Of a stretch of 39,907 bases of DNA, positions 1 through 39,907 are shown one piece after another. Every line of letters begins with the position of its first letter. Position 1 is the first letter of the stretch. Source of the DNA: Desulfobacteraceae bacterium (GTDB taxonomy: Bacteria > Desulfobacterota > DSM-4660 > Desulfatiglandales > Desulfatiglandaceae). The translations under genes and the position numbers were made by a program. Under the pieces are notes generated by a model, which was not told the DNA's origin, did not search any database, and saw only the letters and a list, made by a program, of their open reading frames with translations. Location of the stretch: assembly GCA_030613055.1 (NCBI GenBank), contig JAUWMR010000036.1, positions 1-39,907 on the forward strand, written 5' to 3'.

Positions 1-82
1 CTGATATATTCTGTATTTATGACCTGGACTCTCTTGCTTTCTTCAATACATCTTGTCGCTTGTAATTTCTTCGTAGAATTAG

Positions 83-468
83 GTTGGAATCATTGACCTG
101 ATAACGAAGGGATTGCGACTTCCATAAGGATTCGTCTGCTATCTTGCGGGGTTTGATTAGAATTGACCTGACTTACGAAGGGATTGCGTGCCGCCAGAGG
201 CGGCAAGGGATTAGGGAGGATAGGGAATAGAGAGTATAGGGATTAGTGGTTAGGGATTAGTGCAGGAGATAAAGAAATAACTGCCATGTTTTTATTAGCC
301 ACTTAGTCCCTAGTCACTTAGTTCCTGTCATCCTGAAAGGCGGGACCTGATAACGAAGGGATTGCGACTCCAAATCCTTTGGGTCGATCAGACGGTCGGG
401 AGATGTTGGAATCATTGACCTGATACGAAGGGATTGCGTGCCGCCTGTGGTGGCAAGGGATTAGGGAG
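83..468. repeat. Degenerate direct repeats in a gene-free stretch
   Basis: The first 487 bases hold no convincing gene. Two related blocks recur: one containing CCTGATAACGAAGGGATTGCG (about 83-120 and 344-371), and one containing ACGAAGGGATTGCGTGCCGCC followed by a GGGATTAGGGAGGATAGGGA tail (about 160-222 and 405-475). The stretch looks like a roughly 245-bp duplication with decay. The GGGATTAGTGGTTA motif (239-252 and 481-494) runs into the first bases of the downstream ORF6N fragment, so repeat growth may have replaced the 5' end of that gene. Confidence 0.6.
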
Positions 469-487
469 GATAGGGATGTAGGGATTA

Positions 488-919
488 GTGGTTAAGAGAA
501 AACAGGGGTTGAACGAACAGGTCAAGCGAAATGCGGACCGGTTCCCTGATGATTTCATGTTTCGGATTACTCCAGACGAGTGGGAGGAGGTTCGACGTTT
601 AAGATCGCAAAATGCGACCTTAAGGCGCGGACAGCACCGGAAGTACCCTCCCTATGCATTCACCGAGCACGGGGCGCTGATGGCCGCAAACATTCTCAAG
701 AGCAAAACGGCTGTATCCATGAGCATTTATGTTGTTCGTGCCTTTATACGAATGCGAGAGGAACTCACGTCGCGGCGTGATCTTGAGAAACGTCTCGATC
801 AGATTGAGAAAATCCTACTCGTTCACGATACCCAGTTGAAGGATCTGTTTGACAAAATTCGCCCACTGTTATTGCCGCCGCCTGACCCTCCGAGGAAACC
901 GATCGGGTTTTTGGGGTGA
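488..919 (+). pseudogene. ORF6N-domain protein, N-terminally truncated
   Basis: The 143-residue reading frame opens with GTG inside a repeat. It keeps the second half of an ORF6N domain: the segment around NADRFPDDFMF, then YPPYAFTEHGALMAA (about residues 52-66), followed by a charged helix and a proline-rich tail. Complete family members have a further 40 or so residues ahead of this, including the start of the domain, which are missing here. ORF6N proteins are phage-type DNA-binding proteins that are also often found inside type I restriction-modification operons. An HsdS remnant follows within 50 bp, so I read this as part of a decayed hsd locus. Expression of the truncated form cannot be excluded. 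Confidence 0.65.
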
Positions 920-966
920 AGGAAGGCAAGACTAAATATGGCAAGAAATAGAAGGGCGCTGCCACA

Positions 967-1077
967 ATGACGGATTGGAAGGACATCACGCTTGGCGAAG
1001 CAGCGGAGTTCACCTCGAAACCACGAGGGCTTATTTACTCAGGAAAAGGGGGATGTCCGGATTGGCAGGTAAATTGA
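967..1077 (+). pseudogene. HsdS (type I restriction specificity subunit) N-terminal fragment
   Basis: A 36-codon frame begins MTDWKDITLGEAAEFTS. This is the characteristic opening of HsdS target-recognition subunits (W-K-x-hydrophobic-x-LGE-x-x-x-F), which normally exceed 380 residues. The similarity stops after about 17 residues, and the frame then runs through unrelated sequence to a TGA. It is a remnant lacking both target-recognition domains and cannot work as HsdS. Its position after the ORF6N fragment and before the HsdR remnant at 2879 supports a deleted type I R-M operon. Assignment rests on a short motif. Confidence 0.5.
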
Positions 1078-1130
1078 TTTTAAATAATTCAATTGGAGAA
1101 ATATTTGGTTTCATGATATATTAAAATTAA

Positions 1131-1301
1131 AACAGTCAGATAGGATTGGGACAAATATACTCGGCATTGGCCTATTACTGGGATCATCAAGATGCACTTA
1201 ATCGGGACATTGAGCGAAGGCTTGCATTTATAAATCAGACCCAGCAAACCACAGAACAAACACCTCTAAATATTCGTCTGAAATCCAAAGGATTGATCTG
1301 A
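1131..1301 (+). pseudogene. DUF433-type antitoxin, C-terminal fragment
   Basis: There is no start codon in good context, but this frame encodes a segment with the core QIYSALAYYWDHQDALNRDI, the typical C-terminal end of DUF433 antitoxin-like proteins (LTxxQIxAALAYYxDHxxE), ending in TGA. Only the last 50 or so residues of a protein of about 75-110 remain; an in-frame stop precedes base 1131. DUF433 proteins are small antitoxin-like proteins usually paired with a PIN-like toxin, and no such partner is visible here. It is another broken gene in the degraded region. Confidence 0.5.
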
Positions 1302-1656
1302 TTTGATGATTAAAGTTTTTCTTCCCTGCCGTAACAGCTAAACATTTTCCTAAAATCAAGTGTATCGGAAAGCAGAAGTGTCCGATTTAATAGGAAAACA
1401 GGGGATATCCTTGAAATATTGGCGTTTTTGGGACGGGACGGATGTTCTGGAGGATTTTATCAGGAGCTTTTGTCAGTGGGAATTGATTTATGAAATTGGT
1501 GTCATAAACTTGATACAGCCGCAAAAAGGCACAAAATACGCAAGGATAAAAAAGGGTCTAAGTAATATCAGGAGGTTATAAGCATTAGAAATTTGATCTC
1601 TGAATTTTTACGAGTCCATCAAACTTAAGAGTCAAAGCAGGAATACGAGATGTGTT
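1302..1656. other. Gene-poor gap with one weak ORF
   Basis: The only open frame is a 73-codon GTG-initiated ORF at 1360-1581 on the plus strand. It has no recognisable domain and no clear ribosome-binding site. It is rich in aromatic and basic residues and may be debris of a deleted gene. I do not call it a gene. Confidence 0.4.
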
Positions 1657-1666
1657 GGGGGGGGGG
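1657..1666. repeat. Homopolymeric tract of ten G
   Basis: Ten consecutive G residues lie 129 bp upstream of the fic start codon and 72 bp upstream of its palindromic operator. Such tracts are prone to slipped-strand length change. It lies outside any recognised gene, so any effect would be on transcription or spacing. Confidence 0.85.
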
Positions 1667-1738
1667 CAGATTTCTGGTCTTTTGTGTATTCTGCGCCTTT
1701 TTACGGAAAGATAAAACGGTGAATTATTGTGTGATTCA

Positions 1739-1761
1739 ACCTGTGCAAAAATTGTACAGGT
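1739..1761 (+). promoter_or_regulatory. Palindromic operator upstream of fic
   Basis: A 23-bp imperfect palindrome has arms ACCTGTGCAA and TTGTACAGGT around a 3-bp A/T centre. It ends 33 bp before the Fic ATG. The Fic protein has a C-terminal winged-helix-like region, so autoregulation is plausible. That is inference from position and symmetry; no binding data are available. Confidence 0.5.
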
Positions 1762-1794
1762 TACTATGAACGACAAAAAAGGAAAGAAACCATT

Positions 1795-2847
1795 ATGATG
1801 ACATTGCGACAATTTTCTGCGGAACCATCTACGATCCCCACAATCGCCAGTTGGTATATGGCCGATTTGAGTAAAGCGCAGGGTAAGCAGGAATTGTTCA
1901 CTCATCAGTCGCCTCAAAAACTCAAGATGCTTCGTGAACATGCCTTAATTGAAAGCGCCGTTTCTTCAAACCGTATTGAAGGCGTAAATATTGACCAGTC
2001 CCGGATCAGAACCGTCGTTTTGGAAAAGACGCTTTTGAAGGATAGGGATGAAGAGGAGGTCCGGGGCTACCGTGATGCTCTGCGAATCATCCATGAACAG
2101 GCCGGGGAAATTCCTGTTTCAGAGGTAACTATCCTGAAATTTCATGAACTCTCGCGCGGGCAGATATGGGATGCGGGCAAGTATAAGGAAAAGAATATTG
2201 ACATCATCCAGAAATACCCAGATGGGCGCCAGCGAGTGCGCTTTGAAACGGTTCCAGCAGATCAAACAGCGCAAGCTATGAGTGAAATGATTGAACTCTG
2301 GTCACGAGGGCTTCGAGAACGATGGGTTCACCCTTTTGTCCTTCTGGCCGCCTTGAATCTCGATTTCCTGTGCATTCATCCCTTCCGCGATGGTAATGGC
2401 CGCGTCTCCCGGCTTCTTTTGTTGCTGACCTGTTACCACTCAGGCATTGAGGTTGGCCGCTATATCAGTCTGGAACGGCTAACTGAACAAAACAAAGAAC
2501 GCTATTATGAAACGCTTGAGCAAAGCTCGCAGGGCTGGCATGAAGGCAAGCACGATCCGTGGCCTTACATCAATTACCTTCTCTCCATTCTTAAATTCGC
2601 TTACCGTGAATTTGAGGATCGCGTGGCCCAGCTAAAAAGCCCTCGCGGAGCAAAAACAGAACAGGTCGAGGCAGCAGTTAAGGCATTTACAGGAACATTC
2701 ACACTCTATGAACTTGAACGCACATGCATGGGCGTTAGCCGGGATATGGTACGAAAAGTGCTAAGGAACCTACAAAAGGCCGGATTAGTGGAATGCCTGG
2801 GCCGGGGTCCTGGGGCAATTTGGCAGAAAAAGGGTAATACCCTTTAA
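1795..2847 (+). CDS. Fic-domain protein (class II, probable AMP-transferase)
   Basis: This 350-residue Fic protein probably transfers AMP from ATP to a hydroxyl side chain on a target protein. The catalytic Fic motif HPFRDGNGRVSR is complete at residues 195-206, with catalytic His195. The auto-inhibitory motif S-x-x-x-E-G is present at 58-63 (SNRIEG), ahead of the Fic core, which marks a class II enzyme held inactive until inhibition is relieved. A Fic_N-like segment covers about residues 10-90, and a winged-helix-like C-terminus covers about 285-345. The start has a GGAAAG ribosome-binding site 8 bp upstream. The gene is intact although its neighbours are fragments of a type I restriction locus, where Fic genes are common passengers. 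Its target is unknown. Confidence 0.9.
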   Translation: MMTLRQFSAEPSTIPTIASWYMADLSKAQGKQELFTHQSPQKLKMLREHALIESAVSSNRIEGVNIDQSRIRTVVLEKTLLKDRDEEEVRGYRDALRIIHEQAGEIPVSEVTILKFHELSRGQIWDAGKYKEKNIDIIQKYPDGRQRVRFETVPADQTAQAMSEMIELWSRGLRERWVHPFVLLAALNLDFLCIHPFRDGNGRVSRLLLLLTCYHSGIEVGRYISLERLTEQNKERYYETLEQSSQGWHEGKHDPWPYINYLLSILKFAYREFEDRVAQLKSPRGAKTEQVEAAVKAFTGTFTLYELERTCMGVSRDMVRKVLRNLQKAGLVECLGRGPGAIWQKKGNTL

Positions 2848-2878
2848 AAGGGGTAAAAAAGAGGGTAACAAAGGACGT

Positions 2879-3499
2879 ATGGCACAATCCCCCGATGAAA
2901 AAACTTATGTTGAAATTCCTTTTATTGAGCAGCTTAAGGGAATGGACTGGGACCATATTGAGGGTGATATTGATGTGCCGTATCTCACGGAGCGGGATAG
3001 CTTCCGTGATGTATTGCTGACCGGAAGATTGCGCAAAGCGATAAAAAAGATCAACCTTGATGATGCCGGAATTAAATCAGGCAGATCATCGAAAGCGGCC
3101 CCGTTGCGTTTATGGCACGGGTATTTTGAGCTTGTGGAAACGGAAAAGGCCAATGCGCGGAATCATTTTGTGTCGTGGTACAGAAAGCAGATCAAAAAGC
3201 GGCTTAAAGAACGCATACCAAGGTATAACAAAAGGATCGGGGTGAAGGTAAAAGATGTCAGGATTTTGGACCTCAGCCATCGCTGGGCATCGTGTGGCAA
3301 AAACGGAAGCATTAATTTCAACTGGCGTTCGGTCATGGCGCCTGTCTGGGTCTTTGACTATATATTGGTTCATGAGATGGTTCACATGATTGAGCGTGGT
3401 CATACGGATAGATTTTGGAGTCTGGTGGCTCGGGTTATGCCTGACTATGAAGAATATGCACGCTGGCTCAATGAGAATGGGGGGGATTTGGATTTGTGA
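2879..3499 (+). CDS. Chimeric ORF: HsdR N-terminus fused to a YgjP-type metallopeptidase
   Basis: The 206-residue product has two unrelated parts. Residues 10-62, with PFIEQLKGMDWDHIEGD and VPYLTERDSFRDVLL, match the extreme N-terminus of type I restriction HsdR subunits. From about residue 75 it is a YgjP/DUF45 (SprT-like) zinc metallopeptidase: LSHRWASCG at 132-140, a GSINFNW strand at 143-149, and the zinc site HEMVH at 165-169 with His175 in the usual H-x-D-RFW context. YgjP-type genes often follow hsdR, so a deletion inside an hsdR-ygjP pair would give this fusion. The start lies 31 bp after fic, suggesting co-transcription. The metallopeptidase core looks catalytically complete, but its natural N-terminal strand region is partly replaced. 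Confidence 0.8.
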   Translation: MAQSPDEKTYVEIPFIEQLKGMDWDHIEGDIDVPYLTERDSFRDVLLTGRLRKAIKKINLDDAGIKSGRSSKAAPLRLWHGYFELVETEKANARNHFVSWYRKQIKKRLKERIPRYNKRIGVKVKDVRILDLSHRWASCGKNGSINFNWRSVMAPVWVFDYILVHEMVHMIERGHTDRFWSLVARVMPDYEEYARWLNENGGDLDL

Positions 3500-3563
3500 A
3501 TTTCGCTTTCAGGGAAATACTTTTCCTTTCCGCCATGTCCGTTTTTTTGTTAACATAGTAGGG

Positions 3564-3594
3564 TTGATGCTTTTATCCATAATACCTGTATAAT
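3564..3594 (+). promoter_or_regulatory. Possible sigma70-type promoter
   Basis: TTGATG and a perfect TATAAT are separated by 19 bp, which is longer than ideal. The site lies in the gap between the metallopeptidase fusion and the small ORF at 3679. Confidence 0.3.
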
Positions 3595-3678
3595 GGCCTT
3601 TAGTCATAGTGGGGCAAGGTCACAAAACTTGACAAGTGTGTTGAATATTGCGACCCGACTCTGATTATATTTTGGCAT

Positions 3679-3927
3679 GTGTTTGAAATATACAACAGAA
3701 TTGGTGAATATTCTGAGGAAATCATCAAAGAGGGTGCCAGTGGAAAGGAATTTGAACATGAACACAATGAAAAATGGACATATCATACACGGCCATTTGT
3801 TGAAGCATTCTTCCATGCCAAATATTTTCTGGAGATGGTTGTCAAATATGGAAAGGAGATGGATGAGGCGCCGGAGATGCTGCCGTCTGGTTGGGTAGCA
3901 GTACTATGCCTGTATGATTTACGCTAA
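3679..3927 (+). CDS. Unrecognised small protein or gene fragment
   Basis: An 82-codon frame with a GTG start is rich in Glu, Lys and aromatic residues (for example EKWTYHTRPFVEAFFHAKYFLEM). The composition looks like a real amphipathic protein rather than random translation. The frame stays open upstream to 3610, where no good start exists, so it may be the C-terminal remnant of a longer gene. An overlapping frame from 3677 has poorer composition. I recognise no family, and there is no clear ribosome-binding site. Confidence 0.3.
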   Translation: MFEIYNRIGEYSEEIIKEGASGKEFEHEHNEKWTYHTRPFVEAFFHAKYFLEMVVKYGKEMDEAPEMLPSGWVAVLCLYDLR

Positions 3928-4015
3928 GGAAGAGATTTTTTTTAATTTTCCTTTGCTGCCATAGATATTTTCAAGGAATGATCAAATATAAACAAACAAT
4001 CGAGGGGAAAAACCA

Positions 4016-5140
4016 GTGAAAAACCCTTTTGTATATGGTGAAACGGTAAGCGGCGAGAATTTTTGTAACAGGACTCGGGAAATCAAGGAGCTCGTTGCAG
4101 ATATCATAAACTGTCAGAATGTAATTATATTTTCTCCAAGGAGATATGGGAAGACCTCACTTATTAAACAGGTCCTGCGTAAGGTGAAGGCGAAAGGAAT
4201 ACTTACCTTTTATATTGACCTGTATCCGGCTATCAATAAAAGGAAGTTTATCGAGATATATGCCGGTGCAATATCAACCGGAATCCCCGGAGGTGTCCGT
4301 CAAATCGCGAAAAAAATAAAGGAATACCTTCCCAGGATTATCCCAAAGGTTGTGATGGATGGGCAGTCTGTTCATTTTGAATTTGAGTTTGATCGTACTT
4401 TAAATATTTCACCACATATCGATGATCTTCTTGTTGCTGTAAAAAAAGTGGCTGACCAGAAAAAGAAAACAGCCGTTGTAGTTTTTGATGAGTTTCAGGA
4501 AATCGCGAATTTCGATGATGATGAAATCGAAAGGAAAATGAGGTCTGCATTTCAAAATCACAGGAATATTTCCTATATATTTATGGGAAGTAAGACACAT
4601 TTGATGCGGGATATATTTAACAACCCCAACCGTCCTTTTTATAAAAGCGGAAAACACTTTCCACTGGATAAAATTGATCAAAAAGAGTTGAGCCTTTTTG
4701 CTAAAAAGAAATTTTCAGATCAGAATATTGTTATTAGTCGAAATGAATTAAACAGCATATTGAATAATACTGAATGTCATCCCTATTATTTTCAGATGCT
4801 TTGCCATGTTTTATGGGAATTATGCATGGGTAGCAGGGTGATTACCGAAGCAGATGTTGATGAGGCTCTTGATATCCTTATTTCAAGAGAATCAAGCGTT
4901 TATGTTGCCATATGGGAAGAACTGACAATCAAGCAAAAGAACCTGATGGTTGCATTAGCTAATGAGGAATACCCGGAAGTCTTCAGCAAAATGTTTTTAG
5001 AAACATACGGCCTTGGTTCATCTTCATCTATCCAGAAGGCATTGAAAAGGCTGGTAATAAAGGAACTTGTTCAACAAAAAAACGGCAGTTATGTAATCTA
5101 TGATCTGTTTTTCAAAAAATGGATACAATGCACCTGGTGA
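4016..5140 (+). CDS. P-loop ATPase of the archaeal ATPase (ATPase_2) type
   Basis: This 374-residue STAND/AAA-like NTPase has Walker A SPRRYGKTS at residues 40-48, Walker B AVVVFDEFQE at 153-162, and a sensor-1-like strand YIFMGSK at 187-193. A C-terminal winged-helix-like region covers about 305-374. The family (MNS clade of archaeal-type ATPases) is widespread in archaea and anaerobic bacteria, often in accessory regions, and its biochemical role is poorly defined. The GTG start is preceded by a GAGGGG ribosome-binding site. The gene is noticeably more A/T-rich than the metabolic genes downstream and stands alone, consistent with horizontal acquisition. Confidence 0.8.
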   Translation: MKNPFVYGETVSGENFCNRTREIKELVADIINCQNVIIFSPRRYGKTSLIKQVLRKVKAKGILTFYIDLYPAINKRKFIEIYAGAISTGIPGGVRQIAKKIKEYLPRIIPKVVMDGQSVHFEFEFDRTLNISPHIDDLLVAVKKVADQKKKTAVVVFDEFQEIANFDDDEIERKMRSAFQNHRNISYIFMGSKTHLMRDIFNNPNRPFYKSGKHFPLDKIDQKELSLFAKKKFSDQNIVISRNELNSILNNTECHPYYFQMLCHVLWELCMGSRVITEADVDEALDILISRESSVYVAIWEELTIKQKNLMVALANEEYPEVFSKMFLETYGLGSSSSIQKALKRLVIKELVQQKNGSYVIYDLFFKKWIQCTW

Positions 5141-5152
5141 GCGGAAAAACCC

Positions 5153-5185
5153 ATTACGCTACCAGCGTTACGCTGTTAGCGTAAT
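5153..5185. repeat. Nested inverted repeat after the ATPase gene
   Basis: Outer arms ATTACGCTA/TAGCGTAAT enclose inner arms AGCGT/ACGCT. The structure starts 13 bp after the ATPase stop codon. No U-run follows on the plus strand, so it is not a textbook terminator, though it could stabilise the 3' end. Confidence 0.45.
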
Positions 5186-5296
5186 TGAATTTAACAAGTT
5201 ATAAAATCCAGACTTTATCGAGATTTTATATACCGCCCCAGGCGGAATTTCGCAGCTTGAGGAAAATATATTTTCATACAACGCCCATAACTCAAC

Positions 5297-5400
5297 TTCG
5301 GTGTGTCCTTGTAGCGCAGAGCTTCAGCTCTGCCTTGAAATGCAAGGCTGAATCTCTGCCTTGAGATGCAGGGCTGAGGCCCTGCACTACGTTCGAGAAA
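5297..5400. repeat. Intergenic GTAGCGCAGAGC/GCCCTGCACTAC repeat, copy 1
   Basis: The repeat begins TTCGGTGTG, reads on through CTTGTAGCGCAGAGC, contains GC-rich hairpins, and ends in AGGCCCTGCACTACGTTCGA. A related copy is at 27279-27368 with the same ends and a different middle. It lies in the 450-bp gap before nnr, which otherwise shows no gene. Confidence 0.65.
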
Positions 5401-5592
5401 CAAAATATGCAATTAACTTAGAGGATTTTTCTGTTCTTTGACAATTGGATATTGCAACGTTGCAGTCATTGAACCTATCAGACCGAAGGTCTGTTGGTTA
5501 AGGAAAAACAGGGTTGAGCGAAGCGAACTAAGTTCAAAGTGTGGAGATATGAATTTAAAAGCCAAGATGGAGTTTGATTTTGGAGGTGAGAA

Positions 5593-7167
5593 ATGAAAGT
5601 TAGCAGTGTTTCTGAGATGAGGGAGTTAGACAGGACCGCAATAGAACAGTTTGGCATTAAGGATGAACTATTGATGGAAAATGCCGGTGAGTCCACCTGT
5701 TTTGTCATCTCAAAGGAGTTCGGAATAAGGGACAGGAGATTCATTGTGTTCTGCGGTATAGGAAATAACGGTGGAGACGGATTTGTTATAGCCAGGAAGA
5801 TCCATTCAAATGGCGGGGACGTTCAGGTTTTTCTTTTAGGCAACCCGGATAAGTTCAAGGGCGCTGCAAAATTAAACATGGACATCGCATCCAGACTTCC
5901 CATTGAAATGCGTGAGATTGATTCCATTGAATCCATAAGAACAGATGTGGCACACTCGGACGCTTTAGTGGACGCTATATTTGGTACGGGCTTAGCACGG
6001 GATGTCGGGGGAATATATAAAGACGTAATTGACCTGATAAACCGGAGCGGAAAAATCGTGTTCAGCGTCGACATTCCCTCGGGGGTACACGGGGACACGG
6101 GCAAGGTAATGGGTACGGCAGTTAGAGCGGACTACACCGTCACCTTTGGCCTTCCCAAAACAGGCAATATGCTTTTTCCGGGATATGATCTGTGCGGTAA
6201 ACTATATGTCACACACATATCCTTTCCCCCATCAATGTATAACACGGATTCGATGAAGATTGAGCTCAATGACCCGCCGGCACTTCCCGCAAGGAACAAG
6301 AACGGTTATAAGGGTTATTTTGGCGATGTCCTGTTTATTGCGGGCGCTTCTAACTATTTTGGCGCGCCCTATTTTGCCGCGCTTTCTTTTATGAAGGCCG
6401 GTGGCGGGTATTCACGGCTTGCCGCACCGGCATCTATGGCGCCATTTATTGCAAACAAGGGAAGTGAGATCGTATTTGTTCCCCAAAAAGAGACAGGTCC
6501 AGGAAGCATCTCCCTTGAAAATAAAGAAGCGCTTTTAAAGATGTCAGAGAAAGTTGATATGGTGGTACTGGGTCCCGGACTGTCCCTTGAGGAAGAAACC
6601 CAGGAATTGGCAAGGGAATTGGCAAAAGAGATCGACAAACCCCTGCTCATAGACGGTGACGGTATTACGGCCCTGTGTAAAGACATAAAGATCATAAAAC
6701 AAAGAAAGGCAGGGACCATTTTAACGCCTCATTTGGGTGAGATGTCCAGGTTAACCAATATGGGTGTCAGTGAAATAGACACAGCGAAATTAGATGTCCT
6801 TAAGCGCACCGCTCAAGACCTGAATTCAGTTATCGTATTAAAAGGCGCTCATTCGCTGATAGGATATCCTGACGAAACGGTTCTTATAAACATGACAGGT
6901 AATTCCGGTATGGCAACGGCAGGCTCAGGGGATGTGCTTGCAGGTACAATCGCCGCAATGTGCTGCCTGGGACTATCGCTTGAGGAAGCCGTAGGAAAGG
7001 GCGTATTCATTCACGGCCTTTCGGGCGATCTTGCGGCAGAAGATGAGGGTGAAGACGGCATAACTGCCCAGGATATCTTGGAGTATCTTCCCCTTGCCGT
7101 AAAAATGGACAGGGAGGGTCTTGATGAAACTCTCATAGAACGGTACATTGGGGCATATGTGATATAA
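5593..7167 (+). CDS. nnr: Bifunctional NAD(P)H-hydrate epimerase / ADP-dependent dehydratase
   Basis: The 524-residue enzyme repairs hydrated NADH and NADPH (NADHX, NADPHX). The N-terminal epimerase half (about 1-215) has GNNGGDG at 57-63 and a conserved Asp at 128. The C-terminal dehydratase half (about 230-505) is ribokinase-like, with the YKGYFGDVLFIAGA strand at 239-252, TPHLGEM at 378-384 and the nucleotide loop GNSGMATAGSGDVLAG at 436-451. The length is normal for the fused bacterial form. The start has a strong GGAGGTGAG ribosome-binding site. It appears monocistronic; a heptanucleotide repeat starts exactly at its stop codon. Confidence 0.95.
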   Translation: MKVSSVSEMRELDRTAIEQFGIKDELLMENAGESTCFVISKEFGIRDRRFIVFCGIGNNGGDGFVIARKIHSNGGDVQVFLLGNPDKFKGAAKLNMDIASRLPIEMREIDSIESIRTDVAHSDALVDAIFGTGLARDVGGIYKDVIDLINRSGKIVFSVDIPSGVHGDTGKVMGTAVRADYTVTFGLPKTGNMLFPGYDLCGKLYVTHISFPPSMYNTDSMKIELNDPPALPARNKNGYKGYFGDVLFIAGASNYFGAPYFAALSFMKAGGGYSRLAAPASMAPFIANKGSEIVFVPQKETGPGSISLENKEALLKMSEKVDMVVLGPGLSLEEETQELARELAKEIDKPLLIDGDGITALCKDIKIIKQRKAGTILTPHLGEMSRLTNMGVSEIDTAKLDVLKRTAQDLNSVIVLKGAHSLIGYPDETVLINMTGNSGMATAGSGDVLAGTIAAMCCLGLSLEEAVGKGVFIHGLSGDLAAEDEGEDGITAQDILEYLPLAVKMDREGLDETLIERYIGAYVI

Positions 7168-7228
7168 GGCGTAAGGCGCAAGGCGCAAGGCGCAAGGCGC
7201 AAGGCGTAAGGCGCAAGGCGCAAGGCGC
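7166..7228. repeat. Tandem heptanucleotide array, nine units of AAGGCGY
   Basis: Nine perfect 7-bp units (AAGGCGC with AAGGCGT at units 1 and 6) run head to tail from the TAA of nnr, and a partial tenth follows. Because 7 is not a multiple of 3, the complementary strand reads as a Leu-Ala-Pro/Cys-Ala-Leu-Arg low-complexity peptide in all frames. That is not a gene. The array sits about 40 bp upstream of the binding-protein start. Confidence 0.95.
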
Positions 7229-7268
7229 AAGGTAAAGGAGATATTGTGGAATTGAATGGAGTAAAGCC

Positions 7269-8267
7269 ATGAGAAGATGTCTTAAACTATTAGTTTTGAT
7301 TGCAGTTCCAGCGCTGATCTATTTTGCCTTTTTCGGGTGCGGGGCGAAAGACGATGTCTTTCATATCGGGGTCCTGCAGTGGACGGAAAAGGTCCGGCCA
7401 TTTGAACTGACCTATAAAGGTGTGCTTGATGGTCTTAGTGTGAAAGGCTTTAAGCAAGGGGTGAATTTGAAAATCAGCTACAGGAATGCGGAGCAGGATA
7501 AAACCCTGGCGCTAAAAATCGCCCGGGAATTTGTGAAAAAAGAGGTTGATGTAATAGTTTCCTTAGGAACAGGGAGTAGTCTCGCGGCCCTTAAGGCCAC
7601 TGAAAACAAGCAGATTCCCATTGTATTTTCTATTGTTGGAGCCCCAAAGGCTACCGGTATTATCCATGATTTTGATGATTCGGGACGAAATATTACCGGC
7701 GTCAGCATGAAGGTTCCGGTGAAGGAACAATTTGAGATTGTCAAGGAGGCCCTTCCCGGAGTAAAAATGATGGGCATTATCTATTGCACCGAGATGCCCC
7801 AGGCCGTGTCCACCGGTAAAGAAGCCGCTGTGGCTGCCCCTGAATTTGGCTGGAGCCAGTTTACGATTTCTTTGCCAATAGAGAAATTACCTCAACTTGG
7901 AAAAATAGTTCAATCATTAGCGCAAAAAGTCGATGCCATCTACATACCGACTGACCCTGTTTTAGGGCTACCTGAAAATCTTAAAAAGATCATTCGTTTA
8001 TCAGACGAGCAAAGGATACCGGTTTTGGCCGTGGCAAGAAAATTTGTGGAAGACGGCGCATTGATGGCTGTGCACTGCGATTTCTACGAGATCGGGCGGC
8101 AGGCCGCAGACCCCATAGTCAAGGTGCTGGGAGGTGTTGACCCGCGAACGATTCCTTCACAGCTGCCTACCATGAAAAAGTTTTCTCTTAATCTGAAAAA
8201 GGCACAGCAATTGCATATTAAAATCAAGCGCAATATTGTTTTAAAGGCTGATAATGTTTTTGATTAA
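7269..8267 (+). CDS. ABC-type periplasmic substrate-binding lipoprotein (TrpX-like)
   Basis: The 332-residue protein belongs to the ABC_sub_bind family (type 1 periplasmic fold). It has an N-terminal export signal (basic start, hydrophobic stretch 7-22) and a likely lipidation Cys24 in FFGC, an atypical lipobox. Family landmarks include DVIVSLGTGSSLAALKAT, IPIVFSIVGAPKATG and a late MAVHCDFYEIGRQAA segment. No permease or ATPase gene is adjacent. It precedes a membrane sensor kinase, and without the intervening repeat element the two genes would be 17 bp apart. I infer that it presents a ligand to the kinase rather than feeding a transporter. The ligand is unknown. Confidence 0.85.
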   Translation: MRRCLKLLVLIAVPALIYFAFFGCGAKDDVFHIGVLQWTEKVRPFELTYKGVLDGLSVKGFKQGVNLKISYRNAEQDKTLALKIAREFVKKEVDVIVSLGTGSSLAALKATENKQIPIVFSIVGAPKATGIIHDFDDSGRNITGVSMKVPVKEQFEIVKEALPGVKMMGIIYCTEMPQAVSTGKEAAVAAPEFGWSQFTISLPIEKLPQLGKIVQSLAQKVDAIYIPTDPVLGLPENLKKIIRLSDEQRIPVLAVARKFVEDGALMAVHCDFYEIGRQAADPIVKVLGGVDPRTIPSQLPTMKKFSLNLKKAQQLHIKIKRNIVLKADNVFD

Positions 8268-8279
8268 TTGAAAAGGTGA

Positions 8280-8412
8280 CAGTCTCGTAAAAAGTCCAAA
8301 CTACCGTCACTCCCGCGAAGGCGGGAGTCCAAAACTGCTTGAAATGACTGGATTCCCGCCTCCGCGGGAATGACAAAAAAAAAGACAGATGAAGACTTTC
8401 TACGAGTTCATC
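8280..8412. mobile_element. MITE-like element, copy 1
   Basis: The element is 133 bp with terminal inverted sequences (left CAGTCTCGTAAAAAGTC, right GACTTTCTACGAGTTCATC) and two internal hairpins of the CTCCCGCG/CGCGGGA type. It is flanked by a perfect direct repeat, AAAAGGTGA, at 8271-8279 and 8413-8421. Related copies are at 16971, 21011 and 27105. It encodes no protein, so it must have been mobilised in trans. Confidence 0.8.
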
Positions 8413-8426
8413 AAAAGGTGATTATT

Positions 8427-9107
8427 ATGCAGATTTCAGGGTTTTTACCGAAAAGATTAAGCACCCGGTTGATAGTTATGACACTCATAGCGGGTTTGCT
8501 TCCTGTTTTAATCTTTACCCTTTTGATAAACATATTCGCCATTCAATTCCCCGCTGAAACCGATCGTGCCATTCAAGAGGGACAGGAGGAACAGTGGCAA
8601 CGCAGTGAAGCCGTATTGAGGCAGATGGCGGAAGATTTTATCCGACAAAAGACGTTAGATGTGGCCCTTCAATTGGAATTATTCCTCCAGACCCACCCTG
8701 AGATGACGGTCAAAGACCTGCAAAATCACACAAAATTCAGGGAAATCGCCATTCAACCGGTGGGAAAAACAGGATACACGGCCGTGCAGGATTCTGATAC
8801 TGCCATTAATCGCTTTCACAAAAGTCCCAAAATAGAAAATGTAGACCTGCATTCTTTATCGGAAAAACTGCCCGGGTTCTGGGCTGTTATGGAGGCCAGC
8901 CTGAACGGAAAATATTCTCACGGGTACTACCGGTGGAAAGAACCTGACGGGGAAATACGGGACAAATTCATGTACATAGCGCCGGTTGGTGTAAGCACCT
9001 CGGATGGTGTTCGATTTGGAGTTGCGGCAACTACCTATATAGACGAGTTCACTCAATCCATTCGGGGGCCGCCCAGGACGTCTCCCGCAGTACAACACGC
9101 TACCTGA
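8427..9107 (+). CDS. Sensor histidine kinase, N-terminal periplasmic sensor part (frameshifted)
   Basis: The 226-residue product has a transmembrane helix at about 15-38 and an extracytoplasmic Cache-like sensor region (GKTGYTAVQDSDT, FMYIAPV, FGVAATTYIDEF). It ends abruptly after TQSIRG. Around 9064-9068 a run of five G shifts the frame. With one base added to the run, translation continues as AAQDVSRSTTRYLMSTVNS straight into the next ORF, so both are one gene. I chose the ATG at 8427 over the upstream one at 8370 because it has an AAGGTG ribosome-binding site 6 bp away, and the extra codons would come from the repeat element. Confidence 0.8.
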   Translation: MQISGFLPKRLSTRLIVMTLIAGLLPVLIFTLLINIFAIQFPAETDRAIQEGQEEQWQRSEAVLRQMAEDFIRQKTLDVALQLELFLQTHPEMTVKDLQNHTKFREIAIQPVGKTGYTAVQDSDTAINRFHKSPKIENVDLHSLSEKLPGFWAVMEASLNGKYSHGYYRWKEPDGEIRDKFMYIAPVGVSTSDGVRFGVAATTYIDEFTQSIRGPPRTSPAVQHAT

Positions 9108-11278
9108 TGAGCACTGTTAACAGCCAAATACAAGCTCTCAGAACGGCGGGATTTCTGTTTATGGGTCTGGGAATTGTGATTATCCTTGCCTTAGCGTACT
9201 GGATGGGGATGTATTTTTCCCGTGCCATCACCCGGCTTCGAGAAGCTACAAGGGCAGTCAATCAAGGAAATCTTGATGTACAGGTAAGATCCACTATGTC
9301 AGGTGATGTGGGAGAATTAATAGAAGACTTCAACCAGATGATAGTTCAGCTTGCAACAACGACTGTTAAAAAAGAAAAATTAGAGGCAAGTGAAGAAAAA
9401 TACAGGACCATCGTCGAAAGTATTGAGGAAGGCTATTACGAGTGTGATATTACCGGAACCTTTACATTCGTGAACGATTCGCTTTGTAAAATTATCGGCT
9501 ATTCAAGAGATGAATTTATGGGCATTAACAGCCGGCAATTAATGGACAAGGATACTGCAAAGAAGGTTTATCAGGTGTTCAATAAAGTATTCAAAACAGG
9601 GATACCTATCAAATTGCTTGACTGGGAATTTACAAAAAAAGACGGGACCAGGGGATTCATTTCGGCCTCCATATCCCTGATAAAGGACGCGGGGGGGCAT
9701 ACCGTTGGGTTCCGGGGCATTTTTCGGGACATAACCGATTGGAAACTAATAGAAGAAAAATTAATAAACGAAAAAGAAAGATTTGAATCCCTGGCAATGG
9801 ATGCGCCCTTTGGCATGTCGATCATCAATCCTGATGGGGCATATGAATATGTAAATCCTGAATTTACCGGGATATTTGGTTATACATTAGGTGATATCCC
9901 GAACGGAAAGACCTGGTTTAAACTTGCATTTCCTGATCAGGAATACAGACAGGAGGTTATTTCCACATGGATTAATGATTTGAAGGAGGCAAAACCGAGG
10001 GCCTTAAGACCACAGGAGTTCAAGGTCACATGCAAGGACGGCTCAATAAAAAATATCCGCTTCAGGCCAGTGATGCTAAAGAATAAAAATCAGCTCGTAA
10101 CATATGAGGACGTTACCGAAACGAGGAAACTTGAGGCCCAGCTCAGGCAGGCAACCAAGATGGAGGCCATTGGTACCCTGGCAGGTGGCATTGCCCATGA
10201 CTTCAACAACCTGCTTATGGCCATACAGGGGAATGCCTCATTAATGTTATTAGATATCGATTCCGGTCATCCCTCTTACGAGAGGCTGAAAAACATCCAG
10301 CAGTATGTCCTTAATGGAGCAGGGCTCACCAAGCAGCTTTTAGGCTTTGCCAGGGGCGGAAAATATGAGGTCAGGGCTACAGAGATAAATGAGTTAATAG
10401 AGAAAAATTCCGAGATGTTCGGCAGAACGAAAAAGGAGATATCAATCCATCCAAAATATCAGGGAGACATCTGGACCGTGAACGTAGACCGCGGGCAGAT
10501 TGAACAGGTACTTCTAAACCTCTTTGTCAACGCATGGCAGGCCATGCCGGGAGGCGGGAACCTGTATCTTGAGACGGAAAATGTCGTTATTGATGAAAGC
10601 TCCATGAATAAGTTTTTTGTGAAGCCCGGCAATTATGTAAAAATATCCGTGACTGATACCGGAGTCGGAATGGATGAGGGAACACTTCAAAGGATATTTG
10701 ACCCGTTTTTTACAACCAAAGAGATGGGCAGGGGGACAGGTCTGGGATTGGCTTCTGCTTACGGGATTATAAAAAACCATGAAGGCTATATTAACGTCTA
10801 TAGTGAGATAGGCAAAGGTACTACAGTTAATTTTTATCTACCGGCAATAAAAGAAGGGCGCACAGAGTTAAGATCCGAGACCAACATTGAGGGTGAAATT
10901 GTCCGGGGAACAGAGACAATTCTTTTTGTTGATGATGAAGATATAATAGTTGATATCGGGAAACAGATGCTGAATACAATGGGTTACCAGGTCTTGTTAG
11001 CCAGGGGTGGGAAAGAGGCAATAGAAGTCTACAGGGAAAATCACGATAATATACATATGGTCGTACTTGATATGATTATGCCGGATATGGGAGGGGGAGA
11101 AACTTATGACGTGTTGAAGGAAATAAATTCCGATATCAAGGTCCTGCTTTCAAGCGGATACAGCATAAATAGTCAGGCCGCCGGGATACTGGATCGCGGC
11201 TGCGATGGATTTGTTCAGAAGCCTTTTACAATAAGGCAGTTGTCCCTGAAGATCAGGGAAATCCTGGATAAACAATAA
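9107..11278 (+). CDS. Hybrid histidine kinase (HAMP-PAS-PAS-HisKA-HATPase-REC), C-terminal part of split gene
   Basis: The 723-residue product starts in what should be the end of the sensor domain. A transmembrane helix lies at 15-36 and HAMP at about 35-88. Two PAS domains cover about 98-212 and 225-340. The HisKA box AGGIAHDFNN has phospho-acceptor His364. The ATPase has N-box Asn475, DTGVGMD at 517-523, a DPFFTTK segment at 532-538 and GTGLGLA at 543-549. The receiver domain (about 603-720) has Asp609, Asp610, phospho-acceptor Asp655 and Lys705. Its ATG overlaps the upstream stop (TGATG at 9105-9109), so reinitiation could yield a kinase tethered to the membrane but without its sensor. No DNA-binding output domain is present. 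Confidence 0.9.
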   Translation: MSTVNSQIQALRTAGFLFMGLGIVIILALAYWMGMYFSRAITRLREATRAVNQGNLDVQVRSTMSGDVGELIEDFNQMIVQLATTTVKKEKLEASEEKYRTIVESIEEGYYECDITGTFTFVNDSLCKIIGYSRDEFMGINSRQLMDKDTAKKVYQVFNKVFKTGIPIKLLDWEFTKKDGTRGFISASISLIKDAGGHTVGFRGIFRDITDWKLIEEKLINEKERFESLAMDAPFGMSIINPDGAYEYVNPEFTGIFGYTLGDIPNGKTWFKLAFPDQEYRQEVISTWINDLKEAKPRALRPQEFKVTCKDGSIKNIRFRPVMLKNKNQLVTYEDVTETRKLEAQLRQATKMEAIGTLAGGIAHDFNNLLMAIQGNASLMLLDIDSGHPSYERLKNIQQYVLNGAGLTKQLLGFARGGKYEVRATEINELIEKNSEMFGRTKKEISIHPKYQGDIWTVNVDRGQIEQVLLNLFVNAWQAMPGGGNLYLETENVVIDESSMNKFFVKPGNYVKISVTDTGVGMDEGTLQRIFDPFFTTKEMGRGTGLGLASAYGIIKNHEGYINVYSEIGKGTTVNFYLPAIKEGRTELRSETNIEGEIVRGTETILFVDDEDIIVDIGKQMLNTMGYQVLLARGGKEAIEVYRENHDNIHMVVLDMIMPDMGGGETYDVLKEINSDIKVLLSSGYSINSQAAGILDRGCDGFVQKPFTIRQLSLKIREILDKQ

Positions 11279-11290
11279 GGTATTAGTTTT

Positions 11291-11341
11291 TTTCGATTTT
11301 AAAACCATGTCCTTCCCCGCATAGCGGGATCTTCGATGGGC
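11291..11341. repeat. 51-bp intergenic repeat, copy 1
   Basis: This is identical base for base to 34195-34245. It contains the CCCCGCATAGCGGGATCTTCG hairpin core. It lies in the 384-bp gap between the kinase and gltA, which holds no gene. Confidence 0.8.
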
Positions 11342-11390
11342 ATGGTCAGAGCCAATCGGCTCTGCCTTTAATCCCTCCACGGCGGGACAT

Positions 11391-11583
11391 AAGTGCCTAA
11401 AGTGATCTAAAGTGCCTAAAATGCCTAAAGTTAATGAATTCTGCTATTTTTAAAAAAAATTACTCTATGACACCAATTAGCAGACAAAAGGGGGCAAATC
11501 CCTGAGACGTTGTTTTATAAATAGCACGCCGAAGGCGTACCACAACTTTAGGCACTTCAAACTTTAGGCATTTTAGGCACTTT
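11391..11583. repeat. Large inverted repeat of GTGCCTAAA motifs
   Basis: The left arm (11391-11432) is a short array of GTGCCTAAA-like units. The right arm (11543-11583) is its inverse. The inner 24 bp at 11409-11432 are perfectly complementary to 11560-11583, with about 127 bp between them. It lies between the convergent ends of the sensor kinase and gltA and could form a long transcript hairpin for both. There is no gene inside. Confidence 0.75.
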
Positions 11584-11662
11584 TTTCTTCATAGCGCTTT
11601 AACCCCTTCCAGGGGCAAATCAAGGCCACGACCTCTGGGCGTGGATGCTCTTCCTTTTAATC

Positions 11663-12952
11663 TCAACTTCTTTCGTCAATGGGGATATAATCCCGCATCT
11701 TTGGCCCGATATAGATCTGACGGGGACGATGGAGTTTCCACTTGGGGTCATCAATGCTTTCTTTCCACTGGCTGATCCAGCCGGGCAGCCGGCCAATGGC
11801 GAACATGACAGTAAACATGTCAAGCGGAATCCCTATGGCCCTGAGAACTATGCCGCTGTAAAAGTCAATATTGGGATATAGATTATGGTCTATGAAATAG
11901 GAGTCTTTTACAGCAACCTCTTCCAGCCTCCTGGCAATGTCTAATAGGGGATCATCCCGGTTCAGTTTTTCCAGGAGCTTGTGGCATGTTTTTTCCATGA
12001 TGCGTGCCCTGGGATCGTAGGTTTTGTATATACTATGGCCAAAACCCATCAATCGAAAGGTGTCATTTTTGTCCTTAGCCCTAACAATAAAGGGTGCAGG
12101 GTCCCCTCCATTATCATAAATCTGCTGGAGCATTTCGATCACAGCCTGGTTGGCCCCTCCGTGCAGGGGGCCCCAGAGGGCGGCTATGCCTGCTGAGATG
12201 GCCGCGTAAAGATTGACACGCGCGCTGCCAACCAGCCGGACCGCCGCTGTTGAACAATTCTGTTCATGGTCAGCGTGCAGGATCCAGAAGACCTCGAGGA
12301 CCTTTACAAGGTCCTCGTCAATTACGTACGGACGGACAGGAGAATCAAACATCATGTTCAAAAAGTTGGCACAGTAGGTCAGGTCATGCCTTGGATATAT
12401 TACCTTATGCCCTAAAGACATTTTATAGGACATGGCGGCCATGGTCCTTACCTTGGAAAGCAGCCTGGCAAAAGTAATGTTTATCTCTTCCTCATCCGAA
12501 CGCTCAGGAAGTTCGGGATAGAACGCCCTTAAGGCATTGACCATGGAGGAAAGGATCCCCATGGGATGTGCCCTTTTTGGAAAATTTTCAAAAAATGCGC
12601 GCATATCCTCGTGTACCAGGGAATGGTCGTTAAGCATGATGGAAAATCTGCTCAATTCTTTCCTTGTAGGAAGTTCGCCGTTGATCAGGAGGTAGGCGGT
12701 TTCTACAAAGGTTGAATGTTCTGAGAGTTGTTCCACCGGAATTCCCCTGTATCGCAAAATCCCTTTTTGCCCGTCCATAAAGGTGATGCTGCTCTGGCAG
12801 CTGCCGGTATTTGCAAAGCCCGGATCAAGTGTTATGAACCCGGTTTCTTTACGCGCCTTGGAAATGTCAATAGCCGTTTCACCTTCAGATCCTATCACAA
12901 CAGGCAATTCATAGGTCTTCCCATCAAGGGTTAAGCTGGCGATTTTTTTCAT
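11663..12952 (-). CDS. gltA: Citrate synthase
   Basis: The 429-residue enzyme condenses acetyl-CoA with oxaloacetate to give citrate, the entry step of the oxidative TCA cycle. Catalytic residues are in place: His264 in GPLHGG, His306 in GFGHS and Asp363 in NIDFYSG; HADHEQN at 226-232 is also conserved. Length and the N-terminal beta region (residues 1-60) fit the hexameric GltA type of Gram-negative bacteria rather than the shorter type. The start has GAGGTGAG as ribosome-binding site. It is transcribed divergently from acn-icd across a 187-bp gap, so TCA genes share one intergenic control region. Confidence 0.95.
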   Translation of the reverse strand: MKKIASLTLDGKTYELPVVIGSEGETAIDISKARKETGFITLDPGFANTGSCQSSITFMDGQKGILRYRGIPVEQLSEHSTFVETAYLLINGELPTRKELSRFSIMLNDHSLVHEDMRAFFENFPKRAHPMGILSSMVNALRAFYPELPERSDEEEINITFARLLSKVRTMAAMSYKMSLGHKVIYPRHDLTYCANFLNMMFDSPVRPYVIDEDLVKVLEVFWILHADHEQNCSTAAVRLVGSARVNLYAAISAGIAALWGPLHGGANQAVIEMLQQIYDNGGDPAPFIVRAKDKNDTFRLMGFGHSIYKTYDPRARIMEKTCHKLLEKLNRDDPLLDIARRLEEVAVKDSYFIDHNLYPNIDFYSGIVLRAIGIPLDMFTVMFAIGRLPGWISQWKESIDDPKWKLHRPRQIYIGPKMRDYIPIDERS

Positions 12953-13139
12953 ATCTTCTCACCTCACGTATATTTGAATAAGAACTTAGCAGATAATTTT
13001 ATTATCGACCAGAAAAATTATCAGTTGATCGGATGGAACTCCAATATTTTCTTTGCTTTTAAGAGTATAGTATGAAAGAAAGTTGAAAATCAGGGCACAC
13101 ATTCAGGCACAAAAAACGTAGCTTTAATGGTAAGGCAAA

Positions 13140-15095
13140 ATGGCTTACAAAGATCATATAACAGGGCAAATACTTGCCGCGCATTTGCTTGAAGGAGATC
13201 TTGTTCCGGGTGCGGAGATTGGCATCAGGATTGACCAGACCCTTACCCAGGATGCAACCGGCACCCTGGTATATCTGGAATTCATGTCATTGGAGGTTAA
13301 CCGCGTTCAAACGAAGCTCTCGGTATCCTACGTTGATCATAACACCTTGCAGACAGGCCGTGAGAACGCGGACGATCATCTTTTTTTGCAGTCTGCTGCG
13401 GCACGCTATGGAGTTTGGTTCTCGCGTCCCGGTAACGGTATCTGCCATCAGGTACATTTAGAGCGCTTCGGCGCGCCGGGAAAGACCCTTCTGGGATCTG
13501 ACAGTCACACACCCACTGCCGGGGGGCTTGGAATGCTGGCAATTGGGGCCGGCGGCATGGACGTTGCCCTTGCCATGGCAGGAGCCCCTTTTTATATGAC
13601 GGTACCCCGGGTTACCTTTATTCGGTTGACAGGGCAACTGTCACCCTGGGTAGGAGCAAAGGATGTGATTCTTCACCTCCTGGGAAACCTTACTGTTAAA
13701 GGCGGTCTCGGGAAGATCATAGAGTACGGAGGTCCGGCAGTGAAGACGCTCACTGTGCCGGATCGTGCTACTATTGCCAATATGGGGGCGGAATCAGGTG
13801 CCTGGACCTCACTGTTTCCTTCAGACGAAGTAACAAGGCGATTTTTGGCCGCCCAGAAGCGGGAAAAAGACTGGACCCCGATTTACGCCCGCGAAGGAGC
13901 AGAATACGGTGAAGTGATAGAGATTGACCTTTCTACTTTAATACCGCTTGTAGCCAGTCCCTCCAGCCCGGATGCAGTCAGACCTGTCCAGGAATTATCC
14001 GGTAAAAAAGTTGATCAGATAGTAATCGGCAGTTGCACCAATTCATCCTACCATGACCTCAAGCTGAGCGCCCAGCTCCTTAAGGGCAAAAAAGTGCATC
14101 CTGAAGTCAGCCTTGTAATCGCCCCTGGTTCCCGGCAGGTCTTATCAATGCTTGTCAGAGACGGCAGCCTGGCTCATATGATTGATGCCGGCGCACGGAT
14201 ACTTGAGGTGGCCTGCGGTCCATGTATCGGTATGGGACAGGCACCTCCCACAGGTGGGGTCAGCGTGCGCACCTTTAATAGAAATTTCCCAGGTCGAAGC
14301 GGAACACCGGACGCAGAGGTCTATTTAGCAGGCCCTCATGTTGCCGTGGCCGCTGCCTTGACCGGCAGCCTGGTTCATCCTGCTGTTTTAGGCCATCTGC
14401 CGGACGTGGAAGGCCCTGAAAAATTTCTTATAAACGACTCCATGATTATTCCTCCATCCGCAAACACACATGACGTTGACATTCGCATGGGGCCCAATAT
14501 CAAGCCACTGCCAGATTTTGCGCCAATGCCGGATTCACTGAAACTTAAGCTGCTCCTGAAATTGGGAGATAATATCACGACCGACGATATTTTGCCCGGC
14601 GGGGCAGGGGTGCTCCCATTGAGATCAAATCTCCCGGCAATTTCCCTGCACGTTTTTAAATTAATATCGCCCGGTTTTGCGCAAAAGGCCCGGGCTCAAG
14701 GCAATGTGGCCATTCTCGGAGGGGAAAATTACGGCCAGGGCTCAAGCCGTGAGCATGCTGCCCTTGCACCTAAGTATTTAGGCGTCCATGCGATTCTAAC
14801 AAAGTCTTTTGCCCGTCTCCACAGGGCGAATCTGATCAATTTCGGGGTACTGCCCGTATTGATTACCGACAGGCAGTATGATCAAATCGAAGAAGGCTGC
14901 AATATCGAGCTTGTTGATATGGAAAAGGCAGTGGCTGAGAGTGATAAAATCATTATCAAATTAATGAGTGGAGACAGGGAGCTCACTGGAAGGCTGGACC
15001 TTTCCGTAAGAGAGAGGAAAATACTATTGGCCGGCGGCAGCCTTAATCTCCACCGGCAGAATATAAAAAGCAGATGTAACTACTCAGGTGGATAG
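13140..15095 (+). CDS. acn: Aconitate hydratase (Aquifex-type), C-terminus altered by an insertion
   Basis: The 651-residue protein isomerises citrate to isocitrate. The three [4Fe-4S] ligands are visible: Cys299 in GSCTNSS, and Cys359 and Cys362 in ACGPCIGMG. DSHTPTAGG at 121-129 and the swivelling-domain loop NYGQGSSREHAALAP at 540-554 are intact. The length fits the short AcnA subgroup. The last six residues (CNYSGG) are encoded by the inserted element that starts at 15076. Without it the frame would end NIKSR-TAA, giving 645 residues. The extension is at the extreme C-terminus and probably tolerated. The gene is followed by icd and divergent from gltA. Confidence 0.95.
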   Translation: MAYKDHITGQILAAHLLEGDLVPGAEIGIRIDQTLTQDATGTLVYLEFMSLEVNRVQTKLSVSYVDHNTLQTGRENADDHLFLQSAAARYGVWFSRPGNGICHQVHLERFGAPGKTLLGSDSHTPTAGGLGMLAIGAGGMDVALAMAGAPFYMTVPRVTFIRLTGQLSPWVGAKDVILHLLGNLTVKGGLGKIIEYGGPAVKTLTVPDRATIANMGAESGAWTSLFPSDEVTRRFLAAQKREKDWTPIYAREGAEYGEVIEIDLSTLIPLVASPSSPDAVRPVQELSGKKVDQIVIGSCTNSSYHDLKLSAQLLKGKKVHPEVSLVIAPGSRQVLSMLVRDGSLAHMIDAGARILEVACGPCIGMGQAPPTGGVSVRTFNRNFPGRSGTPDAEVYLAGPHVAVAAALTGSLVHPAVLGHLPDVEGPEKFLINDSMIIPPSANTHDVDIRMGPNIKPLPDFAPMPDSLKLKLLLKLGDNITTDDILPGGAGVLPLRSNLPAISLHVFKLISPGFAQKARAQGNVAILGGENYGQGSSREHAALAPKYLGVHAILTKSFARLHRANLINFGVLPVLITDRQYDQIEEGCNIELVDMEKAVAESDKIIIKLMSGDRELTGRLDLSVRERKILLAGGSLNLHRQNIKSRCNYSGG

Positions 15096-15528
15096 ACTGA
15101 AGGTTGAAGGCTTTTAGGGACAAAACATGCGCGATCACACAAAACTTAGGGCATTTGAGCTGGCTGACGAGGTAGCAGTATTGGTTTATCGGGTGACCGC
15201 AGGGTTTCCGAGAGAAGAGTTGTATGGTCTGACTTCTCAAATGCGGCGGGCAGCTGTTTCAGTTTCTTCTAACATCGTTGAAGGTTGCGCACGTGACAGT
15301 CAGGCAGATTATCTTCGTTTTCTCTATATAGCCTTCGGATCATTGAGGGAACTGCATTATCAGCTAAATTTGTCGAAGCGTTTGGGGTTCTTGCGCGATC
15401 AGGATTCATCTCTGCTTGAAGCAAAGATTGTCGAAACAGAGAAGGTCTTGAATGGTTTGATTCGAGCGTTGCGAGATGATTGATATACTTCAGCCTTCAG
15501 TCTTCAACCTAAATACCTGTGTAGTTAC
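15076..15528 (+). mobile_element. 453-bp four-helix-bundle mobile element with TIRs and 8-bp target duplication
   Basis: The termini are 37-bp imperfect inverted repeats (15076-15112 and 15492-15528, 29 of 37 matching), with outer ends GTAACTACTCAGGT and ACCTGTGTAGTTAC. The perfect 8-bp direct repeat AAGCAGAT abuts both ends (15068-15075 and 15529-15536). Removing the element plus one repeat restores AAA-AGC-AGA-TAA, a clean stop codon for aconitase, so this is a genuine insertion. The only gene inside is a four-helix-bundle protein of 118 residues. In RNA the two ends can form a long stem enclosing the gene, as in the intervening sequences of some 23S rRNAs. No transposase is encoded. Confidence 0.88.
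15127..15483 (+). CDS. Four-helix-bundle protein (S23 / intervening-sequence protein family)
   Basis: The 118-residue protein has the family hallmarks: an opening KLRAFELADEVAVLVY helix, FPREELYGLTSQMRRAAVSV at about 30-49, SNIVEGCARDS at about 53-63, and a final helix pair. The family includes the protein encoded in rRNA intervening sequences and resembles Avd, the accessory protein of diversity-generating retroelements that binds RNA and reverse transcriptase. Its biochemical function outside Avd is not established. The start has TAGGGA 6 bp upstream. It fills nearly all of the inserted element, so it is the element's own gene and probably acts on its RNA or DNA ends. Confidence 0.9.
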   Translation: MRDHTKLRAFELADEVAVLVYRVTAGFPREELYGLTSQMRRAAVSVSSNIVEGCARDSQADYLRFLYIAFGSLRELHYQLNLSKRLGFLRDQDSSLLEAKIVETEKVLNGLIRALRDD

Positions 15529-15613
15529 AAGCAGATAATAGAAGGGTAAAATAGAGGTAATCGTTCAAAGGTTCAACCTTCTTCAAACCTGAACCTCTGA
15601 ATGCTTAAGAATT

Positions 15614-16879
15614 ATGAACAAGGCCGAGAGAACAGGAGAGATTATTCAGTGGGATGCCGATGGACGGCCAGTCGTTCCGGACGACCCGATCATCCCCTAC
15701 ATTGAAGGTGATGGGACAGGGCCGGATATCTGGGCTGCGGCCCGGCCCGTGTTTGATACAGCAATCACCCATGCCTATCAAAAGAACCGTCGTATCATCT
15801 GGCGCGAATTATTGGCCGGTGAAAAGGCCCTGTCCGTATACGGTCCGGGAACCCTTCTACCTGAGAAGTCCTTAGAAGATATCGCCCGGTACGGGATAGC
15901 CATTAAAGGCCCTTTGACCACGCCTGTAGGAGGGGGCTTCCGTTCGCTGAACGTAACCATAAGGCAAATGCTTGATTTATATGCATGCTTCCGACCTGTA
16001 CGTTATCTTTCAGGGGTCCCTTCGCCCATGCTTCACCCTGAACTGGTTAATATTGCTATTTTTAGGGAAAATACTGAAGATGTGTATGCCGGGGTGGAGT
16101 GGAAGGCGGGCTCACGGGAAGCCGGAGATATCATTGAATTTATCAACAAAAGGCTGAAGGCATCAGGAAGGCGACCAATCCATGAAAAAAGCGGAATTGG
16201 GATTAAGCCAATGAGTGAATTTAATACCCGTCGTCTGGTGCGCCGGGCAGTCCAATATGCCCTGGAAAACGGGTATCAAAGCGTCACTCTTGTTCATAAA
16301 GGCAATATCATGAAATATACTGAGGGGGCGTTTAGAGACTGGGGCTATCAGGTAGCCCGGGAGGAATTTTCAGAGCAAACAGTAACTGAGGCCGAATTAC
16401 ACGAAAAATATAAGGGAGAGATCCCTGAGGGTCGTATTGTTGTAAAGGATCGCATTGCCGATGCTATGTTCCAGCAGCTATTGCTACGGCCGGAAGATTA
16501 CGGTGTCATCGCCACACCGAATCTGAATGGAGATTATTTATCCGATGCGGCGGCAGCCCAGGTGGGAGGCCTCGGCATGGCCCCCGGCGCCAATATAGGC
16601 GACCGGTGCGCGCTTTTCGAGGCCACACACGGCACGGCCCCCAAATACGCCGGTCTGGACAAAATAAATCCCGGCTCACTTATCTTATCCGGCGCGGAAA
16701 TGCTCCGGTTTATGCGTTGGACAGAGGCTGCCGACCTGATCGTTGAGGCATTAATCAAAACCGTCTCCCAGGAAATCGTAACCTATGACCTTGCCCGGCA
16801 GATGAAAGGCGCGAGGGAAGTCAGATGCTCGGAGTTTGGCGCCGCCATTGTAGAAAATATTAAAAAACTGGCAGGCTAA
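15614..16879 (+). CDS. icd: Isocitrate dehydrogenase, NADP-dependent
   Basis: The 421-residue enzyme decarboxylates isocitrate to 2-oxoglutarate, forming NADPH. Substrate residues lie in [13 protein letters not shown] (106-118), with Ser111 at the position phosphorylated in the E. coli enzyme; ENTEDVYAG at 152-160 carries the active-site Tyr158. Lys344 and Tyr345 in HGTAPKYAG are the residues that select NADP over NAD. It follows acn after the inserted element and was probably co-transcribed with it before the insertion. No aceK-like kinase gene is present in the window. Confidence 0.95.
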
Positions 16880-16970
16880 AACCTAATCTTTGGCAGGACT
16901 TTTCGTAACTATTCGGGTTATCAGGTTCAAGGTTTACGCCTGTAGCATTTTTATTTATCATAACTATTGA

Positions 16971-17099
16971 CAGTCTCGCAAAAAGTCAAAATCACGTCAC
17001 TCCCGCGAAAGCGGGAGTCCATAATTATCTGAAATCACTGGATTCCTGCTTTCGCAGGAATGACAGATAAGGGAAAATACGACCTTTTACGAGTTCACC
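16971..17099. mobile_element. MITE-like element, copy 2
   Basis: The left end is CAGTCTCGCAAAAAGTC and the right end is CCTTTTACGAGTTCACC. Internal hairpins are CTCCCGCGAAAGCGGGAG and a related TTCCTGC/GCAGGAA arm pair. It is flanked by the perfect 8-bp duplication ACTATTGA (16963-16970 and 17100-17107). It lies in the icd-SH3 gene gap, ending 20 bp before the SH3 gene's start codon. Confidence 0.78.
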
Positions 17100-17119
17100 A
17101 CTATTGAAACGATACATAA

Positions 17120-18259
17120 ATGGAAGTCCTACATAGTAATAGCGTGTTGGCAATAAAAGCCGTTGCTTTTTTGGGGACCATTACGCTCTTTTTAGTTCCT
17201 TCTTATGGTCCCTGCTCACCCCGTGGGTTTTCAACAGTTACTCACACCGGCACACACACGCCGGATCATTCCCTGGAAATACGAATTGAAAATGAAATAT
17301 CCTCAAGAGATTGGCGCAGGGTTCTTGCACGAAATGATTCTCCTGTGTTTCAAAACTTAGGCGAACAGAACACACCTGTTTCACAAAACCCTGCTACAGA
17401 GGAAAACAGCAAGCAGTTCGGTGTCAGGGGAGTCATAACTACTCCTGTCGGCAACATATATTCAAGGCCCACAACAGGATCATCAATACTGGAAAAGCTG
17501 AATCAGGGAAATGCAGTCACGTTAGTCAGGAAAAAAGGAGAATGGTATGTTGTAATGCTTTATGACGGGCTTATGGGCTGGGCACATGAAGATATTTTTG
17601 CAGAAAGAGACAATGCTTTTAAACCCGGTGAAATTGCCCTGGAGGGGGAAGAAAGGGACTTTTCGCATCTTAAAGATCCCTTTCAACATCCTTCAGTGAC
17701 CGGAGATAAACTCACACTTACGGTCGATGCTGGCCGTGTCCGCGATAAGCCGTCTATTGACTCTAACGTCAAATTCAGGCTGAAACGGGGAGACACCATA
17801 TCCATTCTGGATACAAACGGGGATTGGCTCTTTTTAGTTCTTGAGGATGGAAGACAGGGCTGGGCCCATGAAAGCCTCTTTTGCGCGCCTGAACAGGCCA
17901 CTGCACCGGCCACGGCAGAGCTAAAGAAGATAGAGGATGTTAGATTCGCAACAACACCGGAAGGTAAAGACAAGGTTGTTTTTTTTCTCAATGGCAATTA
18001 TCCGCCTCAGACCTTTGCTATTGAGGAAGACAGGCCGAGGGTGGTCTGCGATTTTTTTGACACGCACCTTGGAACGGGAATAGACCGGAACATGAAAGTT
18101 AACGGCAACGTTGTCAGGCAGATCAGGATTGGAGTCCACAAGGGAGTTGGGTCCAAGGTGAGGGTCGTGCTGGATCTCGTACCCCGTGAAGATCATCATT
18201 CCAGAGTCCGGCAAATGTTTATCAAAGACAAAAATATTTTCACATTAGTGTTAGAGTAG
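17120..18259 (+). CDS. Exported protein with two SH3b domains and a C-terminal AMIN-like domain
   Basis: The 379-residue protein has an N-terminal hydrophobic segment (about 9-28) consistent with a signal peptide or anchor, then a low-complexity linker. Two bacterial SH3 domains lie at about 101-162 and 199-256; both carry the GW-AHE motif (LMGWAHEDIF and RQGWAHESLF). A C-terminal AMIN-like beta domain (about 268-379) ends in VRVVLDLVPRE. SH3b and AMIN domains bind peptidoglycan, so a periplasmic wall-associated role is likely; no amidase domain is fused. It sits just downstream of MITE copy 2 and converges on eno with a 12-bp gap. The start is poorly supported because no strong ribosome-binding site is seen. 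Confidence 0.8.
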   Translation: MEVLHSNSVLAIKAVAFLGTITLFLVPSYGPCSPRGFSTVTHTGTHTPDHSLEIRIENEISSRDWRRVLARNDSPVFQNLGEQNTPVSQNPATEENSKQFGVRGVITTPVGNIYSRPTTGSSILEKLNQGNAVTLVRKKGEWYVVMLYDGLMGWAHEDIFAERDNAFKPGEIALEGEERDFSHLKDPFQHPSVTGDKLTLTVDAGRVRDKPSIDSNVKFRLKRGDTISILDTNGDWLFLVLEDGRQGWAHESLFCAPEQATAPATAELKKIEDVRFATTPEGKDKVVFFLNGNYPPQTFAIEEDRPRVVCDFFDTHLGTGIDRNMKVNGNVVRQIRIGVHKGVGSKVRVVLDLVPREDHHSRVRQMFIKDKNIFTLVLE

Positions 18260-18270
18260 GTCCATCATAC

Positions 18271-19632
<1,362 letters not shown>

Positions 19633-19666
19633 TTAGCTCCTTTAAAAGAGGAATTGTACCCATTAC

Positions 19667-20578
19667 TCATGCCGTGATTATCGCTTTTGACGCCTCAAGA
19701 ATCCTTTCAATGAGATGCGTACCTGCGTTCCTGTTTTCCATTACCTTTACGCGCGGCCCGGGAGGTTTCCACTGGCGAATATCTGTTCCTTTAAAAAGGG
19801 CAATGGTAGGCACACCTGACATTGCTGATAAGTGGGTAATGCCGCTGTCGTGCCCGATGTACACTGCCGATTCTCTTAAAAGGTCCATGAGGGCCTCTTT
19901 ATCAGGGTAAAAAATGATCTTGGCTCCGGCGTTTTCCCTGTCTTTTTTAAAGAATGGGCACAGGTGTTCTTCTGCCGGACCCAAAAGAATAGTCTTTCTT
20001 AGCCCTTTATAGGCGCTTTCCCGGCCAAGCCTTTCAATCAACCTCAACCAGAAATCAGGAGGGTGGTTCTTTTGAGGATCGCCTGAGCCCGGATGAAACA
20101 AGATTCTGTCTCGATCAATTGAGCGGTATGTGTCCCCGAAAATAACACCGGCTAACGCTTTTTCCAAGGCTCTTTCAGGGTCAACAGGAAGCCCTGCCGA
20201 TTTCAGGCACCCTGCAATATAGCGGGCTACATGGATCTCTTCCCCTTCAGGCGGAAATGAATGGAAAACATACACCGGAACATGAGGGAAAAATATCTTC
20301 AGATTCTTGCGGATGCGGCCATCTTCATCCCTGAAAAAGGCTACTGCAAGGTCTGTTTTGGATACGGGCAGACCCCGGCCATCCTGTGTCTCCATAAAAA
20401 GCCTGTGCCATCCGGTACTTTCAAGATCCAGGGCACGGTGAACAAAATCCCGGACAAAATAAAGGCCTGGATGCCTTCCCGCGAAAATAACATCTACCTT
20501 TCCTGCAAGGTCAACAAGGCCGGGTAAAGCCATGAGTGTGTCTCCCATGGCCCCCGGTCGAATAATCAGGGTGTTCAA
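19667..20578 (-). CDS. Glycosyltransferase family 9 (heptosyltransferase-like)
   Basis: The 303-residue protein opens with LIIRPGAMGDTLMALPGL, the conserved GT9 N-terminal motif that binds the acceptor and nucleotide sugar. It also has ILFHPGSGDPQKNHP near residue 160 and the donor-binding block YIGHDSGITHLSAMSGVPTI in the C-terminal half. GT9 enzymes add ADP-heptose to the lipopolysaccharide inner core at the cytoplasmic face. Sequence alone does not show which transferase this is, and no other core genes are adjacent. The start codon is TTG, with AAGGAG upstream, 9 bp after the cupin gene, so the two are probably co-transcribed. Confidence 0.88.
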   Translation of the reverse strand: MNTLIIRPGAMGDTLMALPGLVDLAGKVDVIFAGRHPGLYFVRDFVHRALDLESTGWHRLFMETQDGRGLPVSKTDLAVAFFRDEDGRIRKNLKIFFPHVPVYVFHSFPPEGEEIHVARYIAGCLKSAGLPVDPERALEKALAGVIFGDTYRSIDRDRILFHPGSGDPQKNHPPDFWLRLIERLGRESAYKGLRKTILLGPAEEHLCPFFKKDRENAGAKIIFYPDKEALMDLLRESAVYIGHDSGITHLSAMSGVPTIALFKGTDIRQWKPPGPRVKVMENRNAGTHLIERILEASKAIITA

Positions 20579-20587
20579 GGAAACTCC

Positions 20588-20929
20588 TTACCAGGCAGGG
20601 GATGCAACCACTAAAATGACAAGGTCCTTATCGCCGTCATTTAGAAGGCTGTGACGGGAACCGGTTGGTATCCACGTGGCATCCCCCGGTCCCACCTGTC
20701 TTGACTCATCGTCTACATGCATTTCACCCGTTCCGTTCAGGACAAAATAGATCTCTTCCATGGGATCAATATGGGCCTCGATCTCTCTTCCCGGAGCTAA
20801 GGTGGCTATTGCCAAAAAACCTATCTCTTTTAATGTCCTGCGGTCCAGGAACATTTGCGCGATGGCCCCGCCGTGGGCAAGGTATGTGGTTTCCAGGACC
20901 TCCCTGTCTTTGACATTTCTCGTGATCAT
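20588..20929 (-). CDS. Small cupin-domain protein
   Basis: The 113-residue protein is a single cupin barrel. Motif 1 is REIEAHIDPMEEIYFVLNGTG (about 48-68), with His53 and a Glu as likely metal ligands; motif 2 is PGDATWIPTGSRHSLLN (81-97), with His93. One motif-1 His is replaced (HxD rather than HxH), so the metal site may be altered. Small cupins of this kind act as isomerases, dioxygenases or metabolite sensors, and nothing here selects among these. A strong AAGGAG ribosome-binding site precedes the ATG. It is first in a minus-strand run with the GT9 gene and possibly eno. Confidence 0.85.
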   Translation of the reverse strand: MITRNVKDREVLETTYLAHGGAIAQMFLDRRTLKEIGFLAIATLAPGREIEAHIDPMEEIYFVLNGTGEMHVDDESRQVGPGDATWIPTGSRHSLLNDGDKDLVILVVASPAW

Positions 20930-21010
20930 GAATCAAACTCCTTTTTTATGATTTTATTTCATCTTGATTCAAAATAGTATAAAGGTTTATAGTTAACGCT
21001 CAAAAGTTGA

Positions 21011-21141
21011 CAAACTCGTAAAAAGTCAGAAAGGACCCGGTTTCGTCATTCCCGCGAAGGCGGGAATCCAGTAAAATCAGCCGCTTCTGGACTCCCGCCT
21101 TCGCGGGAGTGACGGCCTTGGAGACTTTTTACGAATGCATC
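21011..21141. mobile_element. MITE-like element, copy 3
   Basis: The left end is CAAACTCGTAAAAAGTC and the right end is GACTTTTTACGAATGCATC. Two internal hairpins are of the ATTCCCGCG/CGCGGGAAT type. The flanks repeat AAAGTTG (21003-21009 and 21142-21148) with the next base differing, consistent with an older 8-bp duplication. It lies in the divergent cupin-pgk gap. Confidence 0.75.
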
Positions 21142-21219
21142 AAAGTTGGTGTAGGAGCGGATTTATTGAGAAGACATTTTTAACTCCGGTAATGTAATCT
21201 AAAACTCGGAGGCTGACAA

Positions 21220-22527
21220 ATGGAAAATGACGGATTGGATCGACGCTTGAGAAGAATTCAACAGGCTGATATGAAAGACAGGGTTGTCCTTGTCAGGGTA
21301 GACCATAACGTTGTCAAGAAAGGCATTATCAGCGACCCTTACCGCATTGATGCAACTCTTGGGACGCTTTATGCTATTGCCGAAAAAGGGGGTAGGCCGG
21401 TACTCATGACCCATGTGGGCAGACCCAGAGATAAAAAGACCGGAAAAATTAAATGCCACAAAGAGGAATCCATCAGGGTAATCGTCAGATATCTTCAGGA
21501 AAAATTGTCCATTAATATTCATGTGCAGGATTTCCCCATAGACCCTGATAACGGGATCATGCATTTAGATGAATCCATCAAACCGGCCCTTTACGATCTT
21601 AAACAGGGAAAAATCGGGATGATATATCTTCCCAATTCACGCTGGTTTTACGGGGAGCAAATAACCGGTCCTGAAAGGGATACTTTTGCGAGAGAGCTTG
21701 CCGGAATTGCAGATCTGTATGTGAATGATGCCTTTGGGTCTTATCGCGCCCATGCATCAACTTATGATATAGCAAAACTCCTGCCATCCTTTGCAGGTAT
21801 TTTACTCCAGAAGGAAATTAAAAACCTTTACAGCGTACTTAACCCTGACGGCCCCTTTGTGGCCGTCATTGCAGGGGCCAAATATGACACAAAAATAGGC
21901 CCTGTTAAGGCCCTTTACAATAAAGTGGATCATTTGATCCTTGGCGGGCTGATGTACAATGCATTTCTTGCAGCCAAATACGGCATCCGGATTACAGGGG
22001 TCTCTGAAGAAGACAGGGACCTTGCCATGGAACTGGTTGAGCAGGACAAAAATGAAAACAAGATCCTGGAAATGCCCTGTTTAGTAGAATCAGATACCAA
22101 GGATGGGAAGATTGAAGGACACTACAGAACCATCAAGATCGAAGAATTCGACGCAAAAAAAGAATACAAAAATATCCTGGATATTGATCCGAAATCACTT
22201 GAAGAACCTGAAGTCAAGGATATTATTGCTTCTTCCAGGACCATTTTTGTAAATGCGGTTATGGGACTGATGCCGCATTTTTTCGAAGGGTCCAGGGCAT
22301 TATATCACTTGATTGCCAAAAACAGGTACGCTCTTAAACTGTTTGGAGGTGGGGATACACTTCAGGAACTCAAAAATCTCTGCCCCGGCATCTACATGAC
22401 GGGCCTGGATGCCCCGGACACCTATTACTTCACGGGCGGGGGCAGCGTCCTGGCGGCCATTGAAAAAGGAAACCCGTATCACTTAGAACCTGTAGAAGTG
22501 CTGATGGATGAAGGATCTTTGCTTTAA
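21220..22527 (+). CDS. pgk: Phosphoglycerate kinase, divergent and long
   Basis: This 435-residue enzyme interconverts 1,3-bisphosphoglycerate plus ADP and 3-phosphoglycerate plus ATP. PGK landmarks are present but altered: LVRVDHN at 24-30 (normally RVDFN), THVGRP at 64-69 (normally SHLGRP), NDAFGSYRAHAST at 169-181, AGAKYDTKI at 218-226 (normally GGAKVSDKI), and glycine loops FGGGDT and TGGGS near the C-terminus. It is about 40 residues longer than typical bacterial PGK, with an extra insertion around 270-330. The start has CGGAGG. The PurN-like gene follows after 22 bp. It may be the main PGK or a specialised paralogue; the window shows no second copy. Confidence 0.87.
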   Translation: MENDGLDRRLRRIQQADMKDRVVLVRVDHNVVKKGIISDPYRIDATLGTLYAIAEKGGRPVLMTHVGRPRDKKTGKIKCHKEESIRVIVRYLQEKLSINIHVQDFPIDPDNGIMHLDESIKPALYDLKQGKIGMIYLPNSRWFYGEQITGPERDTFARELAGIADLYVNDAFGSYRAHASTYDIAKLLPSFAGILLQKEIKNLYSVLNPDGPFVAVIAGAKYDTKIGPVKALYNKVDHLILGGLMYNAFLAAKYGIRITGVSEEDRDLAMELVEQDKNENKILEMPCLVESDTKDGKIEGHYRTIKIEEFDAKKEYKNILDIDPKSLEEPEVKDIIASSRTIFVNAVMGLMPHFFEGSRALYHLIAKNRYALKLFGGGDTLQELKNLCPGIYMTGLDAPDTYYFTGGGSVLAAIEKGNPYHLEPVEVLMDEGSLL

Positions 22528-22549
22528 GATTGCAACATGAGGTTTTGGT

Positions 22550-23347
22550 ATGCACATAATTCCCATTTTTGACCCGGAAAAGGCCGGCCGGCCCATGCGG
22601 GTGGCTGCCTTTATGTCAGGATCGGGCACCAATATTGTGAAGTTGATAGAGCTTGAGAAGCGGTTGCAGGCCGATGAGGGGATATCGCCCTTTAAAGTCA
22701 CGTTTATATTCAGTGACAGGTCAGACGGGGTATGTGCTGGCGAGAAGATCGCACTTGATAATAGCCTGCCTTATTTCAGCTATGATATCAGGGCGTTTCA
22801 CCGCCTGCGGTCAATAAAGAGGACAGTCAGGGCAGTCGATGGATTAGCCGCCAGAAAAGAATATGACAGTATTGCTAAAAAACTTGTGGATGCATTTGAA
22901 ATTGATGTAATCGCCCTTGGTGGGTATATGAGTTATATTACCTTAAACCGGTGCCTCAATGTCCATCCTGCCGACCTCTCCATATGTTTACCTGATGGCC
23001 GCAGAAAATTCGTTGGGGACTATGCTGTTCGTGATGCCATCTCAGCAGGAGAAACCACGCTTTCGGCCTGTACCCTCTGGACGGATGAGGGCGTGGATAC
23101 TGGTCCCATTCTAATGGTTTCAAATCCGCTGCCTGTTGAATTGCCTGAACCCCTTGAAGTGCTGGCCGGAGATAACCGTAGATTTTTAAAAGTAGTGGAC
23201 GAACATCAGGCGCGACTCAAAGAAGTGGGCGACTGGAAGATCTTTCCGCGCAGCATTGAAATGATTGCCAGGGGTCGCTTCTCTCTTGATGAAAAAAAAT
23301 GCGTTTATGTTGATGGCCAGCCCGTTCCTGACGGTTACAGGGAATAA
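22550..23347 (+). CDS. PurN-like formyltransferase family protein
   Basis: The 265-residue protein has the formyltransferase fold of PurN: FMSGSGTNIVKLIEL (21-35) for the nucleotide-binding loop, IALGGYMSYI (121-130), and the catalytic Asn137, His139 and Asp183 (NVHP and VDTGPI). PurN itself transfers a formyl group from 10-formyl-tetrahydrofolate to glycinamide ribonucleotide. Here the usual HPSLLP continuation is changed to HPADLS, there is an extra 12-residue N-terminus, and insertions occur around 36-50 and 80-105, so the substrate may differ. It sits 22 bp behind pgk with no purine gene near, an unusual pairing for a purine enzyme. Confidence 0.75.
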   Translation: MHIIPIFDPEKAGRPMRVAAFMSGSGTNIVKLIELEKRLQADEGISPFKVTFIFSDRSDGVCAGEKIALDNSLPYFSYDIRAFHRLRSIKRTVRAVDGLAARKEYDSIAKKLVDAFEIDVIALGGYMSYITLNRCLNVHPADLSICLPDGRRKFVGDYAVRDAISAGETTLSACTLWTDEGVDTGPILMVSNPLPVELPEPLEVLAGDNRRFLKVVDEHQARLKEVGDWKIFPRSIEMIARGRFSLDEKKCVYVDGQPVPDGYRE

Positions 23348-23362
23348 GGTAAAAAATCTAAT

Positions 23363-23836
23363 TCAGGCAAGAAGACTGCCCCAGTCAATTGACTTGAAGG
23401 TCCTGTGCAGAAAATGATCATCATCAACAACATTGAAGGAAAGGTTGGCAAAGCATTTCCTTGCAACAGGCTCTATCTCCGCTAAAGGGATTACATCATC
23501 AGCACTTCCGTGGTAAACCCAGACCGGAATGGTAACTGTTCTGTTTTTGTACGGTGTAAACTCCATCAGGTTTATGGCCGGAGCAAGTAGAGTCAATTTT
23601 TCCACCCGGGACTGGTTTTCCATGGCAAACAGTGTTCCCATCAATCCACCGAAACTGGATCCTACAATCCTGATGCCTGATTTGCCGGAAAGAGTACCCT
23701 TAAGCTTTTTCATTCTTTCCTGGAGATCACCTGTAAAAGTGGGGATAATCATATCAGGATATCTCTCCCTGAAAAAGACAGACTTAGTACCCTGATTGCT
23801 GCTATCCAGACCGTGTATGAAAATTCGTACCGTCAT
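23363..23836 (-). CDS. Small alpha/beta hydrolase (YqiA-like esterase)
   Basis: The 157-residue protein is a minimal alpha/beta hydrolase. It has an N-terminal IFIHGLDSS oxyanion region (5-13), the nucleophile elbow G-S-S61-F-G at 59-63, an acid residue around Asp113/Asp114 in YHGSADDVIP, and catalytic His141 in DDDHFLH. It lacks a large cap domain, like YqiA-type esterases. The substrate is unknown. It starts 6 bp after the greA stop, so it is translationally linked to it. Its stop is 15 bp from the convergent PurN-like gene. Confidence 0.85.
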   Translation of the reverse strand: MTVRIFIHGLDSSNQGTKSVFFRERYPDMIIPTFTGDLQERMKKLKGTLSGKSGIRIVGSSFGGLMGTLFAMENQSRVEKLTLLAPAINLMEFTPYKNRTVTIPVWVYHGSADDVIPLAEIEPVARKCFANLSFNVVDDDHFLHRTFKSIDWGSLLA

Positions 23837-23842
23837 TTTTTA

Positions 23843-24310
23843 CTATCGGATTTCAACAATTTCATATTCAATAATTCCACCAGGCGTTTTGGCATTTACC
23901 TCATCGCCCTCTTCTTTGCCTATCAATGCCTGTCCTAAAGGTGATGTCACGGATATCCTGCCGTTTTCAGGATCGGACTCATAAGGCCCTAACAGTTGAT
24001 AAGAGACTTCCTCATCTGTCTGAAGGTTGAACAGTAATACTGTGCGTCCAAACACAACTCGATCTGTAGGTCCATCTTCCACGTCAATGATTTCCGACTG
24101 GGAGATGACGGACTTCAATTCATCAATCCTGCCGGCTATAAAAGACTGCTTTTCCTTGGCGGCATGATATTCGGCATTTTCACTGATATCACCGTGACTC
24201 CGAGCCTCTTCTATGGCCCGGATGTTTGCGGGCCTTTCAACCCGTTCAAGGTTCTTCAGTTCTTTTCTTAGTTTTTCAAGCCCCTCTTTTGTAAAAGGAA
24301 TTTTGTCCAT
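23843..24310 (-). CDS. greA: Transcription elongation factor GreA
   Basis: The 155-residue GreA rescues backtracked RNA polymerase by stimulating transcript cleavage. The N-terminal coiled coil (about 5-75) carries the tip acidic motif in GDISENAEYHAAKE, and a C-terminal FKBP-like domain ends in TPGGIIEYEIVEI. I place the start at the ATG at 24308-24310, which has GGAG 9 bp upstream and gives MDKIPFTKEGLEKL. A longer frame to 24337 would use TTG and add 9 unconserved residues. It lies 62 bp after feoB and immediately before the hydrolase. Confidence 0.95.
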   Translation of the reverse strand: MDKIPFTKEGLEKLRKELKNLERVERPANIRAIEEARSHGDISENAEYHAAKEKQSFIAGRIDELKSVISQSEIIDVEDGPTDRVVFGRTVLLFNLQTDEEVSYQLLGPYESDPENGRISVTSPLGQALIGKEEGDEVNAKTPGGIIEYEIVEIR

Positions 24311-24372
24311 ATCTTTATACTCCGACTGAAAAAGCAAAAAAATTATCGGGAAGGGATATACGCCACCCGTTG

Positions 24373-26754
24373 TTACACCCCGAGGCCTAAAAATAGTCCA
24401 CCCTGTCTAATTACAAGAGACACTAAGTAAGCGACAACCAGATTAAATACTATGGAAAAACCGGCCCATGACCAGGAGCTTTCCTTCCGGATCATGATCA
24501 CGGTTATGATGCAGGGAACATACAGCATTGTAAAAATGATCAGTGTAAAGGCCAGCAGGGGATCCCAGCCGGGATCATTCCTGAGTCGTTCAGATAGAGA
24601 GCCCGGCTCGTCAGGATCCACCACACCTAAAGAATAGGCGGTTCCCATTGTCGAGATAACCACTTCCTTGGCGGCAAAACCTCCTACTAACGCTATGTTG
24701 GTTCGATAATCAAAACCTAATGGCCGGGTAATAGTCTCTAATCTCTGGCCGATCCAACCCGCGATTGTCCCTTTTAAGGCCGCCTGTTGTTCCCGGACAT
24801 CCGTATCTATCATCTCGCGCAGGTAATTAATGTAGCGTGCGGCCGCGTTTAAATGATTACCGTCCGCTTCCTGTCCGGAAAACTTCCCGCTTTCGAGGAA
24901 AAATACTGTTCTTACCAGAAAGGAAAGGGGCCGCGTACTTAGGTTATCGAGCAAAGCCGTATCGTTTTTTTTCATGGCCTGGACATAGGAATTATAAAGG
25001 CCGTTTAATTCCGCGAGATCCTTTTCGTCTTTCACCAGTTTTCTTACATCAGGCGAAGTTAGGAAAGACCGTTCCAGTTGTTTACGTTGATCCCCAAAAA
25101 AGTTACTTTGCTCCACTGAAGGACCGGGAAAAGTCATCATTAACCAGAGGATAATAGAAAAACCCAGAATGACTGTGCCCGCCTTTTTAATATACTGCCA
25201 GGTCCTTTCCCACGTATGGATCAAAAGCCCTTTCAGTGTCGGCAACCGGTAAGGCGGCAGTTCCATTACAAAGGGCGTTTTTGGGCCTTTAAGAACAGTG
25301 GATCGAATGATCTTGGCGGCGAACAGCGCAAAGGCCCAGGAAAGAAGGGTTAAAATGAACAGCATCCTGGCCTTATGTTCGACGAAGAAGGCTGCTATAA
25401 GAACGGCATATACCGGCAATTTCGCGCCGCAGTTCATAAACGGGACTACCAGAATTGTTGCGATCCTCTCCTTGGGGTCCCTCAGGGTCCTTGCCGCCAT
25501 TACGCCGGGCACAGCACACCCCCCTGAAATCCCCCCGCTTATAACCAGGGGCATAACAGAGTTTCCATGCAGGCCGAACCAGCGCAAAACCCTGTCAAGC
25601 ATATAAGCGACCCTCGCCATATAGCCGGAGTCCTCCATTATGGCGATACTAAAAAACATGAACATTATAAGGGGCACAAAACCCAGGACACCTCCCACAC
25701 CATCAATAACTCCTGAGACAATTAGGGACTGCAGGTTGCCTTCCGGTATAACCGACACGGTTGCCCTTTTAAGAAGGTCAAAGAATGCCTCGAACCATAT
25801 GACGGGGGCCTCGCTTGCCGAGAAGGTGAACACATAGATAGAATAGAGTAAGGCCATCATGATCAGGGGGCCGATTATGCGGTTTGTCAGTACCCTGTCG
25901 ATCTTGTCGGATAGATTTAGACGGGACTCAATCTTTCTCTTGACTGTTTTCTTGGTGATGCCTGTGATATATCCGTAACGATGGTCAGCAATAATACCTT
26001 CCGGTTCTTCCTCAAGCGTGTCCATGATATGTTTAAAAATTTTCCGGCAGATGCCATCAATTTTCTCACCGAGATCGGGATCCCTTTTTAGCAGCTCCTT
26101 TATCTGGCTGTCCCCTTCCAGGCATTTAAGTGCCCGCCATCTTGCAGGGTACTTCCTGTCATAGACCTTAGATGTCTTGATGATCGCTTCTATCTTGTTT
26201 AGACCCTGATCAATGTCCATTCCGTAGGAGATCACTGCCGGCCGCCATTGTGGATCATTCCCTGTGATTTCAACTGCTTTATCTAAGAGTTCCTGGATGC
26301 CCTTGTTTGATCTTGCCACCATCGGTATGACAGGAACCTCTAACAGGGCGGACAATTGCCGGTGATCGATAATAATATCCCTGGATTCCGCAACATCCAC
26401 CATATTAAGTGCGATAATCAAGGGAATACCTAATTCCATGAACTGCACTGCCAGGTAAAGATTCCGGTCCAGATTGGAGGCATCTACAATGTCAACGACC
26501 AGGTCAGGTCTTTCGTTGACCAGAAAATCCCTGGCCACGATTTCTTCTAATGAATAGGCGGTCAGGGAATATGTGCCGGGAAGATCCACTACTTCTATGT
26601 CACTGTCTTTATGCCTGATATGACCGAACTTCTTCTCCACAGTGACTCCCGGATAATTGGCAATCTGCTGCCTGGCCCCGGTAATGGCATTAAAAACGGT
26701 CGTTTTTCCGGAATTAGGATTTCCCGAAAGGGCTATGGTAATCTCTCTTTCCAT
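24373..26754 (-). CDS. feoB: Ferrous iron transport protein B
   Basis: The 793-residue membrane protein takes up Fe(II). The cytoplasmic G-protein domain has G1 GNPNSGKTT at 11-19, G3 DLPG at 57-60 and G4 NMVD at 117-120. A helical region follows, then a polytopic membrane part containing the FeoB gate blocks (GGISGGCAVPGVMAA and PFMNCGAKLPVYAVL) with the conserved Cys. A soluble insertion of about 110 residues precedes the last membrane segments. The length is normal. feoA ends 39 bp upstream on the same strand, forming feoAB. Uptake of Fe(II) fits an anaerobe. Confidence 0.97.
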   Translation of the reverse strand: MEREITIALSGNPNSGKTTVFNAITGARQQIANYPGVTVEKKFGHIRHKDSDIEVVDLPGTYSLTAYSLEEIVARDFLVNERPDLVVDIVDASNLDRNLYLAVQFMELGIPLIIALNMVDVAESRDIIIDHRQLSALLEVPVIPMVARSNKGIQELLDKAVEITGNDPQWRPAVISYGMDIDQGLNKIEAIIKTSKVYDRKYPARWRALKCLEGDSQIKELLKRDPDLGEKIDGICRKIFKHIMDTLEEEPEGIIADHRYGYITGITKKTVKRKIESRLNLSDKIDRVLTNRIIGPLIMMALLYSIYVFTFSASEAPVIWFEAFFDLLKRATVSVIPEGNLQSLIVSGVIDGVGGVLGFVPLIMFMFFSIAIMEDSGYMARVAYMLDRVLRWFGLHGNSVMPLVISGGISGGCAVPGVMAARTLRDPKERIATILVVPFMNCGAKLPVYAVLIAAFFVEHKARMLFILTLLSWAFALFAAKIIRSTVLKGPKTPFVMELPPYRLPTLKGLLIHTWERTWQYIKKAGTVILGFSIILWLMMTFPGPSVEQSNFFGDQRKQLERSFLTSPDVRKLVKDEKDLAELNGLYNSYVQAMKKNDTALLDNLSTRPLSFLVRTVFFLESGKFSGQEADGNHLNAAARYINYLREMIDTDVREQQAALKGTIAGWIGQRLETITRPLGFDYRTNIALVGGFAAKEVVISTMGTAYSLGVVDPDEPGSLSERLRNDPGWDPLLAFTLIIFTMLYVPCIITVIMIRKESSWSWAGFSIVFNLVVAYLVSLVIRQGGLFLGLGV

Positions 26755-26793
26755 GCTTTTTCCATTCTGTACTCAATGCACTTCTCTTATGCG

Positions 26794-27039
26794 CTATCCA
26801 GGTTCATCAATTTCAACTAAAATATGGTCTGCCTCGTTATTTCTGAGGGTCAGGATATAATCCCTGATTTTTATCGCCACAGGATCTTTAAGGGGCGCCC
26901 GTCCCTGGATCTGAATCCATGTGTCAGGCACTACACCCATTTCTCTTATTCTCCTTCCCATCTCACCGGTAGTAGATATTTTCTTGATAATGCCTTCCTG
27001 GTTATCGGACATTTCCCGCATTTTAATGACTGTTTTCAT
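26794..27039 (-). CDS. feoA: FeoA-type accessory protein
   Basis: The 81-residue protein is a single FeoA SH3-like domain: a degraded N-terminus, then GEMGRRIREMGVVPDTWI (26-43) and an APLKDPVAIKIRDYILTLR strand pair (48-66). FeoA binds FeoB on the cytoplasmic side and is needed for iron uptake in studied systems. It lies directly upstream of feoB and starts the operon. I see no clear Fur box upstream; the region is occupied by repeat elements. Confidence 0.93.
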   Translation of the reverse strand: MKTVIKMREMSDNQEGIIKKISTTGEMGRRIREMGVVPDTWIQIQGRAPLKDPVAIKIRDYILTLRNNEADHILVEIDEPG

Positions 27040-27104
27040 TACACATCCTCATCATTTGAGATAAATATTTGGCATATTCTAACTTCTTGGCGGTCATGAC
27101 TTTT

Positions 27105-27447
27105 GATGGACTCGTAAAAAGTCAAAAAACGTCCTTTTTTGTCATTCCGGCGAAAGCCGGAATCCAGGAATCCCGCCTATGGCGGGACTGGACTCCCGCC
27201 TTCGCGGGAGTGACGGCCTTGGCGACTTTCAAATAACTAAATCATAACCTTTTGATATAAATATTAAATTAGCGCATTTTCGGTGCGGACTTGTAGCGCA
27301 GAGCTTTAGTCCCGCTTTAGCGGGACCATTATGAGGCAGGGCTGAAGCCCTGCACTACGTTTGAAAAAAAGGCAATTCTATATACTATCAAGTTATTTTT
27401 GGTTACAGTGCCGTAGTGCGGCATCACATAGCTTTTTACGAGACTGC
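27105..27447. mobile_element. MITE-like element, copy 4, apparently interrupted
   Basis: The left part (27105-27230) matches the other copies: GATGGACTCGTAAAAAGTC, then three GC hairpins, ending in GGCGACTTTC. The expected right terminus is missing there, but GCTTTTTACGAGACTGC, a right-end sequence, occurs 200 bp on at 27431-27447. The intervening 27231-27430 contains the second GTAGCGCAGAGC repeat, so one element seems to have inserted into the other. Target duplications are not recognisable. Confidence 0.55.
27279..27368. repeat. Intergenic GTAGCGCAGAGC/GCCCTGCACTAC repeat, copy 2
   Basis: It shares the TTCGGTG opening, CTTGTAGCGCAGAGCTT and the AAGCCCTGCACTACGTT end with 5297-5400, but the middle carries a CCCGCTTTAGCGGG hairpin instead. 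It sits between the two parts of MITE copy 4. Confidence 0.6.
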
Positions 27448-27457
27448 AATTTTTCAG

Positions 27458-28261
27458 TTAAGAAATTTCTTTCAGGTAATCACGAACCTGTGAGCAAATA
27501 TCCGGGGCCGCAACAATCAGATGATCATCAATCCTATGGGCATCTGAATACTCGCTCAGGGAAAAGTCATTCCCGTCCATTTTGTAGATCTTTCCGCCTG
27601 CTGCTTCAACAATAATACAAGTTGCCGCAAGGTCCTGATATGATTCATTGGCAATAATTGCTGCCTCAGCGCGGCCCGTGGCAACATAACATATATGTGT
27701 GCTTGTACACCCAAAATCGCGGATTTTTCCGGGAAACGAAGAAGAACTATAATGATGGTGGAACCGTGAGTATGTAAGGAGCAGACTTTCATCGTCAATA
27801 GATTCCTGATTAGAAACACTGATCTCCTTGTTACCCCAGTAGGCATTAGAATCGGCCTGTGCATAGAACAGGTCGCCGGTCGCCGGCATATAAAATACCC
27901 CGAAAATCGGCCAGAAATTCTCTAACAAAGCCAGGGAAATTCCCCAGACCGGAATTCCTGCCTGAAAATTGGCGACCCCGTCTAATGCATTACACACCCA
28001 CAAATGGCGGTTTTCTTCATGGGTATAGACTTTTTTATCCTGATTATTTTTAAATACCTGGTGCTCAGGAAAACGGGCATCTAATTGATCCCTGAAAAAC
28101 TCGGTCAGATGGAGTTCTGCCTCAATAACCAGCCCATCATCAAACTTTACACATGGATCTCCCTTGCCAAAATAGGAAAGGGCTTCCTCTCCTGCGCGAT
28201 GAATTACGTCTGTGGCAAATTTTATTAAATCGTCAAATCCCTGATCTTTCGATTCCTTCAT
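27458..28261 (-). CDS. Inositol-monophosphatase-family protein with degenerate metal site
   Basis: The 267-residue protein has the inositol monophosphatase fold: an EALSYF helix (26-31), LWVCNALDGVANFQAGIPVW (88-107) and the late SYQDLAATCIIVEAAGGKI block (207-225). In active enzymes the first of these reads W-x-x-D-P-x-D-G-T-x-N-F. Here the first Asp is Asn91 and Pro is Ala, and the upstream Gly-Glu-Glu metal motif is not recognisable (EHQVFKNNQD). Asp94 and Asp210 remain. It may be catalytically weak or have a binding role. It starts 24 bp after the acyl-CoA dehydrogenase, with AAGGAGA, and ends the operon. Confidence 0.8.
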   Translation of the reverse strand: MKESKDQGFDDLIKFATDVIHRAGEEALSYFGKGDPCVKFDDGLVIEAELHLTEFFRDQLDARFPEHQVFKNNQDKKVYTHEENRHLWVCNALDGVANFQAGIPVWGISLALLENFWPIFGVFYMPATGDLFYAQADSNAYWGNKEISVSNQESIDDESLLLTYSRFHHHYSSSSFPGKIRDFGCTSTHICYVATGRAEAAIIANESYQDLAATCIIVEAAGGKIYKMDGNDFSLSEYSDAHRIDDHLIVAAPDICSQVRDYLKEIS

Positions 28262-28285
28262 TTTTTCTCCTTCTCTTATGGAGAG

Positions 28286-29428
28286 TTACCCTAAGATAGA
28301 TCTGGCAACAATTGTCTTTTCCATCTCTTTGGTGCCCTCATAGATCTCCAGGATTTTAGCATCCCTGTAGAGCCGCTGCACCTTGTATTCGTCAATATAT
28401 CCGTAACCCCCGTGCATCTGAAGGGCCTCATCCGCACACCGTACTGCCATTTCAGCGGAGAACCACTTGGCCATGGCGATAAGGGCATGATCAATCTTGC
28501 CTCGATCCACAGACCAGGCAGCCTGGTAATAGAGGCTCCTGGATGCCTTTATCCAGGTGGCCATTTCGGCTATTTTGAACTGGGTCACCTGAAAGGAGGC
28601 CAGGGCCTCACCAAATTGCCTCCGGTTTTTTGTATGGCGAATAGCCTCTTCCAGCGCGCCACGCGCCAATCCCACTGCCTGGGCACAGATATGAAGCCGG
28701 GTCCTGTTAAAAAACGCCATCAATTCGTGGAACCCCTCACCTTCCTTTCCCACCAGGTTTTCGAGAGGTACCCGGATGTTGTTAAAGGAAAGTTCGGCCG
28801 TATCCGATGCCCGGATACCCAATTTGCCCCGGATCTTGGTGGATTCATATCCCGGAGTATCGGTCGGAATCAGAATGAAACTGTGACGTCCATGGCGGGA
28901 AGGGTTTTCCGGGTCTGTAATGCAAAACACCAGAACATACTTGGCAAGATCACCGTTCGTGATAAACATCTTGGAACCATTGATAACCCACTTATCCCCT
29001 TCCTTGACAGCGCTGGTAACGGCTCCAGTCACATCGCAACCCGCGTCCGGTTCCGTGATGGCAGTGGCCATAATAGCCTCACCGGAGACCAGTTGGGGGA
29101 AAATCTGTTGCCTTTGATCTTCAGATCCGAAAAGGCCCAGGAGTTCTGAACCAAAGGTTGTGGATAGGATGGCCTGGCTCATCCCCGGATCCACGGCCCA
29201 GAATTCCTCGTTGATGAGGCAGTATTCCAGGAAACCCATCCCTGCTCCACCGTAGGCTTCGTCAATAAAAATTCCAACAAAACCCAGTTCGCAGGCCTTT
29301 CTCCATAATCCTAAGTCAAATGTCTCCTCACGATCAAACTCCATGGCCCTGTCAGGAAATTCCCCGAGGGCGAACTCCCGGGCCGCCTTCACAATATCCT
29401 GCTGTTCTTTACTCAGTTCAAAGTCCAT
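28286..29428 (-). CDS. Acyl-CoA dehydrogenase
   Basis: This 380-residue FAD enzyme oxidises an acyl-CoA to its 2,3-enoyl-CoA and passes electrons to EtfAB. FAD-contact block AITEPDAGCD (123-132), the QMHGGYGYIDEY segment (337-348) and the catalytic Glu364 in IYEGTKEMEK are all present; Glu364 is in the usual C-terminal position for short/medium-chain and related dehydrogenases. Chain-length specificity cannot be read from the sequence. GGGAGC precedes the ATG. It follows etfA after a 97-bp gap and is co-directional with etfBA and the membrane FeS oxidoreductase, giving a full acyl-CoA-to-quinone route. Confidence 0.93.
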   Translation of the reverse strand: MDFELSKEQQDIVKAAREFALGEFPDRAMEFDREETFDLGLWRKACELGFVGIFIDEAYGGAGMGFLEYCLINEEFWAVDPGMSQAILSTTFGSELLGLFGSEDQRQQIFPQLVSGEAIMATAITEPDAGCDVTGAVTSAVKEGDKWVINGSKMFITNGDLAKYVLVFCITDPENPSRHGRHSFILIPTDTPGYESTKIRGKLGIRASDTAELSFNNIRVPLENLVGKEGEGFHELMAFFNRTRLHICAQAVGLARGALEEAIRHTKNRRQFGEALASFQVTQFKIAEMATWIKASRSLYYQAAWSVDRGKIDHALIAMAKWFSAEMAVRCADEALQMHGGYGYIDEYKVQRLYRDAKILEIYEGTKEMEKTIVARSILG

Positions 29429-29525
29429 AATCTGCTCCCAATATATCTAAAGTGATCGTAATTACCCAGGTATTTAAAAGAGATTCCCATGGCCCATGCT
29501 GTCCTATTTTCAAAACGCTAAAGTA

Positions 29526-30491
29526 TTACGTAAATTTTTCCGTCAGCAAAGGCAACACCTTGAACATATCATCAACGATACCGTAATGAGCGACATTAAA
29601 AATGGGCGCTCTGGAGTCCTTGTTGACGGCAATGATTGTCTCGGAATTTTTCATGCCGGCCTGGTGTTGAAATGCCCCGCTGATGCCCAGGGCTATATAT
29701 ATTTTGGGCCTGACGGTTTTACCCGATGTCCCCACCTGCCTGCTCTTAGGAAGCCATTCCTTGTCCGCAACCGGCCGGGAGCAGGCCAGAGTGGCCCCAA
29801 TTGCATCTGCAAACTCCTGCGCGGCAGCTATATTCTCGGGTTTTGCGATCCCGCGACCAATGGAAACAAGGATATCCGCAGCCGCAATATCCACGTCCTC
29901 AAGTGCTGCCTCTAAATAATCAATAAATCGCCTTCCCTTAAGATTTTCCCAGGAAGGAGGAGAGATAGTTTCCATATCACCGGATTTTTCCTGTTCCGCT
30001 TCGGCAGCAGCAGAGCCCGGTCTGATACTGATCAGATACTGATCATACGCCTTCATTGTCAGGTGTGCATTGATTTTGCCACCGTAAATCTGCCTGATAA
30101 CCTCAAGCCTTCCTTCCACAAGGCTGACCTCGACGCAATCAGTGGCCAGCGGAATAGACAGGCGTGTTGCCAGACAAGGGGCCAGGTCCATGCCCATGGC
30201 AGTATGTCCAATCAAGGTCAACAGCGGCTTCCTGTCTTTGATGACCATTTCAAGGGCCGCAAGGTACGGCTCAGAGTTGTAATTGCCAAGTTCGGGATCG
30301 TCCATACGGATTATTTTTTCGCATGCACCCTTGAGTCTGTCTGACAGATCAGATGACTCATATCCCAGGAAAAGGGTCGTAACTGACAGGTCGTTTTCGC
30401 CTGCAAGCCTGTTGGCCATGGTAAGCATTTCAAAGGTAATGTCCCGGAGCTCGCCTCTCCGGTGTTCAGCAAGTACAAGAATCTCTCCCAT
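29526..30491 (-). CDS. etfA: Electron transfer flavoprotein, alpha subunit
   Basis: This 321-residue subunit carries the FAD of the EtfAB heterodimer. The C-terminal FAD domain has SGKTVRPKIYIALGISGAFQ (about 250-269), HQAGM, AVNKDSRAPIF and YGIVDDMFKVLP, all standard EtfA blocks. The N-terminal domain resembles that of EtfB. It abuts etfB exactly (its start follows the etfB stop), so the two are translationally coupled. It accepts electrons from the downstream acyl-CoA dehydrogenase. Confidence 0.95.
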   Translation of the reverse strand: MGEILVLAEHRRGELRDITFEMLTMANRLAGENDLSVTTLFLGYESSDLSDRLKGACEKIIRMDDPELGNYNSEPYLAALEMVIKDRKPLLTLIGHTAMGMDLAPCLATRLSIPLATDCVEVSLVEGRLEVIRQIYGGKINAHLTMKAYDQYLISIRPGSAAAEAEQEKSGDMETISPPSWENLKGRRFIDYLEAALEDVDIAAADILVSIGRGIAKPENIAAAQEFADAIGATLACSRPVADKEWLPKSRQVGTSGKTVRPKIYIALGISGAFQHQAGMKNSETIIAVNKDSRAPIFNVAHYGIVDDMFKVLPLLTEKFT

Positions 30492-31283
30492 TTATTCCAC
30501 ACCCCCTTTGTCACGGATGATTTGCGCCGTCTTTTCGCATATTTCACCGAGGCTGCCGGTAAGGATTTCAGCACCTTCACCCTCTGCAGGTAGAGACAAT
30601 TCTCTTGACGCCACACTTGCCCCTTTTGCCCCGATTTCATCGCCGGACAGGCCGAGTTCGACCGCATCGGTTTCTTTGATCTCAATATTGCGCACCTTCC
30701 GGATTCCCATGATGGAGACATACCGGGGATCGTTGATGCCTGTTTGAATAGTAAGGATTGCAGGGAGCGACAACTCTATCTTTTCCTGTGTGTTTGACTC
30801 AAGTTCCCTGTATACTATCGCCTTCCCGTTCTCTATCGCAACACCAACAACAAGAGAAGCATAGGGGAGGTCCAGTAGTTCAGCAAGAATAACTCCCACC
30901 TGGCCCCATCCGTCATCAGCGCTCTGTACTCCGGTTAAAAGTAGATCAAAAGATACCTCACTGATGGCCCGGTAGATACCCCTGGCAATACCTGTGGCAT
31001 CTGATTCCTCAAAACCTTCCTCATCAATGAGAATGGCCCCGTCCGCTCCCATGGCAAGCGCCCTTCTTAAGACGTCCTCGGAATCCTCGTCTCCCAGGGT
31101 AACCACGGTTACGGTACCGCCGTGGGTTTCCTTGATGCGGACAGCCTCCTCAACCGCATAATTGTCCCATTCATTGATGTCCATGACAAGATCTTCCCGG
31201 TCAATCCCTGTCCCCTCCCTGTTGATCTCAAGGTCGGCATCGGCCACCTCCGGGACCTGCTTTATACATACAACGATATTCAT
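30492..31283 (-). CDS. etfB: Electron transfer flavoprotein, beta subunit
   Basis: The 263-residue subunit begins MNIVVCIKQVPEVADADL and has the EtfB signature around INEWDNYAVEEAVRIKE (about 35-51), DLLLTGVQSADDGWGQVG (about 115-132) and LPAILTIQTGINDPRYVS. It pairs with EtfA and binds AMP or a second flavin. I cannot tell from reading alone whether this EtfAB is bifurcating. Next to a membrane FeS oxidoreductase, a simple electron-carrier role to quinone is more likely. It has a good AGGAGG ribosome-binding site. Confidence 0.95.
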   Translation of the reverse strand: MNIVVCIKQVPEVADADLEINREGTGIDREDLVMDINEWDNYAVEEAVRIKETHGGTVTVVTLGDEDSEDVLRRALAMGADGAILIDEEGFEESDATGIARGIYRAISEVSFDLLLTGVQSADDGWGQVGVILAELLDLPYASLVVGVAIENGKAIVYRELESNTQEKIELSLPAILTIQTGINDPRYVSIMGIRKVRNIEIKETDAVELGLSGDEIGAKGASVASRELSLPAEGEGAEILTGSLGEICEKTAQIIRDKGGVE

Positions 31284-31417
31284 TTCTATGACCTCCTGTG
31301 AGCTTAGGGGCTACGCCCCAATTGGAATGTCGAAGATCCCGTCTTTAGCGGGATTGGATTTTTAGTGAATCGTGAATCCCGCTTTCAGCGGGAAACCATT
31401 GAACCCGTGAACGGTTA
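31284..31417. other. Hairpin-rich gap between the FeS oxidoreductase and etfB
   Basis: These 134 bp contain several short hairpins: GGGGCTACGCCCC, CCCGTCTTTAGCGGG and CCCGCTTTCAGCGGG. They could act as mRNA-processing or attenuation sites within the operon. No gene is seen. Confidence 0.45.
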
Positions 31418-33430
31418 CTACTCTTCCTCACTCTTCAAGTCCAGTGCCAGCGCTACTAATTCATTTAAATCCATCAAACGCAGGGTATCCTCCAGGCCGG
31501 CGGTCTTACGAGCATCCTCTAACATAATCAGGCACAGGGGACATGCTGTGATAAGGATACCTGCCCCTGTTGCCCCCGCCTCCCTGATACGGATTTCGGA
31601 CATCTTGACCTTGGCATCTAAGTCTTCCTGCCACACCCGGCCTCCGCCCCCGCCGCAACAAAGACTGCTGGCCCTGTTGTGCGCCATTTCCACGAGTTCT
31701 ACACCCGGAATGGCGGTAATCACGTCGCGCGGCTCGTCAAAGACCTGGTTGTAACGACCCAGATAACAGGGGTCGTGATATGTGACCTTAATATTCAGGG
31801 GGTGTTCAAAACGAATGGAACCATCTTTCACAAGCTTATTTAAGAGCTGTGAATAGTGACGAACCTGAAAACCCACCTGTTCTTCAGAAGGTTTCAATGC
31901 CTGGTAGGACGGGTATTCATTTTTAAAAGTGTTAAAACAGTGCGGGGATGAAGTGACAATATCACGTATATTGTACCTGTCAAAAAGATTAAGGCAGTCC
32001 TCCATCTGTTCCTCAAAGAGCCCGTTCTCTCCCACGCGACGCGCAATGTCCCCGCAGCAGGGCTCCTTTTTTCCCAGGGTGCCGAAAGGTATCATGGCAT
32101 GCTTCAAGATACTGACAAACGAACGGGCAAGATCCTGGGTCCTGGTATCCAGTGAGGTCGTGCAGCCGACAAAATAACAAAAGCCCTCAGCGCCCTCGCT
32201 TTTAACAAGATCCGTAATCTCCGTATCTCCTGACCATTTTGCCCGGTTCTTTTTTGATGATTCCCAGGGGTTATTGTATTTATAAAGCTTTTCTAACGTA
32301 TGAGCTAAAAGTGAGGGGATCTGCGTGCCGTCTTCCACTAAACCAGTCCTCGCCCGCTGAATTGCCTCGGGCGTAGCCACATATACCGGGCATACCTCCA
32401 GGCAGGCCCGGCAGGTAGTACAATGCCAGATCTTCCGGGCATCAAATAGTTGTTCGTTGTTTTTTGTCAGGGTATCCCGGCCTGAAAACAAGGTAAAATA
32501 TTTTAGCGGATGATACTTTTTCAATAGATTGTTCCTGGACCAGATAATGAAATCCCTGGGGGCAAAGGGCTCCCCTGCCCCGGTAGAAGGGCAGACCTCC
32601 ACACACCTGCCGCAGCGGGTACACGCATCCAAAAACACCATGTCCCGAAAGGAAAAGACCTCTTCATCCTGCCCCCGGGTCTCTGCCGGGATTGCCTGCA
32701 CGGGTTGAGGCTCAAGGTAGATGCCTGCCGGTGCGGCTAAAACGTGAAAGAGCTTGCAGAAAGGGATTGACGCAATAAAGCCCAGGCTTAAAATTGCGTG
32801 TATCCACCATAAAGACGGATACAAAGACCGGGCCTTCTCGGAGTGTGTCCAGAAAAGACTCACCCAGTACCCGGCAAATGAAAACTCCGCCCACTCGGGT
32901 CTCTGGGCGGCAAGCCTCAGCCCTTCAACCAAAAAACCTGAAACTACCACCACGAAAAGCCAGACTACCGGTATGAGGTCTTCAATACGCCTTTCCAGCC
33001 GGGCCACACGCTGGACATACCTGCGGATCAGTGCCCAGGCCAGGCCGAAGAGCAGCATTAGCCCCAATATCTCAAGGCATGTTGAATACCATAAATATAT
33101 AGATCCCTTGAGAAAATGATACAGCCAGTAATCCGCAGAGATGAGCACGGTTCCTGCAAAAAGCCCTGAAAAACCCCACAGAATGAACAAATGCATGGTG
33201 CCTGCGGCAATATCTCCCTTAAAAATACGCCGGCCCAACAGGCCGTCCAAAAACAGATTGGAAATGCCCTGCCATGAGAATAAAAAAATGGTCTGACGCC
33301 TGGTCCCCCTCATCCAGACAGACACATGGGTAATCAGGCCGAAGACAAATATTGCCACGGCAAGCCCGGCTAAGATGTAAAAGGCCCAGACATGTTCGAT
33401 ATGCCAGTAATGCATACGATCGGGAGTCAT
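31418..33430 (-). CDS. Membrane FeS oxidoreductase (ETF:menaquinone oxidoreductase type)
   Basis: The 670-residue protein has an N-terminal NarI-like membrane region (about 15-235, six or so helices, with conserved His for b-type haem). A ferredoxin-like domain follows, with two [4Fe-4S] motifs: Cys270/273/276/280 and Cys337/340/343/347. Two CCG domains as in heterodisulfide reductase subunit B follow (KKEPCCGD with Cys458-459, and LCCGGGGG with Cys591-592). This architecture beside etfBA is known from Geobacter, Syntrophomonas and sulfate reducers and is proposed to pass electrons from EtfAB to (methyl)menaquinone. It is encoded 37 bp after the TetR gene, in the same direction. Confidence 0.92.
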   Translation of the reverse strand: MTPDRMHYWHIEHVWAFYILAGLAVAIFVFGLITHVSVWMRGTRRQTIFLFSWQGISNLFLDGLLGRRIFKGDIAAGTMHLFILWGFSGLFAGTVLISADYWLYHFLKGSIYLWYSTCLEILGLMLLFGLAWALIRRYVQRVARLERRIEDLIPVVWLFVVVVSGFLVEGLRLAAQRPEWAEFSFAGYWVSLFWTHSEKARSLYPSLWWIHAILSLGFIASIPFCKLFHVLAAPAGIYLEPQPVQAIPAETRGQDEEVFSFRDMVFLDACTRCGRCVEVCPSTGAGEPFAPRDFIIWSRNNLLKKYHPLKYFTLFSGRDTLTKNNEQLFDARKIWHCTTCRACLEVCPVYVATPEAIQRARTGLVEDGTQIPSLLAHTLEKLYKYNNPWESSKKNRAKWSGDTEITDLVKSEGAEGFCYFVGCTTSLDTRTQDLARSFVSILKHAMIPFGTLGKKEPCCGDIARRVGENGLFEEQMEDCLNLFDRYNIRDIVTSSPHCFNTFKNEYPSYQALKPSEEQVGFQVRHYSQLLNKLVKDGSIRFEHPLNIKVTYHDPCYLGRYNQVFDEPRDVITAIPGVELVEMAHNRASSLCCGGGGGRVWQEDLDAKVKMSEIRIREAGATGAGILITACPLCLIMLEDARKTAGLEDTLRLMDLNELVALALDLKSEEE

Positions 33431-33467
33431 AGGTAATCTTCACCCTTATAAGTTGATCTATAAGTCT

Positions 33468-34118
33468 TCAGGCACCAGTTTTCTTCTTCATGACACCTGT
33501 ATTTCTATCTTCTGCTGACTGCTGAATGCCTTCTTTTAATATTCCTTTTGTAAAAATCTCCACAAATGCATCGGCCAGATCGTCCAGGGAAACAGGGCCG
33601 TTTTTGTGATACCACTTAATAGTGTAATGAACCATTCCGAAAAAGGCAAATGTTGCGACCGCGGGATGGATTTCTTTCATCCTGTCCTGATCGGCAAGTT
33701 CATTAAGGATTGAACTGATGAGCAGGACATACTGTCTTTGCTTTTCCACTAAAATAAGGCGGTAGTCTTTATTAAGGGAATTCATTTCATTAACGAGCAG
33801 GGTAAGCCGCTCCTGATCCCCTGCATAATACCGGGTGTAAAAGCCAAGTACTTTCTTTATCTTTTCTTCAGCCGTAAGTTCGGCAGCGCAAATCTCTTTT
33901 AATGTTACCAGGACATCATCTATTGCGTCATTCATTAATTTAAAAAGGATATCTTCCTTACTCTTGAAGTAGTGATAAAGAGAAGACTGGTTCATGCCCA
34001 ATTCACGGGCAATTTCCCTCATGGAGGTGGAATGATACCCCCTGTATGCAAACATGCGGGCAACGACACGGTGAATCTCTTTACTTTTTTGTAAGCTCTT
34101 TGTCTTTGATCTTGGCAT
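33468..34118 (-). CDS. TetR-family regulator of the acyl-CoA dehydrogenase/Etf module
   Basis: This 216-residue protein has the TetR N-terminal helix-turn-helix (about 15-61: VVARMFAYRGYHSTSMREIA, then ELGMNQSSLYHYFKSKEDIL). The C-terminal ligand domain is of the TetR_C type found in fatty-acid and acyl-CoA regulators. It is the first gene of a minus-strand series with the FeS oxidoreductase, etfB, etfA and acyl-CoA dehydrogenase. A 14-bp palindrome lies 20 bp upstream of its start, directly after the -10 element, implying autorepression and control of the whole module. An acyl-CoA ligand is likely but inferred. Confidence 0.92.
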   Translation of the reverse strand: MPRSKTKSLQKSKEIHRVVARMFAYRGYHSTSMREIARELGMNQSSLYHYFKSKEDILFKLMNDAIDDVLVTLKEICAAELTAEEKIKKVLGFYTRYYAGDQERLTLLVNEMNSLNKDYRLILVEKQRQYVLLISSILNELADQDRMKEIHPAVATFAFFGMVHYTIKWYHKNGPVSLDDLADAFVEIFTKGILKEGIQQSAEDRNTGVMKKKTGA

Positions 34119-34137
34119 AGGTCAGCCTGATGATTTC

Positions 34138-34151
34138 CAAACGAACGTTTG
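34138..34151 (-). promoter_or_regulatory. TetR-type operator
   Basis: CAAACGAACGTTTG is a palindrome except for its two central bases. It is placed 5 bp downstream of the predicted -10 element and 20 bp upstream of the regulator's start. AAACGAACGTTT-like sites are typical of TetR regulators of fatty-acid and aromatic catabolism. Confidence 0.75.
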
Positions 34152-34155
34152 ATCT

Positions 34156-34185
34156 AAAATAATATAGAAAAAACCAGCCTGTCAA
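34156..34185 (-). promoter_or_regulatory. Sigma70-like promoter of the TetR-FeS-Etf operon
   Basis: On the minus strand a perfect TTGACA (34180-34185) and a TATTTT -10 (34156-34161) are 18 bp apart. Transcription would begin inside or beside the operator at 34138-34151. Confidence 0.6.
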
Positions 34186-34194
34186 CCTTTTTTA

Positions 34195-34245
34195 TTTCGA
34201 TTTTAAAACCATGTCCTTCCCCGCATAGCGGGATCTTCGATGGGC
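34195..34245. repeat. 51-bp intergenic repeat, copy 2
   Basis: Identical to 11291-11341. It lies in the 354-bp gap between the divergent TetR gene and the nucleotidyltransferase pair, 10 bp outside the TetR promoter. Confidence 0.8.
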
Positions 34246-34311
34246 GTGGATTCTTTATTCTGAAATCTCCATTGGTTTTGAGCTAATAGAGGATCTGGTC
34301 CGAATTTTGAC

Positions 34312-34341
34312 TTGCCTATTTCCATACTATGCTGGTATAAT
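34312..34341 (+). promoter_or_regulatory. Extended -10 promoter for the nucleotidyltransferase pair
   Basis: TTGCCT is followed after 18 bp by TATAAT with the extended -10 TGG directly before it. The leader to the first start codon is about 130 bp. Confidence 0.5.
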
Positions 34342-34472
34342 TACACAATGAGGAAAACTCAAGGGCATATTTTCCAGATTTGCCCACTAAATATAAAAAG
34401 TAGGTGGAATATTTGCTATGCTATAAGGGGTGATATCAAGCAAACTTTTCCATCTATCGACAGGAGAGAAAA

Positions 34473-34670
34473 ATGAGATCAATTGAAGAAAACTATCAGC
34501 GTATAGCGGATGACCGGCGTTCATTCGATATTCGTTTTTGGCAATCTCAAGGTGATCGTGCTATTTTTGAGGCAGTATGGGAAATGCTGCATGACTACTT
34601 TTTGATTCGAGGTAAAGATGCTGACGAGTTCCGACTTCAAAGAACTGTTGAATCTTTTCGAAAAGCATGA
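34473..34670 (+). CDS. Small conserved partner of a nucleotidyltransferase (possible antitoxin or toxin)
   Basis: This 65-residue protein reads MRSIEENYQRIADDRRSFDI and continues with FWQSQGDRAIFEAVWEMLHDY and DADEFRLQRTVESFRKA. I recall similar small proteins next to nucleotidyltransferase-like genes, but the family has no well-defined function. It has a strong AGGAGAG ribosome-binding site. The last 53 bp overlap the next gene in another frame, so translation of the two is coupled. That arrangement is typical of toxin-antitoxin pairs. Which member is the toxin cannot be decided here. Confidence 0.7.
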   Translation: MRSIEENYQRIADDRRSFDIRFWQSQGDRAIFEAVWEMLHDYFLIRGKDADEFRLQRTVESFRKA

Positions 34671-35091
34671 GGTCCGCTATCTCATCGTAGGTGGTTACGC
34701 GGTAATGAAATACAGCGAGCCACGATTCACTAAAGATCTTGATGCCTGGATAGGGACTGACCCAGAGAATGCAGATGCCGTATACGCCGCATTGAAGGCA
34801 TTTGGCGCACCGTTGGCAAATCTTACCCCAGAAGACTTCACCCACCAGGATTACTTCTATCAAATGGGAAGACCGCCTTTGCGGGTTGATATTATGATGT
34901 CGATTCCGGGAATCGAATTTGAAGAGGCTTGGAAAAATCGTGAGGTGGTTGAGTTGGATGACCTTAAGATTCCGTTTATTTCCAGATCTGACCTGATCAG
35001 GGCAAAGAAAACGAGCGGAAGGCCGCAAGACAAAATCGATGTCGAGAAGCTCATAGAAGCCGAACAATTGGATTCATTAGACGAGGAATAG
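34618..35091 (+). CDS. Nucleotidyltransferase-fold protein (AbiEii/DUF6036-like)
   Basis: The 157-residue protein has a pol-beta-type nucleotidyltransferase core: VRYLIVGGYAVMKYSEPRFT (19-38) with the GG-Y motif at 25-27, the metal-binding Asp40 and Asp42 in KDLDAW, and a third carboxylate Asp91 in LRVDIMMS. The C-terminal ISRSDLIRAKKTSGRPQDK is the usual end of this group. Members include AbiEii-like toxins and MNT-type antitoxins that modify RNA or proteins. It overlaps the small gene upstream by 53 bp. I regard the pair as a probable toxin-antitoxin-like unit, without proof. Confidence 0.82.
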   Translation: MLTSSDFKELLNLFEKHEVRYLIVGGYAVMKYSEPRFTKDLDAWIGTDPENADAVYAALKAFGAPLANLTPEDFTHQDYFYQMGRPPLRVDIMMSIPGIEFEEAWKNREVVELDDLKIPFISRSDLIRAKKTSGRPQDKIDVEKLIEAEQLDSLDEE

Positions 35092-35200
35092 TGCGCCGCT
35101 TCGCTCAGCGCCATTCCTCGTGAGTGATCCATGCGATTATATGAAAAATGCCCCCTATGATCACGTATGATGATCCATTTTTGTTCGGTCAGGATATCAA

Positions 35201-36535
35201 CTACTCTTCTTTTCTGCGATCTAATACTCTTTTTGCTTTTCCCTCAAAACGCGGGAGGGAAGATGGTTCCTTCACTTCAATGAGGGCCCCTATACCCAGT
35301 CGGGCCTGAATATGGGCCGAGATCTCCGCCCTGATCCTCTCTTTTTCTTCTTTTTTCTCCCAGCAATCAGGAGATGCTTCCACCATAATAAGAAGGGTAT
35401 CCAGGGCATCCGGGGATTGGTCAATGACAATCTGCCATCCTTCTCCAACCCCATGAACCTGGGTCAGTATTTCTTCAATCTGGGAAGGGAAAACCAATGT
35501 GCCTCTCACCTTGAGCACATCATCCGTTCTTCCTGTCACATAATTGATAAGGGGATGGGCCTCCCTTCCGCAAGGGCAACCATACGGTTCGGATGAAAAG
35601 CCCGACATATCCCTCGTGCGCCAGCGAATCAAAGGGCTTGATTCCCTGGTAAGGGTGGTAAAGACAAGCTCTCCCTTCTCTCCGGGCTCAGCCCTTTCTC
35701 CTGTTTCAGGATTGATGGTCTCCACAAAGTAATGGTCGGCTAGGACATGGAGCTGATTGCTCTTTACGGAATGAGGACAACTAAAGGCCACACATGCACC
35801 CCCAAGCTCCGATAACCCATAGGTCTCATGATAGACAAAACCGGGAGAGAGATCAGCCTCCAGTTTTCTCCTGAAAGAAGGGGCAGCCACTTCCCCGCCA
35901 AAATCTCCCGTTCTCAAGGCCCAGTCTTTTTTTGGATCAATGCCGTTCTTCCCGGCCTCGCTGGTCAAGTATGCAAGAAAAGTGGGTGTACAGCAGATGA
36001 CAGTATGTTTCATGTCCTTTAACCATTGCATGGCAGCCATTGTCCTTCCCGGCCCGGCCGGAAATAGAGTCGCCCCGACCGCTTTTGCCGCCATTTCCAT
36101 ACATACTCCCCCTAAAAAAAGTCCATACCCATAACATTGGTATACCAGGTCCTTATCGCCTATCCCGAAACTCTTCCATATCCTACCCATTTGATCCAAA
36201 AGGGTCTCATTCCAATCTTTATCAGTGTATCCTGTGAGTGTTGGAACCCCTGTGGTGCCGGATGATGCTGCAAAACGGTAAATGCGCTCAGTAGAAATCC
36301 CTAATAACCCGTAAGGGTAATGATCTCGAAGGTCCTTCTTTTCGGTAAAAGGAATATTAACCAGGTCATCTGTGGTGCGTATGTGCTTCGGGTTTATGCC
36401 ATTGCGATCAAACAATTCCCTGTAGTAGGGAATATTCTGATAGCACCTCTCGACAACATTTCTCAGTCTTTCGTTCTGAAGGGACTTAAGGTCTTCAAGC
36501 GGAATTGTATCCATCTCTTTATTGAAATATTCCAT
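35201..36535 (-). CDS. Phenylacetate-CoA ligase-like (PaaK family) acyl-CoA ligase
   Basis: This 444-residue adenylate-forming enzyme activates a carboxylic acid with ATP and CoA. It has the phosphate loop SSGTTGVPT (91-99), YETYGLSE-like motif HETYGLSELGG (235-245), RTRDMSG and the C-terminal hinge RTDDVLKVRGTLVFPSQIEEIL. The ATG at 36533-36535 has GAGGAG upstream and gives the standard NKEMDTIPLEDL opening; an upstream ATG would add 8 residues and overlap the mutase gene. PaaK-type enzymes act on aryl acids and on other carboxylates. Co-transcription with a B12 mutase suggests the ligase makes that mutase's substrate. Confidence 0.88.
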   Translation of the reverse strand: MEYFNKEMDTIPLEDLKSLQNERLRNVVERCYQNIPYYRELFDRNGINPKHIRTTDDLVNIPFTEKKDLRDHYPYGLLGISTERIYRFAASSGTTGVPTLTGYTDKDWNETLLDQMGRIWKSFGIGDKDLVYQCYGYGLFLGGVCMEMAAKAVGATLFPAGPGRTMAAMQWLKDMKHTVICCTPTFLAYLTSEAGKNGIDPKKDWALRTGDFGGEVAAPSFRRKLEADLSPGFVYHETYGLSELGGACVAFSCPHSVKSNQLHVLADHYFVETINPETGERAEPGEKGELVFTTLTRESSPLIRWRTRDMSGFSSEPYGCPCGREAHPLINYVTGRTDDVLKVRGTLVFPSQIEEILTQVHGVGEGWQIVIDQSPDALDTLLIMVEASPDCWEKKEEKERIRAEISAHIQARLGIGALIEVKEPSSLPRFEGKAKRVLDRRKEE

Positions 36536-36551
36536 GTTCTCCTCTTTCTCC

Positions 36552-36947
36552 TTAAACAAAAAGGCTGTGAATGTTTTTTAAAATGATGTCCTTTCTGGTG
36601 CCGGGCGTAAATACGGAATCCACACCAAGGCTTTTAAGTCTATCCACATCACCCGGCGGCATGACACCGCCAATAACTACTTTTTTATCGCCCATATCCC
36701 TTTTTTTCAGTTCCTTGAGCAGATCCTCAGCGTAGTACAGGTGTTCGCCTCCCAAGAAACTGATCCCTATGGCATCGGCATCTTCCTGAAGGGCCATTTG
36801 AACGATTCGCTTAGTGGTATTGTAGAGACCGGCATAGACCACTTCATAACCACTATCCATTAGCCATTTGGAAATGATCCGCAGACCATTATCGTGAGAA
36901 TCCAGGCCTAATTTGCCGATAATAATTCGGGTTTTTTTAGATGCCAT
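36552..36947 (-). CDS. B12-binding small subunit of an acyl-CoA mutase
   Basis: This 131-residue protein is a stand-alone cobalamin-binding domain of the methylmalonyl-CoA mutase type. The B12 motif D-x-H-x-x-G is present in GLDSHDNG (about 14-21), with His as lower cobalt ligand. The later S-x-L (GISFLGG) and GG (VIGGVMPPGD) motifs complete it. I set the start at the ATG at 36945-36947 because GGAGG precedes it; a longer frame adds 7 residues. It lies 39 bp after the large subunit and 16 bp before the ligase gene. Split subunits are known for isobutyryl-, 2-hydroxyisobutyryl- and some methylmalonyl-CoA mutases. Confidence 0.92.
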   Translation of the reverse strand: MASKKTRIIIGKLGLDSHDNGLRIISKWLMDSGYEVVYAGLYNTTKRIVQMALQEDADAIGISFLGGEHLYYAEDLLKELKKRDMGDKKVVIGGVMPPGDVDRLKSLGVDSVFTPGTRKDIILKNIHSLFV

Positions 36948-36986
36948 TTGTTTCCTCCTCTGTTTCATTTTTCGTAACCATTTTTC

Positions 36987-38618
36987 CTACCCTGGGATCT
37001 CAAAGTCACTTGCTCGCCTCATGGCATCGCATATCTCCTGAAGTGTCGCTTTTGCCTCCACAGCAGCCATTATAGCTTCAAAAAAATTGTCCTCAGACTT
37101 ATTCCTGGTTAGGCTGTAGAGCCTGTCCAGTGCCCTTTGAACCGGTTCCTGTTCCCGGTTTTGCTTGTATTCTTGAATATGTTCAATCCTCCTGGCCTGC
37201 ATATCCGATGAATGCCTGAAAATATTTATCCTGATTTCCTCATCCTCCTCCTGAAAGAGATTGACGCCAACAACCGGTTGGGCGCCGGACTCTATATCCG
37301 CTGCCATCTTGTGACGGGCTTCATTGATCTGATCTTCAACCCAGCCCTCCTTAAAGCACTGGATAAAACCCCCTTTGTCTTCAATGGTTTTCATTAACTC
37401 CCATATCTTTTCTTCTATATTGTCTGTCATTCTTTCTAACATGTAAGATCCGCCAAGTGGATCTACGGAGTTGATCACCTTGCTCTCATAGGCAATGATC
37501 TGTTGAGTACGAATAGAAAGCTTATGGCTTTCCTCTGTGGGCAGGGAATATGCCTCGTCATAACCGGTGGTATGTATGGATTGGGTCCCGGCAAGAACTG
37601 CGGCCAGAGTCTGCAGGGTCGTCCTGACGATATTGTTCAATGGCTGCTGGGCAGTCAGCGGAAGCGCGGCAGTCTGGATGGCTGTTCTGAACCACAGGCT
37701 CTTTTCGTTTTTAGCCCCGAACTTTTCCTTGAGCATCCTGGCCCAGATTCGTCTCATGGCCCTCAATTTGGCCACCTCCTCGAACAGATCCATCTGGACT
37801 GCCGAAAAAAAGGCTATGCGCCGGGCAAAACTGTCAACTTCCAGTCCTCTGCTTATCAGGCCCTGGATGTAGTCAGATGCAAGGGACATGGAAAATGCCG
37901 CCTCTTGCACTGCATTGACCCCACATTCACGAACGTTGTAGGCGTTCAGATTCACGATATTCCATCGCGGTGAGCGGGGGACAAGATACTCCATGACATC
38001 GAGTCCGATCTTTACTGTGAGGTCGATCGGGAAAAAACTTGTAGCGGATTGAAAAGTGGGTCCCACAAATTGCGTAAAAGCGCAGTTCATGATCGTGCCG
38101 ATCAATCTTTCCCAGGGGATACCCCTTTCTTTGGCCAGCAGAAGATACTGTGACATGATAACCGCGGAATAAGGAGGCTGGACAATAAGGGTCGAACTGA
38201 CTTGATCCAGAGGAATATCTTTAAACAGGGTTCGCATATCTTCATAGGTACAAAGGGAGGTTCCCTGAAGCCCAACACCTGCCCGGGCAAGAGGATAGTC
38301 AGGGTCCAGCCCTAATTTGGTGCCTACGTCCGCATCCATATTTATCCCGGTCTGGCCGATGGAAAGCAGATACTTGATTCTATCGTTACTCTCTTCGGGA
38401 CTCCCGAAGCCGCTTTGCTGCCGCCGGGTCCACAGACGATGCCGATACATGTCCTTGTGGATTCCCCTTGTGAAGGGATATTTGCCCGGGTCAGAAATCT
38501 CACCATCCCAATCTGACTTTGTATACACTTCTTTGTATTCAATTCCGGAAAGGGATTTGAAATGAGGCACTCTCTCTCCATCAAGGTATGTTGACATTTT
38601 TTCCGATTGCAGGCTCAT
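36987..38618 (-). CDS. Acyl-CoA mutase large subunit, divergent active site
   Basis: This 543-residue protein is the TIM-barrel substrate subunit of a methylmalonyl-CoA mutase-family enzyme (PFTRGIHKDMYRHRLWTRRQ, SLCTYEDMRTLF, IPLDQV, SVDPLGGSYMLE). The active site differs from known members. The Tyr of methylmalonyl-CoA mutase (QYAGFS) is Gln68 in RQQSGFG, where isobutyryl-CoA mutase has Phe. The carboxylate-binding Arg in MVRNTYIYP is not retained (QFVGPTF). The catalytic His in GYHMQEAG is Asn228 in AYNVRECG. So methylmalonyl-CoA is unlikely to be the substrate. The start has AGGAG 8 bp upstream. TetR regulator upstream; small subunit and PaaK ligase downstream. Confidence 0.88.
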   Translation of the reverse strand: MSLQSEKMSTYLDGERVPHFKSLSGIEYKEVYTKSDWDGEISDPGKYPFTRGIHKDMYRHRLWTRRQQSGFGSPEESNDRIKYLLSIGQTGINMDADVGTKLGLDPDYPLARAGVGLQGTSLCTYEDMRTLFKDIPLDQVSSTLIVQPPYSAVIMSQYLLLAKERGIPWERLIGTIMNCAFTQFVGPTFQSATSFFPIDLTVKIGLDVMEYLVPRSPRWNIVNLNAYNVRECGVNAVQEAAFSMSLASDYIQGLISRGLEVDSFARRIAFFSAVQMDLFEEVAKLRAMRRIWARMLKEKFGAKNEKSLWFRTAIQTAALPLTAQQPLNNIVRTTLQTLAAVLAGTQSIHTTGYDEAYSLPTEESHKLSIRTQQIIAYESKVINSVDPLGGSYMLERMTDNIEEKIWELMKTIEDKGGFIQCFKEGWVEDQINEARHKMAADIESGAQPVVGVNLFQEEDEEIRINIFRHSSDMQARRIEHIQEYKQNREQEPVQRALDRLYSLTRNKSEDNFFEAIMAAVEAKATLQEICDAMRRASDFEIPG

Positions 38619-38658
38619 TGATTTTCTCCTTTGACAAATTATAGGTGTTCACAGGTTT

Positions 38659-38688
38659 AGCCCTGCCCGCCGGACGGCAGGCGGGGCT
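38659..38688. repeat. GC-rich hairpin between the TetR gene and the mutase gene
   Basis: AGCCCTGCCCGCCG and CGGCAGGCGGGGCT form a strong stem around a GA loop, with a few mismatches. It touches the TetR stop codon. There is no U-tract on the minus strand, so it probably affects mRNA stability or partial termination rather than ending the operon. Confidence 0.5.
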
Positions 38689-39305
38689 CACCGTTCAGGG
38701 TTATTATCATCTAATCTGCCAACACTACCCATAAAGATTTCGTATATGAGGGTTGACAGTTCATCAGGGGGTACAGAACCTTTTGGGTCATACCAGGAAT
38801 AGATCCAGTTACACATTCCAAAAAGCAGAAAAGTGATGACTGTCAATTTGTCTTTTGGAATGCGATTTTGAAATAATTTCAGGAGCGCTTCCGAAACGAT
38901 TTGAAAGTATTTCCTTTCTTTTTCGGCGATGACCTTAAAATGTCTTTTAGGAAGGCAACTGGCCTCGTGGAGTAATGTTTTAGCCTCTGGCAGGTTTTGG
39001 GTATAAAGCCCTATATGACGGGATATGATGAATCTAATCCTGGAAGCGCTATCCTCGATCTCTTTCAATTCTTTCTCAAGGCCCTCCAGAATGACATCCA
39101 TGTAGTTGGATAGAATAAAATAAAGGATCTCATCTTTGCTGGAAAAATAATGATATATTCCCCCTTTGCTCATTTTTGCCGCTGCGGAGATGTGGTCCAT
39201 GTTTGTTCCCAAGTATCCCTCTTGGTTGAATAGTTTTGCGGCGGCTTTCGCAATTTTAAATAATTTTTGATCACCTTTTATTGAATATGATTTCTCATGA
39301 GACAT
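38688..39305 (-). CDS. TetR-family regulator of the mutase/ligase operon
   Basis: This 205-residue regulator has the TetR helix-turn-helix (IAKAAAKLFNQEGYLGTNMD, then AAAKMSKGGIYHYFSSKDEIL; about 18-60) and a C-terminal ligand domain (WIYSWYDPKGSVPPDELS) similar to that of the regulator at 33468. I choose the ATG at 39303-39305 because GGATGG lies 5 bp upstream; an ATG three codons earlier is possible. It is the first gene of a minus-strand operon with the mutase subunits and PaaK ligase. An inverted repeat just downstream of a good promoter precedes it. The effector is probably the substrate or product CoA ester, which is inference. Confidence 0.92.
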   Translation of the reverse strand: MSHEKSYSIKGDQKLFKIAKAAAKLFNQEGYLGTNMDHISAAAKMSKGGIYHYFSSKDEILYFILSNYMDVILEGLEKELKEIEDSASRIRFIISRHIGLYTQNLPEAKTLLHEASCLPKRHFKVIAEKERKYFQIVSEALLKLFQNRIPKDKLTVITFLLFGMCNWIYSWYDPKGSVPPDELSTLIYEIFMGSVGRLDDNNPER

Positions 39306-39345
39306 GATAACCATCCAAGTTAACTAAATATAAATACCGATAACA

Positions 39346-39392
39346 AACCGACTGACCGGTTTTTTCATATGTCTTTCAAATTCTCTTGTCAA
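39346..39392 (-). promoter_or_regulatory. Promoter and TetR-type operator of the mutase operon
   Basis: On the minus strand TTGACA (39387-39392) and TATGAA (39364-39369) are 17 bp apart. Directly downstream is AACCG-N6-CGGTT (39346-39361), an inverted repeat typical of TetR regulators. It lies 40 bp before the regulator's start codon. Confidence 0.65.
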
Positions 39393-39714
39393 GTATTTTC
39401 TTGATCCTTTTTTATTGAGTGAAAATCGGAGATGGGCGATTTTAGAAGATTCGAGGCTCGTCGAGAGATAATGTTCCCTTCAATGTCGAAAAACTCGCAT
39501 ACGGGACTTGAAATACTGTGTGGTGGGATTCATATTGATTCTCCCGTCAAACCCGGCGATAGGTCTCTCCCTCACAGATGACTACGCCTTGTTGCATGAA
39601 GTGGTCTTCGTGATAATGGGACAACCAGACCGCATCTACGCCCGTTTTGGCCTTGTCGCCCCCGCTCAAAGTCCGGGATCTTCGACTTTCCCTCAAAATT
39701 TTCGTTCGATCTCG
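39393..39714. other. Gap with no convincing gene
   Basis: Open frames here (for example 39508-39744 plus and 39572-39775 minus) are short, lack ribosome-binding sites and have no recognisable domain. The sequence CCGACAGCCTCTTAGTCGG (39731-39749) makes a hairpin near the end of the partial gene downstream. I see nothing else. Confidence 0.4.
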
Positions 39715-39906
39715 CTACGAAGCCATTCTCCGACAGCCTCTTAGTCGGATTATCTGAAAATATCTTCTGAGCCATTCCGCAATAATAAGCATTTCAATGC
39801 CTGCCGTAACCAGCTTAATCCACCAGACAGACTGGATTCCCCAGCCAAAAAGCCCCGGCAATGTAAAAACAAGGGCCGCAAAGAGGACGTTGTCAAAGAG
39901 AGCGGC
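39715..39906 (-). CDS. Membrane protein, C-terminal end (partial)
   Basis: A frame open to the window edge encodes 63 residues and stops at TAG (39715-39717). It contains a hydrophobic segment, NVLFAALVFTLPGLFGWG, and a second, WWIKLVTAGIEMLIIAEWL, so it is probably the end of a polytopic inner-membrane protein. The final RGCRRMAS lies over a hairpin region and may be a degraded tail. It weakly resembles the last helices of queuosine-precursor transporters (VUT family), but I would not assign it. The remainder lies outside the window. Confidence 0.5.
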   Translation of the reverse strand, partial: AALFDNVLFAALVFTLPGLFGWGIQSVWWIKLVTAGIEMLIIAEWLRRYFQIIRLRGCRRMAS

Positions 39907-39907
39907 A

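Follow-up and report, generated by a model that had tools for sequence, protein, structure and literature searches.

Periplasmic binding proteins encoded beside a hybrid sensor kinase are known from LuxP-LuxQ and TorT-TorS. The locus described here resembles these systems in that a binding-protein gene adjoins a hybrid sensor kinase gene, but it differs from them in that the binding protein belongs to the ABC_sub_bind family (PF04392) and that the sensor domain matched no model of Pfam or NCBIfam. A MITE-like element lies between the two genes. MITE insertion into an operon is an already known kind of event with a precedent in Geobacter, where Chunjie is described in the phosphate-uptake operon of Geobacter uraniireducens, with the operon structure left undisturbed according to the cited title (Chen et al., 2008, cited in PMC10969869). 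Both Chunjie (PMC10969869) and our element are short inverted-repeat elements, present in many copies, that lie inside an operon and have direct repeats; Chunjie measures 178–235 bp as against 135 bp here, and we do not claim that the two form one family. The passage on Chunjie in that review (PMC10969869) mentions no duplicated ribosome-binding site. The Correia elements (NEMIS) of Neisseria are described as transcribable, folding MITEs whose cleavage by RNase III can change the expression of neighbouring genes (PMC10969869; PMC2229807); our element resembles them, in description, as a folding MITE, RNase III processing being a published feature of Correia elements. MITEAba12 (~113 bp, AT-rich targets; PMC6382973) shares with our element its non-autonomous nature, terminal inverted repeats and target-site duplication, but it is reported with a 9-bp duplication and a co-resident parent insertion sequence, ISAba12, whereas here the duplications are of 6–7 bp and no parent was found. 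A literature search returned no report of the present element family or of the gene pair, which does not prove that none exists.

The window, i.e. the whole stretch of 39,907 nucleotides that was analysed, carries the following features around the element:

7269–8267, + strand: intact gene for an ABC_sub_bind (PF04392) substrate-binding protein of 332 aa (ORF list; Pfam, 194.7 bits against a cut-off of 25.9, E = 2.7e-57)
8271–8277, + strand: left target-site duplication AAAAGGT, an orphaned Shine-Dalgarno (repeat scan, flank statistics)
8278–8412, no strand assigned: MITE-like element, GA...TC, 135 bp (repeats, own-genome BLAST, end pattern, fold, flank statistics)
8413–8419, + strand: right target-site duplication AAAAGGT (repeat scan, flank statistics, alignment of relatives)
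8427–9107, + strand: N-terminal half of the sensor kinase (first transmembrane helix, extracytoplasmic sensor domain), ending at a premature stop
9107–11278, + strand: second half of the kinase with HAMP, PAS domains, HATPase_c and receiver (ORF list, Pfam scan)

The nine letters AAAAGGTGA are present at 8271–8279 and 8413–8421 in fully identical copies (100%), so that, as the preliminary description had stated, a direct repeat flanks the element and holds the ribosome-binding site of the kinase gene. The right AAAAGGT and the host GA at 8420–8421 together make up the kinase Shine-Dalgarno AAGGTG(A), and the start codon ATG (8427–8429) stands five bases 3' of the right copy; another ATG at 8370, inside the element, adds just 19 codons to the kinase frame. 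Both copies of the site thus remain, and the use of the right one alone is probable because no ATG, GTG or TTG follows the left copy at a usable distance, as read from the sequence. The distance between the binding-protein and kinase genes is now 159 bp (8268–8426), and the operon is therefore split physically; a functional split is unproven. Further upstream, between a YjeF-type gene and the binding-protein gene, about 9.6 copies of the 7-bp unit AAGGCGC occupy 7166–7232.

Among named relatives, those nearest to the window belong to uncultured Deltaproteobacteria and Desulfobacteraceae. Six distinct orthologous junctions were available for comparison: G026 and G031, which represent other genera of the same family, L094, L095 (Desulfobacteraceae bacterium Eth-SRB2), L096, and L097, whose contig begins within the binding-protein gene (L093 is the G026 locus). 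Their binding proteins share 64–74% identity with that of the window (74% in G026, 73% in G031), and in every one of the orthologous loci found (6/6) the kinase gene directly follows the binding-protein gene with no element between, the stop-to-start gaps being 17 bp in G026 and G031, 20 bp in L094 and 12 bp in L095, L096 and L097. Joining the flanks of the window yields TTGAAAAGGTGATTATT, which is alignable with the relatives and has a gap of 17 bp; the tight spacing that had been foreseen for the empty site is thus the one found in both G026 and G031, and in none of the six loci is the pair far apart or unlinked. Because the relatives, too, have the bases that stand 3' of the duplicated site (GA or AA, followed by TTA), these bases represent host sequence. 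The upstream YjeF-type gene is common to the window, G026 and G031 and was not found in the stretches of L094–L097. Short end-like matches exist in L094 and L095 away from the junction.

We conclude with high confidence that a MITE inserted in the 17-bp gap, and that the 7-bp duplication of AAAAGGT kept the Shine-Dalgarno of the kinase and left a dead copy behind. A non-autonomous element of a multicopy desulfobacterial family inserted between an orphan ABC_sub_bind gene and the gene of a membrane sensor histidine kinase, its transposition presumably driven by a DDE transposase acting in trans. AAAAGGT, duplicated on insertion, holds the core of the kinase Shine-Dalgarno, and because the 7-bp target was duplicated, the kinase retains an intact-looking site at the original distance from its ATG, with the dead copy beyond the element.

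The identity of the gene pair was addressed by profile searches. The tryptophan-binding protein TrpX was rejected as an assignment for the binding protein (197.9 bits, under the NCBIfam equivalog cut-off of 390), as was an ordinary ABC transporter, with no ABC permease or ABC ATPase found in a Pfam scan of the five ORFs from 4016 to 11278; the order-level match G069 (33% identity) adjoins permease- and ATPase-like ORFs instead, as read by eye. In the second half of the kinase HisKA stayed under its cut-off in the Pfam scan. A profile match of the sensor half to the AF1503 receptor (4cq4, E = 1.8e-4), together with a weak structure model (mean pLDDT 61.6, i.e. low confidence; no Foldseek match at E ≤ 0.001), suggests, but does not prove, a Cache-like domain. 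The adjacent binding protein and kinase that define a hybrid sensor kinase pair are kept in all six relatives, and the binding protein would present its ligand to the extracytoplasmic domain of the kinase. The sensor half is 65–79% identical to that of the window over the relatives (65–72% in L094–L097), while the part past the frame break discussed below reaches 62–73% in G031 and G026 and only ~35–41% in L094–L097. With similarity retained jointly by binding protein and sensor half and reduced in the output half of four relatives, the binding protein appears to keep with the sensor half, the output half being freer, and an exchange of output modules in L094–L097 is possible. Among 27 more distant loci of the family (L048–L074, ≤33% identity, some overlapping), a kinase-half match lies downstream on the same strand within the fetched flank in 12 (L054, L057, L058, L059, L060, L063, L064, L065, L066, L068, L073, L074) and elsewhere in two (L062, L067), and the fetched stretches of the other 13 contain none. 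A second sensor gene, 40% similar to the sensor half, is found in L079 (5096–7525) beside a different binding-protein-like gene of the same genome, and three related genomes (L052/L070, L055/L071, L056/L072) encode open frames of ~1270 aa with at least 3–4 tandem ABC_sub_bind-like domains.

In this assembly the reading frame of the window's kinase gene is broken, a point absent from the preliminary description. Read from 8427, the frame breaks at about 9060–9070, at the sensor/kinase junction, and runs into a stop at 9107, where an overlapping ATG opens the second half that continues to 11278. All five relatives whose gene is complete have the kinase as a single open frame of 847–975 aa (G031 runs off its contig). 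Against G026, dN/dS amounts to 0.175 for the binding protein, 0.128 for the sensor and 0.145 for the rest of the kinase, within a range of 0.09–0.28 over all computable gene-by-gene comparisons (one pair was not computable). As the values of the window are as low as those of the other pairs, the kinase has not been decaying for long. The break is either a recent mutation or an assembly error. It makes the present function of the pair in this genome doubtful, so that the functional ligand-protein/kinase pair which the preliminary description proposed is supported for the ancestor and the relatives but not here.

The association of a broken kinase with the only element-bearing locus, while the five complete relatives are open, raises another explanation, namely that decay of the kinase set in after the element had uncoupled the operon, the break being an inactivating mutation that followed a relaxed need for the protein. 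We consider this unlikely: it is a single case, both kinase halves have dN/dS values as low as in the relatives, the break falls in a short G-rich run, a common place for assembly errors, and G026, whose operon is without the element, itself has one internal stop codon in its binding-protein gene (L077, 5391–6386).

As for expression, simple scans found neither a sigma-70-type promoter nor a terminator-like site inside the element, which makes read-through the default expectation, and transcription would continue across it. Translational coupling between the two genes would be lost, since stop and start are now separated by some 150 nt of RNA with a strong fold. We do not claim that the RNA fold masks the Shine-Dalgarno: the predicted accessibility of this site with and without the element, calculated with three flank lengths (0.44 versus 0.37, 0.26 versus 0.36 and 0.02 versus 0.29), shows no uniform trend. 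By analogy with Correia elements, cleavage of the element transcript by RNase III is possible. That the insertion has rewired the operon, with a small hairpin and lost coupling changing the ratio of binding protein to kinase and the sensor and kinase halves made as two proteins, seems to us very improbable. Under such a scheme the right end of the element (TCATC) and AAAAGGTGA would form the small hairpin, its 3' arm being the kinase Shine-Dalgarno, the long stem of the element would remove translational coupling and so alter the ratio, and the overlapping stop and start at 9107 would allow the two halves to be made separately.

The insertion into the 17-bp gap is best delimited by the ends of the element family. 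The element has imperfect terminal inverted repeats (CTCGTAAAAAGTC / GACTTTCTACGAG, 13 bp, 92%) and an interior of two GC-rich palindromes, and the stretch 8262–8440 folds at -60.1 kcal/mol compared with -37.5 kcal/mol for shuffled sequences (z = -5.6). Flanks were compared at 40 places (36 fetched stretches and four in the window), of which 35 yielded one or more copies complete at both ends, 36 copies in total, with the ends taken as GA...TC; L016, L021, L022, L032 and the window copy near 27100 had no both-ended copy by the rule used and were dropped. Left and right flanks agree best over 6 bp (identity 0.847 versus 0.566 for shuffled partners, z = 12.4), with 6-bp flanks perfect in 20 of the 36 copies; the excess at 7 bp is smaller (z = 2.9, perfect in 3/36), and there is none at 3–5 or 8–12 bp. 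The family rule is thus a 6-bp duplication, whereas the copy at 8278–8412 is among those with 7 bp, AAAAGGT. The T preceding GA and the A following TC are near-constant (35/36 each), and for this reason the data also accommodate a 4-bp duplication with TGA...TCA ends in a target of the form A-N4-T. The 9-bp repeat of the preliminary description is this 7-bp duplication plus GA: the nine letters are indeed identical, but their final GA belongs to the element in the left copy, as its first two bases, and to the host in the right copy, which leaves a duplication of 7 bp and not 9. That all of AAAAGGTGA was duplicated, with the element running from C8280 to C8412, would account for nine identical bases on either side; it is nevertheless highly improbable given that GA opens the element in most copies (G in 31/36, A in 36/36), that flank identity peaks at 6 bp and that a GA also occurs after the site in element-free relatives.

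With regard to mobility, the element is short, non-coding and multicopy, has terminal inverted repeats and a target-site duplication, and its site is empty in relatives, as expected for a MITE. BLAST of the junction against its own genome gave 58 matches, some of which represent one place on both strands because the element is palindromic, and the end pattern (≤2 mismatches) occurs at 157 + 147 = 304 sites, compared with 3 + 6 = 9 for the reversed control. In the taxonomic family, 35 of the 46 genomes gave matches, a count that includes the genome of the window itself. Within the window, further copies lie at 16968–17100, 21002–21134 and 27100–27216, the first of them ending just 5' of an ORF that starts at 17120. 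A profile search restricted to the transposase family PF01609 found no match in the own genome, and no end pairs 0.7–3.5 kb apart were seen by eye among the exact-match ends listed (~100 of the 304 end-like sites). That the element instead serves the operon as a conserved attenuator or regulatory RNA, flanked by a repeat through chance, is scarcely tenable despite its strong fold (z = -5.6) and its place between two co-directional genes, since the junctions of all six relatives lack it and similar copies, whose flanks are duplicated (z = 12.4 for the 36 copies), stand at many unrelated places, which refutes a conserved operon feature; a regulatory role may have been co-opted after the insertion.

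The insertion of the MITE next to the kinase gene represents a natural experiment, in which a mobile element has landed on a ribosome-binding site inside a conserved sensor operon in one genome, with six loci without it for comparison, and it illustrates how a start signal can survive an insertion by way of a small duplication. The element family is widespread in the taxonomic family, and the pair of ABC_sub_bind protein and sensor domain, which is kept while the output half of the kinase varies, provides a lead for finding the ligand.
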